A DNA stretch of 64,000 bases from the NCBI RefSeq assembly GCF_000153405.2, contig NC_020802.1, positions 1,817,883 to 1,881,882 of the forward strand. Direction: 5' to 3'. Below, in pieces: positions 1 to 64,000 of the stretch. The translations under genes were made by a program, and so were the position numbers. Numbering within the stretch: the first letter of the stretch is position 1; the number at the start of each line of letters is the position of its first letter. Source of the DNA: Psychromonas sp. CNPT3 (GTDB taxonomy: Bacteria; Pseudomonadota; Gammaproteobacteria; Enterobacterales; Psychromonadaceae). Under the pieces are notes generated by a model. That model saw only the letters and a program-made list of their open reading frames with translations, was not told where the DNA came from and made no database searches.

Positions 1-887
1 ACCAGTTCCCCAATTTAACAATATCTGGGTGTTGATGGCGCGTTTTTTTATAGACAAAATAGAACTTATCGCCGGTGATTAGTGCGTGCATAGGGATACG
101 TACTAAATTAGTTTGATGCGCTTGCTCCGCCATTAAATAATTATCTATCAGGGTGATCCCTAAATCATAACGGGCAGCTTCTGTCGCTAATAACACATGA
201 CTAAAATGGCAGATTTTAACCTCCGTCGGTAAATTAAAACCACCTCGGGCGCACCATTGTTGCCAATCTTTCGGTTCCGATTTATATGTTTCATTATATT
301 GAACCGATAATAAAGGATGCTGCCAGAGTGCATCCGGGAGCGGTTTATCCTGGATCTGTTGCCATATTTTAGGGCCACACACCGGATAGAGCTTTTCTGC
401 ATATAAAAATTGGCTCACAAAATGATGCTTAGGTGGGTGAATGGTAATAAAGCAATCGGCTACATTATCATTACACTCAGGCTCATCCGTCACCATATTT
501 AACGTTAAATTTATCTCTGGATATTGCTCACGAAAATCCTCTAATCGGGGGATAAGCCAGCGCATGGCTAACGAGCTATATAACGCCAAACGCAGTTCAT
601 CACTTTTACCATAACGGATTGCTGCACTGGCATTCGACAAGCCCATTAAAGCGCAACTTATCTCATCAAAGTAACGCGCACCTACCTTGCTTAAGCTAAA
701 GGCGCGCCCATGCCTATCAAATAAATTTTCACCTAAATGATCCTCTAATATTTTCACCTGATGACTCACCGCACTTTGGGTCACGTTAAGCTCTAACGCG
801 GCTTTAGAAAAACTATGCAGGCGCGCAACCACTTCAAAACATTGCACTGCGCGTAAAGGAGGCAACTTCATATTAGTTAAACTCATG
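1..887 (-). CDS. LysR-family transcriptional regulator, C-terminus outside window
   Basis: The frame is open from the window edge to an ATG at 887, giving at least 295 residues. The N-terminus (MKLPPLRAVQCFEVVARLHS, then AALELNVTQSAVSHQVKILE) is a classic LysR winged helix-turn-helix, closest in style to GcvA-like regulators. The LysR substrate-binding domain follows. An alternative start at 872 (MKLPPL...) fits GcvA-type N-termini equally well. The 3' end is missing. It is divergent from the EamA exporter at 997, so it probably controls that gene in the usual LysR manner; the effector is unknown. Confidence 0.9.
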
Positions 888-996
888 CTAAATTAATTTT
901 AATCATTATACATCATACTAAAGCTGACATAAGCTGGTTTTACTGCAAGTCACTAAATTAAACATCAACCCCTTTTAAATACACTGGAATAATATA

Positions 997-1872
997 ATGC
1001 CTAAAATGACTGTCGGTTTTGCAATGATTTTATTGGTGATCGGTAATCTTATTGCGGTCTTCTCAGATGCATTGATAAAATCTTTGCCCGATGATAGCGC
1101 GGTATATCAATTTGTATTTTTTCGCCAACTTAGCGCCGTGCTTATATTATTCCCCTTATGTCATTTTCTGGGTAATAAAAATTTATTTCAAGATCTAAAA
1201 TGGCATCTTATACGTGGACACATTTGGTTGTTTGGCGCTATTTTTATGGTGATCTCACTCAATGCCTTACCTCTAGCAACGGCTAATGCCATTTTTTATG
1301 CAGCGCCTTTACTGATGCTTCCTTTAGCAATGCTGCTATTTAAAGAAAAGTTAACGCGCCAAACTATCTGGGTTTCCATCTTTGGCTTTATCGGGGTACT
1401 TATCGTCGTACAACCCACACATATTAGCTGGGCTGCAATCAGCGCGTTAATTGTGGCTTTTACCTTAGCCAGCAATAATATTTTGATCCGAAAATTACCG
1501 AAACAACATTCAATATTACAAACGTTACTGCTCACTAATCTTGTCGGCATACCGGCTGCGTTATGCTTGGCAATGTGGGAGGGAAAACCATGGCATTGGG
1601 AACCTATTGTGACGGCAACGGGCTCAACCTCGTTTATTTTAATTTATGCAGGTATCTGCATCTTTGTGTATCGCAGTGTCGAGGCCAGTAAAGTGGCAAG
1701 CGCCGAATATAGCGGACTGCTCGGCGCGGTGGGTGTCGGTCTCTTGTTCTTTAATGAAATACCCGAAATGAGTATGCTGATTGGCACCCTCTTTATCATC
1801 TTACCTTTAATTTGGTTAGCTAGATTTGAAGCAAAAAAAAGATATTTAGTATCCCAAACTAAAAGCGAATGA
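997..1872 (+). CDS. EamA/DMT-superfamily inner-membrane transporter
   Basis: The product has 291 residues and about ten hydrophobic segments arranged as two EamA repeats, the usual size and layout of drug/metabolite exporters. The first repeat carries FSDALIKSLPDDSAVYQFVF and the end of that repeat carries LFKEKLTRQTIWVSIFGFIG, typical of the family. Substrate cannot be read from sequence. It is divergent from the LysR gene, with a 109-bp shared intergenic region, and ends 12 bp from the convergent hydrolase gene. It is one of three DMT transporters in the window, which are not close copies of one another. Confidence 0.88.
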   Translation: MPKMTVGFAMILLVIGNLIAVFSDALIKSLPDDSAVYQFVFFRQLSAVLILFPLCHFLGNKNLFQDLKWHLIRGHIWLFGAIFMVISLNALPLATANAIFYAAPLLMLPLAMLLFKEKLTRQTIWVSIFGFIGVLIVVQPTHISWAAISALIVAFTLASNNILIRKLPKQHSILQTLLLTNLVGIPAALCLAMWEGKPWHWEPIVTATGSTSFILIYAGICIFVYRSVEASKVASAEYSGLLGAVGVGLLFFNEIPEMSMLIGTLFIILPLIWLARFEAKKRYLVSQTKSE

Positions 1873-1884
1873 CACGCACACAAA

Positions 1885-2844
1885 TTATAAAATATGCTGC
1901 CGATTTATTTTATCATCCACAAAAACGCGGCCACTTTTTATACTTTGATAAAAATGCTCAAACACCCGTCCCATTTCATTATTAGCATCACTTAAAAAGT
2001 AGCTATGACCTTTGGGAAAGTCATATTGATTATTAAAATTATCACAATCAATACTGTACACATTACGCTCTATTTTATGTTGATTTTCAGGGCCACTGTG
2101 ACCGAGGCGTCTCGATGCGACTTTATTTTTTAAATTAGAGATTTTACTGGCGCGTAACGCCAAATCATCACTTGCATAATACACCGAGACATTACGGGAG
2201 GCTTGACTCATCAAGCGTCCATCTTGACCCTCTTCAAGGCTCTCATTAACAATATCAGGCGCCATTAAAATAGTATTTCTAAATAACAGAGGAACACCAT
2301 GGGCTAAGTCATAATTATTCCACGCAGCCAAAGCCCCTCGAAACACGCGATTACCCATCGAATGCGCAAGTATATTAATGCGTTTTAGACAGGGTATATT
2401 GGGATCTGCTTTATCTCGCCACGTCATAAAAAATTCTAAAGCGCGTGCAAAAGCAAACGCACTTTGGTCGGCTGCTTTTTGATCATCCCAATAATCTTTT
2501 ACTATGCCAAAATCGTTATCACAAGGCCATATCAAGGCGATCACTTCAATAAGATTTTCTTCTTTTAAATCAAAATAGGCTTGTAGTTTCTCTGCCTGTG
2601 CAAAGATATCAATCTCAGGTAAGTTTGAAAAACCATGAATAAAGAACAAAATCTGTTGCGCCTTACTTTTTTTAAGGTGCTCCATCAAAGCATTCGAGCC
2701 GATTTCTATATATTTATTCGGCGCAGTGCGTGAGCAATAATAAAGATAATGCGCAGCACTATTATCGGTTAAATCAAATTGATACTCCCCTCCGAAGTCG
2801 CTATGAATAGATCCTTTGGGCGCTCTATTAGTAATAAACAGCAT
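1885..2844 (-). CDS. Alpha/beta hydrolase, DUF900-like
   Basis: The 319-residue protein has an alpha/beta-hydrolase core. ILFFIHGFSN at about 65-74 is the oxyanion-hole strand, and LAHSMGNRVF holds the nucleophile elbow with Ser162. Candidate acid and base are in the YYASDDLAL and KGHSYFLSD segments. This pattern matches the DUF900 esterase/lipase-like family. There is no signal peptide, so it is probably cytoplasmic. A strong AGGGG Shine-Dalgarno precedes the ATG. The physiological substrate is unknown. Confidence 0.8.
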   Translation of the reverse strand: MLFITNRAPKGSIHSDFGGEYQFDLTDNSAAHYLYYCSRTAPNKYIEIGSNALMEHLKKSKAQQILFFIHGFSNLPEIDIFAQAEKLQAYFDLKEENLIEVIALIWPCDNDFGIVKDYWDDQKAADQSAFAFARALEFFMTWRDKADPNIPCLKRINILAHSMGNRVFRGALAAWNNYDLAHGVPLLFRNTILMAPDIVNESLEEGQDGRLMSQASRNVSVYYASDDLALRASKISNLKNKVASRRLGHSGPENQHKIERNVYSIDCDNFNNQYDFPKGHSYFLSDANNEMGRVFEHFYQSIKSGRVFVDDKINRQHIL

Positions 2845-3018
2845 ATTTCCCCTTTATAGCGCGATTTTAAGTCTTGCTTAAAGGCGCTCTTAACATATAA
2901 AAATCATAATGGCAGATTATCAATGATACTTTTCAATCCTAAAAATGCACATCAAACATTAACCTTTTTATTATAGATAGAATTATATTTATCGTGGTCG
3001 CCTCTAAAAAATAAGCAT

Positions 3019-3048
3019 AAAAAAACCTCGTAAATCGAGGCTTTTTTA
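3019..3048 (-). terminator. Rho-independent terminator
   Basis: Arms CCTCG (3026-3030) and CGAGG (3036-3040) are extended by A/T pairs, with a T-run on the minus strand and a shorter one on plus. It lies just 3' of the lipoprotein gene at 3090 and may act in both directions. Confidence 0.75.
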
Positions 3049-3089
3049 CAGGGCATATACTGTCTGCAAACAGTGAACATAGACGTTAA

Positions 3090-3347
3090 CTATTTTTTGC
3101 AATAATCTTTAAAGCTTGGCGCTGTATTTTGAAAGTTTTGTTGTGCAGCAAGCTCCCAAGGTCGTGCGCATTGTTTGAGTTTAGCGCACCAAAGGTAACC
3201 TGCTGAGCCAATGCATTGATGCTCATCGATATCTGCCCCCACTAATATGCCCGTACTTATCGCTTTAGGTGCGATCGCCTTCTCACTCGTACAAGCACTC
3301 AGTGCAAAGACAATAAATAAACTAAACATTAATACTGTTTTCATCAT
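3090..3347 (-). CDS. Small lipoprotein with a cysteine-rich GYxWC...CxRPWE motif
   Basis: The 85-residue product has a lipoprotein signal peptide ending in the lipobox LSAC, so it should be lipidated at Cys19 or thereabouts. The mature part contains HQCIGSAGYLWCAKLKQCAR followed by PWEL, a small cysteine-rich motif found in secreted bacterial proteins of unknown role. Two adjacent ATG codons can start it. It has its own terminator and is probably monocistronic. Function is unknown. Confidence 0.7.
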   Translation of the reverse strand: MMKTVLMFSLFIVFALSACTSEKAIAPKAISTGILVGADIDEHQCIGSAGYLWCAKLKQCARPWELAAQQNFQNTAPSFKDYCKK

Positions 3348-3405
3348 ATGACTCTCTTTATTGCAGGCGTAACTTTAAGCCGAATATTTCGTAAACTAAA
3401 TTCAA

Positions 3406-4353
3406 TTATAAATTATAATGCTCACGGTACCATGCAAGGGTTTCTTGGATCGCTATTTCTGTTGAGGTAACGGGCATAGAAAATGCATTTTGAAATTTAT
3501 TATGCTCCACAATATACGGCTGATCCCACGCATACATCATCTCTTTAAGCTCTTTTAACATCGGATTGAATAATCCAAGGACACTCAGCATTTTTTTACC
3601 CGTAGCGCGCACTTTTATATTCTGACCAAGCTCAGTTTGCACGCAATCAAGTAACGCTTTAGTGCTGATTGTCGGTGCATTAGGAATGTGCCAAATTTCA
3701 CCTAACGCCTGATCTTGATCACTTAAAATAACTAATGCACGTGCAAAATCTTTAATATAAGTATAGCTATGTGCTAACTCGATATTGCCTAATACATTCA
3801 GCGGTTTTTGTAATAACGCATTTTTAAAGACGTCTTTTCCTAACCCTGAATTAATAACTTGTGGCCCATAAAAGTCAGAGGCGCGCCCTATTGTAACGCC
3901 GACATCGCCTTTCGCGTGTGCGACTAAGAGTATATCTGCCATTGCCATCCTCACTTTACCCTTATGACCGATTGCATTGCACGGCGAGAGTTCGGTGATG
4001 GGTAAACCCTGTGTATCACCATACATATACAAATTATCTGCATAAATTAGCTTCGCATTAGTGCGCATCACCCCCTTTAGGATACCTTGTGTTAAAGGTA
4101 TAAATTGAGTTGCCCACTGCGTATATTTAGGCATTGCACAATGAAAAACACTCCCCGCATCTTTACATATTTGGTAAACACTATCCTCGTCAGTTGCGTC
4201 TGCTGCCAATACCTTTATGTTGCTGGGTAATGTTTGATCTAATTTTCCACTTCGATTGACTAAACTGACTTCCCAACCTTGTTTAGCAAGTATTACCGCA
4301 ACCCAAACACCTAAAGGACCACTTCCAAAAACAACACTTTTATAATGAGACAT
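3406..4353 (-). CDS. Atypical extended SDR / NAD-dependent epimerase-like protein
   Basis: The 315-residue protein starts with a Rossmann fold (VVFGSGPLGVWVAVILAKQG, residues about 8-27) followed by an acidic/basic strand end, as in extended short-chain dehydrogenases. The YADNLYMYGDTQG and ELSP segments match the region before the catalytic YxxxK of UDP-sugar epimerases. The expected YxxxK itself is replaced by IGHKGKVR, so the usual catalytic tyrosine seems absent. It could be an atypical SDR or a nucleotide-sensing protein. Substrate is unknown. Confidence 0.75.
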   Translation of the reverse strand: MSHYKSVVFGSGPLGVWVAVILAKQGWEVSLVNRSGKLDQTLPSNIKVLAADATDEDSVYQICKDAGSVFHCAMPKYTQWATQFIPLTQGILKGVMRTNAKLIYADNLYMYGDTQGLPITELSPCNAIGHKGKVRMAMADILLVAHAKGDVGVTIGRASDFYGPQVINSGLGKDVFKNALLQKPLNVLGNIELAHSYTYIKDFARALVILSDQDQALGEIWHIPNAPTISTKALLDCVQTELGQNIKVRATGKKMLSVLGLFNPMLKELKEMMYAWDQPYIVEHNKFQNAFSMPVTSTEIAIQETLAWYREHYNL

Positions 4354-4414
4354 ACTTCCCCCTTAATTTTCTATACGAATAAATATAGCCTCAATATAAA
4401 TAACCAGTCCTATC

Positions 4415-4460
4415 TATACCCATAGATACTGCAAAATGCAAAATCAGCAAGCCAGATTGG
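4415..4460 (+). repeat. Short dispersed intergenic repeat, copy 1
   Basis: About 46 bp starting TATACCC and containing the core CAAAATCAGCAA followed by GCC. It resembles 9043-9083 (same strand) and 27739-27785 (opposite strand). All three copies are intergenic and imperfect. It is a short dispersed repeat family of unknown origin. Confidence 0.5.
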
Positions 4461-4513
4461 GTTTAGTTTCTAGGCATAAAATTGAAACGTAGTTATTCTA
4501 CATTGATGTTTTT

Positions 4514-4533
4514 AACAACACATCAACATCAAC
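4514..4533 (+). repeat. Exact 20-bp repeat, copy 1
   Basis: The 20-mer AACAACACATCAACATCAAC recurs exactly at 10901-10920. Here it forms the right part of a possible hairpin with TTGATGT at about 4503. Both copies are intergenic. Confidence 0.5.
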
Positions 4534-4651
4534 GATAAGTTCAATTTTAGCGAGTGCCTGATAAAGCATATTAAGGTAACAGGGGAATATCCTAAAAAGG
4601 ATCAGATAAGATCACAGCATTTACGTTAGCACCACTTAAAATGATGATCTC

Positions 4652-5116
4652 TTACTCATGTATGGCGGCTCGTTGGTAATGAAAAACCCCCTTTGGCTCT
4701 TCTTTTACATATTGCATACCGACATATTCTGCAATTTTAATTGACGCACTATTGCCTTTTTTAATCGACGCGCGTATTGGCGCTTTAATTTTATCCGCCA
4801 ACAGACTTAGCATCTGTTTACCGATACTTTGGCCTCGATGCGTAGGTGCAACCGTCCACGATAACTCAAACTCCCCATTTGCAAAATCACTGCGCAACGA
4901 CCCTACCGCTACGTTGTTTTTTTCGACAACATATAACATACGCAACGGATCTTGTAACAACGCATTTAACCATTTTTCATGCTCAGAATATTTTATCGGG
5001 GTACTACAATGGCTCGCCTGTTGCGTCTGTTTATCATTACGCCATTTAAGTAATAACGGGCCGTCTTCTAATGTTGCGAGGCGTAACAATAATGATTTTA
5101 AATGCGTTTTTGACAT
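4652..5116 (-). CDS. GNAT-family N-acetyltransferase
   Basis: The 154-residue protein is a complete GNAT domain. It has the N-terminal LRLATLEDGPLLLKWRNDK, a central GSLRSDFANGEFELSWTV strand pair, and the acetyl-CoA pyrophosphate loop in VAPTHRGQSIGKQML (RGxxxG/K). The 'WRND' start resembles RimJ/RimL-type or sugar-nucleotide acetyltransferases, but the acceptor is unknown. It is preceded on the same strand by ppsR with a 75-bp gap. Confidence 0.85.
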   Translation of the reverse strand: MSKTHLKSLLLRLATLEDGPLLLKWRNDKQTQQASHCSTPIKYSEHEKWLNALLQDPLRMLYVVEKNNVAVGSLRSDFANGEFELSWTVAPTHRGQSIGKQMLSLLADKIKAPIRASIKKGNSASIKIAEYVGMQYVKEEPKGVFHYQRAAIHE

Positions 5117-5191
5117 AGATTATCTTTCACTCTTTTACGCGCGATTAATAGACGAAATATTTTAAATTCAGGCAATGCCACGGTATTGATA

Positions 5192-5998
5192 TTAAAACAT
5201 TTGCCGTTTTATCTGGCAGATATCAATGATCTTTGCACTGATCTCTTCCACACTTTGTTTCGTCGTATCCAGAAAAGGTATGCCTTCACGGCGATATAAC
5301 ATTTCCACTTCATTGATTTCATAACGGCATTGTCGTAATGAGGCATATTGGCTATTTGCTAAACGTTGCGTGCGGATCTCATGTAAACGATGCGCATCAA
5401 TGGTTAGGCCAAATATTTTGTGTTTATTTTTTTTGAGCTCATCCGGTAACTTTAAATTATCCATATCCTCATGAATAAACGGATAATTTGCAGTCGAGAT
5501 ACCAAATTGCATTGCTAAATACAAACTACTCGGCGTTTTACCACAACGCGAGACGCCCACTAAAATTAAATCACTTTTATGTAAACGCTTTAAACTGATG
5601 CCATCATCGTTATCGAGCGAATAATTTATGGCATCAATGCGCGCATTGTAGGTTTCATTGCGCATACCATGTGTTCGATGCGGTTTGGGACGTGCTTTCA
5701 TACCTAATTCTTTTTCGAGAGGCGCAACAAAGGTTTTTAAAAAGTCATAACAGATCCCCTCACTCGCTTCGATAGTGGCTCGAATATCCGCATCGATGAT
5801 CGAATGGAAAACTAATGGGGCTTGCTGCTCGAAAATACTTTGATTGATTTTGACAACCGCATCCTGGGCTTTTTGCATATTTTCAACAAAAGGAATGGTT
5901 ATTTTTTCAAATTCCATATCAAATTGCGAGAGCACTGCATGGCCAAGTATTTCGGCTGTTATTGCTGTTCCATCGGAGATATAAAAGATCTTGCGCAC
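5192..5998 (-). CDS. ppsR: PEP synthetase regulatory protein (bifunctional kinase/pyrophosphorylase)
   Basis: The 268-residue DUF299 protein should inactivate PEP synthase by ADP-dependent phosphorylation of a threonine and reactivate it by Pi-dependent pyrophosphorolysis. The signature P-loop [20 protein letters not shown] lies near residues 147-166, followed by KTANYPF-like sequence (ISTANYPF) and conserved R/K-rich C-terminal segments. Length agrees with E. coli PpsR. It is divergent from ppsA across 132 bp, the usual gammaproteobacterial arrangement, which strengthens the call. Confidence 0.95.
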
Positions 5999-6130
5999 AG
6001 TATAATACCTCTAGATTAAAATTAATTGAGAGTCCTGGATTTTCATGATATATCAACCACATTGTAGCAGTGCAAAATACAATAAACTATCTTGTTAGTT
6101 AGTCCACCTTTGTGAATTTGGAGATTTACA

Positions 6131-8497
6131 GTGCAAAATTATGTACTTTGGTATGAACAACTAGGCATGACCGATGTGAATGTTGTTGGCGGTAAAAACG
6201 CATCATTAGGCGAAATGATCAGTCATTTATCTGATGCGGGTGTGCAAGTACCCGGCGGTTTTGCAACAACAGCTCACGCTTTCCAAGAGTTTTTAGAAGG
6301 CAGCGGTATCAATGATAAAATATATCAACTATTAGATGAACTTGATGTTGATAACTTACCTGAACTATCCAGGGTAGGTAAAAAAATCAGACAATGGATA
6401 ATAGAGACCCCATTTCAACCGGTACTTAAAGATGCCATTGCCACTGCTTATCAACGCTTAGCAAAAAGTTCCACTGGCATGTCCTTTGCCGTGCGATCTT
6501 CTGCGACCGCTGAAGATATGCCCGATGCATCTTTTGCAGGGCAACAAGAGACATTTTTAAATGTAATAGGTATCGATGCGGTATATGTTGCAATCAAACA
6601 CGTGTACGCCTCTTTATTTAATGATCGCGCCATTTCGTATCGTGTTCATCAAGGTTATACACATCGAGGTGTTGCGCTTTCAGCTGGCGTACAACGCATG
6701 GTGCGTAGTGACATTGGCGCCTCTGGCGTTATGTTTACACTCGACACAGAATCCGGTTTTGAGGATGTGGTCTTTATCACCTCATCATGGGGCCTCGGTG
6801 AGATGGTAGTGCAAGGCGCCGTTAATCCCGATGAGTTTTATGTACATAAAGCCACATTACAAGCACAACGCCCTGCTATTGTGCGTCGTCATTTTGGTAG
6901 CAAGCTCATTGAAATGGTTTACTCTGATGACCTTTCCCATGGGAAACAAGTCTTAATTAAAGACGTTGACAGCGCGCGCCGTCAGAAATTTTCAATCTCA
7001 GATGCGGATGTATCCGAGCTTGCGCTACAAGCATTAATTATAGAAAAACATTATGGTCGCCCGATGGATATTGAATGGGCAAAAGATGGTCTAGATGGAA
7101 AAATCTATATTGTTCAAGCGCGCCCAGAAACAGTACGCTCCCGTGAAAACAGCAATATCATGGAGCGTTATACCCTTAACGAGCCCGGTGAAGTGCTGAT
7201 TGAGGGCCGTGCTATTGGTTCAAAAATTGGGGCCGGTACAGCAAAAGTATTAACCTCCATTGATGAAATGGATAGGATCAAAGAAGGTGATGTTTTAGTC
7301 ACTGATATGACCGATCCCGATTGGGAGCCTATCATGAAACGCGCCTCTGCCATTGTCACTAATCGTGGTGGACGTACTTGTCATGCAGCCATTATTGCGC
7401 GTGAATTAGGCATTCCGGCGGTGGTCGGTTGCGCGAACGCAACAACGCAAATAAAAGAAGGCCAAGCGGTCACGGTTTCTTGCGCGCAAGGCGATACCGG
7501 GTTTGTCTATCAAGATATTCTTGATTTTTCAGTGCACTCATCGCAAGTGAATAATTTGCCGGCACTTCCCTTAAAAATAATGATGAATGTGGGTAACCCT
7601 GATCGCGCCTTTGATTTTGCACGATTACCCCATGCTGGCGTAGGTTTAGCCCGTGTTGAATTTATTATTAATCGCATGATAGGAATTCACCCTAAAGCAT
7701 TACTTAACTTTGAGGATCAAGACGCCAACCTACAACAAAAAATTAACGAGATGATCGTAGGTTATGCGGATCCGGTTGAATTTTACATTGCCAAGTTAAC
7801 CGAGGGGATCGCCACTTTAGCCTGCGCTTTTTCACCCGAAAAAGTCATTGTGCGTATGTCCGATTTCAAATCGAATGAGTATGCAAATTTACTCGGTGGT
7901 AAGCGTTATGAGCCTCAAGAAGAAAACCCTATGCTGGGATTTCGAGGCGCTTCTCGTTATGTGTCTGACGACTTTAGTGATTGCTTTGCATTAGAATGTG
8001 ACGCCATTAAACGCGTACGTAATGACATGGGATTTGTAAATGTAGAGATCATGATCCCCTTTGTGCGCACGGTAAGTGAGGCACAATCTGTCATTGATTT
8101 ATTAGCAAGTCATGGTTTAAAACGTGGCGAAAATGGCTTACGTATTATCATGATGTGTGAGATCCCATCGAACGCTTTACTGGCCGATGAGTTTTTAGCC
8201 TTGTTTGATGGATTCTCTATCGGATCAAACGATTTAACCCAATTAACATTGGGCCTAGATCGTGATTCAGGGATCATCTCGCATCTTTTTGATGAGCGTA
8301 ACCCCGCCGTTAAAAAATTATTATCGATGGCGATCAAAGCCTGTAAAGCGCAAGGTAAATACATCGGCATTTGCGGACAAGGCCCCTCTGATCATGAAGA
8401 TTTTGCAGCATGGTTAGTTGATGAAGGCATTGATAGTTTATCTTTAAATCCTGATACGGTGCTAAAAACATGGTTATATCTTGCTAAGCAACATTAA
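6131..8497 (+). CDS. ppsA: Phosphoenolpyruvate synthase
   Basis: The 788-residue enzyme makes PEP, AMP and Pi from pyruvate, ATP and water for gluconeogenesis. The order is an N-terminal ATP-grasp domain ([13 protein letters not shown] at about 19-31, [20 protein letters not shown]), the swivelling phosphohistidine domain with [20 protein letters not shown] (catalytic His in TCHA), and the C-terminal PEP/pyruvate barrel with [16 protein letters not shown] and the CGQGPSDH active-site end. It begins at GTG; the sequence from the second residue ([20 protein letters not shown]) fits the family N-terminus. The regulator ppsR is divergent. A strong terminator follows. Confidence 0.97.
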
Positions 8498-8531
8498 ATA
8501 ATAAGCATTAAACAAGTATAAAGCGCACCTT

Positions 8532-8568
8532 AAAACCACGCTAGCACATAAATAGCGTGGTTTTTTTA
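8532..8568 (+). terminator. Rho-independent terminator of ppsA
   Basis: An AACCACGCTA / TAGCGTGGTT stem (arms at about 8534-8544 and 8552-8562) with a 7-nt loop is followed by a run of T. It lies 35 bp after the ppsA stop. Confidence 0.9.
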
Positions 8569-8787
8569 TCGCGAAAATCCGCTTCAACATTCAAACATCC
8601 AAACATGATCTCCCCTCTAAAACGCGCCTTAAAACCACAATAACCTTAATGTACGCATTACTTTGATGGCTTTTTAAACGCTTTTGAAAATTATAACTTT
8701 TAAAGTAAATTTGCTACATACATCACGTTTATTTTGCATTACTATCCCCGTAACAGAACGTTTAGCCTTGCTAAATGTTTGTTCCGA

Positions 8788-9036
8788 TGAAGACTGCAGG
8801 AGAGCGGCTGATTGCAAGGTATAGAACACCTTGATATAGCCCACCGAAGAAGTAAATCTTTCAGGTGTTTTCTATTCTTTTTGAATAGCGCTAAACGTAT
8901 ACGTTTAGATGAGCGAAATGAGGACTGTAGTTGGAGGAACCTCTGGAGAGAGCCGTTAATTCGGCCGCCGAAGGAGCAAACCTATCACCCCAAAAGTGAC
9001 AGGTGAAACTCTCAGGCAAAAGGACAGAGGAGTGGA
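8788..9036 (+). ncRNA. Tandem glycine riboswitch (gcvT motif)
   Basis: Two glycine aptamers lie in series. The second is textbook: GGAGAGAGCCG at about 8945, CGCCGAAGGAGCAA, then CTCTCAGGCAAAAGGACAGA at about 9010-9029. The first (GGAGAGCGGCTG, CACCGAAGAAGTAAATCTTT CAGGTG, GAGGACTG) is more diverged. It leads, after an inserted repeat, to an AGCS-type Na+/alanine-glycine symporter, a known class of target. A possible expression platform is a CAGATCC / GGGTCTG stem at 9148-9172; whether glycine turns the symporter on or off cannot be told from sequence. Confidence 0.92.
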
Positions 9037-9042
9037 AAGCTA

Positions 9043-9083
9043 TATACCCTTGATATTTCAAGATACAAAATCAGCAAACCTGA
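9043..9083 (+). repeat. Short dispersed intergenic repeat, copy 2
   Basis: About 41 bp (TATACCCTTGATATTTCAAG then ATACAAAATCAGCAAACCTGAT) matching 4415-4460 over most positions. It directly abuts the 3' end of the second glycine aptamer. Confidence 0.5.
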
Positions 9084-9147
9084 TAACGTATATTGAAGTA
9101 ACAGGGAGATACAAGCCCCGTAATGTCAGTGCGCATCAAAAACACCA

Positions 9148-9172
9148 CAGATCCGTGGTAATTTTGGGTCTG
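9148..9172 (+). promoter_or_regulatory. Possible expression-platform hairpin of the glycine riboswitch
   Basis: CAGATCC (9148-9154) can pair with GGGTCTG (9166-9172), and an alternative CCAC/GGTG-type stem at 9145-9158 is followed by TAATTTT. Mutually exclusive hairpins at this place suit a riboswitch platform, but no long T-run follows. Tentative. Confidence 0.3.
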
Positions 9173-9196
9173 TATTGAGATAACGAGGTAGTACTA

Positions 9197-9356
9197 ATAC
9201 CAAAGGAATTAAAGCAATGATCTGTCTTGCTTGTTGAGATTGTCCTACCTCTGTTGTGAGTTTTGAAGTGAGAGTAACACTCTCCTGCAACTCGCGCCTT
9301 GCTAGTGCTAATTTTGCCAGCGCAATACACGAAAGCTTAATTAATTCCATGGGTAC
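9197..9356 (+). repeat. 161-bp-class MITE-like repeat, copy 1 (diverged)
   Basis: This copy begins ATACCAAAGGAATTAA and ends in the near-inverted TTAATTAATTCCATGGGTAC. It shares the interior (TGTCTTGCTTGTTGAGATT, GTTGTGAGTTTTGAAGTGAG, CGCCTTGCTAGTGCTAATTT) with 12504-12664 and 19064-19224. It is the most diverged copy and lies between the glycine riboswitch and the symporter start, so it is probably part of that transcript's leader. A stop codon near its left end shows the short open frames in the other copies are not conserved. Confidence 0.85.
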
Positions 9357-9450
9357 CATGCACAATATATGCTTAGCGATAACCGTAGAATTTTTGCGTC
9401 TATTGCCTTTTCCCTCTTCTCCTTAAATATACTTTTATTAAGGGGAACTT

Positions 9451-10836
9451 ATGCACAACCTTCAAAACTTATTACTTAAAATAGACCATTTTATCTGGGG
9501 TCCACCCCTGCTAATTTTACTGGTCGGGACCGGCGTCTATTTCACTTTTCGCTTGGGCTTATTACAATTTCGTTATTTACCGCACGCATTAAAACTGGTG
9601 TTTAGCAAAGATAAATCAAACAGTGGTGATATCTCTAGCTTTGCAGCCTTGTGCACCGCACTCTCTGCGACTATCGGTACCGGAAATATTGTCGGCGTTG
9701 CAACCGCCATTAAACTCGGAGGCCCCGGCGCGCTCTTTTGGATGTGGCTGGCAGCTGTTTTTGGTATGGCAACCAAATATGCAGAATGCTTACTCGCTGT
9801 AAAATATCGACAAACCGATAGCAAAGGGGAAATATTAGGTGGCCCCATGTATTATTTACAACATGGTGTGGGCTCAAAAACATTAGCGGTGCTCTTTGCT
9901 ATTTTTGCATTAGCGGTCGCCTGTTTTGGTATTGGCACCTTCCCACAAGTACATGCCATCTTAGATGCCTCTGAGATCTCATTTGGTGTACCTCGCTATA
10001 TGACCGCGATCGTCCTAACAATATTAGTTGCCATCGTGACCCTTGGGGGGATCCAATCTATTGCCAAAGTAGCGGCAAAAGTAGTCCCTACGATGGCCCT
10101 CGTTTATATTCTTGCCTGTTTAAGCGTGCTGACTCTTAATGCGGAGCATTTACTCGACGCCGTCACGTTAGTCATAACCTCAGCCTTTACAACAACGGCT
10201 GCGACCGGTGGCTTCTTAGGCGCAGGGATAATGTTAGCTATTCAGTCAGGTGTTGCACGTGGGGTTTTCTCTAATGAGTCCGGCTTAGGTAGCGCGCCAA
10301 TGGCGGCAGCTGCTGCTAAAACAGATTCATGTGTACGCCAAGGCCTTATCTCAATGACGGGCACCTTTTTTGATACCATCATTATTTGCACCATGACCGG
10401 ACTTGCGCTTATTCTCACCGGCGCTTGGCAGGCAGATTTAGCCGGTGCTCAAATGACCACTTATGCTTTTGCCCAAGGTCTTGACTCACCTACTTTAGGC
10501 CCTCTATTGATATCGGTCGGTTTGATTTTCTTTGCTTTTACCACCATATTAGGCTGGAACTATTATGGAGAGCGTTGCGTTGTGTACCTTTTTGGTCGCA
10601 AAGGAATATTACCTTATAAAATCATTTTTGTTGGATTAGTGGCTTCTGGTGCTTTTTTACACTTAGATATGATATGGATAATTGCTGATATTTTTAATGG
10701 TTTAATGGCGATACCAAACCTCATTGGTTTGATTGCATTACGCCATATTATTATTGAGGAAACTAAATTGTTTTTTGACGTTAAGCGCGAGCAAAAAACG
10801 CAGCAGCCTAAAAACAAACTACAGATACAAAATTGA
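9451..10836 (+). CDS. Sodium:alanine/glycine symporter (AGCS family)
   Basis: The 461-residue inner-membrane protein couples Na+ entry to alanine or glycine uptake. Family signatures include FTFRLGLLQFRYLPHALKLV, the conserved ALCTALSATIGTGNIVGVAT segment (about residues 66-85), GGPGALFWMWLAA, and GVFSNESGLGSAPMAAAAAK (about 273-292). About ten transmembrane segments are visible and the length is normal. AAGGGGAA precedes the ATG. The leader carries a tandem glycine riboswitch 400 bp upstream, which points to glycine as a regulator and probably a substrate. A terminator follows. Confidence 0.93.
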   Translation: MHNLQNLLLKIDHFIWGPPLLILLVGTGVYFTFRLGLLQFRYLPHALKLVFSKDKSNSGDISSFAALCTALSATIGTGNIVGVATAIKLGGPGALFWMWLAAVFGMATKYAECLLAVKYRQTDSKGEILGGPMYYLQHGVGSKTLAVLFAIFALAVACFGIGTFPQVHAILDASEISFGVPRYMTAIVLTILVAIVTLGGIQSIAKVAAKVVPTMALVYILACLSVLTLNAEHLLDAVTLVITSAFTTTAATGGFLGAGIMLAIQSGVARGVFSNESGLGSAPMAAAAAKTDSCVRQGLISMTGTFFDTIIICTMTGLALILTGAWQADLAGAQMTTYAFAQGLDSPTLGPLLISVGLIFFAFTTILGWNYYGERCVVYLFGRKGILPYKIIFVGLVASGAFLHLDMIWIIADIFNGLMAIPNLIGLIALRHIIIEETKLFFDVKREQKTQQPKNKLQIQN

Positions 10837-10840
10837 GCTA

Positions 10841-10874
10841 AAAACACACGCGTAAAACCTGCGTGTGTGTTTTA
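10841..10874 (+). terminator. Rho-independent terminator of the AGCS symporter gene
   Basis: AAAACACACGCG pairs with GCGTGTGTGTTTT, an 8-nt loop between, ending in a T-run. It is 5 bp after the stop codon and could also serve the convergent strand. Confidence 0.85.
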
Positions 10875-10900
10875 CCCTGACACTTTTAATGCAAACTCCC

Positions 10901-10920
10901 AACAACACATCAACATCAAC
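10901..10920 (+). repeat. Exact 20-bp repeat, copy 2
   Basis: Identical to 4514-4533. It lies between the symporter terminator and the end of the convergent EamA gene. Confidence 0.5.
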
Positions 10921-10983
10921 ATCAGTTGAAATTACGCGCCCTTTAGGCCAAGAGCAACGTGGCATTTTGAGATGTTATGCGAT

Positions 10984-11907
10984 TCATTTTTCAGAAACAA
11001 GACGCCGTCTTGTGGTTATTTTAGATATCATACTCAGCGGTAATTTACACAAAAACACCCCAAGAAGTAGCACCAGACTTAAGCAATAAGACTCATTGCT
11101 AATATTACGTCCATTGATAAAACTGTCTAACGCTAATGCAATCACAGGAAAAATCAAAAAACACAGTGACGCTTGAAAAGGACTCGCTACTTTATTTAAT
11201 TGGAAATAAGCCATAATGCCACCAATCCCTGCGATCACCCCTAAATATACAACCGCGCCCCACGATAATAAGCTAAAACTGTGTACTTGCGGTTGCTCAA
11301 CAATAACCCCCACTATCAATAACAAGATCCCCGCCACAAGACAAGGCAAAGCATTATAAGTGAGAACATGTATGCCCTCACAACGATTTTGAACGCTACT
11401 GTAAATACTTGCATGTAGAAAAACTGCAATCAGTAACGCTATCACGCCAAATAGGCTGCCGTTGGTACTTATATCCATTTCATTATTGATGATCAGTACT
11501 AAACACGCTAAAGCAATCGCCAAACCTAGCCCTTGATGTAAATGAATTTTTTGCTTATGTATAAAGAATGCAAAAATTAACAGCACCACCGGCATATTGG
11601 CAAATATCAGCGAGGCAAGACCCGAGGATATATATTGCTCACCAAAAATCATTAACGTAAATGGCACTGCAAAATAAAAAAGGCTTATTAATATAAATTC
11701 ACATTTTTTACCCGCGGGGAAAAACAGTGTCACTTTAAATTTATAGGCTAAAAGGATCAATAATGGTGCGCTAAACAAAAAGCGCAATCCGGTTGCCGTA
11801 ATAGCCGGAATGGACTGTACGGCAATTTCCATCGCCATCCAGGTGGTGCCCCAAATAGCACAAACAGATACAAATAATAATGTGACCATGAGCTTTTTAT
11901 GCATCAT
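10984..11907 (-). CDS. EamA/DMT-superfamily transporter
   Basis: The 307-residue protein has ten predicted membrane helices in two EamA repeats. CAIWGTTWMAMEIAVQSIPA and ITATGLRFLFSAPLLILLAY form the usual first two helices. Divergence from an Lrp/AsnC-type regulator at 12010 suggests it exports an amino acid or similar metabolite under that regulator; this is inference from context only. Confidence 0.88.
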   Translation of the reverse strand: MMHKKLMVTLLFVSVCAIWGTTWMAMEIAVQSIPAITATGLRFLFSAPLLILLAYKFKVTLFFPAGKKCEFILISLFYFAVPFTLMIFGEQYISSGLASLIFANMPVVLLIFAFFIHKQKIHLHQGLGLAIALACLVLIINNEMDISTNGSLFGVIALLIAVFLHASIYSSVQNRCEGIHVLTYNALPCLVAGILLLIVGVIVEQPQVHSFSLLSWGAVVYLGVIAGIGGIMAYFQLNKVASPFQASLCFLIFPVIALALDSFINGRNISNESYCLSLVLLLGVFLCKLPLSMISKITTRRRLVSEK

Positions 11908-12009
11908 CTCTACTCGTTATGAATTAATGCCACAATTATATTGTATTTATCGAAGAATATGCTTTCATATATATAACTAAAACACACCATTTGGGAAATA
12001 TATTACTCC

Positions 12010-12471
12010 ATGACACTCGATTTGAAGGATAAAACCATCTTAAAGCTGTTACAAGAAGATGCTTCTTTATCTGTACATGACTTAGCCGATAAAGTCAGCT
12101 TAACGGTATCGCCTTGCTGGAAACGTTTAAAACGCTTAGAAGAAAATGGCTATATTTTGCAACGCGTCGCACTCTTAAATAAAAAGAAATTAAACCTCAC
12201 GCTCACCGCTTTTGTGAATATAAAAACCCAAAATCATAATGAAATTTGGTTTGGAAAATTTGTCAGCAGTATTAATGGTTTTGCAGAAGTTATTGAATTT
12301 TATCGTATCACTGGGGATTATGATTATATGATGAAGGTGTTAGTTAAAGATATGCAAGCATTTGATGTTTTCTATAAACGCTTAGTCAATAATGTAGAGG
12401 GTCTGACTAATGTAACATCGCACTTTGCGATGCAAGAATTAAAAAATACGACTCAATTACCTATTTATTAA
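12010..12471 (+). CDS. Lrp/AsnC-family transcriptional regulator
   Basis: The 153-residue protein starts MTLDLKDKTILKLLQEDASL, followed by an AsnC-type helix-turn-helix (VHDLADKVSLTVSPCWKRLK) and a C-terminal RAM/ligand domain (FYRITGDYDYMMKVLVKDMQ). Length is normal. The divergent EamA gene at 10984-11907, 102 bp away, is the likely target. The effector is probably an amino acid. A MITE copy begins 33 bp after its stop. Confidence 0.92.
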   Translation: MTLDLKDKTILKLLQEDASLSVHDLADKVSLTVSPCWKRLKRLEENGYILQRVALLNKKKLNLTLTAFVNIKTQNHNEIWFGKFVSSINGFAEVIEFYRITGDYDYMMKVLVKDMQAFDVFYKRLVNNVEGLTNVTSHFAMQELKNTTQLPIY

Positions 12472-12503
12472 CGCTATCAAGCCCGCACATGCACTAAATG
12501 GTA

Positions 12504-12664
12504 ATACCAAAGGAACTAAAAAGGTTGCCCGTCTTGCTTGTTGAAATTATCCCACCCTGCGTTGTGAGTTTTGAAGTGAGAACAACTATCTCCTACAACT
12601 CACGCCTTGCTAGTGTTAATTTTTCCTACGCAATACATGAAAACTTAATTAATTCCTTTGGTAT
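12504..12664 (+). repeat. 161-bp MITE-like repeat, copy 2
   Basis: It is bounded by ATACCAAAGGAA (12504-12515) and its exact inverse TTCCTTTGGTAT (12653-12664), followed by extra partly inverted bases. The interior is nearly identical to 19064-19224 and is the same length. No transposase is inside. Target-site duplication is not clear, although TA flanks both ends. Confidence 0.9.
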
Positions 12665-12723
12665 AAGGATTGAACAATACTCACCATGAGATCTTATTGA
12701 TTTTAAAGACACTAAATGTGAAT

Positions 12724-14976
12724 TTAAAAATGCTCAAAACGATCTTCTAGGCTCGCAAGCTCTGGGCTTAATTCTACAACAGGCATAGCATCACTTATCA
12801 TCAGCGCACTGGTTGACTCTTGGCTAAGCAGACTGTTAAATACGATGCCATCCAGATCTGATAATTGTATAGAATCAGATATATTATTGATAAGCAGATC
12901 CGCTTGATTTCCCACATCAATCATTGGCGTAGCACTTAAATATTTATCCAATAAATGCTCACTATCGATTTGCAATACATCACTAATATTCACCTGATAG
13001 CCAAGAGCAGGACCTATATTTGCCATCATCACATCGCTTACTTCACTCAAATCAATCAGTCTAGACTCAGTCAATGCATTATCGAAAAGCAAACTATTAT
13101 CCAATAATGGCTCGGTGCTAATATTAATGGCATTTATATTAATGGTAGCGATATTAGACTCAATGCCGTCATTATCTTTTATCGTATAACTAAAGGTATC
13201 AGAGCCATTATAATTTTCATGAGCAGTATAATTTAGCTCACCTTGCGCATTAAGATGAACCGAGCCATCGGCATTCATTTCAATACTGCCATGCTCCGGC
13301 GTATCAACAATACGGACAGATTCGGCCATGATCGTTCCATCAATATCCGTATCATTACTTGCAAAATCAATATAAAGAGGCTCACTGTCTTTACTTATTA
13401 GTGCAATATTTGTCTCTGAGTGTGATAAATTCTCAACATTCCAAATATTCTCACCTTGCGAGCCATCGCTATGTTGCTCTTTTAATGTAAGATCAAACAT
13501 ATGTCCATAACCTTGATCCCAATATAAAATTTCAACACTATGACCTCCCGCCTCTAATGCGATCGCATTACCTGAAATGATCACACTTGAATTAGCACCA
13601 AATTCACTGACCGAAATGCCATCAATTTTTATCTGATAACCATCATCATGAGAAATTTCAAATTTATAAACACCACTATGCTGCAAGCTTAATGAACCAC
13701 TTAAGCGCATGATCCCATCTGTTGCCAATTCTGTACTCGTACCGGTGATACTGACGGCATCATTATTTAAGAAATAGGCTAAATTAGAAGGAATCCCTTC
13801 AGCATTAATTTGGTCGGCTAAATTTGAGGATGAATAAGGCGATTTTTGATAATCAATAGCCGTTGATACGAAGTTTATTTCGACATCATGGCCACTAATA
13901 TAATCTTGAACTTGGGCAATGCTCGTTAAGTTTTCTTGGCGACCATATTGTATTTGGTGATCTTCAAATTCTGCAAGTTTTGCCTCTTTATCTGTGGCGC
14001 TTAAAGAGTAATAACTTTGATCGAAGAAATAACTTTTTTCGGAGTCACTCTCTGTATTGAGATCATTACCTTGCCCATCTTTATGCCATGAATTTTGAAC
14101 ATAACCCCAATATTCACCTTTTAATCCTCCGAGAGGATCGTCCACAGCGATAGGGGCAACTTGATAATCAGTTTGCGCAGAGGCTGAAACTGCCATGTTA
14201 GATGCATCTAAAATACTAATATAGGCTTCAATTTTAGTGCCGTTATCCGCCACTAAATCTTGTCCTGGCACCCATATATTGTAAACTAATGCACCATTTT
14301 CTAACTGCGCAATACCGTTAAATATTTTAGAGTGCACACTTAATATAACGCTATCGCCTTCCTGCGCATCTCCACCGATTGCACCCGTGATCAGAATATC
14401 AGTTTTAGTTTCAACGGCGCTAATAATGTTATCCGCAGTGATAGGGTCAATGCTGATACTGACGTGTGTTTCATCATTATCTAACGTGTTATCACTCGGG
14501 ATTTTATTCGATATAGTATGCTCATGACTTTCATTCACTTCATCTATGCTGTCAGCATTACCTGATATTTCAGATAAGTGCACCGCCTGTTCGATAGCGA
14601 AGTCTTCACTAATAGAAGATATTTCCACTTGTTCAATACTTCCGCTACTCACAAATAAATCAGAAACGCTCATGGTATTATCAGTGAAAAGAGGATCTAA
14701 ACCGAGAGTATTAAACATTGAATGCGCCAAGGTTTCATTTCCATCACGCAAAAAATCTATATTGGCGGTATGCCCGCCGATATGACTTGTTCCAGACTGA
14801 GTTTCTATGTCATCAATCAGTGCACCCTGTTTGATAATAGAGGCTTGGATCTCATCAATTTCAAAATCAATGGTTGATCTGTTATGAATATTATTTTGTA
14901 ACACGCGCATAGCATCGCTATTGTTCACATCCGAAATGGATGAAAAAAACTTATTGTTATTGTAAATATCAGCCAT
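12724..14976 (-). CDS. Large secreted/adhesin-like protein with Ig-like, PA14 and cadherin-like domains
   Basis: The 750-residue acidic protein has no N-terminal signal peptide. Residues about 170-272 (SISIDPITADNIISAVETKT ... VPGQDLVADNGTKI) form an Ig-like repeat typical of giant RTX adhesins. About 285-510 is a PA14 domain (GLKGEYWGYVQ, GVYKFEISHDDGYQIKIDG, IEILYWDQGYG-like end). About 545-635 is a cadherin/VCBS-like Ig repeat (DFASNDTDIDG, GSVHLNAQGELNYTAHENYN, GSDTFSYTIKDNDG). The C-terminus (VNISDVLQIDSEHLLDKYL) resembles the tails of type I secreted proteins. It probably reaches the surface by type I secretion, but no such exporter is in this window. PA14 suggests carbohydrate binding. 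Confidence 0.75.
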   Translation of the reverse strand: MADIYNNNKFFSSISDVNNSDAMRVLQNNIHNRSTIDFEIDEIQASIIKQGALIDDIETQSGTSHIGGHTANIDFLRDGNETLAHSMFNTLGLDPLFTDNTMSVSDLFVSSGSIEQVEISSISEDFAIEQAVHLSEISGNADSIDEVNESHEHTISNKIPSDNTLDNDETHVSISIDPITADNIISAVETKTDILITGAIGGDAQEGDSVILSVHSKIFNGIAQLENGALVYNIWVPGQDLVADNGTKIEAYISILDASNMAVSASAQTDYQVAPIAVDDPLGGLKGEYWGYVQNSWHKDGQGNDLNTESDSEKSYFFDQSYYSLSATDKEAKLAEFEDHQIQYGRQENLTSIAQVQDYISGHDVEINFVSTAIDYQKSPYSSSNLADQINAEGIPSNLAYFLNNDAVSITGTSTELATDGIMRLSGSLSLQHSGVYKFEISHDDGYQIKIDGISVSEFGANSSVIISGNAIALEAGGHSVEILYWDQGYGHMFDLTLKEQHSDGSQGENIWNVENLSHSETNIALISKDSEPLYIDFASNDTDIDGTIMAESVRIVDTPEHGSIEMNADGSVHLNAQGELNYTAHENYNGSDTFSYTIKDNDGIESNIATININAINISTEPLLDNSLLFDNALTESRLIDLSEVSDVMMANIGPALGYQVNISDVLQIDSEHLLDKYLSATPMIDVGNQADLLINNISDSIQLSDLDGIVFNSLLSQESTSALMISDAMPVVELSPELASLEDRFEHF

Positions 14977-15054
14977 GACGTGCCTGCCTTTCGCGAGAGA
15001 ATAATATAAAAATTCTCTCTATTAAATGGATATGGGGACACTTTTAAATCCATC

Positions 15055-15077
15055 TAACGTCCCTGTTAAGGACGTTA
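15055..15077. promoter_or_regulatory. Inverted repeat upstream of the PA14 protein gene
   Basis: TAACGTCC (15055-15062) and GGACGTTA (15070-15077) are perfect 8-bp arms around a 7-bp spacer, 79 bp before the start of the minus-strand gene. It may be an operator or a leader hairpin. The rest of 14977-15317 shows no gene or other clear signal. Confidence 0.4.
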
Positions 15078-15317
15078 AAATACAGTAGCCTCACAAAACA
15101 GTCAACAACACTGATACACCCTTGTAACATATACAACACACGGATTTTATTTAATTAACCTTAAACTCATAAATACCTGCGCTTAACATTGATTTAAAAG
15201 TTATTTTATTAGAAATAACACGCCTATTTAAAAACATAATTTTTTGTAAAAAAAACATATTAACTTTAAGCTGAAGAAGTATATTGGTAAAAACACAATT
15301 ACTACGCTGTTTCTACT

Positions 15318-15644
15318 TTAATTTACATTCACAAGTTTAAAAGAAATAATATAGAGTTGTTCGGTATTCGGATATACCTCACCAATGATTTGTTGCAATT
15401 TATCTAATGCTAGCGATTCTTGCTGTGCATGAAATTCATTCAAATCATTAAATTTAATCGGCTTCACCGACAAGATCTCAATATGACAAACAGAACGTCC
15501 GCTTTCAAGGCCAAATACTTCGACACATGTACCCGGCAAATAATGATTTTCAGACTTATCTCTGATCGTAATTGTTTTTAAGCCTGATGCGACTAATGGT
15601 GTTAAAAAATCAAAAAAAGTGATTGTTGTTGGTGCTTCCTGCAT
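15318..15644 (-). CDS. yqfB: N4-acetylcytidine amidohydrolase (ASCH domain)
   Basis: The 108-residue ASCH-domain protein aligns along its whole length with E. coli YqfB, which hydrolyses N4-acetylcytidine to cytidine and acetate. TITFFDFLTPLVASGLKTIT then IRDKSENH matches the YqfB N-terminus. The residues corresponding to the described catalytic Lys21, Thr24 and Glu74 are Lys23, Thr26 and Glu76 here. It is followed by no same-strand partner and is probably monocistronic. Confidence 0.9.
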   Translation of the reverse strand: MQEAPTTITFFDFLTPLVASGLKTITIRDKSENHYLPGTCVEVFGLESGRSVCHIEILSVKPIKFNDLNEFHAQQESLALDKLQQIIGEVYPNTEQLYIISFKLVNVN

Positions 15645-15988
15645 TCTTTATTTCCTTTATGGCATATCAAAAATATAATGTTAGTTGAACAAACTGATCT
15701 GCGGGGCGCTTTACTCCCTGATAGAATTACGAGTCCCCCCCCCTTTATTTACCGTCTCATAATAAAATATTGAAGTTTATTTTTCTTATTGATGCAAAAT
15801 ACAACCCAATTAAATATATCACTTTATAGAGTAGGATCATTTATAATAGCATTATTAAAGTGCGTATCAATGCATTCCGTTAGCCTCAAAAATACTAAAA
15901 TAAACACTTTCATAACCGCAAAATAGTAAGTATTGTCTCTTCGGAACAACGTGACGCTGATCATACGACTCTAGATAAGGATCTCTTA

Positions 15989-17158
15989 GTGAAGAAAATC
16001 ATGGTAATTACGCTTAGTCTGCTTGTGTTAAGTGCATGCACAAGTTTACAAAGACGTAATATAGAAAAAATGAGCCGTCATCTCCCTGAAAAATATGCAA
16101 ATATAAATTCTGACGCGCAAAAAAAATTAGATGATTATAAAAAAATTCATAAACAAATTAAAAAAGAAATAAAATCAATACGTACTTTATATGCCAATTT
16201 AGAAGGAAATATTGATAAAATTTGGGGTAAGAATAATAGGCAGGTACCACAACGTAAAAAATACGTAAAATATACAGAAAATTACCGTGATCGTGCGTAT
16301 ATTGATTTTGAAAAAGGCATCGTAAACATTGAAACTTTGGCCACAGATGCACCTTTAGCGCACTTAAAAAAAACCATTGTTACCACCCTGCTCACCCCTA
16401 ATTCAGCCAATGATGTTGATATATTCTCAGCAAAAAACATACCCGACTTAAATGCAGAGCCCTTTTTATACCAACAAGTGCTAGATCAAAATAAGCAACC
16501 TATTCGTTGGAAATGGAGAGCACAACGTTACGCACAACACTTAATCGATAATAGGTTGAAAATAAAAACAAAAAACGGTAAAAAAATATATTCCGTTGAA
16601 TTTGATCTTGTCAAAAATAGTGAAGAGATCCGTAGTTATAAATATTCAGGTTTTGTCCAAGCAGCCAGTAAACGTTATAATATTAAAGAAAGTCTGATCT
16701 ATGCCATTATAAAAACAGAAAGCAGTTTTAACCCTTACGCAGTTTCCCATGCTAATGCTTATGGATTAATGCAAGTGATCCCGAGGACCGCCGGTAAAGA
16801 TGTATTTTATAAAATCAAAAAAAGAAATGATACACCCACTAAAAATTACCTTTTCTCCGCACAAAATAATATTGATACGGGCACCGCTTATCTGCATATT
16901 TTAAAAACACAGTATTTAAAAGGGATTAAAAATGATACGGGTAGACATTACGCCATCATCTCAGCTTATAATGGTGGTTCTGGTAATGTTTTTAAAACTT
17001 TTTCTTATAACCGAGAAAATGCGCTTAAAGTGATCAACAAAAAAAATAGCCAACAAGTTTATAATGATTTGCACACTAAAAACCCCATTTCTGAAGCCCG
17101 TCATTACTTATATAAAGTACATAAAAATGAAAAGGAATTTATCCGTACGGGGCTTTAA
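15989..17158 (+). CDS. mltC: Membrane-bound lytic murein transglycosylase C
   Basis: The 389-residue lipoprotein has a signal peptide with the lipobox LSAC (residues about 14-17), an N-terminal DUF3393-type domain, and a C-terminal SLT domain. The catalytic Glu is in IIKTESSFNPYAVSHANAYG, followed by LMQVIPRTAGKD and AIISAYNGGSGNVFKTF, the classic SLT motifs. It cleaves peptidoglycan to 1,6-anhydroMurNAc products in the outer-membrane inner leaflet. The start is GTG, preceded by AAGGAT. A terminator follows. The 344 bp upstream hold no other gene that I can see. Confidence 0.93.
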   Translation: MKKIMVITLSLLVLSACTSLQRRNIEKMSRHLPEKYANINSDAQKKLDDYKKIHKQIKKEIKSIRTLYANLEGNIDKIWGKNNRQVPQRKKYVKYTENYRDRAYIDFEKGIVNIETLATDAPLAHLKKTIVTTLLTPNSANDVDIFSAKNIPDLNAEPFLYQQVLDQNKQPIRWKWRAQRYAQHLIDNRLKIKTKNGKKIYSVEFDLVKNSEEIRSYKYSGFVQAASKRYNIKESLIYAIIKTESSFNPYAVSHANAYGLMQVIPRTAGKDVFYKIKKRNDTPTKNYLFSAQNNIDTGTAYLHILKTQYLKGIKNDTGRHYAIISAYNGGSGNVFKTFSYNRENALKVINKKNSQQVYNDLHTKNPISEARHYLYKVHKNEKEFIRTGL

Positions 17159-17168
17159 AAAACAAAAA

Positions 17169-17198
17169 AAACGCCAAAATGTTTTTGGCGTTTTTTAA
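17169..17198 (+). terminator. Rho-independent terminator between mltC and fba
   Basis: ACGCCAAAA / TTTTTGGCGT arms with a TG turn and flanking A- and T-runs. It sits between convergent genes and should work in both directions. Confidence 0.88.
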
Positions 17199-17210
17199 CG
17201 TATCATTTAT

Positions 17211-18104
17211 TTAAGTATTTGATGCTAATGCGATAGGCTCAAGCGTGGCCTTTAACTCCTTATTAAAATCATCCTCACTTTGATTAACCGATAAATTATC
17301 TGTTAATACACGTGAAAAACTGGCAATCATACCTTGATTTTCAGTTAAACGGCGCGTGGCCTCACTGATAGAATAGCCTCCCGATAACGCAACTAATTTC
17401 AATACATTAGGATGATCCAGACAACTTTTATAAAAGTTAGCTTGCTCTGGTAGAGAAACTTTTAGCATCACTAATTCATCTTTAGACAAACTGTCTAGTT
17501 GTTGCATTAATTCTTTTTTAAGTAAAACTTCAGATTGCTTTTTATCCGCACTGTGGATAGCGATTTCAGGCTCGATAATAGGGACTAAGCCAGCGGCCAT
17601 AATTTGTTTTGCCACATTGAATTGCTGAGCAACCAACTCTGCAATGCCCTCACTATTTGCATGCAATATAACAGAACGCATTTTGGTGCCAAAAACATGT
17701 TTTTGTTTTGCTTTCGCTAATAATTTATCTAAAAATTCAATAGGTTTCATTAACTGTACTCCCTTTCTCTCAGCTTCTAAGCCTTTATCTACCTTTAAAA
17801 AGGGGACAATTTGTTTTTCTTGCCATAAATAAAGAGAAGAAGCTTTACCTTGTATATTACGATCTAAGGTATTTTCAAATAAAATTGAGCCACAAATATA
17901 ATCACTATTAAAAACAGGGCTAGTAATTATTCGGCTACGCATCGCATGCACTAAAGCAAACATTTCATCATCATTACTAAATTTATCAGCCGTAACACCA
18001 TAAGCTTTTAAGGCTGTAGGCGTACTACCACCACTTTGATCTAATGCGGCGATAAAACCTTGATGAGATTTCATGTGTTCAAGTTGTTGTTCAAATTGTG
18101 TCAT
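17211..18104 (-). CDS. Class I fructose-bisphosphate aldolase
   Basis: The 297-residue enzyme interconverts fructose 1,6-bisphosphate with DHAP and glyceraldehyde 3-phosphate. It matches the bacterial single-domain class I aldolases, as in Staphylococcus Fda. The start GFIAALDQSGGSTPTALKAY is diagnostic. FLKVDKGLEAE, LVPIIEPEIAIH and VMLKVSLPEQANFYK (the last holding the Schiff-base Lys) are all present, as is the LSGGYSISEATRRL phosphate-binding end. It lies 37 bp after gpmA on the same strand, so the two probably form a glycolytic operon. Confidence 0.93.
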   Translation of the reverse strand: MTQFEQQLEHMKSHQGFIAALDQSGGSTPTALKAYGVTADKFSNDDEMFALVHAMRSRIITSPVFNSDYICGSILFENTLDRNIQGKASSLYLWQEKQIVPFLKVDKGLEAERKGVQLMKPIEFLDKLLAKAKQKHVFGTKMRSVILHANSEGIAELVAQQFNVAKQIMAAGLVPIIEPEIAIHSADKKQSEVLLKKELMQQLDSLSKDELVMLKVSLPEQANFYKSCLDHPNVLKLVALSGGYSISEATRRLTENQGMIASFSRVLTDNLSVNQSEDDFNKELKATLEPIALASNT

Positions 18105-18141
18105 AAAATGTATTCTTCTTTCAAATTAAAGGGGCTTATAC

Positions 18142-18903
18142 TTATGCGGTGGTAGATGCTTTACCTTGGTGAGCAACGCTTTGTAGTGCTGCCTCAAGGG
18201 TTTTCTCATCGGCAAGATAATAGTGACGTAGCGGTTTTAAATCTGCATCTAATTCATAAACTAATGGGATCCCTGTCGGGATGTTAAGATCCATGATATC
18301 GGCATCACTGATATTATCGAGATACTTCACTAAGGCACGTAAGCTATTACCATGTGCCACTACGAGTACTTTTTTTCCCGCTTTAATATCCGGTACTAAA
18401 CTGTCTTTCCAGTACTCAGAAACGCGTACGATCGTATCGCGCAAACATTCCGCTTTTGGTAAATATTTACTGTCAATCCCTTGATATAAAATATCATTTT
18501 TTGAAAGTCTTGCATCATCATCTTGCATTGATGGTGGTGGCACATCAAGACTACGACGCCAGATCAATACTTGCTCTTCACCGTGCTTTAGTGCTGTTTC
18601 GCTTTTATTTAAACCCGTTAATGCACCATAATGTCTTTCGTTCAATTTATAGCTACGCTGCACCGGCAAATGCATTTGATCCAACTCATCTAATACAATC
18701 CACTGCGTACGAATTGCACGTTTAAGCACGGATGTATGCACCATATCAAAGCTAAATCCCGCTTCGCGCAATGCTTTACCGCCTTGATGTGCTTCAATAA
18801 CACCTTCGTCTGCGAGATCTACATTTTGCCAGCCAGTAAATCGATTTTGCAAATTCCAATCGCTTAACCCATGACGGATCAAAACGAGTTTATACTTTGT
18901 CAT
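18142..18903 (-). CDS. gpmA: 2,3-bisphosphoglycerate-dependent phosphoglycerate mutase
   Basis: The 253-residue enzyme interconverts 3- and 2-phosphoglycerate. [20 protein letters not shown] holds the RHG catalytic histidine (His11). [27 protein letters not shown] and [18 protein letters not shown] (second catalytic His) complete the dPGM signature. The usual RHG-E/QS is RHGLS here. It is first in an operon with fba. A Fur-box-like sequence lies 54 bp upstream; gpmA is a reported Fur target in E. coli. Confidence 0.95.
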
Positions 18904-18956
18904 ATCATACTCCTGATTAAAATATCAGCATAACAAGACAAATAACAAATGGCAAT

Positions 18957-18975
18957 GGAAATGATAACTATTATC
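18957..18975 (-). promoter_or_regulatory. Candidate Fur box upstream of gpmA
   Basis: GGAAATGATAACTATTATC matches the 19-bp Fur consensus GATAATGATAATCATTATC at 15 of 19 positions by eye. It is 54 bp before the gpmA start, a position suited to repression. Confidence 0.5.
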
Positions 18976-19063
18976 AAATGATCCTTATGTAAAATCATGA
19001 CGACCATTTTTACCTATAAAAAATAAGGTCGATACATCAATATTAAAAAGAAACATGGATATA

Positions 19064-19224
19064 ATACCAAAGGAACTAAAAAGGTTAGCCGTCTTGCTTG
19101 TTGAAATTATCCCTACCTGCGTTGTGAGTTTTGAAGTGAGAACAACTATCTCCTACAACTCTCGCCTTGCTAGTGTTAATTTTTCCTGCGCAATACATGA
19201 AAACTTAATTAATTCCTTTGGTAT
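19064..19224 (+). repeat. 161-bp MITE-like repeat, copy 3
   Basis: It is bounded by ATACCAAAGGAA and TTCCTTTGGTAT, with an interior almost identical to 12504-12664 and the same length and orientation. It lies between gpmA and the HAD-like gene. Confidence 0.9.
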
Positions 19225-19280
19225 AAGTAAAGAAAGAAAGGCTAAATAAATACACGCTATTGAAAAAATAATAAAAAAAA

Positions 19281-19302
19281 AGTGACTCCAAAGGAGTCAC
19301 TT
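19281..19302 (-). terminator. Rho-independent terminator of the HAD-like gene
   Basis: AGTGACTCC / GGAGTCACT arms with an AAA/TTT turn. On the minus strand it is followed by a long T-run. It lies 41 bp after the stop of the gene at 19343. Confidence 0.9.
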
Positions 19303-19342
19303 AAAACAATTTAACTTATGATCAAAAATCGAAAACCAAAGT

Positions 19343-20218
19343 TTATTGACCTAAACACTGACCGTTATTAACACGACCTGGGAAAATAGATTTTAATGTT
19401 TTTTGCAATGCTTTCCAATCAGAAGCCATTTCATTTGCTTGCTGCTGTGTTAGCGTCGCACCATTTTTAGCAATACGATCTTCTTCCACTTTTGTATAAT
19501 GGAAAATATACATATCGGTGTCTTTGCTATCTTTAAATGCATTATATACATTATCGACATTTTTTTGAGTATCATCTACGAAAATAATAGAATCAAATTT
19601 TTGCCCTGTTTTATCTAGCAAGTACTTGATCATTTCGCCTTTATTTTGACCCGTTGTCATAAATACGCCTTTCATGTAACTGGTTGGCCGTTTAAGCATG
19701 TCACGGAAAACAGGCGTCTCTTTTTGACCTTTCACTTTTAATGATGAACCATCAAAGTCGATGCCAACACGCGTAAGTTCACGCTCTGTTGCCGTGCGAT
19801 ATAATGGAGAACGAGATGTTAATGCGATTACCGTATTGCCCTGTTTTTGCCAATTAGCCACAATAGATGGCACGTCTTTTTCAATTAAACGCATCGTACC
19901 TAGTTCATACAAAAGACCGATAGAATCTTGGAATAAACAATCTACTTTTTGCTCATCCGTTGCTTTTACAGCAAGTTTTCCACGTTGCCACTGATACCAA
20001 ATATCACCACCAATATCACTTTCACTGGTTAAAAGGTTATTATCAATATCTAAAATCAGTAATACATTATCAATGCCATGTAATTTATTCTGTGCCTGTA
20101 CGGTTTGCATTGCATCTTTAAAGTGGCTAATTTCTTTTTTTTGTACGCCAGCATTAACTTGAAAAGCAAAACTTAAACAAAATAATGAAATACATGCATT
20201 TTTTATCGGGTGTTTCAT
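19343..20218 (-). CDS. Exported HAD-superfamily protein, DUF2608-like
   Basis: The start chosen is the ATG at 20218, which has a GGAG ribosome site and opens with a signal peptide (MKHPIKNACISLFCLSFAFQ, cleaved after VNA). A longer frame to 20332 would bury the signal peptide. The 291-residue protein has HAD-like motifs: LLILDIDNNLLTSESDIGG (motif I, DxDxN in place of DxDxT), VIALTSRS (motif II) and IIFVDDTQKNVDNV (motif IV). It fits DUF2608, found mainly in Legionella- and marine-type proteobacteria. Periplasmic location and phosphatase-like activity are inferred. Confidence 0.78.
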   Translation of the reverse strand: MKHPIKNACISLFCLSFAFQVNAGVQKKEISHFKDAMQTVQAQNKLHGIDNVLLILDIDNNLLTSESDIGGDIWYQWQRGKLAVKATDEQKVDCLFQDSIGLLYELGTMRLIEKDVPSIVANWQKQGNTVIALTSRSPLYRTATERELTRVGIDFDGSSLKVKGQKETPVFRDMLKRPTSYMKGVFMTTGQNKGEMIKYLLDKTGQKFDSIIFVDDTQKNVDNVYNAFKDSKDTDMYIFHYTKVEEDRIAKNGATLTQQQANEMASDWKALQKTLKSIFPGRVNNGQCLGQ

Positions 20219-20549
20219 CCGTGATCTCCATTTGTAGGGGTAGAAAATAATTCTATCTGTTTTCTCATTTAAAAGATGTGCATTAGATCTAGATCCTTTA
20301 CATTTTGAGAATAAATACTCATTATTTATCAATCTGTTATAAGGTTTTTATGTTGTTTTTAGCTATCAATATAAATGGAATTAATACTCGAAAAAATATA
20401 TATGGCACTCTAAAACAACAAGTAATAGTGTTTTTTTTATAATTTCCATTAAATATCACTTAACATTAAAGACCTAGAGTCAAAACACCCGTTACGTTTC
20501 TTAGTCGCTCGCCGTTCATTATGTTGTATTGTCTTTTTATTATTAGACA

Positions 20550-20578
20550 AAAAAAACCTTAATATCGATTAAGGTTTT
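20550..20578 (-). terminator. Rho-independent terminator of the PEP-CTERM gene
   Basis: AAAACCTTAAT / ATTAAGGTTTT inverted arms, with a T-run on the minus strand, 25 bp after the stop of the gene at 20604. Confidence 0.82.
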
Positions 20579-20603
20579 AGAGGTCATAGTGGTTATTTAT
20601 TCT

Positions 20604-21140
20604 TTATTTTATACTTTTTTTATACGAAAACCCTAACATCAATAAACCCATTAACAGTAAAAATATTGTGGCTGGTGCAGGCACTGAAACCTCCCCACCA
20701 TTTGTTGACGCTATTGATAATCGGATGTATTTATTCGGATCACTAATGGAATCATCGATACCGGATATAACATTGTCCATTTCAAAGAAATACTCACTCA
20801 CTGCAATCAGATAATTCCCGACACTTAAAGTAAGATCAATATGTGAATCTTTCCCATTAGAATCATCGTTCATAGCAAGAAAATCGTTACTATCGAGCGC
20901 CCCATCGTTTTTGAAGATATACATCATAGGATCTATATTAAATGTATCCCCCAATAAACGGCTACCTAACGCATCGAAAGAGAAATCACCGGCTTTCGTC
21001 ACGGTAAAATACAATCGAGGAACCGATCCAGCCTTATCACTCTCAGTCACAAATACATCTGTTGTTATTACATTTGCACTCGCAAATGATGAAATAGCTA
21101 ACAATGTTGTGCAACATAATAACGTTATAAATTTCAGCAT
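20604..21140 (-). CDS. PEP-CTERM-type exported protein (VPAPAT variant)
   Basis: The 178-residue protein has a signal peptide ending SSFASA and a beta-rich body resembling the bacterial pre-peptidase C-terminal fold (GDFSFDALGS, IDPMMYIFKNDGALDSNDFL, SHIDLTLSVGNYLIAVSEY). The C-terminus is a sorting tail: VPAPATIFLLLMGLLMLGFS then YKKS, the VPAPAT form of PEP-CTERM. Such tails are processed by exosortase (EpsH family), which is not in this window. Probable cell-surface or exopolysaccharide-associated protein of unknown role. Confidence 0.8.
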   Translation of the reverse strand: MLKFITLLCCTTLLAISSFASANVITTDVFVTESDKAGSVPRLYFTVTKAGDFSFDALGSRLLGDTFNIDPMMYIFKNDGALDSNDFLAMNDDSNGKDSHIDLTLSVGNYLIAVSEYFFEMDNVISGIDDSISDPNKYIRLSIASTNGGEVSVPAPATIFLLLMGLLMLGFSYKKSIK

Positions 21141-21611
21141 ATGATCTGCTCCTCTTAAATGACATTAAATTCTTAAATAATTAACTTCTATCAATAGATA
21201 GCAGAAATCGTGCCAGTTAGTTAATTGATTGTTTTTAAACAGGTATTTATTTTTATATAGAAAAATTCATTACAAAATGTAAAATACTTCGACACTTTAT
21301 ACGCTAAAAATTAAGTAATGATAAAACCAATATGCAGGTATATCGGCACAATTTAATTATCACAAACAGCTTTCAATAATTAACAAAATTTCATGATAAA
21401 CAATATGTTATATATTATATTAAATTGTTATTTCCGATATGTTTCATGCACCCTCATAATACTACGCTGGCCTGATAGAGACTGCTTTAAACAAGCTTAA
21501 ACTTCTAACCTTATAGATGAATATTTCATCATTAAGCAAGCCCTGAATAATAAAGATCTTTTTAAAATAAAAAAAACTAAAACTAAACTAAAAAATCAAG
21601 GCAAAAATACT
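21141..21611. other. Intergenic region with no recognised feature
   Basis: These 471 AT-rich bases separate divergent genes and must hold both promoters. I see no repeat, structured RNA or small gene I can support. No strong Shine-Dalgarno precedes the permease ATG at 21612; AAGGCAAAAATACT is the best candidate. Confidence 0.5.
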
Positions 21612-22943
21612 ATGACAAGTGTCCTCAATATTGATCCCAATGTAAAAAGAGAAAAAAATCTCCTTTTACATGAAAAAGCAAATATGACAGAACAACAATG
21701 GAATAAAGCCATTAAATTCGACAGTGTTGATCTCGGTTGGATTGTAATGAGTATTGGTATGGCTATCGGTGCGGGTATTGTCTTTTTACCCGTGCAGGTT
21801 GGTATTATGGGATTGTGGGTGTTTCTTCTTTCCGCAATTATTGGCTATCCAGCCATGTATTTATTCCAGAAATTATTTATTAATACTTTAGCGGAATCTA
21901 AAACGTGTTCGGATTATCCCAGCATCATTAGTGGTTATCTGGGTAAAAACTGGGGTATTGTACTCGGCATATTATATTTTATTATGTTGGTTATTTGGGT
22001 ACTCATTTACTCATTAAGTATTACCAATGACAGCGCCTCTTATCTCTATACTTTTGGTGTCACCGAAACCCACTTAAATAATAATGTGTTTTATGGTTTA
22101 GCCCTACTTTGTGGTCTTGTTTTTATTGCCTCAAAAGGTGAAAAACTCTTATTTAAAATATCCGGTACGATGGCAGTTATTGTATTGATCCTGATTGCCG
22201 TGATGGGCGTTTTACTAATATCACGTTGGGATCTTGCCAATATCCCTGAATTAGGTACCTGGACAAGCATGTTAAAGGACGCAATTATCACCCTGCCTTT
22301 TACATTAACATCAATTCTATTTATTCAATCATTAAGCCCGATGGTGATATCTTACCGTTCGCATGAAAAATCGATTGAAGTTGCACGCTATAAAGCCTCT
22401 CGCGCAATGAAAATTGCCTTTAGCATACTCTTTGTTATCGTTTTCTTTTTTGCAGTATCATTTACTCTTGCCATTAGCCAAGAGCAAGCCATTGATGCAA
22501 TGCATAAAAATATTTCAGCGCTCGCTATTATTGCACTTTACTTCCCAGGGAGTTGGGCAACGATCACCGGTGTGGTTATCAATATTTTTGCAGTCGTCAC
22601 CTCTTTCTTTGGCGTGTATTTGGCCTTCCAAGAAGCATGTCGCGGTATTGCCATGAATGTATTACGTCGTAAGTTTTCAGAAGAAAGTATCAATCTTAAA
22701 TTGATGCGCCGCTCAGTCACTATCTTTATTATTCTGCTTGCATGGGCAACAACAGCAACAAATGCGCCTATTTTATCCTTTACCTCTATTTGTAGTCCGG
22801 TATTTGGTTTGGTGGGATGTTTGATCCCTGCCTACCTTGTTTACCGAGTGCCACACTTAGCAAAATATAAAGGCATGTCTACGAATCTTATTATTGTCAC
22901 TGGTATTTTGCTTTGTATCTCACCACTACTGGCGTTTATCTAA
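21612..22943 (+). CDS. Amino-acid permease, SdaC/YhaO-like (HAAAP family)
   Basis: The 443-residue inner-membrane protein has about eleven membrane segments. IVMSIGMAIGAGIVFLPVQV (about residues 45-64) is the conserved first helix of hydroxy/aromatic amino-acid permeases, and SRAMKIAFSILFVI plus FFGVYLAFQEACRGI match the SdaC/YhaO/YhjV subgroup. Serine or threonine is the likely substrate. It is a single gene with its own terminator; no serine deaminase lies beside it. Confidence 0.85.
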   Translation: MTSVLNIDPNVKREKNLLLHEKANMTEQQWNKAIKFDSVDLGWIVMSIGMAIGAGIVFLPVQVGIMGLWVFLLSAIIGYPAMYLFQKLFINTLAESKTCSDYPSIISGYLGKNWGIVLGILYFIMLVIWVLIYSLSITNDSASYLYTFGVTETHLNNNVFYGLALLCGLVFIASKGEKLLFKISGTMAVIVLILIAVMGVLLISRWDLANIPELGTWTSMLKDAIITLPFTLTSILFIQSLSPMVISYRSHEKSIEVARYKASRAMKIAFSILFVIVFFFAVSFTLAISQEQAIDAMHKNISALAIIALYFPGSWATITGVVINIFAVVTSFFGVYLAFQEACRGIAMNVLRRKFSEESINLKLMRRSVTIFIILLAWATTATNAPILSFTSICSPVFGLVGCLIPAYLVYRVPHLAKYKGMSTNLIIVTGILLCISPLLAFI

Positions 22944-22985
22944 ACGAAGATAGGTCTCTTTAAAAAGCCAAGATCTTATAAAAAA

Positions 22986-23018
22986 AAATCCGATGCGACT
23001 CTGCATCGGATTTTTTAT
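22986..23018 (+). terminator. Rho-independent terminator of the permease gene
   Basis: AAATCCGATGC / GCATCGGATTT arms, 6-nt loop, T-run on plus and A-run before it. Confidence 0.9.
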
Positions 23019-23195
23019 GCGAGGCCTTAAATTTTTATCTCTTTATTAGCATCAAAAATCTCTCTGCTCTGCCTTTTACAGTGAACGCTGTAGTTTCTAA
23101 TCTCTCTTTTTAATTTGTGTGCACCTATTAAAACAACGACTTACTCATGTAAAGGTATAAGCCGTTTCCCTTATCATTCTCTCTTTTTGAGCCTA

Positions 23196-23236
23196 AAAAA
23201 AGGAGGGATATCATTAATGATCCCTCCTCCCTTTTG
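23196..23236 (-). terminator. Rho-independent terminator of the EamA gene at 23258
   Basis: AGGAGGGAT / ATCCCTCCT arms around a short loop, with a T-run on the minus strand. It lies 22 bp after the stop at 23258. Confidence 0.85.
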
Positions 23237-23257
23237 CATCTAAAAAACACTTATCAT

Positions 23258-24121
23258 TTACTGGATTTTTACAGCAAATCTTTTAGTCAGATAGTGGTTT
23301 AAAATTAAGGCCATGAAAATAATGCCACCACCAAGAGAGAGCCTAAGTAAATCAGCATCACGCCCCCATAGCAGTAAATTGACAAGGATCCCTGCTGGGA
23401 TCAATAAGTTATTCATCACAGCAAGCGCGCCGACATTAACCAAGGTCGCACCTTTATTCCACGCAAAATATCCAAGGCCCGAGGCTATCGTGCCTAAATA
23501 AATTAATATTCCCCACTGTAATGAGGTGCTAGGTAGTTTCTCACTGTTCCCAAAAAGGAGATAACAAAGACTCGCCACCAATAAAGCGCCGATAAAGAAC
23601 CATGCAAAGATACTCTTTTGATCAATGACGCGCCCGCCAATGAGATGCTTATAACCCACTTGCCCCAATGCAAAACATAAATTAGCGCCTTGCACCAATA
23701 AGAATCCAGTCACAAAATTAGCATCAATACCGTTGTAGCGAATAGCAATGGCGCCACTCGTTGCAATAAAAGCACTGAGTAAAAAAGACGCATTAAATTT
23801 ACGTTGTATCGCATCGTTTATCAGGGTGACATATATCGGCGTCATAACGGTAAACAGTAAAACTTCGGGTACCGATAAATATAAAAAAGAGTGGTAATAA
23901 AACACGTACATTAAGCCAAGTTGGATAGCGCCTATGCCCATTAATTTACCCGCCGTCTTTGCATTGATTTGACCAAGACGTAAAAAAGGTAAAAAAACCA
24001 GCGTCGCTAATGCAATGCGGATCCAAACAGAAAACCAAGGGTCTACTTGACCAGCAAGATATACGCCGATCAAACTAAAGGAGAAAGCCCACAATACGGT
24101 AACAGAAAAAAGATATGCCAT
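23258..24121 (-). CDS. EamA/DMT-superfamily transporter
   Basis: The 287-residue protein has ten membrane segments in two EamA repeats. It starts MAYLFSVTVLWAFSFSLIGV and ends each repeat with PIYVTLINDAIQRKF and LVNLLLWGRDAD-like segments. It resembles carboxylate/amino-acid/amine exporters of this family (CEJ-type), but substrate is not readable. Monocistronic, with its own terminator. Confidence 0.86.
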   Translation of the reverse strand: MAYLFSVTVLWAFSFSLIGVYLAGQVDPWFSVWIRIALATLVFLPFLRLGQINAKTAGKLMGIGAIQLGLMYVFYYHSFLYLSVPEVLLFTVMTPIYVTLINDAIQRKFNASFLLSAFIATSGAIAIRYNGIDANFVTGFLLVQGANLCFALGQVGYKHLIGGRVIDQKSIFAWFFIGALLVASLCYLLFGNSEKLPSTSLQWGILIYLGTIASGLGYFAWNKGATLVNVGALAVMNNLLIPAGILVNLLLWGRDADLLRLSLGGGIIFMALILNHYLTKRFAVKIQ

Positions 24122-24367
24122 AAAAAATCCATGTAAACAAAAGAGAGTTATTCTAAACGATAACGCCTATCAAAAGAATGCCAAAATTACAATTTTAGAA
24201 TTATCGCCCTTGTTAATGGAAATAATTTTCTAGGCGTAAGCTTAAATAATGAGAGTTACCAACGAGAAAAGATAAATATAGCGCTCAAAAAAAAACGCTT
24301 TCAGCCTCTATTAAAGGTTAAAAACGCTATTTATATTCGCAGTATTTATGAAAAAATCATACGTTAC

Positions 24368-24820
24368 TTATGAAAAACGTACCAGTACATCGACTTTTGA
24401 CGACATAACACTGGTAAGTGTTTGTGCGTCACTCGTTGCTAATACAACAATGCCTTTATGCTTAGCAATGTGTTTAAACAGATGGTTTAAATTAAAGATA
24501 CTTTCACGATGGTGTGCATTTTTTAACGCAGCTTGCGGTACAAACATAACATCTGCTTGCTCAAGTAATAATATATTATGTGCCGTAGTGACTGACTTAA
24601 ATAATGTATCCACCTCAGTTTCACTGGCTTTTTCTGCTATCACAGCGCTTTGTAATGTTTCGATTGTTGCAAATTTACTGAGTTCTTCTTTAGCTGCAAG
24701 AAGCTGACTTGGGCTAGCACCATTAAAAGCGATTAGAAAACGAGATTTATGTTTTGCCATCTGTTGCATACTATCTAAAAAATGATAATAACTTTTGCCT
24801 AGGTGATCGACTCTTAGCAT
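24368..24820 (-). CDS. Unrecognised small protein resembling a degenerate AAA+ domain
   Basis: I do not recognise the family. The 150-residue protein has features laid out like an AAA+ core: strand RFLIAFNGASPSQLLAAKEE where a P-loop would be but without GxxxxGK[ST]; HNILLLEQADVMF like a Walker B with Glu-Gln in place of Asp-Glu; and GIVVLATSDAQTLTSVMSSK then VDVLVRF like sensor 1 and the arginine region. This suggests a catalytically dead AAA-like domain. The ATG has GGAAT upstream. The opposite-strand frame at 24348-24707 is less credible. Confidence 0.6.
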   Translation of the reverse strand: MLRVDHLGKSYYHFLDSMQQMAKHKSRFLIAFNGASPSQLLAAKEELSKFATIETLQSAVIAEKASETEVDTLFKSVTTAHNILLLEQADVMFVPQAALKNAHHRESIFNLNHLFKHIAKHKGIVVLATSDAQTLTSVMSSKVDVLVRFS

Positions 24821-25026
24821 TTTATTCCTATTAATAGACTAGATCTATTGATTATAATTATGAGGGTAGTTGTTATCTGATATGGTACATTTTTTCATAA
24901 ATATTTACTAGCTCTAGGATAAGAAAGAGCATGATATAAGTACGCTTGCGTGCATTGAACAAAGCGCCTTCCACCTAAAAAAGAGCGCCCTTGGACGCTC
25001 TTCTTACCCTTTAATATTCCCAAGTA

Positions 25027-26469
25027 TTAACTTAAATCAACACCTTTGGTTCCAAAAAACCAAGTCGCAAGAAAACCTGCAACATATGAAATAATTAAAC
25101 CGACGGCAAAAACAATCATCGCGATAAATATCCCCGAATTTGAGGTCATTAAAGGTAAAGCAATAACACCCGAAGGACCAAAAACGGTATTTAAACCAAT
25201 CGGTAATCCCATATAAGAGACCAGACCAATAAAAAACCCGCCTGCTGCACCACCAACACAAGCCGTTATAAACGGTTTCACGCGAGGTAATGTCACGCCA
25301 TAAATAAGAGGCTCTCCTACCCCTAAAATGCCAGGAATAATTGCCCCCTTGATTTGAAGCCTTAATAAAGCCCCTTTTTTAGCTTTCATATACAGCGCAA
25401 ATGCAGCGCCAACTTGGCCCGCACCCGCCATCGCTAAAATAGGAAATAAAGAGTTAAAACCTTGTACATCCATTAACGCAAAATAAACAGGCACAAAACC
25501 CTGATGGATACCAAACATGACTGATATTAGGAATAACCCCGCTAATAAGGCACTACCAAACGGATTACCATTTAAGTGCAAGAAAAGCCATGACATACCT
25601 TGAAACAAAAATCCGCCAAGTGGCATGATCAGCACAAAAGTAACCCCGCCCATGATAAGTAAAGTTATCAGAGAGGTTAATATCATGTCTAAATTATCCG
25701 GTATAAAACGGCGTACCTTTTTCTCCACCCAAGCGCCCATAATGGCAGCCATTAAGACCCCAATAATATTGCCTCTTGGGTCAATGCCATAACCAAAAAA
25801 ATGCGTCATGCCCGAATAAATCCCACTCGTGGCTTCGGGGTTATAGCCGAGTATAAATAAAGAGGCTAAAATCGCCCCATTAACCCCGGATCCACCAAAC
25901 GCTTGTTGCGCATTATAACCAATCAAAATACTCAGAAAACTAAACAAGCCTTTACTAAATACTTTCATATAAAGGATAAGATCAATCAAGGTGCTACTGG
26001 CATGTGGGTTTCCCACAATATAAACTTGCTCTATTAAGGTTGCCACGCCCAATAATAAACCAGCGGCAATAAATCCTGGAATGAGTGGCGTAAAGATAGT
26101 GGCAAATTTACTTAAAAATCGATGTACGGCGCTACTTTGTTTCTTTTTAACCTGTTTCTTTTTATCAGCGGCTATCGTTTTTAAATTTTGAGTCTCGGCC
26201 GTATTATCGCTTTGCATATCGATCCATTGTTGCATCATCTCAGCGGCGCTTTGTGCTTTTCCCGGACCAAGAATTATCTGTAGTTGGTCGTCACTTTCAA
26301 CAATACCTAAAACACCTTCAATGCGTTTGATAGCCTCAAGTTCAACAATATTATTGTCCTTTAGGGTCAGCCGCAAGCGCGTCATACAATGCCCACAACG
26401 TATAATATTAGAGCGTCCTCCAAGAGAAGAACTTATACTCTTTATCATTTCCATATTAATCTTTGCCAT
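25027..26469 (-). CDS. murP: PTS N-acetylmuramic acid transporter, EIIBC component
   Basis: The 480-residue protein imports and phosphorylates MurNAc to MurNAc-6-phosphate. The N-terminal EIIB domain has the phosphocysteine in [15 protein letters not shown] lysine-rich linker (KKKQVKKKQ) leads to an EIIC membrane domain ([40 protein letters not shown] holding the conserved GEPLIYG). No EIIA is fused, as in E. coli MurP, which borrows EIIA-Glc. The ATG at 26469 is better spaced from GGGAG than the GTG at 26472. It follows murQ by 18 bp. Confidence 0.93.
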
Positions 26470-26487
26470 CACTTTACTCCCTCTACA

Positions 26488-27393
26488 TTATGTATGCTCG
26501 TTTAGAACCTCTGCTATAAAGCCCTTTTTCTGCGCTAATTCTTCACTCGCTCGTTTAACGTCCCAGCCGGTTAAACACATTAATATGGCCGTTTTACAAT
26601 GATCATTACATTCGCTCAGTGCTTGTTGTGCACGGCTTAAAGTACAACCAGTCGCCTCTACTACAATATTTTGCTGGCGTTGCACCAATTTGGCATTACT
26701 CGCTTTAACATCCACCATTAAATTACCAAATACTTTGCCTGTTTTTATCATCGCCCCCGTGCTTATCATATTTAAAACGAGCTTTTGCGCCGTCCCCGCT
26801 TTCATCCTTGAAGAGCCAGTGATAACTTCAGCGCCAACAATGGGTTGAATAGCAATTTTAGCCAATTTAGCCATCGGACTTCCAAGATTACAGGTCAGAG
26901 AGGCAACGCTTGCACCCATCGATAATGCATATTGCATCGCGCCTAATACATAGGGCGTTCTGCCACTGGCAGCCACACCGACAACCACATCTTGTGCAGA
27001 TAGATTGATATCTTTTAAGTCAGATTCACCTAGTTGCATATTATCTTCTGCGTTTTCAACGGCTTTAAAAATAGCAGGCCTTCCTCCTGCAATGCGCCCA
27101 ATAACTAAACTTTCTGGCGTGCCATACGTTGGTGGACATTCACTGGCATCTAAAATCCCTAAGCGCCCAGAGGTGCCCGCACCAATGTAAATCAGACGGC
27201 CCTCTTGTGAAAACGCAAGTGCCACCGCATCAACAACTTGTGCTATCTCAGGCAAACACTTTTGCACTGCAATCGCCACTTTTTGATCTTCTGTATTAAT
27301 TACTTTTAACATTTCAAGTGTTGATAATGTATCAATCTGCGCGCTGGCAGGATTGCGACTCTCAGTGGTCATTTTGCTTAAATCGATTTTCAT
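26488..27393 (-). CDS. murQ: N-acetylmuramic acid 6-phosphate etherase
   Basis: The 301-residue SIS-domain enzyme cleaves the D-lactyl ether of MurNAc-6-P to give GlcNAc-6-P and D-lactate, in recovered or scavenged peptidoglycan. The start [20 protein letters not shown] is diagnostic. [20 protein letters not shown] then PPTYGTP holds the SIS sugar-phosphate site and the catalytic Glu; [16 protein letters not shown] and [17 protein letters not shown] are also intact. It is the first gene of the murQ-murP operon, divergent from murR. Confidence 0.96.
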
Positions 27394-27429
27394 AATGCAC
27401 TCTTTTTTATTTTAATAAGGATATAATAT

Positions 27430-27444
27430 GGAATAATTAATTCC
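27430..27444. promoter_or_regulatory. Candidate MurR operator 1
   Basis: GGAATAATTAATTCC is an inverted repeat (GGAAT / ATTCC, 5-bp centre), 37 bp upstream of the murQ start. The GGAAT element recurs twice more in the same divergent region. Confidence 0.5.
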
Positions 27445-27473
27445 GATCGTTGCGCCATCTCACAGATTTTTGA

Positions 27474-27498
27474 TTCCAAAACACACCAAATATTGGAA
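27474..27498. promoter_or_regulatory. Candidate MurR operator 2
   Basis: TTCCAA (27474-27479) and TTGGAA (27493-27498) form an inverted repeat in the murQ-murR intergenic region, using the same TTCC/GGAA bases as the other two sites. Confidence 0.4.
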
Positions 27499-27738
27499 TA
27501 ATCACCTTATATTTTATATGATACATAAAGATGCTTTATCCGATCTACGCTAGCATAACAGCGTAAGGCGTAAACATTATTCGGATGATGCGTTTTTAAT
27601 CCGTTAGAACGAGAAGATACCCATTAGGCTTTAAACCCTAATGGAATACGACTTTAATATTTGTTTTTTGTAAATGTATGCCGATAAAACATAATGATAG
27701 GAGCATAGGGTTTTCATTGAGGGAAAAAAGGCTAAGAG

Positions 27739-27785
27739 CCATTTGGCTTGCTGATTTTACATTTAGCAGTATTATACATATAGAC
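27739..27785 (-). repeat. Short dispersed intergenic repeat, copy 3 (inverted)
   Basis: Read on the minus strand, it contains ATACTGCTAAATGTAAAATC then AGCAAGCC, matching 4415-4460. It lies in the murQ-murR intergenic region. Confidence 0.45.
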
Positions 27786-27846
27786 ACAGCTTCATTTACA
27801 TTGATAACAAAACCGCCAGATTGAGCTCATCTTTAAGCACATTATT

Positions 27847-27878
27847 ATTATTCCTTATTGGCTAAAAAATGGAATAAT
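27847..27878. promoter_or_regulatory. Candidate MurR operator 3
   Basis: ATTATTCC (27847-27854) and GGAATAAT (27871-27878) are perfect 8-bp arms with a 16-bp spacer, ending 21 bp before the murR ATG. The position suits autorepression by an RpiR-type dimer. Confidence 0.5.
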
Positions 27879-27899
27879 ATATTTCAAAGGGAAATATAT

Positions 27900-28751
27900 A
27901 TGTCCATTCGCCATCTAATAGTGACCCAACAAGCCTTGTTTTCTAATAGTGCAAAAAAAATTGGTCAATTTATTTTAAAACATAGTGAGGAAATTCCCTT
28001 CTTATCGAGCCAAGAACTGGCTTTAAAAATCAATGTCAGTCAATCTAGTATTATAAAGTTCACCCAACGCATCGGTTTTAAAGGCTATAGCGCCTTTAAA
28101 TTAACCTTAAGTGAAGAGATTGGCCGTCAAAAAACGATGCCACATCCCACCCATTTACATAATCAGATCAATGCCAATGATCCCATTTTATTAACCGCAC
28201 AAAAACTATTAGAAGAAAAAAGTAGAGCCCTTATTGAAACCACCAATGCTATCAACATTAAACAGTTTGATACGGTCGTAAAATTGATAAATAAAGCAAA
28301 TCGGGTGCAAATTATTGGTATTGGGGGATCTGGGCTGTGCGCACAAGATCTTTCTTTTAAGTTATTAAAAATTGGCATTATTACTTTATGTGTACAAGAC
28401 AGCCATGTGCAAATAGCAAGCGCACAAACCCTAGAGAAAAAAGATGTTCAAATCGTTATTTCTTATTCAGGCAATCGAAAAGAGATGTTATTGGCAGCGG
28501 AGATTGCTCATGAAAAAGGGGCTAAAGTTATCGCTATTACCTCAAAATGCAGCAGTCCTTTACACGCAATGGCCGATTTTTGTCTGCACAGCATTGCCGA
28601 TGAAACGCACTATCGTAGCTCATCAATCTCATCAAGAACCGCGCAATATGTGATCACAGACTTACTCTTTTTATCCCTTTTACAACGCAGAGAACAAAGC
28701 GCTTTAACGTTATTAACAGATATTTCTAAAAGCATTGAAAAAATACTTTAA
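27900..28751 (+). CDS. murR: MurR/RpiR-family regulator of MurNAc catabolism
   Basis: The start chosen is the ATG at 27900, which has AAAGGGA upstream and begins MSIRHLIVTQQALFSNSAKK; a TTG at 27858 would overlap the putative operator. The 283-residue protein has an RpiR helix-turn-helix (LSSQELALKINVSQSSIIKF) and a C-terminal SIS domain (VQIIGIGGSGLCAQDLSFKL, VISYSGNRKEML) that would bind a sugar phosphate, presumably MurNAc-6-P as in E. coli. It is divergent from murQ-murP. Confidence 0.88.
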   Translation: MSIRHLIVTQQALFSNSAKKIGQFILKHSEEIPFLSSQELALKINVSQSSIIKFTQRIGFKGYSAFKLTLSEEIGRQKTMPHPTHLHNQINANDPILLTAQKLLEEKSRALIETTNAINIKQFDTVVKLINKANRVQIIGIGGSGLCAQDLSFKLLKIGIITLCVQDSHVQIASAQTLEKKDVQIVISYSGNRKEMLLAAEIAHEKGAKVIAITSKCSSPLHAMADFCLHSIADETHYRSSSISSRTAQYVITDLLFLSLLQRREQSALTLLTDISKSIEKIL

Positions 28752-28945
28752 AGTGTTTTTTATTAAGCATATATATCCACAACATTTTATCCTTACGCGC
28801 TAAAATAACAGTTCAACACTTACCTATTATTAATGACTATTACCTTTTTATCTAAATGTATCATAGGTATATAGTTAGACCGATCACTCAATATCGAATA
28901 CACTGCAGATCCCTTGATTTCATCATTAGCACAAAGGAAGTTTGC

Positions 28946-29755
28946 ATGTATAAGCTGATCGCTTTAGATATGGATGGCACATTACTCAATAGCCAAAAAG
29001 AATTAACGCCACGCGTACATGACGTTATACGTCGCGCCAAAGAAAAAGGTATAAAAGTCGTCTTAGCCTCAGGTCGTCCATTTGAAGGAATGTTACCTAC
29101 TCTTAAAGCCCTTGGACTCGATAGTGATGATGATATTACACTCACTTACAATGCCTCTCTCATTTTAAAAGTCGCATCAAAAGAGATCATCAGTAGTGCC
29201 CTTTTAGACGTTGACGATGCGCTGCAGTTATACGAACTTGCTAAAAAATTAGACGTTAATGTCCTTGCTTATTCGATGCAACATGGATTAATCACCCCTA
29301 AACACAATAAATATACCCATTACGAAGCAGAGTTAAATAAAATTGAAGTAACAGAATTTGATTTTTATAAACTCTCTAAAGATGACACCATACTAAAAGT
29401 CATGATGATTGATGAGCCCGAAGTTTTAACCCGTGCTATTGAGAAATTACCTATATCTCTACAAGATAAATATTCAATGGCAAAAAGTATGCCCTTCTTT
29501 TTTGAATTTATGAATAAGAAAAGTAATAAAGGTAATGGCATGCAAGTGCTGGCGACGTATTTAGGCTTAAGTAGCGAACAAATTATCTGCGTGGGTGATG
29601 CAGCCAATGATTTAGAAATGATCAAGTTTGCAGGCTTAGGTGTCGCGATGAAAAATGCAACCGATGACGTAAAAGCACATGCTAATTACATCACCGACAG
29701 TAATGATAATGATGGTGTAGCCAAGGTATTTGAAAAATACCTATTAAATGACTAA
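28946..29755 (+). CDS. Cof/YidA-type HAD sugar phosphatase
   Basis: The ATG at 28946 follows AAGGAAG and begins MYKLIALDMDGTLLNSQKEL, HAD motif I with catalytic Asp9 and Asp11. The 269-residue protein has a IIB cap and ends with KGNGMQVLATYLGLSSEQII and VGDAANDLEMIKFAGLGVAM (motif IV), as in YidA. It probably dephosphorylates sugar phosphates. It follows murR by 195 bp; a role in MurNAc metabolism is possible but not shown. Confidence 0.88.
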   Translation: MYKLIALDMDGTLLNSQKELTPRVHDVIRRAKEKGIKVVLASGRPFEGMLPTLKALGLDSDDDITLTYNASLILKVASKEIISSALLDVDDALQLYELAKKLDVNVLAYSMQHGLITPKHNKYTHYEAELNKIEVTEFDFYKLSKDDTILKVMMIDEPEVLTRAIEKLPISLQDKYSMAKSMPFFFEFMNKKSNKGNGMQVLATYLGLSSEQIICVGDAANDLEMIKFAGLGVAMKNATDDVKAHANYITDSNDNDGVAKVFEKYLLND

Positions 29756-29801
29756 CCTAATATTATAACAATATCTTCTTATTTAAGGCCGACTTGTAAG
29801 C

Positions 29802-30431
29802 TTAATTTAACAGTGGGCCTTTAATAATATCCGTAATACCGATGATCAACATTTGTGTTCCTATTACCGCCAAAATCAATCCCATTAAGCGCGTTACAAT
29901 AGATAAACCACTTTTACCAATCAGCGTTAATATTTGTGAACTAAAAATAAAACAAAAGAACGTTATGACACATAAAAAAGCAAAGACCAATAAGGTCATG
30001 GCGATCCCCCACATGTCTGCCGTCGCAGAATAATTCATTGCAGTTGCAATTGTCCCAGGACCAGCAAGTAGAGGTACAGCTAAAGGAGATACGGCAATAT
30101 CAGAATCTGAATCATCGTTTTGTGCGGCCGAATGTAATTCTGACCCATCACCCGTCAGCATTTGATAGCCAACTAAAAAAACCAATATCCCCCCGGTGAT
30201 CCGCAGTGCGGGTAAGGTTATTCCAAATAGATTAAAAATCGCTTTGCCCAATATAGAAAAAGCGACAATAATACAAAAAGTGACCAATAATGCTTTCGTT
30301 GCAATTTTCACTTGCTCCGTTCGTCTCTTATTGCCCACTAAACTTGCAAACACGGCCGTATTTGCAATGGGATTCATAATGGCAAAAAAGCCAAAAAATA
30401 CAGTAATGGCTTGTGTAAAAATCTCGTTCAT
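29802..30431 (-). CDS. MarC-family inner-membrane protein
   Basis: The 209-residue protein has six membrane segments. FFGFFAIMNPIANTAVFASL, ALRITGGILVFLVGYQML and SPLAVPLLAGPGTIATAMNY are the MarC/YchE/YhgN signatures. The family is annotated as NAAT transporters; its physiological substrate is unclear. The 355 bp upstream, towards cpdB, show nothing beyond likely promoters. Confidence 0.9.
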   Translation of the reverse strand: MNEIFTQAITVFFGFFAIMNPIANTAVFASLVGNKRRTEQVKIATKALLVTFCIIVAFSILGKAIFNLFGITLPALRITGGILVFLVGYQMLTGDGSELHSAAQNDDSDSDIAVSPLAVPLLAGPGTIATAMNYSATADMWGIAMTLLVFAFLCVITFFCFIFSSQILTLIGKSGLSIVTRLMGLILAVIGTQMLIIGITDIIKGPLLN

Positions 30432-30786
30432 ATATGTATATCACCCTAATAAATTAAAAATAACACCTATTTAACACTCTATTAATCCTAAACATTCAGG
30501 CTTAATAGCCGATTCATCCGTATTTTAAGATTTGCATTGTGCTGGCACCTCACTTTATTTTAAGTCGGCTTAAACGTCTCCTTAAAATACCAAAATAACG
30601 CCAAATACAAAACACACTTTACGCTTTACTCTCTGATAATAAATACTTTTTTATAAAAAACTTCTGTTTATAAAATAAACAGTACTCTCAACGTTAAATT
30701 GCTAGCCACATCAACTATCGAATATGTTTTTTTGAGTAGAATGAGATTTACATTCCCTTGGTAAATCTTATTTCTTGGAGTTAACA

Positions 30787-32751
30787 ATGAAAATAAAAAT
30801 AAACCCATTATCCGCATCTGTGCTCAGTGGATTATTATTATTTTGCAGTACAAGCCTTGCACAAAATATGCAATTGCGAGTAATAGAAACAACAGATATA
30901 CATGCCAATTATATGGACTTTGATTACTACAAAAGCAAAGCCACACAGCAATTTGGATTAACAAGAGCCGCTACCCTTATTAAACAAGCACAAGCCGAAG
31001 TAGCTAATTCTGTTTTAGTTGATAATGGAGATCTACTACAAGGTAGCCCAATGGGTGATTATATGGCGGATAAAGGCTTAAAACCCGGTGATGTTCACCC
31101 CGCTTATAAAGCCATGAACTTACTCCCTTATCAAGTGGCTAACATTGGAAATCATGAATTTAATTATGGTCTTGAATACCTTAAAGAAGCGATTAACGAT
31201 GCAAATTTCCCCTACATAAATGCCAATGTTATCGATATAAAAACCGGTAAAAACATGTTTACACCTTATTTAATTAAAACCTATCGTTTTATTGATAATG
31301 CAGGTGAAAAACAAACGCTTAATGTTGGCTATATTGGCTTTGTACCCCCACAGATCCTCATTTGGGATAAACAAAATTTACAAGGAAAAGTGATCGTTAA
31401 TGACATCAAAGAAACAGCTGAGCATTTTATTCCTAAAATGAAAAAAGAGGGAGCCGATGTGATCATTGCTATTCCACATTCGGGGATTTCGTCATTGCCT
31501 TATGCGCTTAACAATGAAAACTCAACCTATTATTTATCAAAAATAAAAGGTATTGATGCGATCACGTTTGGTCATTCACATGCTATTTTCCCAAGTAAAA
31601 CATTTGCAAATATTGAGGGTGTTAATATTGAAAATGGAACGATAAATGGCGTTGCTGCTGTTATGCCTGGACGCTGGGGAAGTCACGTGGGCATTATTGA
31701 TCTCAACTTAGAGAAAACAAAAAATGGTTGGAAAGTGGTTAAAGGCCGTAGTGAAGCCCGCCCTATTTTTGATAATAAAAATCAAAAGGCCATCGTTAAA
31801 GCTGATCCTACATTAGTAAATGCACTGCAAAAAGATCATAAAAATACACTTAAATTTGTCAATAAACCCATCGGCAAATCGAATGCTAAAATGTACAGTT
31901 TTTTAGCTTTAGTACAAGATGATCCCACTGTTCAAATTGTAAATTTAGCGCAACAAGATTATGTTCAACGTTTTATTCAAGGCGATCCTAATTTAGCAGG
32001 GCTTCCCGTTCTTGCAGCAGCTGCCCCCTTTAAAGTCGGTGGTCGTAAAAATGCGCCTGAAAATTTCACTGAAGTTGAATCAGGACAATTAACGTTTCGT
32101 AACGCAGCCGACCTTTACTTATATCCAAATACCTTAGTCACCTTAAAAGTAACCGGTTATAACGTACAACAATGGTTAGAATGCTCAGCAGGACAATTTA
32201 ATCAAATAGATATTAATAGCACCAAAGCACAATATTTAATCAATTGGCAGGATTTTAGAACGTATAATTTTGATGTCATTGACGGTGTTAATTATCAAAT
32301 TGATGTTACCCAGCCCGCTAAATACGATGGTAACTGCCAACTTATTAATAGCAAGGCACAGCGCATCACTAACCTAACCTTTGCTGGAAAACCGATTGAT
32401 CTTAAACAAAGCTTTTTAATTGCAACTAATAATTACCGCGCATTTAGTCAAAAGTTTTCTGGAACCGGCGCTGAGTTTATTGCATTTAGTTCGCCAGATG
32501 AAACGCGCAGTATTGTGGCAGACTATATCACTAGAGTCAGTAAAAAGAATGGCATGATAAAACCCAGTGCAGATAATAACTGGTCAATTGCTCCCATTGT
32601 ATCCAATAAAAAATTAGATATTCGCTTTGAAACCTCTCCCAGTAAAAAAGCAACACAGTTTATTACTGAAATGAGCGTTTATCCGATGCAACGCATCCGT
32701 CTCGATAATGATGGTTTTGCCGTTTATAATATCGACTTGAGTGCAAAATAA
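30787..32751 (+). CDS. cpdB: 2',3'-cyclic-nucleotide 2'-phosphodiesterase / 3'-nucleotidase
   Basis: The ATG at 30787 has TTGGAG upstream and opens a signal peptide (ending TSLAQN). The 654-residue periplasmic enzyme has a metallophosphatase domain with [48 protein letters not shown] and FGHSHAIFP metal ligands, then a 5'-nucleotidase C-terminal domain with [20 protein letters not shown]. It frees nucleosides from external RNA fragments for phosphate and base scavenging. The next 909 bp have no gene. Confidence 0.95.
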
Positions 32752-33660
32752 ATATTTTGAGCTTATCGCCAAGGATGGCAAGCCAAAGAAACAGAAGAGA
32801 GTATTAATTTGTGGCAGAGTATTTTTATTCTGATCTAAGAATACACTTTTCCCTTTTTTAAAAAAGTGTGGTCTTCCCGAAAAGCCCTATCGCTTCGCAA
32901 GTATTATTGCAAACCTTTTATAACAAATCCCAATCTTTATTAACATTCAAACCTAAAACCACAAATATAGGCTCAATAACAGCATGAAAAATAGACTAAA
33001 TTTGTTATTTTAAAGATGAACTTCATGGCGGGATATGACTATCAATATAGAGTTTTAATCAAAAGCATAACTTTATAGGGTTATTTTTAGGCAGCATGGT
33101 GAACTTATAGATAAAAACATTAACAATAAATCAACAAATGATATTAATCTCGTTTTAGATAAGAGATCTTATTTAGAAGATGGCAGGCGCCCTTAATAAT
33201 GTTATTATACTGAGTCTTTAAAATTTCTTTATGCATAGTTATGCACATTTAAAGAAATTAATTTGACATTAAAAACATTTACAACGTAATGATAGTTAAA
33301 CAATATATTCGTGTTTTAATATCATTAAAAATAACTTTTTTGAAAAATTATTTAGATCCTAGGTGTTTTATCTAGTCATCAATTAAATAAGCTAACTTAA
33401 TATCCTTACTCTACAACATAGATTAGGATTTATATTTATGCTCATCATTCTTGATAATTTTATTGGTTTCACTTTATACGTTCATAAAAATGCGATCAAT
33501 AGTTGATTATATCTATTTAAATTTTATCTGCCTCCTCATTTTAACACAAAGAGGACGCTATAAATTTATTGGAGTAAGCAATAAATCCCCAATATTTTTT
33601 CAAAAAAATTAAAATCATCTCCACATTATCGTTGCATAATGTGCAAAAGAAGAGAGATCT
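32752..33660. other. Long intergenic region with hairpins but no supported gene
   Basis: These 909 bp lie between cpdB and the POT gene. ACACTTTT (32852) can pair with AAAAGTGT (32872), a weak terminator candidate without a clean T-run. AATTTCTTT (33222-33230) and AAAGAAATT (33251-33259) flank an inner ATGCAT/ATGCA repeat, forming a longer imperfect hairpin. No open frame with a ribosome site or recognisable protein is present. Confidence 0.5.
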
Positions 33661-35097
33661 ATGTTAAGCAAAGAAGATACAATGTTAGGTCATCCAAAGG
33701 GACTTTTTCTACTTTTTGGGACTGAATTATGGGAGCGTTTTTCTTATTACTCTATGCGTGCCATCTTAGTTATTTATTTAACCGATAAAACCATTAATGG
33801 TGGAATGGGATGGACAACAGCAGAAGCACTTAATCTTTATGGTATTTATACAGGCCTCGTTTACTTCACCCCGCTTATTGGTGGCTGGTTATCCGATAAT
33901 TACGTGAGTAAACGTCTTTCTCTTCTCATCGGTGGCGCGTTAATGGCTGTTGGCCAATTCATACTTGCCTTACCCGATGGTTTTCTTCCGATGTTACCCT
34001 TATATAGCTTTTATTTAGGCCTTGCTTTTATCGTGGTCGGTAATGGTATGTTCAAACCTAATGTTTCTAGCATGTTAGGTGATCTTTATCCTGCTGGCGA
34101 TAACCGTCGAGACAGTGCCTTTACTATTTTTTATATGGGCATAAATGTAGGCTCCCTACTTGCGGGTATTGTTGTGGGTATCGTAACCGGTCTTATGGGC
34201 TGGAAATCAGGATTTGTAGCAGCCGGTATTGGTATGTTAATAAGTCTCGTTATTCAAATGGTCTTTGCGCAGCGTTATCTTGGTGAGATTGGTAAAATAC
34301 CAAGCGCCAAAATGGCATTAAAAAACAACAAATCGAAAGTACAAGAGCCATTAACTAAAATCGAAATAGATCGTTTGAAAGTTATCATGGTATTAGGTTT
34401 ATTTGTTGTTGTGTTTTGGGCAGGCTTTGAACAAGCCGGCGGTTTAATGAATTTATATTCACACGAATATACGGATCGCATCATTGCTGGATTTGAAATT
34501 CCAGCATCTTGGTTCCAATCGCTTAATCCCTTCTTTATTATTATCTTAGCGCCAATAATGGCCATTATGTGGGGAAAGATGGGCCCTAAAGAGCCTCATG
34601 CTCCTGTTAAATTTGCAATGGCACTGTTCTTTTTAGCCCTTGGTTTCCTTTGTATGATAGGTGCAGCTCTTGAACAAGGTGCAGATCTTACGGCTAAAAC
34701 ATCCATGTTATGGCTTGTTGGAGCTTACTTCTTCCATACGCTAGGCGAGCTCTGCTTATCACCTATTGGCTTATCAATGATAACTAAACTTGCACCACTA
34801 CGTTTAGCCTCAGTAATGATGGGTACTTGGTTTGCATTTAATGCGCTATCTAATTATATTGCCGGACTTATCGGTTCACGTGTGGGTTCATTAGGCGCGC
34901 TTGATATCTTTGCCGGTATTGCCGTCGCCTCGGTTATCGCGGGTGTACTCTTACTCATATTATCCGATACGCTTATCCGTTGGATGCATCAAAGTTCAGA
35001 TGGTAGTTTTTCACATATCCACCCTGAAGAGCTTGAAGACAAGAATGATACAGATAATGACAGTGATCTCGATAGTAAAGGCCCTCAAATTGCCTAA
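33661..35097 (+). CDS. POT-family proton-dependent oligopeptide transporter
   Basis: The 478-residue MFS protein imports di-/tripeptides with protons. It has the POT signature FGTELWERFSYYSMRAILVI (ExxERFxYY, about residues 19-38), YFTPLIGGWLSDNYVSKR, GNGMFKPNVSSMLGDLYPAG and FFHTLGELCLSPIGLSMITK. Twelve or more membrane segments, and an acidic C-terminal tail (EELEDKNDTDNDSDLDSK). It resembles DtpA/DtpT but which one cannot be said. Its own terminator follows. Confidence 0.93.
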   Translation: MLSKEDTMLGHPKGLFLLFGTELWERFSYYSMRAILVIYLTDKTINGGMGWTTAEALNLYGIYTGLVYFTPLIGGWLSDNYVSKRLSLLIGGALMAVGQFILALPDGFLPMLPLYSFYLGLAFIVVGNGMFKPNVSSMLGDLYPAGDNRRDSAFTIFYMGINVGSLLAGIVVGIVTGLMGWKSGFVAAGIGMLISLVIQMVFAQRYLGEIGKIPSAKMALKNNKSKVQEPLTKIEIDRLKVIMVLGLFVVVFWAGFEQAGGLMNLYSHEYTDRIIAGFEIPASWFQSLNPFFIIILAPIMAIMWGKMGPKEPHAPVKFAMALFFLALGFLCMIGAALEQGADLTAKTSMLWLVGAYFFHTLGELCLSPIGLSMITKLAPLRLASVMMGTWFAFNALSNYIAGLIGSRVGSLGALDIFAGIAVASVIAGVLLLILSDTLIRWMHQSSDGSFSHIHPEELEDKNDTDNDSDLDSKGPQIA

Positions 35098-35151
35098 ACT
35101 AACTTATTTTCTATCGTCTCACACTTAGCGATAGATAATATAGCAATACGA

Positions 35152-35182
35152 AAAAAACCAAGCCTCATGGCTTGGTTTTTTT
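35152..35182 (+). terminator. Rho-independent terminator of the POT gene
   Basis: AAACCAAGCC / GGCTTGGTTT arms around TCAT, followed by a T-run. Confidence 0.92.
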
Positions 35183-35472
35183 ATGGATGATCCCTACCCC
35201 TATCTCATTTTTATAATTTACAAGCAACTTTTAAAGGCCCACGGCAGCCCCTCTATTTTATAAAAAAATTAACACCTATATTCACTTATCTTTTTTATCA
35301 TCACATTATAAGTTCAATGTATTTATAACTGACTAGAATATGCGGAAAAAGGTGCTAGTCTATACTTAAATTACGCCGAACTTTTAACGTGGAACGCTTT
35401 AAATAGAGACAATTGTAGATAATTTCAAGCATGCTCCCTATTTATACTCTTATTAAGGAAAGGAATTAATTA

Positions 35473-37443
35473 ATGTCAAACTTAGATGATCACTCAATTT
35501 TCAACATCACCTATTGGAGCTTAAAAACAAAATTAACATTCGCTTTTTTATTGGTTGGGCTCTTACCCGCATTAATTATCACTTCAATTAGCACCTTAAA
35601 AGCATCGAAAGATATGACCTATCAGGTATCACAATCTCTGGCAGCCATTAACCATATAAAACAAACTCAAATTGAAAATTTCTTTAACCAGCGTCATGCA
35701 GATATTCAGATACTCGCCAATACGGTACCTAAATTATCAACAAGTGATTACGATACTTATTTCACAGACTACATTCAAAAAAATGGCTACTATGATCTTT
35801 TCTTAATTGATGCGAATGGTTTTATTTATTATAGCCAAGCCAAAGAAGCCGATTATCAAACTAATATTTTAAGCGGTAAATATGCTAGCTCGAATTTAGG
35901 CCAACTCATAAAAGAAGTTAAACAGTCAAATAGCTATGGCATTATTGATTATCGACCTTATGCACCGAGTAATGAAGATCCGGCGGCCTTTATTGCTATC
36001 CCTATTCAAGGTAGCGATCTTATTTTAGCCCTACAAATATCAGCAGAAGTCACCAATAAAATCATGGGTGTACGTAGTGGTATGGGTGAAACAGGCGAAA
36101 GTTACCTGGTTGGTGAAGATAAATTAATGCGCTCAGACTCCTTTTTAGATCCCATAGGCCACTCTCTTAATGCAAGTTTTGCAGGTAATGTTGCCAATAA
36201 CGGCGTTAATACCGAAGCGGTTAACCGTGCATTAAAAGGAGAAAGTGGTGTTGCAACTATCGTCGATTATAATGGTAATCTGGTTTTATCCGCCTTTAAT
36301 TCTATTAAAATCGGCAATTTCCGCTGGCTCATTCTCAGTGAAATAGACGATGCAGAAGCATTAGCACCGGTACGAAATGCAACGTTATTGTCTATGATAC
36401 TGATTGCTATCTCAGCTATATTTATCGCTTTACTGGGCTTTTTCTTTGCTAAAAAGATAGCCGATCCTATTATTGAAGCGGCCTCTATCGCAGATAAAGT
36501 CGCAACGGGTGATTTGACCTGCAATATTCACATCAGCGCGCATGATGAAGTCGGCACATTACAAACCGCATTAAATCTGATGATCAATAATTTACGATCT
36601 ATTATCTCTGATTTGTCCAATGTAGCAAAACAACAAGGATCCACCGCTTCAACGCTTACTGCCATTATCAATAAAACCAGTACAGCCGTTGCAGATCAGC
36701 AATCACAAACGATTGAAGTCGTTGCGGCCACAACAGAAATGGGCGCAACCATCCGTGAAATTGCAACCACCACAGCAACGGCATCAAGTGTTTGTGAAAA
36801 TATTCAGAAAAAATCTAAGCAAGGGGCCGCACATATTGACAGCACTTATAGTGCATTAGTCGCACTCGGAGAAACAACGCAAATGACAGCAGATCAAGTT
36901 GCAACACTACGTCAAGACTCCGATAAAATCGTAAATGTACTCGGCGTGATCAAAAAAATAGCAGACCAAACAAATCTGTTGGCTTTAAATGCTGCCATAG
37001 AAGCCGCACGTGCAGGTGAACAAGGTAGAGGCTTTGCCGTCGTTGCAGATGAAGTGCGTAATCTTGCTCAGTCGACACAAAAATCAACTGTCGAAATAGA
37101 CGTTATTATTGAAGCTATCGTTAAAAGTAGTAATGCGGCAGTCGAAACGATGACGGCGAATGTAGAACAAACAAAAAGAGTACAAGAAATTGCGAGTGAG
37201 GCAAATCAAATCAACAGTGAAGTTGCCTCTGAGGTCAATGGTATCTTTGATATGGTCGTACAAATAGCGACAGCCACAGAGCAGCAAACAGTGACCATTG
37301 ATGAGATAGCAAATAATATTGAAGCTATCAATAAAGGCACCTCAAATACTGAGCAAGCAATCCGACATATTTCAGATTCAAGCTCTGAGTTAGCACGTAT
37401 GGCTAACGTATTAAATGATAAGGCGCGTAAATTTATTTTATAA
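35473..37443 (+). CDS. Methyl-accepting chemotaxis protein
   Basis: The 656-residue chemoreceptor has a first membrane helix ([20 protein letters not shown], about 17-36), a large periplasmic Cache-type sensor (about 50-295, including [16 protein letters not shown]), a second helix ([20 protein letters not shown]), a HAMP domain ([20 protein letters not shown]), and a C-terminal signalling domain. The CheA/CheW-contact tip is intact: [20 protein letters not shown] then [18 protein letters not shown]. Ligand is unknown. It is monocistronic, with AAGGAAAGGAA upstream of its ATG. Confidence 0.95.
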
Positions 37444-37452
37444 TATAGCGCG

Positions 37453-37494
37453 CTAAAAAAAGGGCAACTCGTAGACTGCGATTGCCCTTTTTTA
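37453..37494 (+). terminator. Rho-independent terminator of the MCP gene
   Basis: AAAGGGCAA / TTGCCCTTT arms enclose a second short stem (CTCGTAG...CTGCGA), then a T-run. Confidence 0.85.
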
Positions 37495-37767
37495 TTTTAT
37501 ATCTCGCTCACTTTCACCAACAGGTTAATGTATGAGTCGTATTATTCACATGCAATAACAAGCGTTAAAACACTCCACAAAGGCAATTATTTAAGTCGCC
37601 CTTTTTTTAAAAAAATTTTGGATCATTTTTAAAAAAATATATTTACATCACTTTTCAGCATCAATCTCTCTTACTTCTACCCGTAAAAAAACATCAGCAC
37701 CCCTCTTATTTATCTGCATTTTATTTTAATATTTGAGCAATAACATAAAGTTATTTACATTATGAAT

Positions 37768-37786
37768 AATAATGATTATCATTACA
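37768..37786 (+). promoter_or_regulatory. Fur box upstream of the iron ABC operon
   Basis: AATAATGATTATCATTACA matches the Fur consensus at 16 of 19 positions, with a perfect AATGATTATCATT core. It ends 37 bp before the start of the binding-protein gene. Confidence 0.85.
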
Positions 37787-37822
37787 ATGTGAATTAATCC
37801 TCAACTATGGCGTTTATTACAT

Positions 37823-38989
37823 ATGCAAAAACTTACCTTAGCACGTTCATTATTGACAGCATCTGTCTTATTATCTTCTTATTCCGCACTGGCAGATACC
37901 TTCCCTGTCACGGTCACAGATGTAGCAGGAAGAACAATTACCCTTGATAAAGAGCCTCAAAATATTGCCTTATCGACGGGTCGCGTATTCCCTTTATTAG
38001 AAATAATATATCAACAAAAAGCAGCCGATCATTTAGTTGCGTGGCGTGATGATATGCGCGTCTCTGCTCCAAGTATGTATGCAAACTACATTAAAGACTT
38101 CCCGCAACTTAAAGATGTTCTCAGTATCGGAAAAATAAAATCAGGTGAATTTGATGCAGAGCGTTTTATTAATATGAAACGTAAGCCGGATCTGTTTGTT
38201 ATTGATATCTCCAATATCAAATTAGCACAAGATAAAGGCTTGATTAAAAAATTAGATAACGCAGGCATCAAAGTCTTAACCATTGATTTTCGTGAAAATC
38301 CACTTGAAAATACTGTTCTCTCCGTCACCAGTTTAGCCACCGCACTCGGCCAAAAGCAGCGAGGTGAAAATTATGCAAAATACTACCAAAAGCATATTAA
38401 AGCCTTAGCCGATGGCGTAGCATCTTTACCAAAAAGTGAACGTAATAAAAAAGTATTTATTGAACGCGCAGCAGGATACCGTGATTCATGTTGCCGCACT
38501 TTTGCAGGCGGAAATATGGGTGCCTACATTCCCTTTTTAAATGCGATCAATATTGCAGATAAACCCTTAAAAGGAGCCATCACCGGCCAAATGTCGATTG
38601 AAAGTGTGATCACATATCAACCTGATGTTTACATTATGCAAACGACCGGTTGGGTCGACAAAGAAGGCAATCCTAAAGCAGGGATCCCTTTTGGCTATGC
38701 ACCACTCAATACAGCCGCCATTCATAAGGCGACCAAAGACATTATGGATCGTTCATGGTTGAAAGCCGTGAATGCGTACCAAACTAAAAATGTGTACTCT
38801 ATTTATATGCCCTTTTATAACTCACCTTATAATGTCGTAGCAATGGAATACTTCGCCAAATGGATCCACCCAGAGCAATTTAAAGACTTAGATCCATTAA
38901 AAACCTTTGAAGAGATGAATCTACGCTTTGCAAATCGTAAGGCGACAGGCATCTTCGGCCAAGATAACTTCAAGGCTCTACAAAAGTGA
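37823..38989 (+). CDS. Iron-chelate ABC transporter, periplasmic substrate-binding protein
   Basis: The 388-residue protein has a signal peptide ending YSALA. It belongs to the TroA/BtuF-like fold: FPVTVTDVAGRTITLDKEPQ then NIALSTGRVFPLLEII, and the long inter-lobe helix around TALGQKQRGENYAKYYQKHI. The SIESVITYQPDVYIMQTTG segment is typical of FecB/FhuD-type proteins. It should bind a ferric siderophore or haem-like ligand. A Fur box lies upstream, and it overlaps the permease gene by 4 bp. Confidence 0.9.
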   Translation: MQKLTLARSLLTASVLLSSYSALADTFPVTVTDVAGRTITLDKEPQNIALSTGRVFPLLEIIYQQKAADHLVAWRDDMRVSAPSMYANYIKDFPQLKDVLSIGKIKSGEFDAERFINMKRKPDLFVIDISNIKLAQDKGLIKKLDNAGIKVLTIDFRENPLENTVLSVTSLATALGQKQRGENYAKYYQKHIKALADGVASLPKSERNKKVFIERAAGYRDSCCRTFAGGNMGAYIPFLNAINIADKPLKGAITGQMSIESVITYQPDVYIMQTTGWVDKEGNPKAGIPFGYAPLNTAAIHKATKDIMDRSWLKAVNAYQTKNVYSIYMPFYNSPYNVVAMEYFAKWIHPEQFKDLDPLKTFEEMNLRFANRKATGIFGQDNFKALQK

Positions 38990-40089
38990 ATGAGATTGCA
39001 CACCCGCAAGACACGCTTAACGCTCAAAAAAGCCTAACCGTTAGTCAGTCAGTGCACGATGCATTAACATTGCATCGTGCACGCGAAAGCAAAAAGAAAA
39101 TCATGCTAATGGTTTTCTTTTTACTTAGCATCATCTGCCTCATTGCCGATATTCTTATCGGCTCTCAAGGCCTCACCTTAGCACAAGTTTTACAGGCAAT
39201 TTTCCATCCAGCAAGCAGTGATATTGCAAGTCGGATCATCATTTGGGAAATTCGTATGCCGATGTCTTTAATGGCCCCCTTTGTTGGTGGCGCATTAGCA
39301 TTAGCAGGCGCACAAATGCAAACAACCCTCAATAACCCTTTAGCTGATCCCTATACTTTTGGTATCTCGGCGGCCGCAGGTTTTGGGGCGTCCCTTGTGA
39401 TCACCAATATTATTGCTATTCCTTTTATCGCGGTGCAATATCAAATCGCAACCATGGCTTTTGTCATGTGCTTATTAACCACCTTTATGATAGCGGCGAT
39501 GTCATCTTTAAAACGCATATCCGTCGAAGGCGTTATGTTATTTGGGGTCGCTATCATGTTTGCTTATGATGGCATGCTAACGATGATGCAATACATCGCA
39601 ACAGAAACACAATTACAAACATTAATCTTCTGGCAAATGGGCTCACTCGATCGTGGTAGCTGGGAAAAAATCACTATTTTAGCTATCTTACTGCCCGTAG
39701 TACTCGCCATCATGATGAAAGATTCGTGGAAGTTATCTTCCTTAAAAATGGGACAAGAGCGCGCCGAATCGATGGGTATTAATGTTAATCGATTACGTAT
39801 CAAAACCTTATTATTAGTTTCTTTAATTACCTCTTTATCGGTTGCCTTTGTGGGCGCGATTGGTTTTGTTGGATTAGTTGCACCACATATTGCACGTATG
39901 ATTTTAGGTGAAGATCAACGCTATTTTTTACCCGCATCTGTTTTACTCGGCGCAGTTTTACTTGAGCTGGCCTCTATTGCCAGTAAATCAATTATGCCAG
40001 GGATCATCTTGCCGTTGACTGTCATGATGTCGATAATCGGCGTGCCCTTTTTTGTGTTTTTGATTATTAAAAAAGGCGGTAAATTTTAA
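38986..40089 (+). CDS. Iron-chelate ABC transporter permease (FecCD family)
   Basis: The 367-residue inner-membrane protein starts at GTG overlapping the previous stop (GTGA). IIWEIRMPMSLMAPFVGGAL, ALAGAQMQTTLNNPLADPYT (the conserved G-x-x-x-Q-x-x-x-x-N-P-L-A-x-P motif) and GFVGLVAPHIARMILGEDQR are FecCD/BtuC signatures. About ten membrane segments. It forms the translocation pore with the ATPase encoded next, with which it overlaps by 1 bp. Confidence 0.94.
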   Translation: MNEIAHPQDTLNAQKSLTVSQSVHDALTLHRARESKKKIMLMVFFLLSIICLIADILIGSQGLTLAQVLQAIFHPASSDIASRIIIWEIRMPMSLMAPFVGGALALAGAQMQTTLNNPLADPYTFGISAAAGFGASLVITNIIAIPFIAVQYQIATMAFVMCLLTTFMIAAMSSLKRISVEGVMLFGVAIMFAYDGMLTMMQYIATETQLQTLIFWQMGSLDRGSWEKITILAILLPVVLAIMMKDSWKLSSLKMGQERAESMGINVNRLRIKTLLLVSLITSLSVAFVGAIGFVGLVAPHIARMILGEDQRYFLPASVLLGAVLLELASIASKSIMPGIILPLTVMMSIIGVPFFVFLIIKKGGKF

Positions 40090-40835
40090 TGACACTTAAA
40101 ATTAATCACCTTTGTGTATCCTTTTCTGGGACGCCTGTTTTAAATGATCTCAGTATCCCCGATATCTACCCCGGAGAGATGATTTCATTAATTGGTCGAA
40201 ATGGGGCGGGTAAATCTACCGTGCTCAAACAGATGACCAAATTGATACGTTTTGATCCTAAATTGATAACCTTAAACGGTCAGTCCTTATCTCTTGATGA
40301 TATTGGTTATTTACCCCAAGATCACCGGATCTCTGCCAGCATCACTGTTGTTGAATTATTAATAACCACCATGCATATTGGCGTAAATTCTTTATTTACC
40401 AAAAAATTTAGCGCCGAGAAAGCATTAACCCTACTCGATGAAATTGGCATAATTCATCTTGCCAATAAATTATGTACTGAACTCTCGGGCGGTGAAAGCC
40501 AAATGGCAGGGTTAGCACAAGCGGTGATCAATGAGCCTAAAGTGCTGATCCTTGATGAGCCAACCTCCGCTTTAGATATGAATAATCAGTTAAAATTACT
40601 CGAGTATGTAAAAGCCTATACGCGTCGCCATAATGCCTACACATTAATGGTGGTACACGATCTTAATTTAGCGATCCAATATTCAGACAAAGTGGTAGCA
40701 CTACATAAGGGCGACTTATTTATTTATGGTGAGCCTAAAAATGTTATCAATGAAAAACTAATTAAAGATTTGTTTAATGTTAATTCGCAGATAATTCAAC
40801 TTGATGATCATCCAGTGGTGGTGGTCAAAAAATAA
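40089..40835 (+). CDS. Iron-chelate ABC transporter ATP-binding protein
   Basis: The 248-residue ATPase has Walker A in LIGRNGAGKSTVLKQM (about 36-51), Q-loop YLPQDHR, ABC signature ELSGGESQMAGLAQAVINEP, Walker B KVLILDEPTSALD and the switch histidine in VVHDLNLA. It powers import through the preceding permease. It is the last gene of the Fur-preceded operon. An imperfect hairpin at about 40838-40871 may terminate transcription. Confidence 0.95.
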   Translation: MTLKINHLCVSFSGTPVLNDLSIPDIYPGEMISLIGRNGAGKSTVLKQMTKLIRFDPKLITLNGQSLSLDDIGYLPQDHRISASITVVELLITTMHIGVNSLFTKKFSAEKALTLLDEIGIIHLANKLCTELSGGESQMAGLAQAVINEPKVLILDEPTSALDMNNQLKLLEYVKAYTRRHNAYTLMVVHDLNLAIQYSDKVVALHKGDLFIYGEPKNVINEKLIKDLFNVNSQIIQLDDHPVVVVKK

Positions 40836-41200
40836 AAAACAGTCATTAATATTATAAATACTGACAGTTTTATCCCTAGTATAAACCTGTCTTTTCCTCG
40901 TAATACCTTACATTATTGATCCTAAAATATACCTATAAATTCGATGTTTACGATAATGACTGCATATAGCATGCAAAGATAAACATTAATGATAAAAAAC
41001 TGTAGCAGACACCTAATAAATGTTTGCAACCTAGCACCCTACTCTTTTATTACGCTATAATGCCAAAAAATAGAACGCACAATATTATCTAGCATTGCTA
41101 CGAGTTATATCAGCCCTTCTTTTGATCTATACAACTCACCGTAACAACATAATTCAAAGAAAAATTAGTCGTAGTTGATTGATTAAGAGTACATAAATAT
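40836..41200. other. Intergenic region, no gene seen
   Basis: The 365 bp hold a weak inverted repeat (AAACAGTCA near 40837, TGACAGTTT near 40862, one mismatch) that could terminate the iron operon. The rest is presumably the galR promoter region; no operator is clear there. Confidence 0.4.
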
Positions 41201-42226
41201 ATGACAGAAAATAAAATCGCAACGATTAAAGATGTTGCAAGAGAAGCCGGCGTATCCATTGCGACGGTGTCACGCGTGATCAATAAATCACCAAAAGCAG
41301 GTAAAGCCTCAATACAATCTGTACAATCTGCGATGAAACTACTCGGGTATCGCCCTAACGCGAATGCACGCGCTTTAGTCAATAAGAATTCACATACCAT
41401 TGGTGTTTTAGTTAATGATATTGCAGATCCTTTTTTTGGCTCTTTAATTAAAGCGGTCGATCAAGTTGCCCGTGAAAATAATAAACATCTACTCATTGGT
41501 AATGGCTACCATAATGCAACGGATGAGCGTGAAGCTATCGAACTGTTAATTAACAGTTGCCGAAAGTCATTAATTATTCATGCTAAAGCATTAACCTCTG
41601 AAGAGTTAATTGGTTTTGCTAAAGAAGTCCCCGGTTTGGTTCTTATTAATCGATATATCCCCGAAATTGCAGATCGCTGTATTGCCTTTGATAATTTTAA
41701 AGGCGCTTACATGGCGACAGAATTTTTGATCCAAAATGGCCATAAACATATTGCGTTCATTAATTCAAACCACCAAATTGATGACTCCTTTGAGCGTAAA
41801 GCGGGTTATTTACAAGCTCTTAAAGATCATAATTACCCAAGTCCGGATAATTATATTGTTGCAGTAGATGTCAATGATGAAGGCGGAAAAGCGGGCATGA
41901 TTGAATTATTGTCTAAAAATATCCCTATCAGTGCGGTACTTGCCTACAATGATTTTATTGCAGCCGGCGTACTTTTTGCGCTAGAAGAAAATAATATTGC
42001 GGTGCCTGAGCAGATTTCATTAATCGGCTTTGATAATGGCCTTATCTCTCGTTATGTTCATCCCAAACTAACCACTATCAATTATCCTATTGAGATCATG
42101 GCAAAACAAGCAACCTTGTTGTCTCTTAAACTCGCTAAAAATGAAGAATACACGCCAGATACGCGTATCTTTTCTCCTACCTTAGTTAAGCGGATGTCCG
42201 TTGGAAAATGTAATTTAAAGGATTAA
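41201..42226 (+). CDS. galR: Galactose-type LacI-family repressor
   Basis: The 341-residue protein follows E. coli GalR/GalS throughout: ATIKDVAREAGVSIATVSRV helix-turn-helix then INKSPKAGKAS, the hinge GYRPNANARALV, LLIGNGYHNATDEREAIELL, PGLVLINRYIPEIADRCIAF, ISLIGFDNGLISRYVHPKLT and the FSPTLVKRMSV end. It should bind galactose and repress. The convergent SGLT-type gene 117 bp downstream has two GalR-like operators at its promoter. GalR and GalS cannot be told apart here. Confidence 0.9.
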   Translation: MTENKIATIKDVAREAGVSIATVSRVINKSPKAGKASIQSVQSAMKLLGYRPNANARALVNKNSHTIGVLVNDIADPFFGSLIKAVDQVARENNKHLLIGNGYHNATDEREAIELLINSCRKSLIIHAKALTSEELIGFAKEVPGLVLINRYIPEIADRCIAFDNFKGAYMATEFLIQNGHKHIAFINSNHQIDDSFERKAGYLQALKDHNYPSPDNYIVAVDVNDEGGKAGMIELLSKNIPISAVLAYNDFIAAGVLFALEENNIAVPEQISLIGFDNGLISRYVHPKLTTINYPIEIMAKQATLLSLKLAKNEEYTPDTRIFSPTLVKRMSVGKCNLKD

Positions 42227-42278
42227 TAAGGAGCCCTATTGAAAATTCATTATTATCCTCATTAGACGATAAATAAAA

Positions 42279-42313
42279 AAGGCGCTTCATCTTTAGATGA
42301 AGCGCCTTTTTAC
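42279..42313. terminator. Bidirectional terminator between galR and the SGLT gene
   Basis: AAGGCGCTTCATCT / AGATGAAGCGCCTT, a 14-bp stem with a 2-nt-class loop and A- and T-runs outside, between convergent genes. Confidence 0.93.
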
Positions 42314-42342
42314 AAGTTCTTAAAAATGTATTCTAAATTATT

Positions 42343-44157
42343 TTACCAGAATACAATATAAAGGATCACGGTGAGAATACAGATGACTATCCCACAATTA
42401 CGAGCTCCGGTTGAAGGTGTCATATCTAATGTCGTTGTAGAGGTAAACTCTACGCGTTCAGCTTTGAATATAAGACCATATACAACGAGGATAGCAAGTA
42501 CCGCAATCAGACAGTAAGACATGCTGTAAAGGAAATGTATATCTGGATAAACCGCTTGCATATATCCATAAATAAGCGCATTTGCAACAATACCGATAAC
42601 ACCCGCCCATTTACCCGAGGTACGGTTAAGCAATCCATAGATAAATACAGCTAAAATACCGGTTGATACGTAACCTTGGAATGACTGAATAAAGCCAAAT
42701 ATACTTTTAAATTCCGCTAACATTGGCGCAATAATACAACCAATAACAACAAAAACACCAATACAGATCCTGCCGAAAGTAACATATTCATACTGCTCAG
42801 CATCAGGACGAATATAGCGTTGATATACATCCATAGTGAAAAGTGTTGAAGCAGCGTTTAAAATCGCAGCAAGTGAAGAAATAATGGCTCCCATAAGCGC
42901 TGCAATAACAAACCCAAGAATACCTACATTTTTAGGGATAAGCTTAGTGATTAAAAATCCCATCGCAGAGTCATATTTATACGGATTAATCGCCTCTTTA
43001 ACGACGCTATCACTGCCGATACGTGCAATAACAGCACGGTTATAGTTATCAATCTCTTGTGCTTTTTCAGGATGTGCCACGACATATTTAGAATCGAGCG
43101 TAAACACTTTATTCGAATCTACATTATTGGCGGCCTGCTCATAACTCGTAAATACACTGCCTCCGGCATCTACATTTGCACTCGCTTCCATCTCTGTTGA
43201 GAAAAGGTTAAAAGCAATGATCCCAGGAATAACAATAATAAACGGAATAATAAGTTTAAGACCCGCAGCTAACACAAGACCTTTTTGTCCATCACCTAAA
43301 GAGGCAGAGCCAAGCACGCGTTGTGAGATATATTGGTTAAGTCCCCAGTAATAAAAGTTTGGGATCCAGATACCAAGTACCAATACAGGCCACGGCATCG
43401 CCACCGTATCCATATGCATTGCCGTACTATTTAACGTTGAAAACTTATCGAGCACACCTGCACCCGCATCAACGGTAGCAGCTGCACCTGTTGAATCAAC
43501 AAGCGTTGCAATATCCATTGTGCCTAATGCCTGAAAGGCAAAATAGGTGATGATCGCACCACCTAATATTAAGGCAGAGCCTTGTAGAAGATCCGCCCAA
43601 GCACATGCTTTAAGACCACCAAAAGCCACATAGGTAGCCGCCATTCCTCCTAATATCCAACAGGTTGCGGGTAATGAAATATTATAGCCAAACTCCGCAA
43701 AGAGCCGAGTCATGGTAATAGCCCCGGCATAAATAACACCAATAAGACTCACACCAATGAGAATAAGCGTCATTGAAAGCGTCATCACTAAACGCGCCCA
43801 ATGGTTATAACGCACTTCTAAAAATTCAGGAATGGTGGTTATGCCAGTACGTAGAAAATAAGGGAGAATAAAGAAGGCGACCAGTACCAAAGTGATTGCT
43901 GCTATCCATTCCCAGCTCGCAACCGACAGACCTTCAAGTCCTGCCCCTTGGCCCGACATACCAACAAACTGCTCAGCCGAAATATTTGCGGCAATTAATG
44001 AAAAACCAATAAGCCACCAACTAAGTCCTCGCCCTGCAAGGAAATAATCTGTAGCACCATTCTCTCCACTCGGTTTTCCACCCCGACTCTTTATCATTCC
44101 TACGCCAATAACACACAGCATAAAAACAATGGCCACGGTAATATCAATAGCACCCAT
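42343..44157 (-). CDS. Sodium/sugar symporter, vSGLT-like (SSS family)
   Basis: The ATG at 44157 is 7 nt from AAGGA; an ATG at 44163 is too close. The 604-residue protein begins MGAIDITVAIVFMLCVIGVG and has the SSS/SGLT motifs DYFLAGRGLSWWLIGFSLIA then ANISAEQFVGMSGQGAG and ATYVAFGGLKACAWADLLQG. The ANISAEQFVG run matches vSGLT from Vibrio. About fourteen membrane segments. With the neighbouring galR and GalR-like operators, Na+/galactose symport is the likely role. No gal catabolic genes are in the window. Confidence 0.88.
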   Translation of the reverse strand: MGAIDITVAIVFMLCVIGVGMIKSRGGKPSGENGATDYFLAGRGLSWWLIGFSLIAANISAEQFVGMSGQGAGLEGLSVASWEWIAAITLVLVAFFILPYFLRTGITTIPEFLEVRYNHWARLVMTLSMTLILIGVSLIGVIYAGAITMTRLFAEFGYNISLPATCWILGGMAATYVAFGGLKACAWADLLQGSALILGGAIITYFAFQALGTMDIATLVDSTGAAATVDAGAGVLDKFSTLNSTAMHMDTVAMPWPVLVLGIWIPNFYYWGLNQYISQRVLGSASLGDGQKGLVLAAGLKLIIPFIIVIPGIIAFNLFSTEMEASANVDAGGSVFTSYEQAANNVDSNKVFTLDSKYVVAHPEKAQEIDNYNRAVIARIGSDSVVKEAINPYKYDSAMGFLITKLIPKNVGILGFVIAALMGAIISSLAAILNAASTLFTMDVYQRYIRPDAEQYEYVTFGRICIGVFVVIGCIIAPMLAEFKSIFGFIQSFQGYVSTGILAVFIYGLLNRTSGKWAGVIGIVANALIYGYMQAVYPDIHFLYSMSYCLIAVLAILVVYGLIFKAERVEFTSTTTLDMTPSTGARNCGIVICILTVILYIVFW

Positions 44158-44260
44158 GATCATATCCTTCTTATTTTAATTAATATTTAGTTATATTCTT
44201 TTCAAAAGCTTTGTTAAAGATTGATTCAATATTTAACAAAGCTATCCATTTGAACACGAA

Positions 44261-44276
44261 GTGTAAACGCTACCAA
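44261..44276. promoter_or_regulatory. GalR-like operator 1 (SGLT promoter)
   Basis: GTGTAAACGCTACCAA resembles the E. coli gal external operator GTGTAAACGATTCCAC. It lies 104 bp upstream of the SGLT start. Confidence 0.7.
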
Positions 44277-44346
44277 AAATGTCAATATAAAGTAGCTTAC
44301 CTTTAATATTTTAAAAATGCACCCCTTAAAACAACAGATTAAGATA

Positions 44347-44362
44347 GTGTAAACGTTACCAT
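44347..44362. promoter_or_regulatory. GalR-like operator 2 (SGLT promoter)
   Basis: GTGTAAACGTTACCAT is nearly identical to operator 1 and 86 bp from it, allowing DNA looping of the kind known for GalR. Confidence 0.7.
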
Positions 44363-44411
44363 TCGCGACTATAGGCTTTATCTTTAAAATAACCTATCAA
44401 GGATTAAACTA

Positions 44412-44427
44412 TGTGATCCGCATCACC
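44412..44427. promoter_or_regulatory. Possible CRP site upstream of the SGLT gene
   Basis: TGTGATCCGCATCACC has the CRP half-sites TGTGA and TCAC(C). It is 255 bp from the SGLT start, so its role depends on where the promoter lies. Confidence 0.4.
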
Positions 44428-44495
44428 GAGCAAAAGATTAAAACGTGAGTTGATTCACTTTTTGATTCGATAAAGCCCCGATAAGGCACATATTA

Positions 44496-45209
44496 CTATT
44501 GGCTTATGCGGTAAATGTTTGCAAAGGTAGGGGCTTTATGTTGATAAATATGTGCGATTTGTGCAAGCAATAGCTCGGCAGTCGAAATAGAGTCTATGAG
44601 TGCGTTATGCGCCGTATATTGTGGAAGGTTATATCGTATTCTCGCAGATCCGAGGCGGTTATCTTGAGCCAGCGTCATTCCTTTTTGCACTGCACGCCAT
44701 TTTTCAATCAGTAGCGTATCAATCCATAATAAAGGGATCTTTGGAAGCGCAAAGTATTGGTGCATATAAAAATCAAGAAAACACTGCTCTATCACTTTAC
44801 CATGCACCACTAATATTTTACCTTTAGCCTTAATAAGTAGTGCATTAATAGCGTCATGTAAACTGACACCTTGGCGTAGCATTTGCGGTACAATATGATT
44901 GATCACCGCAGTTTCATGATTTATTTTTTTATCATTATTAATGTAAATATGCTCCTGAGAAGCACAAACAACCTGCAAATTCGAAATTTCGACCCAACCA
45001 ATACTGATAATATCGTTATATTTAGCGATCAAGCCCGTCGTTTCAAAGTCCACGACTAAAAAAGAGATCGCACTTAACTTAGTCTCTTTATCCGGAATAC
45101 GCGCCATTAAATTTTGGCGTAATGCTTTAGGCTGAATATAGGTTAAGTAATGCTTACGTTGTTTTCTTAAAATTTGTAACGGACTTTTTGTTTTTTTTAA
45201 AAAAGACAC
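44496..45209 (-). CDS. DEDDh 3'-5' exonuclease, DnaQ-like
   Basis: The 237-residue protein has the exonuclease motifs in order: FLVVDFETTGLIAKYNDIIS (Exo I, D-x-E), LVVHGKVIEQCFLDFYM (Exo II region, with the second-shell acidic residue shifted) and YTAHNALIDSISTAELLLAQ (Exo III, HxAxxD). It is not the main epsilon subunit, lacking a clear clamp motif. The GTG start overlaps the stop of the DUF294 gene by one base (TAGTG), so translation is probably coupled. In related bacteria this pair often accompanies SSS symporters; the role is unknown. Confidence 0.88.
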   Translation of the reverse strand: MSFLKKTKSPLQILRKQRKHYLTYIQPKALRQNLMARIPDKETKLSAISFLVVDFETTGLIAKYNDIISIGWVEISNLQVVCASQEHIYINNDKKINHETAVINHIVPQMLRQGVSLHDAINALLIKAKGKILVVHGKVIEQCFLDFYMHQYFALPKIPLLWIDTLLIEKWRAVQKGMTLAQDNRLGSARIRYNLPQYTAHNALIDSISTAELLLAQIAHIYQHKAPTFANIYRISQ

Positions 45210-47053
45210 TAAGAAAGCCTCATTTTTGCAGATTGTTGCCAGTTATCAATTAAACGAAAAGCATCTTTAATATGCTTACGTTCAAAACTCCCAAAATAGT
45301 TGGGGTTTATTTGATTATCAGGTACCTCTCCCCTATTCATCATATCAACCTGATACGAAAACCGAAAACTCCTCAAGAAATCATAGGCACTGATAATATT
45401 TTTTAAGGTGGCATCATTAATAAGCCCCTTTTTATTGGCAGCAATCAACCTATCGATGGTATTACATGCATCTGACTTTGCAAATAATGCGTAGATCCTC
45501 GCTAAATCGACAATAATATTAATGCCATAACGTTTAATATTAAGTGTTTTTTCATTTTTTTCATTTTTGGTTAACACTAGGTTATGAAACACGCCTAATG
45601 GCGTACGATTTTCTACCGCATCACGGATAAGCTTCGCCAAAAAAGAACGGTGTGAGGTCATTTCTTTAAATTCATCAACCAGTATATTCCGATAGTCCTT
45701 ATTACCATAAATAACGCGTGTGTCTAAAAATACGCTAAGGTGCAAAAGATATTCATATTCAGGACTCTTGATCCATTTTTTATAATATTCACGCCATACC
45801 GCAATAGGTTGGCACCACTTCAAGGTAGCAGCCATAAACTTACCAGAACAAAGTTCATACCCACAACTATCCATGCCTTTACTTACTATCATCGCTAAAT
45901 GCTGGAAATAAAGTTTATCTTTTGGCGTCGCAGAATCAGACATAATAATCGCACTGTCTTGATCTGATAAAATATGCACCTCTTTACGAGCATGAGATCC
46001 CGACACAATCCACGCAAAATCGCAGGGTAAGGCCCCAAGGCGCGCGATGGCAATATCAATTAAACGCTGATTAACCGTATCCATAATGATACAAAGTATC
46101 GTGCTTATCAGGTCGGCAGGCACCTTATCATTCGCCAAAGCGATAAAAATACTATCACGCGAAAGCATATGCGTAGCAAGCTCCGATTCTGTTTCCGATT
46201 TTTTTATTTTATCGATTAGATAAACGGCTTGCATGCGCTGATTTGGGAATAATTGATGCAACGACAATAAACCGACCGGACATCCTTTTTCAATAATAGG
46301 CAGGTTTTTAATATTACTTTGCATCATACTGATAGCCCCATCAAACACCGTTTGTTGCCCATTAATGCTAATGGGTGACGGGCTCATTATTTCACGTACC
46401 GCTAAATTTGTACTTTTACCTTGTACGATCACACGTTCAATAATATCGCTATTCGTAACAATACCCACTAAGTTATTATTTTCCATAACCATTGCACAAT
46501 TGCTGTCTTTAATGCGCATTTCCTTTGCAACCTGTTGAATACAATCCTCCGAATTGACGAGCGTAAAGGGATCCTTTGATACTTGATCGACCGTATTAAA
46601 AAAAGAACTATTGTTAATATCTGTCCATGTTGATTGTAATGCGCAGAGGATCCTGTCTTCAGGCCGCGTCGTAAAGTGCTGTGCATATTCAGGATAATGC
46701 GATTGAATATAGTAGATCGTTTCTGCCGGGATCAAATAAAGGAGCGTATTCTCAATCGCTTTTATTTGATAATGCGTTTCAGAATCAGAAAAAAGACTAA
46801 ATCCAAAGACATCTTCTTCTTCTAAGCGGCCACGTAAAGTGCCATCAAGAAGCCTTTGTTCAATCGCCCCCGTACGCACAATGAACAGATATTTATCTTT
46901 GTCCTTTTTAGGGGCCGGGATCACTTCACCCAGCATTAAATATATGATTTTAATATTGCGAATAACACGCTTAAGAAGTACATCAGACAAGCGACTAAAG
47001 GGATCTATATTGGCAATAAATAATTCAATATTAGGAATGAGCGTCTCTGACAT
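45209..47053 (-). CDS. cNMP-binding/CBS/DUF294 nucleotidyltransferase-like protein
   Basis: The ATG at 47053 is preferred to a GTG at 47065; neither has a strong ribosome site. The order is an N-terminal cyclic-nucleotide-binding-like domain (about 1-140, VRTGAIEQRLLDGTLRGRLE), two CBS domains (about 155-275, AMVMENNNLVGIVTNSDIIE and NLPIIEKGCPVGLLSLHQLF), a DUF294 nucleotidyltransferase-like domain with FAWIVSGSHARKEVHILSDQ then DSAI (GS-x10-DxD pattern), and a DUF294 C-terminal domain. It is related to GlnD-like regulators. Translation is coupled to the exonuclease gene. Confidence 0.88.
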   Translation of the reverse strand: MSETLIPNIELFIANIDPFSRLSDVLLKRVIRNIKIIYLMLGEVIPAPKKDKDKYLFIVRTGAIEQRLLDGTLRGRLEEEDVFGFSLFSDSETHYQIKAIENTLLYLIPAETIYYIQSHYPEYAQHFTTRPEDRILCALQSTWTDINNSSFFNTVDQVSKDPFTLVNSEDCIQQVAKEMRIKDSNCAMVMENNNLVGIVTNSDIIERVIVQGKSTNLAVREIMSPSPISINGQQTVFDGAISMMQSNIKNLPIIEKGCPVGLLSLHQLFPNQRMQAVYLIDKIKKSETESELATHMLSRDSIFIALANDKVPADLISTILCIIMDTVNQRLIDIAIARLGALPCDFAWIVSGSHARKEVHILSDQDSAIIMSDSATPKDKLYFQHLAMIVSKGMDSCGYELCSGKFMAATLKWCQPIAVWREYYKKWIKSPEYEYLLHLSVFLDTRVIYGNKDYRNILVDEFKEMTSHRSFLAKLIRDAVENRTPLGVFHNLVLTKNEKNEKTLNIKRYGINIIVDLARIYALFAKSDACNTIDRLIAANKKGLINDATLKNIISAYDFLRSFRFSYQVDMMNRGEVPDNQINPNYFGSFERKHIKDAFRLIDNWQQSAKMRLS

Positions 47054-47100
47054 AATAAAAACCACGTTAGATAAAGATAATAATCATTTTATAACATACA

Positions 47101-47116
47101 TTGGAAACGTTTACAT
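47101..47116. promoter_or_regulatory. GalR-like operator upstream of the DUF294 gene
   Basis: TTGGAAACGTTTACAT read on the minus strand is ATGTAAACGTTTCCAA, close to the GalR operators before the SGLT gene. It is 48 bp upstream of the start and suggests shared control of the DUF294-exonuclease pair. A purine- or other LacI-family site is an alternative. Confidence 0.5.
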
Positions 47117-47408
47117 ATACATCACTTCCATTTATAAGAAATTAAAAATATCCTTATCTACCTGTTTAATTTCTTATCATTATGCACTTCAATACATTAC
47201 TATTATCACTATTTTAGTGTTTTTATAATTAATTGCGAACAAAAAGGCATTCATAAACAATAAAGGATTAAAAACCTGTGGGGGATGTACTTGAATAGTC
47301 AATTTTCATTGATAACGAGACAGAAGCTCTCGTAACTATTATGCACTTTAACGAAAAACATGAAACCTACCTAAGATAGGATCCTCTATTTTAGATATAT
47401 TTTAAATA

Positions 47409-47480
47409 CAAAAAAAACGTCAATATACGATGCGTCACCTTAGTTTGAAAAGTGCTTATGCATCGTATATTGACGTTATG
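47409..47480 (-). terminator. Long-stem terminator of nanM
   Basis: AACGTCAATATACGATGC (47416-47433) and GCATCGTATATTGACGTT (47460-47477) are perfect 18-bp arms with a 26-nt loop. A T-run follows on the minus strand. It lies 50 bp after the nanM stop. The stem is unusually long. Confidence 0.85.
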
Positions 47481-47526
47481 ACTTACAAATATTTATGAAA
47501 AATAATCGATTGTAAATGTATGTTTC

Positions 47527-48687
47527 TTAATTTGATATGTGGACAGATGAACCATCCCAAGACATTAAATAAACATCTTTACGCGCAGAACGTTGGCTAT
47601 CTTCACCACCAACCACAAGTACACCTTGATCAATCGTAAAAGAGGCTCCGTAAGCTAAACCTTCTGGTAAATTAGTTGATTGAAGCCACTCATCTCCTTT
47701 GAGTACATAAGTTTCTGCATTAAACGCTTTTCCAAAACCATTATGAGCGAACATTTTACCTTGTTTGTAAGCGAGCTTAGCGCCATGGAAATTTGCGCCA
47801 CCAGCAACAATCATCACACCATTACTCATGCCTGAAAATGCGCCAGCAAGTCCCTCTTGTACATCGCTTCCTTTAGGCGCAGGTAACGATTGTAAATTTG
47901 TCCACGGTTTAGATTGACCAAAATGATATTGCTTCACTTTTTCAGTTCTTAATCCAGGCTTTATTTCACCACTAATGATGGTGGCATTGGGACCTTGAAC
48001 AAGTAAAGTAGATCCACAATTTGGAATATAAGGCACAGCGCCTAATTCCATCCATTCGTTAGTTTTTGGTGAATAACTGAGCACATTACGATTCCATTTA
48101 TACTCAAGCGGTTCCATTCCCATGTAATCATCAACAATTTTCTGCCATTTTTTAGGCTGTTCTTTTTTGTTCGTCGCATTGATATCTGCAAGGTAGGTAT
48201 CAAAATACGTTTTATTGTAACCACCGAAGAAAACAACTTGATGATCATCAGGAGAATAAGAAGCAGCCCCCAATAAACCAACGGGTGATGTTGTCTGTAT
48301 TTTTAACCACGTATTTGATGAGGCGTTATAACGGTATACCGTATCGAACAAAATAGGTGCTGCATCCGTTGATTTTATTTTACCTGAGCCACCAAAAATA
48401 TAAATATCGCCCCCCACAACCGATGCCGTTGCACCACTTCTAGGTTGGCCTATAAATTCAGCACGCTTCTGCCAGCCTTTTTTAATATCTTTAAGATCAA
48501 GCATATAAAAATTCGTATCGGCAGAGCCCAAACCAACAAATAACTTATCTCCCATTTGAGCACTGACACCACTTTTCACCCCTACCGGTAAATCAGGCCA
48601 AAGATCTTTAGCAACAACGGGTGTTGCCATCAAAATAAAAGTAGCAATTAAAGGTGTAAATACTTTGGATAATTTCTGCTTGTTCAT
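47527..48687 (-). CDS. nanM: N-acetylneuraminate epimerase (kelch-repeat mutarotase)
   Basis: The 386-residue exported protein (signal peptide ending PVVA) has kelch beta-propeller repeats and follows E. coli Nan[73 protein letters not shown] and [13 protein letters not shown]. It speeds conversion of alpha- to beta-sialic acid in the periplasm. No other nan catabolic gene is in the window. The RpiR regulator upstream on the same strand may control it. Confidence 0.93.
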
Positions 48688-48782
48688 TATGTTAATTTCC
48701 CTATTTTAGATGCTCAAATGCGTTAGAAGTTGTTTATAATTCATACTAATTATCACTAAATGAAAAAATATTTCTTTGACTG

Positions 48783-48815
48783 ACCACTAAATAAAAATAT
48801 TTTTTATTTAGTGGT
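48783..48815. promoter_or_regulatory. 33-bp perfect palindrome upstream of nanM
   Basis: ACCACTAAATAAAAA (48783-48797) and TTTTTATTTAGTGGT (48801-48815) are 15-bp perfect arms with a TAT centre, 96 bp before nanM. A partial extra copy of CACTAAAT lies at about 48754. It is a good operator candidate for the adjacent RpiR-type regulator; a hairpin role is also possible. Confidence 0.5.
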
Positions 48816-48818
48816 ATA

Positions 48819-48845
48819 AAAAAACCCATCATTGATGGGTTTTCG
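48819..48845 (-). terminator. Terminator of the RpiR gene
   Basis: AAAACCCATC / GATGGGTTTT arms with an ATT loop and a T-run on the minus strand, 33 bp after the stop. Confidence 0.85.
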
Positions 48846-48877
48846 TTAAAAAGGATCATCTAACTTTGTGATCAAAC

Positions 48878-49711
48878 TCACTTCATAAGAGGCAATACGG
48901 ATTCGGCCGTTTCTTGTACCACTTGCGAATATTCAGGATATTTATCAAGTAAAGTATTCACTAAGACATCAACTAACAGTAACGCGCCTACTTTAGATGC
49001 AAAAGCCCCCCCCGTTAACGGCCCTTCTGGTCGAGCTGCCACCAAAATTTCACTAGAGACCGCAGACAATGGGCTTGGGTTTATATTAGTAAAAGTGACA
49101 ACAGGTACTTGTCGCAAAAAGGCTTGAGTGGCAGCGTGGATCACCTCTTTTGTCGATCCTGAACTTGAAATAGTAAACCATAAATCCCCAGGACGACAAC
49201 ACACCGCATTCATGGCGGCAAGGTGTGTATCTTCATACATTATGACCTTTTTACCAATACGTAAGAGCCTAAAGGCTAAATAACGCCCGACAATACTTGA
49301 TGCTCCCACTCCCACACAACTGATAAATTGAGCATCATGAACGAGTTTACAAATACGTTGCAATGATCCCCTATCCAGAAGTTTAGCGGTATCTTGCAAG
49401 CTAGTAACGGCGCATTGTGCAGATACATCACTGATATCGCCTTCGAATACAGGCTTATTTAGATTAAAATTTTGGCTTAAATCGATGGCGAGCGCCATTC
49501 TAAAATCAGAATAACCTTTGTATCCCATATCACGGCAAAAACGGACGATAGTCGCTTCACTGGTCTGCGTATTACGAGCCAGGTTCGTGATCGTTTGAAA
49601 TTGAACATCATGTGCATTTTCTAAAATATGATCAGCCACTATTTTTAGTTTTTTACTTAATGGCTCTATATTAGAGCGTAATCGAACTAATAGGTTTTTA
49701 GGCGTACTCAC
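48878..49711 (-). CDS. RpiR-family regulator, probably NanR-like
   Basis: The 277-residue protein has an RpiR helix-turn-helix (TNLARNTQTSEATIVRFCRD then MGYKGYSDFR) and a SIS domain (ISCVGVGASSIVGRYLAFRL, FTISSSGSTKEVIHAATQAF). It starts at GTG with AAGGA 8 nt upstream. Vibrio NanR, which senses ManNAc-6-P, is of this family, and nanM lies directly downstream, so a sialic-acid regulator is likely. The gene is not a close copy of murR at 27900. Confidence 0.85.
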   Translation of the reverse strand: MSTPKNLLVRLRSNIEPLSKKLKIVADHILENAHDVQFQTITNLARNTQTSEATIVRFCRDMGYKGYSDFRMALAIDLSQNFNLNKPVFEGDISDVSAQCAVTSLQDTAKLLDRGSLQRICKLVHDAQFISCVGVGASSIVGRYLAFRLLRIGKKVIMYEDTHLAAMNAVCCRPGDLWFTISSSGSTKEVIHAATQAFLRQVPVVTFTNINPSPLSAVSSEILVAARPEGPLTGGAFASKVGALLLVDVLVNTLLDKYPEYSQVVQETAESVLPLMK

Positions 49712-50032
49712 AAATTATTCCTTAATATTATTTAATGCCGAGTTAAAGTAGCAGAGTCAGCCACATAATTACATCTCTGATATTTTGAACTTGATCCATG
49801 TTCATCTTTTTTATCACATAAAAGAAAATGAAAAGATTAATTCACATCAAATAGCTCTGGTTCTTCTATCCTTCCCAGTATTTAAAGCATAAATAAAAGG
49901 GGGAAACCAATTCACAACGGGAGATATGCTATGAATCGCTTTATCATAGAGTTTGAATACCATTTACAGAAGCGCCTGTAAAAAGGTAATGACACAGAAT
50001 TATTTTTTGTATGAATTAAAGCTCTGCAAAAG
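49712..50032. other. Boundary between the nan genes and the defence-like region
   Basis: The 321 bp show no gene, RNA or repeat I can support. It marks the change from metabolic genes to the accessory segment. No tRNA or integrase is seen here. Confidence 0.5.
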
Positions 50033-53000
50033 TTACTCAATCTTTTTTTCATTCTTCACTTTTCTACCTGGATATTCTTTATACACTACTGATTTTAAAA
50101 ATTTCGATTGAGCCCTGATTTCATTTTTAAGTGCCCCCGTATAGACAAGAGACGTTTCTATATTGGCATAAACACCACTTCTAGCAGCACTAAACCAATT
50201 AAAGGAACCGACGCTAATATGGCAATCATCTGCCATTATAATCTTACTATGAACGCCTTTGATCACCGACACACAAACCCCAAGTAACGCTAGATATTCA
50301 CAGAAACTAACGAATATTTTTTCTTTTTTAGCATCAAATTTATTGTGGGTGGTGGTATTAAAATGCCGATCAGTGTAAAGGTTAACCGTCACACCTCTCG
50401 CGAGTGTCGCTTTAATTGAATGTAAAATACCCGTGGAATCAAGCTTTTCTAACTGCACCCAAGGAGAAACAATAGTAACCTGTGTTTTTACTTCTCCTAA
50501 TAACTCAATAATATATTCATCGTGCTCTTTAGCATTATGAATTAACTTTGGCTCTCCACATAAGTCTAATAAATCACTTCGTGATTTAGTGGAAAAAAAT
50601 AATTCATTACCCTCTTTTTCAAACAAATATTTAGCGAGTATTCCACGAGGCTCTGTCGATGCACTGGCAGACATTATATCCATATCACCAAACACTAAAA
50701 AACTATCTTTGGCTCTCGATACAGCGACATTTAACATGCTTTGTGAACTATCAATAAAACTACCGTTATTGTGCCTTGTGTATACTGGCGAAAAGATTAT
50801 CAATTGGCGCTCGGCGCCTTGAAGTGCATGCACCGTTCCGACTGTTAACTCATCCGCATTCTTGCCTACCTTGATCCCATACTTTTCGCACTGCTTTTCA
50901 ATCTGATTAACCTGAGCTTTAAATGGCGTCACTACCCCCACAATATTCTCAAGTTTAAGTTGCTTTTCCCCGCCATATTTAAGTTCGATTTTTTCACGAT
51001 TTTTCTCTAACCAATTTGCTATGGTATCCGCTTCAAGGGCGTTAAAACGGCTACCTCCCGCCTGTTGTTCAGCTTTACCATCAATATGTAAATATCCAAA
51101 GGCGGGATAAAGAGCATCATTACTTGCCTTGCCACGCATGGGAAGTAACACCCCTTGATAACAGAGATCATTACAGAACATGATGATCTCATCAAAGCAG
51201 CGTCGGTGTTCTCGCAGGTACATCCCTGATTCCATCTCGTCTTGATATTGAAAACGACTAGCAGCTTGAGCAATATGCATCACACTACCATTCACTACAC
51301 TTCTGCCATTCTTTAATACTGCTTCATAGTCATCTCGTTGCGTTATTAAATTTTGACTAAACAAATTTCCTATATCAATCGCACCGGTAATAGAGCGCAC
51401 AGGTTCAATCTGGTGTATATCACCAATCACCAACGATTTTTTAGCTAACGAAAAAGCGCCACCAGCGACTTCAGGTGAGACCTGCCCGGCTTCATCAACG
51501 ATTAATAAGTCTATAAAATTAAATATATGCTCCTCTTCAAAGTTTCCGTCGTTAAATGCAGTTCCCGCTATCAGTGCCGGTAATGAATGAAATGTAGAAA
51601 CAATACAAGGTGTTAGCATCATGCGTCTTTGCCAGCGAGAAATCACCGTTGATTTACCTGTTTTTTTCTTTAATCCGTTAAGATCTTTACCTATCTTTTT
51701 ATTTTCAATTAGCCAGCTTGCTTCCCAATAATGAACCGCTAACCTAAACATAACGAAGCGAATTTTAATATCCGCCTGTTTATCTACCACATCAAAACTG
51801 GGTTTATCCGTTGAAATATCTAATGATTTAGCGAGTGTAGCCCAACAATCTTCAATCTCTTTTTGATTAACTAATAGGGCTTTTTTCTGATTGTAAACGC
51901 TCGATAAACTTTGTGATTGTCTGTCGACTTTCTCTTGATAATTCTTTAATAGCGTTTCAATATTTTCTGTCTCTAGATTATCCACTAAATCTAAAATGTC
52001 TTTACTCAGATGATCTGAAATGAAGAGTTCACGATATAAGTCTCTTTTTCTTCTAATTGATTTCATCCAGCTAAATGTATTTAACCAGAACGATTCAGAT
52101 GCTAAAAATTGCTTCCATTTTTTTCTCTCACTGCTAGTTTTCTGAGATAACGCTTCAGCGTCTAATAAGGAGCATTCTAATTCTTTAATCGTCAATTCAG
52201 GGGTTTCACCCATTTCAGCTAATACTTGTTCACGAATTACGCACAGTTCAGACCACGATGTTTCAATGTCTTCCAGCTGTGACTGACAAGTACTTAACTG
52301 CAAGTGCAAGAATTTTCGAACGGCGTCAATAGAGCAAGCATCCGTCATTTTTTTTGCGCATTCTAAAAAAAAGTGCTCTGCACTTTCGAGATAATCTGAA
52401 TCTTCAACCGCCTCAAAGAAAGCCTTGGTTTGAAATTTTTTCTGAGCCTCTTCTTGACGAGACTTAGACGGAAAGTACGCACCGTAGCTTTTAACATCTG
52501 GCAACCAGCGACCACTTAAAGGGCCCTTACCTTCAGAGAAATCTTTACCAAAAGCATCGATAATATTGGTGACCGCTTGATTGTTAGTAGATGCAGCAAA
52601 AATAACAGGCGCGCTCGTTTGTTTAAGTGCGGCATCTACCCACATGGACGCTACAACAGATAATACATAGGTTGTTTTCCCTGTTCCCGGAGGCCCATTA
52701 ACCGCTAAAATATCACCCTCTTGCATACAAAGAGCCTGCGTTAATGCATCTCGCTGTGCGTCGGCTAGCGCGTATGAATCACTTGAATGCCCATTACGAA
52801 TTGAAATTGATTTTTCAGGTTTAATACAATCATCAAAGTTAGATATTTGTCGTTTCGCATAACTCTCAAATAAGGGTAACTCTGGTTTTTTGCTAATGAT
52901 TGCATCATAGAGCTCTAATATTTTTTTAGACATCCCCGTTGATTGATCTGATTTGACCACCCAAGAATACTCTAGCAAGGTATAAAGTTCATTAAGCTCA

Positions 53001-53566
53001 CTATCGTCATCTTTGGTACAAATTGTGCGATATAAATCCACACAATGTTGTATATAATTCGTCCAATTATCCTCTTGCTGTAATAATTGTGCTTTATCAG
53101 CTTTGTCTGGTACTTCGCCCTCAGCTAATACCATTAAAGTGGAATTAGTTAAAAAATCATCTAACGCATCAACGCTACCAAGCGCTAATTGAGAGTTGTC
53201 CAATGGTGATAATAAATCTCTAGGCACCGTCACAGGGCCCGCAGGAAATAACAGACCCGCTCGGTTAACCCATAAAGGGCAAATCAATGCTGTAAAAGTT
53301 GCGGGGTATATTCCTTTTTGACTATTACCATGTATTAGCTTCAGAGTTTTTATATTCGGGCGATAAATCACTTTTACAACCGTCGTTTTTTTGTCTTCAT
53401 CCGCAAACATTTTATCGACGCTATCTACATCTAATTTCCCCGTTTTTCTAATATCACGGTTAACTTGTGTAAATGAGGCTATATCTTTTTTCGTTAAAAT
53501 GCCTTTGCTTGAATCAGCATCCGCAAGTGAATTACGCCAATATGTGGCCCACTTAAACTCTGTCAT
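50033..53566 (-). CDS. Upf1-like SF1 helicase fused to HKD (PLD-family) nuclease; Mokosh type II-like
   Basis: The 1177-residue protein has a unique N-terminus (1-260), then an SF1 helicase of the Upf1/COG1112 kind: Q-motif-like QRDAL at 271, Walker A NGPPGTGKTTYV at about 290-301, Walker B LLIVDEAGQVSPE at about 688-700, GDIHQIEPV, GTVHALQGAERQLIIFSPV and NVAVSRAKDSFLVFGD. A long helical insert (about 400-600) separates Walker A and B. The C-terminus has one intact HKD motif, HSKIIMADDCHISVGSFNW (His1106, Lys1108, Asp1113). A single-chain COG1112 helicase-PLD is the described architecture of the anti-phage system Mokosh type II. ATG has GGAG upstream. Confidence 0.88.
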   Translation of the reverse strand: MTEFKWATYWRNSLADADSSKGILTKKDIASFTQVNRDIRKTGKLDVDSVDKMFADEDKKTTVVKVIYRPNIKTLKLIHGNSQKGIYPATFTALICPLWVNRAGLLFPAGPVTVPRDLLSPLDNSQLALGSVDALDDFLTNSTLMVLAEGEVPDKADKAQLLQQEDNWTNYIQHCVDLYRTICTKDDDSELNELYTLLEYSWVVKSDQSTGMSKKILELYDAIISKKPELPLFESYAKRQISNFDDCIKPEKSISIRNGHSSDSYALADAQRDALTQALCMQEGDILAVNGPPGTGKTTYVLSVVASMWVDAALKQTSAPVIFAASTNNQAVTNIIDAFGKDFSEGKGPLSGRWLPDVKSYGAYFPSKSRQEEAQKKFQTKAFFEAVEDSDYLESAEHFFLECAKKMTDACSIDAVRKFLHLQLSTCQSQLEDIETSWSELCVIREQVLAEMGETPELTIKELECSLLDAEALSQKTSSERKKWKQFLASESFWLNTFSWMKSIRRKRDLYRELFISDHLSKDILDLVDNLETENIETLLKNYQEKVDRQSQSLSSVYNQKKALLVNQKEIEDCWATLAKSLDISTDKPSFDVVDKQADIKIRFVMFRLAVHYWEASWLIENKKIGKDLNGLKKKTGKSTVISRWQRRMMLTPCIVSTFHSLPALIAGTAFNDGNFEEEHIFNFIDLLIVDEAGQVSPEVAGGAFSLAKKSLVIGDIHQIEPVRSITGAIDIGNLFSQNLITQRDDYEAVLKNGRSVVNGSVMHIAQAASRFQYQDEMESGMYLREHRRCFDEIIMFCNDLCYQGVLLPMRGKASNDALYPAFGYLHIDGKAEQQAGGSRFNALEADTIANWLEKNREKIELKYGGEKQLKLENIVGVVTPFKAQVNQIEKQCEKYGIKVGKNADELTVGTVHALQGAERQLIIFSPVYTRHNNGSFIDSSQSMLNVAVSRAKDSFLVFGDMDIMSASASTEPRGILAKYLFEKEGNELFFSTKSRSDLLDLCGEPKLIHNAKEHDEYIIELLGEVKTQVTIVSPWVQLEKLDSTGILHSIKATLARGVTVNLYTDRHFNTTTHNKFDAKKEKIFVSFCEYLALLGVCVSVIKGVHSKIIMADDCHISVGSFNWFSAARSGVYANIETSLVYTGALKNEIRAQSKFLKSVVYKEYPGRKVKNEKKIE

Positions 53567-53663
53567 TAATACTCCATGATTTTTTAGCGACTGAATTGTA
53601 TTTAGCGATGTACTTAGCTTTAAAACTGTTGTTTAGCTTGATCACCAACAGGTTACTTATAAC

Positions 53664-54138
53664 GCGATTTCTTCAATATAATATTAGTAAAATGCAGTAT
53701 ACATTCCCCTGCTATTTCAAAGGGTTATTATTAGCATACATAATATATCAAGGCTAGTTGTGTCGTTCTACATTTCTCTATTAGAGCAGTTCATTTTTTG
53801 ATCGCATAACGTGATCGCTGAATTTGGTAATATTTAATAGGTTACGTTAGAGGTTACTTCAGTTTATGGGATCTACAAGACGATAAAAGACACTAATAGA
53901 CTGAACATAGATAAATGTATTGAATTTAAAGGCTTTATATGGGGTTTTTAGACGTTCAGGGAAGGTATTAAACTAGATAATGGTGCGCTACTGGACTCGA
54001 CTGTAACGCATAACACTTTGATTATAAACAATAAATAAAAGTCGACACATGAAAATGTTACCTCTCGTGTTACTTCAGCCAGAGGTGACCTTCAATGCTC
54101 CTGATCCATCATTTATTATTGTAAATAACATTTACAAT
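53664..54138 (+). repeat. ~475-bp non-coding direct repeat, copy A
   Basis: It starts near GCGATTTCTTCAATATAATA and ends near TAACATTTACAATG. It matches 59309-59784 in the same orientation with scattered substitutions and small indels, including long identical runs such as TAGCATACATAATATATCAA. No open frame runs through it. It begins 98 bp upstream of the start of the Mokosh-like gene, which reads away from it. The remaining intergenic bases to 54258 are unremarkable. Confidence 0.93.
54057..54089 (+). other. Hairpin in repeat copy A with partial covariation in copy B
   Basis: GTTACCTCT (54057-54065) pairs with AGAGGTGAC (54081-54089), one G-T pair. In copy B (59702-59734) the arms are GTTACTTCT and ATAAGTGAC: a C-G pair has become T-A, while one other pair is lost. 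It may mark a structured RNA or a protein-binding palindrome. Confidence 0.4.
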
Positions 54139-54257
54139 GCTATCAAATTATTTCCACAGAGCAAAGTTAATAGTAGCAATCAATTTTAATGACGAGATAA
54201 CATCAAGAAAATCTGTAAGTTCATAGAGGTATTACTTAGTTTAAATACAACTAACTC

Positions 54258-54761
54258 TCATTTACAATTTTTTATCCAGACATTTTTCCCGTTTTCCATC
54301 GTATCCCAAATAAGAATAGCCTCTCCAATTCCTCCTTTTTTAGAGGGACTGAAAATTTCAATATTTCCTAGGTTATTTGATTTAACCTGTATTGAAACTT
54401 GTAGCACATAATCCAAATCATAAAACCCATCAAATTCTTCAACTTTAACGGCATCATTAGGTTTCACATTTTTATATTCATATTTATTGACTGTCGATAC
54501 GTTAATGCAATTGTCATCTACGCTTTGAAACCCCCCTGTTCCGGCTGTAACTAAATCCAGTGTTTCGTCTGATGAATTAACAAAATAAAGCTCATTTCCA
54601 TCACGAGCGAGCCACAATAACGGATGTCTTAGCTCGGCTTTACGCGGTGTCATCGGGCCGCCAAACTTACTCTTCCTTTTATCCATGGGTATCCATGTAA
54701 ATCCATTTTCAATGACTTTACGATCTTTTGATTCAGGTAAGGTTTGATTATTACTATCCAT
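54258..54761 (-). CDS. Hypothetical protein, 167 residues
   Basis: I do not recognise it. The product looks cytoplasmic and beta-rich, with GFTWIPMDKRKSKFGGPMTP near the N-terminus, LLWLARDGNELYFVNSSDET in the centre and GGIGEAILIWDTMENGKNVW at the end. A good GGAGAAGGAC ribosome site precedes the ATG, which supports it as real. It is upstream of the Mokosh-like gene on the same strand but separated from it by 691 bp including repeat copy A, so not a simple operon. Confidence 0.65.
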   Translation of the reverse strand: MDSNNQTLPESKDRKVIENGFTWIPMDKRKSKFGGPMTPRKAELRHPLLWLARDGNELYFVNSSDETLDLVTAGTGGFQSVDDNCINVSTVNKYEYKNVKPNDAVKVEEFDGFYDLDYVLQVSIQVKSNNLGNIEIFSPSKKGGIGEAILIWDTMENGKNVWIKNCK

Positions 54762-54964
54762 GTCCTTCTCCCCATATTTTATTAAATTACTTAGGCTGAA
54801 ATGTCAGAGTTTATGTACAAGTCTTAACTTAAGCGCATCTTGAATATGCATTTTATAACCTATAATTTATGGAACACAAATTACTGATGAAGTTGCTTAA
54901 TCAACCTTATAAACAGGTTTTACAATATAGATTAAACGATAAGGAATGCTCCTCTTGAATACTT

Positions 54965-55273
54965 TTACTTAGGAAAATGCTCAGTTAAATATTTTTCTAA
55001 ATCATTGATCACACTCGCAAGGCTTGCTAGTGATACAAAATCACTTAAGACAACATCACTTACATCATCATCTTCGCCTGATGATAATGATGAACAAAGA
55101 ATGTCTTCTAACATCTCTTTGCATATGGTGTAGTCATTATATTCAATATAGCTATGTAAGTTGGCTGCTATATAGTGATATTCATCATACGCATCATTTG
55201 CAACACAGCACGTATTTAATAAATCAGCTTTAAATAGCACTTTGTTTATATGATCTTCTAACGATAGTTGCAT
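54965..55273 (-). CDS. Hypothetical acidic helical protein, 102 residues
   Basis: I do not recognise it. The protein is acidic and predicted helical, with LSEDHINKVLFKADLL-like and EMLEDILCSSLSSGEDDDVS segments and a short LEKYLTEHFPK end. GGGAAAC lies before the ATG. An opposite-strand frame (55024-55233) is its shadow. Small acidic proteins next to defence genes can be inhibitors or antitoxins, but nothing here shows that. Confidence 0.55.
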   Translation of the reverse strand: MQLSLEDHINKVLFKADLLNTCCVANDAYDEYHYIAANLHSYIEYNDYTICKEMLEDILCSSLSSGEDDDVSDVVLSDFVSLASLASVINDLEKYLTEHFPK

Positions 55274-55434
55274 AGTTGTTTCCCTATTTTAATAGCTTAT
55301 TCAGCAGTATAATTTAAAACGATTTTTTCTTTGGAAATTAATGATCAAATCATGTGATTCGTTCATATTAATTTCCATCTGAGGGATGTTTAAATTGCGG
55401 TCGCTGTCAAGATAGTTGCAATGATTGCTTATTA

Positions 55435-55653
55435 TTAAGCATTACTAACAGACAATATGCGATTAGATTTCCAGAGTGAAACTCGCCTTAAATCATTCTC
55501 TGCAATTGATATAGAGCCATTTAGTTTTCTATGAAGTTCGTTAGTTTCTTCATCATTGTATGCGAAAGGAAGGTTAAGTTTATATTTAGATTTATCATAT
55601 TGAATATATGACTTTTGTGATTTTTTCACTGGACACTCCATTGTTCCTAACAT
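55435..55653 (-). CDS. Hypothetical protein, 72 residues
   Basis: I do not recognise it. The mid-section NLPFAYNDEETNELHRKLNG and the end DLRRVSLWKSNRIL look like a compact folded domain rather than random translation. Either the first ATG (55653) or a second at 55641 could start it; AGGA lies just before the second. Codon use resembles its neighbours by eye. Confidence 0.5.
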   Translation of the reverse strand: MLGTMECPVKKSQKSYIQYDKSKYKLNLPFAYNDEETNELHRKLNGSISIAENDLRRVSLWKSNRILSVSNA

Positions 55654-56051
55654 TGATTAAAATACCTTCTTTATATTCAATTTCACGGACTTCCTTTTTT
55701 ACATATTTTAATTTTATACCGAGCTATACTGCTTATGTAAAAAGATGGGTAATTGGATCATGAATAATATCGCCATCCAAAATGTTAGATAGCCCAGTCT
55801 CAGTGGTATATCAGCATGAAGTGACAAGAGAATCAATGTACAACTCAAATATGTGTTTGTTTTTATTCATCGCTCTATTTTAACTATATTTGAAATAAAA
55901 GGTTAATTCTACTGCCGAACATCTGTAATTACCCTCCCCCCACACCTTAAAATCAATGCGACGCATATTGACGCACCTATATGTATCATATAATTACTTT
56001 GTAATGGTTGACTCAAATAACCATTACGTTATTAATTTGGGAATAATGGAT
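55654..56051. other. Divergent intergenic region, nothing recognised
   Basis: About 400 bp between the small minus-strand genes and the lipoprotein gene. An open frame extends left from the chosen lipoprotein start to 55956 but would bury its signal peptide. No repeat or hairpin stands out. Confidence 0.4.
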
Positions 56052-57311
56052 ATGAACAAGTATTTAATAACGGCTGCGATGACTGGATTACTACTAACAG
56101 GTTGTGGCGGTTCATCTAGTGACAGTAATAATAATGTAGTAGTCCCAGAACCAGACTCCTTAATAGGTCAATTTATTGATTCTAATGTCAGCGGTGTGGA
56201 TTTCAAAACGGCTACTCAAAGCGGAACAACAAATTCTAAAGGTGAATTTTCTTTTGTCTCCGGAGAAAGCGTTACGTTTTCAATTGGCGAGCTTGTTTTT
56301 CCTAGCGCAACCGCTGATGAAATTGTCACACCATTAGATCTCGCAGGGACAGAGGACGTTAGCAGCCCAGAGGTTCTCAACATGGTGAGCTTGTTGATGA
56401 CATTAGATACCGATGCAAATCCCAATAATGGCATTTTCATTTCAACCATAGCAAAAGATGCGGCAGCACCTCTAAACTTTGATATGCCAACAGATGAATT
56501 TGCAGCTTCTCCTGCGGTGATCAACTTGATTTCAAACGCGGGACAAGAGATTCCTGTAACGACTTTAGTCGATGCTAAAGTAGCTCAAGAGCATATGCAA
56601 AGTAGCTTAGATAACATCACTAACCTAACAACTTATGCCGATTTTACGGGGATGTTTAATTTAGATGTTAATGCTAATGATCCAAATTACAGCGGAATTC
56701 AGAATACCTATCCTGATGGCACGTATTTGATGATCGAATATTATAGCGATGAAGAAGGTAGTGGCCTGGAATATGGTTTCCTTGGTTTAGATGATAAAGG
56801 CAATCTTAATCCAGCGATTGAAGTTGATACTAATGGTGTCGAATACGGTGGTTTAAGCAGTGGTGACTTCACTGATGTACATATGGAAGGAGATACATAT
56901 GTAATTACCAAAACTGAACACAATTGTGACGGAGATGAATGCACCTATACGATGGCTGTACCTAAAGTAGCCCTATCTAGCACTTCAATTTCTGGAAGTT
57001 GGGAAACCCAAGACGGCAGTGCATCTTATAATTTCAGAGATGATGGTAAATATTTCTTTGCCAAAATTACAGATGCTAATGAAAACATAGGTATCGAAGT
57101 TGGTAATTATAATTTTGATGCCAACAGTGATACTTTGACTTTAGATCTCACTCAAGGAAGTGACTCCTCAGGCTCAACATTATTAGCGAATGATGGTGTC
57201 TCTTATACCCTTTCATCTGCCATAATAAGTAAAGATGCCCAAATATTGACATTAATGGTAGATTACAATAATGGTAAAGACACACCACTTGTATTGAACC
57301 GTAAAATGTAA
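56052..57311 (+). CDS. Lipoprotein of unknown function, adhesin-like N-terminal module
   Basis: The ATG at 56052 opens a lipoprotein signal (MNKYLITAAMTGLLLTGCGG, lipobox LTGC), giving 419 residues; upstream in-frame starts would mask it. After a Ser/Asn linker comes LIGQFIDSNVSGVDFKTATQ then SGTTNSKGEFSFVSGESVTF, an Ig/carboxypeptidase-regulatory-like module common in marine gammaproteobacterial lipoproteins. The C-terminal half (EYGFLGLDDKGNL, SGSWETQDGSASYNFRDDGK) looks like a lipocalin- or beta-barrel-like fold. Function is unknown. Confidence 0.7.
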   Translation: MNKYLITAAMTGLLLTGCGGSSSDSNNNVVVPEPDSLIGQFIDSNVSGVDFKTATQSGTTNSKGEFSFVSGESVTFSIGELVFPSATADEIVTPLDLAGTEDVSSPEVLNMVSLLMTLDTDANPNNGIFISTIAKDAAAPLNFDMPTDEFAASPAVINLISNAGQEIPVTTLVDAKVAQEHMQSSLDNITNLTTYADFTGMFNLDVNANDPNYSGIQNTYPDGTYLMIEYYSDEEGSGLEYGFLGLDDKGNLNPAIEVDTNGVEYGGLSSGDFTDVHMEGDTYVITKTEHNCDGDECTYTMAVPKVALSSTSISGSWETQDGSASYNFRDDGKYFFAKITDANENIGIEVGNYNFDANSDTLTLDLTQGSDSSGSTLLANDGVSYTLSSAIISKDAQILTLMVDYNNGKDTPLVLNRKM

Positions 57312-57321
57312 CACTTCATAC

Positions 57322-57349
57322 AATAGAGATTGTATATACGATCTCTATT
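57322..57349. promoter_or_regulatory. 28-bp near-perfect palindrome between lipoprotein and WYL genes
   Basis: AATAGAGAT (57322-57330) and ATCTCTATT (57341-57349) flank TGTATATACG, itself palindromic except for its outer pair. It could terminate the lipoprotein gene or be an operator of the WYL gene, whose start is 81 bp downstream. Confidence 0.45.
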
Positions 57350-57430
57350 AATCAAACTTTTAAATAACGATTATAAAAATAAAATAGACTACCCAATAAC
57401 TTACATTTAGAACTAAGCGATGGATGCTCC

Positions 57431-58381
57431 ATGTTAAATAAATCAAGCAATAATGAAGTGGTAAACTTAGGGTTAGAGATTTTAAAACGCATCCCAAAAC
57501 AAAGAAAAATAACAGCCAAAGAAATACAGCAACAATTACAAAGTGATGGCATGGAGCGTAGCTTACGCTCTATCCAGCGTAACCTAGATATGCTGAGTCA
57601 AAGCTTTGATATAGAAAAAGATGAAACAAGCAAACCTTATGGATATCGCTGGATAAATACAGCGTTACCCTTTTCAGTATCAACATTATCAGCTAAAGAA
57701 TCTGTTTTATTGAGTCTTGCACATAATTATCTTACTGATCTACTTCCGCCTCAAATTTTAAAATCACTTAATGGATTTTTTGATCAAGCAAAACACCACC
57801 TTTGCCCCAATCAAATAAATGAAAAAGAAAGAGAATGGCTACAAAAAGTACGTATTGTTAGTGAAGGAGTCCCACTGCTAGCCCCCGATATTGACCAAAG
57901 AGTCTTTGAAACAATCAGTGAAGCTCTGTATCACGATAACATACTCAATATCGACTACTACAACAGCAAACAAGAAGAAAAATCAGCGCAAATTACGCCG
58001 TTAGGTTTAGCTCAGCAAGGCAAACGATTTTACTTAGTGTGTCAGTTTAAAGGCTATGATGATGTGAGAAATGTCGCGGTGCATCGGATAAGAAAAGCTA
58101 CGGTATCAACATTTACCTTTAAACGCCCCACCAATTTTAAATTAAGTCAATATGATGCGGATGGACACTTTGGTTTTGCCGGACATCAAAAATGCCAACT
58201 TGATTTTTGTATCAGTAAATATGAAGGTTTTCATCTTTCAGAAACACCACTTTCTACTGATCAACAAATGATTGAATTTGAAAATTATTACCAAATTAAA
58301 GCAACGGTTATCGATTCATTACGTTTAAATCAATGGTTGAAAGGGTTTGGTGATAATGTGTGGGATGTGACCAAATATTAA
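57431..58381 (+). CDS. WYL-domain transcriptional regulator
   Basis: The 316-residue protein has an N-terminal winged helix-turn-helix (KITAKEIQQQLQSDGMERSL then RSIQRNLDML) and a WYL domain (ISEALYHDNILNIDYYNSKQ, ITPLGLAQQGKRFYLVCQFK and NVAVHRIRKATVS) followed by a WCX-like C-terminus. This layout matches BrxR/CapW-type regulators that sense nucleic acid or nucleotide ligands in defence islands. It may control the adjacent genes. A palindrome lies just upstream. Confidence 0.88.
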   Translation: MLNKSSNNEVVNLGLEILKRIPKQRKITAKEIQQQLQSDGMERSLRSIQRNLDMLSQSFDIEKDETSKPYGYRWINTALPFSVSTLSAKESVLLSLAHNYLTDLLPPQILKSLNGFFDQAKHHLCPNQINEKEREWLQKVRIVSEGVPLLAPDIDQRVFETISEALYHDNILNIDYYNSKQEEKSAQITPLGLAQQGKRFYLVCQFKGYDDVRNVAVHRIRKATVSTFTFKRPTNFKLSQYDADGHFGFAGHQKCQLDFCISKYEGFHLSETPLSTDQQMIEFENYYQIKATVIDSLRLNQWLKGFGDNVWDVTKY

Positions 58382-58491
58382 TGATTTTTTAAACTTAAAT
58401 CTCTGTTATCTACATTCATATTTTTATAAGCGAATTAAAATAACATATATATTTATGGACGATTGATACTTCGATTATCAAGGAAACAAAC

Positions 58492-59187
58492 ATGATTTTA
58501 CATATACCGCATAGCGGAACTGATACATTAGATAGGAATATCCGTAGACACGATATTCTACGTGGTACTGATTGGTTTACTGATGAATTATTTTGGCATC
58601 GTAGTGCCGAACGAGTGGTCCAGAAACATTCAATATTTATTGTTGATTGTGAACGCCTACCTGATGATATCGAAGAGCTATTAAAAGATGGTTATGGTAT
58701 CTCATACACTAAAGATTTTGATGGTAATGATATTGTTGTTCCAGATAAAGAAGCAATGATCAAAATTTATAATGATCATCATAAAGAATTAAATGCTCTT
58801 TTCAGAAGGTATCTTTGTTATTTTCCAGTTCTATTTTGTGTTGATTGTCATAGTTATGGTGATGCACAGATCGTTTCTGATGTTGATTTTTGTTTAGGAC
58901 ATAACGCCGATTTTAATAACTTTGAAATGCTCGAAAAGATGAAGAACCTTTTAGAGAGTGAAGGTTATAAAGTCGGAATTAACAATCCGTACAGTAATGC
59001 TATCGTACCTAATCAATTTTATGGCAACGATAACGTTAAAAGCATAATGATTGAAGTTAATAAACGACTTTATTTAGATAATCAAAACACCGAAGCATTC
59101 TGTAAAAGTAAAGACTTCGACAAAACTCAAAACGTGATAACTAGTTTATTGGAAATTATTTATCAAGAGGAAGACAGTTATAATTAA
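58492..59187 (+). CDS. N-formylglutamate amidohydrolase-family protein
   Basis: The 231-residue protein begins MILHIPHSGTDTLD and contains FIVDCERLPDDIEEL, IYNDHHKELNALF and LFCVDCHSYGDAQIVSD, the FGase (HutG/PF05013) metal-ligand pattern. It is shorter than typical HutG. No histidine-degradation genes accompany it; its partner is the WYL gene 110 bp upstream. An amidohydrolase or peptidase acting on an unknown substrate is possible. AAGGAAAC precedes the ATG. Confidence 0.83.
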   Translation: MILHIPHSGTDTLDRNIRRHDILRGTDWFTDELFWHRSAERVVQKHSIFIVDCERLPDDIEELLKDGYGISYTKDFDGNDIVVPDKEAMIKIYNDHHKELNALFRRYLCYFPVLFCVDCHSYGDAQIVSDVDFCLGHNADFNNFEMLEKMKNLLESEGYKVGINNPYSNAIVPNQFYGNDNVKSIMIEVNKRLYLDNQNTEAFCKSKDFDKTQNVITSLLEIIYQEEDSYN

Positions 59188-59308
59188 ACGTCCCCTTTCT
59201 AGGCGAACGGCATTTGCATTCTGGCGTTAACTCAAATTTATAACACACCAGTGGGTTGTCATTTTTGGCGACATTGTAATCAACACACGGCTTTTTATAT
59301 CCTATTAG

Positions 59309-59784
59309 GCGACTTTTTCAATATAAGATTAGTAAAATGAAGCATCCATTACCCTGCTATTTCAAAGGGTTATTATTAGCATACATAATATATCAAGGCT
59401 AGTTGCAGCGTTCTACATTTCTATATTAGAGCCGTTCATTTTTTTGATCGCATAACGTGATCGCTGAATTTGGTAATATTAAATTGGTTACGTTATAGGT
59501 TACTTCAGTTTTGGGCTCTACAAGACGATAAAAAACACTAATAGACTGAACATAGATAAATTTATTGAATTCAAAGGTTTTATATGGAGTTTTTAGACGT
59601 TCTGGGAGGTATTAAACTAGATAATGGTGCCGCTACTGGACTCGACCGTGATATATAACACTTTGATTGTAAACGGTAAATATAAGTCGGCACATAAAAA
59701 TGTTACTTCTCGTGTTACTTCAGCCATAAGTGACCTTCACTGCTCCTGATACATCATTTATTATTTTAAATAATATTCACAATC
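59309..59784 (+). repeat. ~475-bp non-coding direct repeat, copy B
   Basis: It matches 53664-54138 in the same orientation from GCGACTTTTTCAATATAAGA to TAATATTCACAAT. The long shared run from TGCTATTTCAAAGGG to TATATCAAGGCTAGTTG is nearly unbroken. It lies after the FGase-like gene and 525 bp before the tandem helicase pair. The 5.2 kb between the copies could be deleted by recombination between them. Confidence 0.93.
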
Positions 59785-60205
59785 CCTTACTTTTAAGTGA
59801 TATTAGATATAATTACCAACTTCACTTTAAAATAGAGATCATATGACTACAATTTAACATTAAAGATAAGTACTCACCATCTTGAATATTTTTAGAAATA
59901 AAAAGTAATAATAAGCGGGTAAATATCATTACACCGATTTTATCAACTAATAGTTCAAAGCTATTAATTGCCTCGATGTTAACCGCAAGTTCAAGCCAAA
60001 TAAAAATCGCCACAAATCCCACGTAATAGCGAGGCTATATGTATCGCATTACGCTGATACTAATTTAGGATTATATCCTCAGCAAACTTCTGTAGCAGGT
60101 GGAATGAGCGAGTGATCTCAAAAAATCATTGAAACTATATCGATAACTATCAAATTCAACGATTTAACAAACAAATTAATGTAATGTGTTTAGAGAAAAC
60201 TATTT
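59785..60205. other. Intergenic region upstream of the helicase pair, nothing recognised
   Basis: About 420 AT-rich bases. A 66-residue minus-strand frame (59822-60022) has no ribosome site or recognisable sequence and is not called. The inverted repeat at 60206 follows. Confidence 0.45.
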
Positions 60206-60226
60206 ACACCTAATTCGATTAGGTGT
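60206..60226. promoter_or_regulatory. 21-bp inverted repeat upstream of the helicase pair
   Basis: ACACCTAAT (60206-60214) and ATTAGGTGT (60218-60226) are 9-bp perfect arms around TCG, 84 bp before the GTG start. It is a strong operator candidate. The WYL protein encoded 2 kb upstream is a possible binder. Confidence 0.6.
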
Positions 60227-60309
60227 CTAAATTATAATTAATAATGTGATGTTATAGCCGTTTATCACTTATTACTACTGTATAGAGCTTCTTTTATTAA
60301 GGAATTAAA

Positions 60310-62292
60310 GTGAATACCCCACAAAAGCATCGCGCACTCGTCACTGAAATATTAAATAGTAATACGCTGCATTCTCATCAAATTAAGGCCGCTAAAAAAA
60401 CATATGACGCGTTCAATGGAAATATCAGAGCCGTTGTAACAGCCGCTGAAATGCAAGCGGGGAAATCAGGTATCGCACTAGCACTTTGCTGCCTTCAAAG
60501 ATTTAATCTATCAGATCAGGATATTTGTGATCGAAGAAAACTCAAAGACACTCTTTACCTCATTACGATGCCTGATACGGCATTACGTGACCAAGCAGAA
60601 ACAGATCTTAAATTAGCCAAAAATGTCGTCGTTAGCAATTTTGTTAATTTTGACAAAGCACTAGAAAATGACTTTAAAGGTAATCCACCCAAGTTGATTA
60701 TCATTGATGAATGCCATTATGGCTCAAACATTAGCGGTATTAGATATAGCAGTATTTTCGACTATCTAGAAAACGAAAATGACACATGTAAAGTAGTATT
60801 CATTTCTGCTACTCCTTTTGGTGCTTTATACGGAGCAGAAACTGAATACCTAGAAGCTTTAGATATTTGTACGGAAGCAAAAGAAGAGCATAACGAAGAA
60901 TTATTACAAGAATTACAACAGGCAGCGAAGGAAGCCTTAAAAGATTCAATTTTACGTCGAGATTTCGGTACACGTTTAGTGTTTCACAAAACGAGTGATG
61001 AATATTACGGCGTTAGAGAAATGTTATCCAATGACCGTATTCAGCATTTAGACGATGATTGTCGAAATTTTCTTATTGATTCCGAACCACGATTAAACTT
61101 TATGAATCAATTTAAACAACATAAAGGCATGGGTTGGTCTCTGATTCGAGTTCCTGCAGGCAATGCTATGGATGCCAAACAGTTTTTTATCTCACAAGGA
61201 ATTGATGAGCATAATATTTTCATTTTAGGCAATTCATTATCAGGAGTCCCTGAAGATGAGCTTTCTACTATAGTTCGCTTCAAAAAAGATTTTGAAGACG
61301 CGCTGTTATTTGGTGACAAGCTTGTTGCTATAACTGTTGCAGGCTGTCGAGCAGGTATTAACTTCGGTCCCATGATGAAAAACAACCTCATTTCAACATG
61401 GGACAGCACAATTGCAAGTGTGGCAGCAGTGGTACAAGCAAATATTGGTCGAGCTTGTGGTTATCATGGCAACAATACTTCTATGCACTATACCAATGCT
61501 AATGCGGCTGAAGCTTATGGTGCGATTATAGATTACCTAGAAAGAACATGTTCAGAACATGCTGCGTCTGATTTTGACGGATTAAAAGAATTCTTTGAAG
61601 ATATTTGCCAGGAATATCAAGTCAACGGTCTAGATGTTGGTCTCACGGTAAAATACAAAAAACGACGACCAATTGGTGATGTGGAAACATACGTAACAGA
61701 TAGCTATGTAGCAGTTCCAGCAAAACTGTTAGAGCCAGATTTCGATTTTAGCGTATTCACGTCAGACAAAAACATACTTGCAGCAATTGTCATATTACGA
61801 GAAGAGTTCACTAAAAAAGGCGCTCCTTCGGTTAAAGGTAACCGAGCAATGCGTGGGAAAAAGAAAAACTGGATAAAAGCTCAATGGGTTAATGGAGATA
61901 GTTACGACAACCCAGAAAAGGCTGGCGTTGACGGCCCTCAAAAGGATAGAACCATTTTGTTAACTAACATGTTAGATAATGATAAAGCGGTCGAGTTTAA
62001 CCGTGTGGTGGCGCCTGGCTCTGGTGAGCTAACAGAAGATAAACTCATCACAGCAACTGTATTTAGTATCTACAATATATCTCGTCGTAAAGTAATCAAG
62101 ACTATGATGACCAAGCATGATGTATTTAACATGTGCGATCACTTTAACATTCCTCATGACGATACTATATTTGTGCTTTATAAGCGGGGAGAATATGATA
62201 TTGAAAAAAGTATTGCAAAAAAAGAACACAATAAACAACCAGAAACATCGGTTAACCTAAGTGATGAATCTCAATTTTCAGCAGAGCAATAA
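60310..62292 (+). CDS. SF2 helicase-like ATPase A of a tandem paralogous pair
   Basis: The 660-residue protein starts at GTG with AAGGA 7 nt upstream. HQIKAAKKTYDAF (about 23-35) is Q-motif-like. VTAAEMQAGKSGIALAL holds a Walker A with Lys52. IIIDECHYG holds DECH at 133-136, ISATPF the SAT motif at 166-168, VAGCRAGINFG motif V, and VQANIGRACGYHG motif VI at about 376-385. A charged helical insert (about 176-211) is missing in the next gene. The C-terminal 230 residues, including NWIKAQWVNGDSYDN, are shared with that gene and not recognised. Probably nucleic-acid-dependent ATPase. Confidence 0.85.
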   Translation: MNTPQKHRALVTEILNSNTLHSHQIKAAKKTYDAFNGNIRAVVTAAEMQAGKSGIALALCCLQRFNLSDQDICDRRKLKDTLYLITMPDTALRDQAETDLKLAKNVVVSNFVNFDKALENDFKGNPPKLIIIDECHYGSNISGIRYSSIFDYLENENDTCKVVFISATPFGALYGAETEYLEALDICTEAKEEHNEELLQELQQAAKEALKDSILRRDFGTRLVFHKTSDEYYGVREMLSNDRIQHLDDDCRNFLIDSEPRLNFMNQFKQHKGMGWSLIRVPAGNAMDAKQFFISQGIDEHNIFILGNSLSGVPEDELSTIVRFKKDFEDALLFGDKLVAITVAGCRAGINFGPMMKNNLISTWDSTIASVAAVVQANIGRACGYHGNNTSMHYTNANAAEAYGAIIDYLERTCSEHAASDFDGLKEFFEDICQEYQVNGLDVGLTVKYKKRRPIGDVETYVTDSYVAVPAKLLEPDFDFSVFTSDKNILAAIVILREEFTKKGAPSVKGNRAMRGKKKNWIKAQWVNGDSYDNPEKAGVDGPQKDRTILLTNMLDNDKAVEFNRVVAPGSGELTEDKLITATVFSIYNISRRKVIKTMMTKHDVFNMCDHFNIPHDDTIFVLYKRGEYDIEKSIAKKEHNKQPETSVNLSDESQFSAEQ

Positions 62293-62295
62293 TTC

Positions 62296-64000
62296 ATGAG
62301 TAATACAGCAGACAAGCATCGATTATTGATCAATACAGTAATATCTCAAAATACCTTTGAGCATCAGCGTAAGGCCGCTCAAAGGGCTTTTTTACATTTT
62401 AATAATAACAACAGAGCGGTTGTGATTATCGCAGAAATGCAATCTGGAAAATCAGGTATTGCTTTAGTTCTCTCCTGCATACAACGGCAAAAGCTCAATG
62501 ACATTGACATATGTGACCACAAACAATTAAAGGATACTCTTTATCTTGTCACTATGGCTGACTTATCATTACTAGAACAAGCTAAAAAAGATTTAGCATC
62601 TTGCAATAATGTTGTCGTAAGTAATTTTATTAATTACGAATCAGCATTGGCTAGCCAATTTAAAAACCAACCGCCAAAATTAATTATTATTGATGAATGT
62701 CATTACGGAGCAGGTTCTAACGCAATCCGTTATTCAAAGATATTTGACTATCTAGAAAAAGATAATACTCTCTGCAACGTGGCTTTTATCTCTGCGACAC
62801 CTTTTAGTGCTTTGTATTCAGCAGGTTCAGACTCAATATTACGCCATAACTTTAAAACCAGTCTTGTTTTTCATGAAGCAAGTAATGAATACCATGGCAT
62901 TAGAGAAATGCATCACCATAACCAAATAGTTCAGTTAACCGAAGACCAACGAAGTTTTTGTGAAGAATCTTTATTAAGAAAACGATTCATTCGACAATTT
63001 AAAGAGCATAAGCATTCAGGTTGGTCCTTAATCAGAGTACCTAGTGGCCAGGCACAAACAGCCAAAAACATACTGTTAGAAAACGGCATCACCGAAGATC
63101 AAATTATAATAATAGGTCAAAGTTTAGTCGGCGTAGACGAGGTTGATTTAGCGAGTATTGAAGATTTTAAACGTGAGTATCAAACTGCATCTATGTTTGA
63201 CGAAAAGCTAATTGCTATCACTGTCGCGGGTTTTAGAGCGGGTATTAATTTTGGCCATGAAATGAAATGTACCCTGATCAATACCTGGGATAGCACAATT
63301 GCCAACATTGCCGCTATAGTTCAAGCGAATATCGGTAGGGCCTGTGGTTATCACAGCAATACTCATGCTAAGCATTACACTAATCTTGATGCTGTTAGCG
63401 CTTATAGCGAATTATTAGCGCATCTAGAAAGCAGGGATGCGAGCTGTGAGTTTGAAGGCCTACAACAGGTCTTTGAAGAAATATGCGCTAAATATGATGT
63501 ACGTGGTTTTGACCGAGGTACTACCATCGGCCCTACGCCAGATTTTATCGTAACCAAGAAACAGGATGATCGTAAAACCTATCTGACCAAAGGCTACGTT
63601 GCCATTCCAGGTAAGTTAAACGATCCTGAATTTGATTTCACCGAACTAACGACTGACACCGAATTACTCAAAGCAATTCAACTTATTCGACAATCATACT
63701 TCGACGATAATGGCCCATACAAAAAGAAAGGTAGAGCCCTACGTGGTGAACACCAAAATTGGATCAAAGCTCAATGGGTAAATGGTGCGACTTATGACAA
63801 TGGAACAAATAGCAGTGCGAAATTAAGAGCCCTCTCTTTTACGTCTTCAATCGATAATGGAGAATCAATTGAGTTTAACAAAATAGTTAATCCTGGTGGT
63901 GAAACAACAGAAGATAAAAAAGTAATGGCAACCATCTTTAGTACCTATAACCTTTCAAGGAAAATGGACGCTTATAAAAGGTCAATGGATTTAGATGATA
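62296..64000 (+). CDS. SF2 helicase-like ATPase B of the tandem pair, 3' end outside window
   Basis: The ATG at 62296 is 3 bp after the previous stop, with no strong ribosome site, so translation is probably coupled. At least 568 residues are read and the frame is open at the window end. By eye about half its residues match gene A. IIAEMQSGKSGIALVL (Walker A), IIIDECHYG, ISATPFSALY, VAGFRAGINFG and VQANIGRACGYHS are all intact, so neither copy looks dead. The insert after SATPF is absent here. The NWIKAQWVNGATYDN region of the shared C-terminus is present. Confidence 0.88.
   Translation, partial: MSNTADKHRLLINTVISQNTFEHQRKAAQRAFLHFNNNNRAVVIIAEMQSGKSGIALVLSCIQRQKLNDIDICDHKQLKDTLYLVTMADLSLLEQAKKDLASCNNVVVSNFINYESALASQFKNQPPKLIIIDECHYGAGSNAIRYSKIFDYLEKDNTLCNVAFISATPFSALYSAGSDSILRHNFKTSLVFHEASNEYHGIREMHHHNQIVQLTEDQRSFCEESLLRKRFIRQFKEHKHSGWSLIRVPSGQAQTAKNILLENGITEDQIIIIGQSLVGVDEVDLASIEDFKREYQTASMFDEKLIAITVAGFRAGINFGHEMKCTLINTWDSTIANIAAIVQANIGRACGYHSNTHAKHYTNLDAVSAYSELLAHLESRDASCEFEGLQQVFEEICAKYDVRGFDRGTTIGPTPDFIVTKKQDDRKTYLTKGYVAIPGKLNDPEFDFTELTTDTELLKAIQLIRQSYFDDNGPYKKKGRALRGEHQNWIKAQWVNGATYDNGTNSSAKLRALSFTSSIDNGESIEFNKIVNPGGETTEDKKVMATIFSTYNLSRKMDAYKRSMDLDD

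Follow-up and report, generated by a model that had tools for sequence, protein, structure and literature searches.

Two adjacent genes at the edge of the 64,000-nucleotide stretch of Psychromonas sp. CNPT3 DNA analysed here (the window) encode paralogous SF2 ATPases, A and B, which on our analysis are most likely the DNA motor of a BREX variant. We consider it probable that A and B are dedicated ATPases of a BrxL-less system with a type-1-like core, in which they replace BrxL as the DNA motor of the restriction branch. The observations behind this reading are genomic linkage, a fixed position, the exclusion of BrxL, shared ancestry and intact motifs; a physical A-B complex, motor activity and a role in restriction are what we infer in addition. 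Somewhat less firmly, we favour the view that A-B marks a BREX subtype not described before, whose BrxL ring would be replaced by an asymmetric SF2 complex of two ATPases bearing a new C-terminal domain.

The paralogous ATPases and their conservation

Sequence identity between A and B is 51% across their full length, and 3 bp separate the two genes in this genome. The GTG start of gene A is preceded by an AAGGA-like site. Gene B is cut by the window edge and continues for ~155 bp beyond it; its full 619 residues were read from the flanking genome (end ~64155). Both proteins contain the two-RecA core and motifs I, II, III and VI by which SF2 helicases and translocases are recognised, in the common forms AEMQ[A/S]GKSG (Walker A), DECH, SATPF and QAN[I/V]GRxCGYH, and across 32 homologues of both kinds the key residues of these four motifs do not vary. 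B shares the architecture of A, minus a helical insert of ~35 residues that follows motif III in A, and its C-terminus reads ...NSVF. The retention of every motif in both proteins suggests two working ATPases rather than an engine and a scaffold. Pfam returns generic ResIII/DEAD matches alone, while NCBIfam, PADLOC and PHROGs give weak partial matches at most; among the non-BREX anti-phage models of PADLOC, the best match for A is ZacC (E 0.046 over 75 residues) and B has none. A preliminary description of this DNA had recognised two related SF2 ATPases 3 bp apart with intact motifs and had proposed that they act together in an undescribed system; the paralogy, the association of the two and the lack of a named family are borne out.

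Table. Coordinates of the features discussed. Positions are those of the window unless prefixed; C1 denotes genome coordinates and L-prefixed positions are those of individual loci.
Feature	Coordinates	Strand or orientation	Remarks
Mokosh MkoC-like gene	50033..53566	-	MkoC 1309 bits; separate from the A-B unit, same defence island
WYL regulator, then N-formylglutamate amidohydrolase-family gene	57431-59187		PF05013 (amidohydrolase family)
Inverted repeat	60206..60226		9+3+9 bp; 83 bp before the A start codon
Gene A	60310..62292	+	SF2 ATPase, 660 aa; GTG start
Gene A, SF2 core	residues ~20-415		
Gene A, helical insert	residues ~176-212		
Gene A, alpha/beta C-terminal domain	residues ~460-640		disordered tail with S-x-F
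S-x-F tails	62250-62292; L002:5140-5156		predicted disordered, both paralogues
Gene B	62296..64000 in window	+	SF2 ATPase paralogous to A, 619 aa
TPR protein	C1 1882126-1884042	convergent with pair	part of PADLOC candidate PDC-M16
RecD-like helicase	C1 1884039-1886867	convergent with pair	part of PADLOC candidate PDC-M16
PDC-M16 candidate module	C1:1882126-1886867 (L002:5245-9986)		
PglZ	C1 1886910-1888955	convergent with pair	NF033450, 877 bits
PglX	C1 1889009-1892482	convergent with pair	PADLOC model
BrxC	C1 1892696-1896175	convergent with pair	914 bits, PADLOC model
BrxB	C1 1896185-1896781	convergent with pair	PADLOC model
BrxA	C1 1896732-1897493	convergent with pair	PADLOC model
WYL regulator (WYL/BrxR)	C1 1897490-1898383	convergent with pair	
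Mobility-related loci (RadC-like/tRNA-Val, integrase-like)	L003:2081-3369; L141:5818-7041; L142:8418-9713; L146:10080-11375		
A. caviae locus with transposases	L028:12354-29287		
V. mediterranei A-B beside PsyrTA	L034:4997-13587		
Bowmanella solo A-like gene and the gene 3 bp after it	L046:9995-12702		
Distant SF2-core relatives (large viral contigs, Vibrio plasmid)	L048:7869-9740; L049:7869-9740; L029:9869-11779		

The C-terminal region of ~200 residues is conserved in A and B, and the earlier statement that it has no assignable family is borne out: comparison with PDB sequences gave nothing better than E 0.13, and Pfam held no family common to more than one member. In AlphaFold2 predictions, made on single chains, A is modelled as a two-RecA core with a separate alpha/beta C-terminal domain (mean pLDDT 81.6, pTM 0.63); the model of B is poorer (pLDDT 74.7, pTM 0.51). 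Fold matches of the A model in the PDB are generic SF2 structures (E 6e-8 to 1e-6). Uncharacterised giant-virus proteins head the viral-library matches to A and B, with E values down to 1e-15 and global TM-scores for the best of them of just 0.34-0.44 (on query). The predicted disordered tails of both paralogues conserve S-x-F, which looks like a docking motif: it reads DESQF or DESHF in A, and NSVF in B, where it lies at the extreme end or close to it.

The conservation of the tandem pair across genomes, a check proposed in the preliminary description, extends to 22 genomes with 23 pairs, a count that takes in the broken members of Shewanella KJ10-1 (B), A. caviae (B) and an Oxalobacteraceae MAG (A). 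Four of 149 related genomes, this one included, contain the pair, as does an Aeromonas caviae record with no annotation over it, in which the same transposases have inserted repeatedly round the locus and removed the last part of B. A GTDB scan added Alteromonas sp. 5E99-2, Shewanella colwelliana, S. morhuae, Shewanella sp. KJ10-1 and ANA-3, Colwellia hornerae, Vibrio mediterranei, Buttiauxella warmboldiae, Escherichia sp. ESNIH1, Enterobacteriaceae RIT714, Alishewanella tabrizica, Salinibius, Oceanimonas, an Oleiphilus MAG and the Oxalobacteraceae MAG, and an order-wide PglZ search contributed three further genomes. A blastn search of 5,426 complete E. coli genomes found no pair. Across loci the start of B relative to A ranges from overlap up to a few tens of bases. 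In a maximum-likelihood tree of 20 loci, A and B form separate groups on a 100/100 branch; the split is present in all bootstrap trees and predates the divergence of all sampled loci, and some B branches are long.

Upstream of gene A lies the inverted repeat ACACCTAAT-TCG-ATTAGGTGT, previously taken for a private operator. The repeat is indeed present, but 23 inverted repeats of equal quality occur in the window, ~9% of simulated intergenic regions of the same composition hold such a repeat, and a search of 17 orthologous regions upstream of A and of the BREX flank found it nowhere else. Because no orthologue carries the repeat upstream of A, the operator is unsupported, and the repeat is probably incidental or local. 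No RNA element of Rfam matches the upstream gap of 1.1 kb.

Linkage to a brxL-less BREX locus

In the 3.05-Mb, single-contig assembly of this genome, a BREX core lies past the window edge on the opposite strand, convergent towards the pair. BrxC and PglZ, the combination (BrxC/PglY with PglZ in one locus) by which the BREX superfamily is recognised, lie in the same operon and both score above the cut-off of 400 bits; the PglZ model, NF033450, is the NCBIfam entry 'BREX-1 system phosphatase PglZ type B'. BrxA, BrxB, BrxC, PglX and PglZ are all present, as in BREX type 1, in a gene order kept in ten further loci examined, and brxL is the sole missing gene of the six canonical ones. None of the PADLOC matches of the own-locus proteins scanned bears the names BrxE or BrxD, which belong to BREX type 6. 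The partner genes that had been expected beyond the window were thus found in part: the methylase PglX and PglZ, a member of a nuclease family, lie just past the edge, but on the opposite strand, convergent and in a different operon. Likewise, the suggestion of an undescribed system stands in that the pair belongs to no named family, but the pair is a constant part of a brxL-less BREX locus rather than a stand-alone unit. As it lies on the strand opposite the BREX operon, the pair should have its own promoter.

The defence setting proposed earlier is also confirmed, by the Mokosh gene and the WYL gene in the window and by BREX beyond it. The MkoC-like protein is an 1177-residue helicase with a C-terminal phospholipase D-type region (a helicase-phospholipase D fusion), and a 43% identical relative lies just upstream of the pair in Buttiauxella (L035), the sole other locus with Mokosh beside the pair. 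The WYL regulator in the window is followed by a gene of the N-formylglutamate amidohydrolase family, which is odd for a defence island.

A BREX PglZ lies at the 3' side of B, in convergent orientation, in 21 of the 22 pair genomes. The stop-to-stop gap between B and PglZ ranges from -7 bp to ~7 kb, and reaches ~8.5 kb in A. caviae, with inserted transposases. Six loci have the two genes directly tail-to-tail, with gaps of -7 to 175 bp (Alteromonas 5E99-2, Buttiauxella, ESNIH1, RIT714, Oleiphilus and the Oxalobacteraceae MAG). Where there is cargo between B and PglZ it differs by locus while the pair stays: the PDC-M16 candidate in our genome, PsyrTA in another (G127), and Tmt with a NERD-helicase in S. 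morhuae. In some loci HEC-01 or GmrSD-like genes (PADLOC Orf5/HEC-06) lie between PglX and PglZ. BrxA, BrxB and BrxC occupy the far end in every locus in which that end was read. A RadC-like gene and a tRNA-Val lie beyond our BREX end, and in other loci tyrosine-integrase-like genes are found at the end that holds BrxA; the BREX and A-B block as a whole looks mobile. Mantel tests relate the divergence of A and B to that of PglZ, BrxA and BrxB (r 0.60-0.76, p = 5e-4; A with B, 0.83); PglX correlates less well (0.23-0.38), perhaps partly because several of its sequences are fragments.

The pair and BrxL exclude one another. In a search for PglZ type B that ignored A-B status (NF033450, 395 genomes of the order, cut-off 400), seven genomes scored above the cut-off; each of the seven carries a full pair and lacks BrxL, and one of them (G750) has PglZ type B twice, with a separate pair for either copy. 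The 12 genomes of the same order with other, below-cut-off PglZ proteins show the reverse (BrxL 12/12, pair 0/12), as do eight further genomes from other orders whose PglZ is 35-39% identical (BrxL 8/8, pair 0/8). Fisher's test gives p = 2e-5 for the order sample (7 versus 12 genomes) and 1e-6 with the extra eight. Among the 149 relatives, PglZ type B is present in exactly the four that have the pair. Searched for with TIGR02688, BrxL was absent from 19 pair or relative genomes and from three more, and was found in all 20 of the other BREX genomes. A tree of PglZ joins the pair-associated sequences and the nine nearest BrxL-associated ones in one well-supported superclade, in which one or two swaps suffice; the tree is compatible with either A-B or BrxL having come first.

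Proposed role of the pair and competing explanations

The constant association of the pair with BREX in a lineage without brxL suggests that it probably replaces brxL. We envisage that an assembly of BrxB, BrxC, PglX and PglZ would detect unmethylated sites on incoming DNA, whereupon A and B would be recruited, probably in the form of a hetero-oligomer and perhaps via their C-terminal domains and S-x-F tails. The two ATPases might then translocate on, unwind or remodel phage DNA, after which PglZ or the complex would halt replication. On this model A and B would be needed for restriction and dispensable for host methylation.

A different account, which we consider unlikely, is that A-B forms an independent two-gene anti-phage module that works without BREX and merely co-travels in the mobile defence island of this BREX lineage. 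The pair lies on the opposite strand with its own transcription, and the interval it adjoins is occupied by self-sufficient systems (PsyrTA, Tmt, PDC-M16). In Vibrio mediterranei, A-B stands beside PsyrTA in a genome without a BREX PglZ or BrxB, and may be either a relic or a pair that works alone; in Bowmanella, which has no BREX, an A-like protein (48% identity) occurs without B, and 3 bp after its gene comes an unassigned gene of 267 codons with a cysteine-rich start, so that this ATPase may be present there in another type of operon; and Alteromonas salexigens has a truncated A close to a contig end. These three cases permit independent function or decay. Ordinary cargo varies, however, yet the pair is present in seven of seven PglZ-type-B genomes of the order-wide sample, at a constant end and in constant orientation; independence would make the exclusion of BrxL a coincidence, and A and B have diverged in step with the BREX core genes.

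It strikes us as improbable that A-B, instead of serving as the restriction motor, regulates or protects the BREX core, for instance by holding PglZ in check or counteracting inhibitors made by phages. The convergent orientation would allow separate control, and the conserved C-terminal domains and tails resemble interaction parts, but every catalytic SF2 motif is kept in both proteins, and BrxL, whose gene is the one excluded, is likewise an ATPase motor, with a Walker B mutant that is impaired in restriction (PMC10164562). Hardly any weight falls on the idea that a helicase of phage replication or of repair was recently duplicated in place, without significance for any system. There is a weak match to a phage-helicase profile, and a Vibrio plasmid and large viral contigs encode isolated, distantly related proteins; these relatives nevertheless share no more than the SF2 core, at ~23% identity, 50,697 phage records gave no match at E 1e-3, and the A/B split is older than the divergence of all sampled loci. 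The tree and the conserved partner genes rule out a recent local duplication without a conserved partner.

If the pair is instead the motor of its BREX variant, as we propose, it bears on the open question of how BREX stops phage DNA. With the BrxL ring swapped for an unrelated SF2 pair on a similar core, the traits that the two share would reveal the motor function that BREX needs. The pair also provides a two-gene annotation marker for a variant now seen as BREX minus its last gene, and brings a new C-terminal domain to characterise.

Comparison with known BREX systems

The locus resembles BREX type 1 in its BrxA, BrxB, BrxC, PglX, PglZ and WYL regulator genes, in their order and in its closest NCBIfam models, which are those of BREX-1. 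It differs in that BrxL is absent genome-wide and the slot beyond PglZ is filled by the convergent A-B pair. BREX systems without BrxL are known to carry a helicase in its stead (PMC11842806, PMC10164562), and the variants with BrxHI or BrxHII (types 2, 3, 5 and 6) likewise have an SF2 helicase and lack BrxL, or often do so (PMC11842806, PMC12839542). Here, unlike in those variants, the helicase is doubled; the two paralogues run convergently to the core, and their C-terminal domain is a different one. By sequence comparison A-B is distinct from BrxHI and BrxHII: the PADLOC models of both gave no match to A or B at E values up to 1, while PsyrT matches the BrxHI model at 8e-17, and a genome-wide search with one BrxHI/BrxHII model, which also matches ordinary DEAD-box helicases, had no hit at A-B among the matches listed. 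We found no earlier description of a BrxL-less BREX with a tandem helicase pair in the main texts of the open-access literature searched, and the pair is not described in the main-text passages covered of a broad BREX survey (PMC12839542). Giant viruses and phages have uncharacterised SF2 proteins with an MQSGK(T/S)G Walker A; giant-virus proteins are the best fold matches to A and B, and phage and plasmid singletons have the SF2 core in common with them, but the profile alignment is confined to that core.

The closest functional parallel may be BrxL itself, which has been placed in the restriction branch (PMC10164562, PMC11842806, PMC12839542), although its part in restriction is disputed. 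Acinetobacter BrxL is required for restriction, and its ATPase-dead (Walker B) mutant is reduced in restriction (PMC10164562); reports on the need for BrxL in Salmonella differ (PMC10164562, PMC11842806, PMC12839542), and in some type I BREX systems it is not strictly required (PMC11842806). An ATP-dependent DNA motor of the restriction branch is the role that we propose for A-B too. BrxL, however, is built as an MCM-like AAA+ ring whose C-terminus is Lon-like (PMC12839542), whereas A and B are SF2 proteins with no sequence relation to it; if our proposal is correct, two unrelated motor architectures serve one job on the same BREX core.
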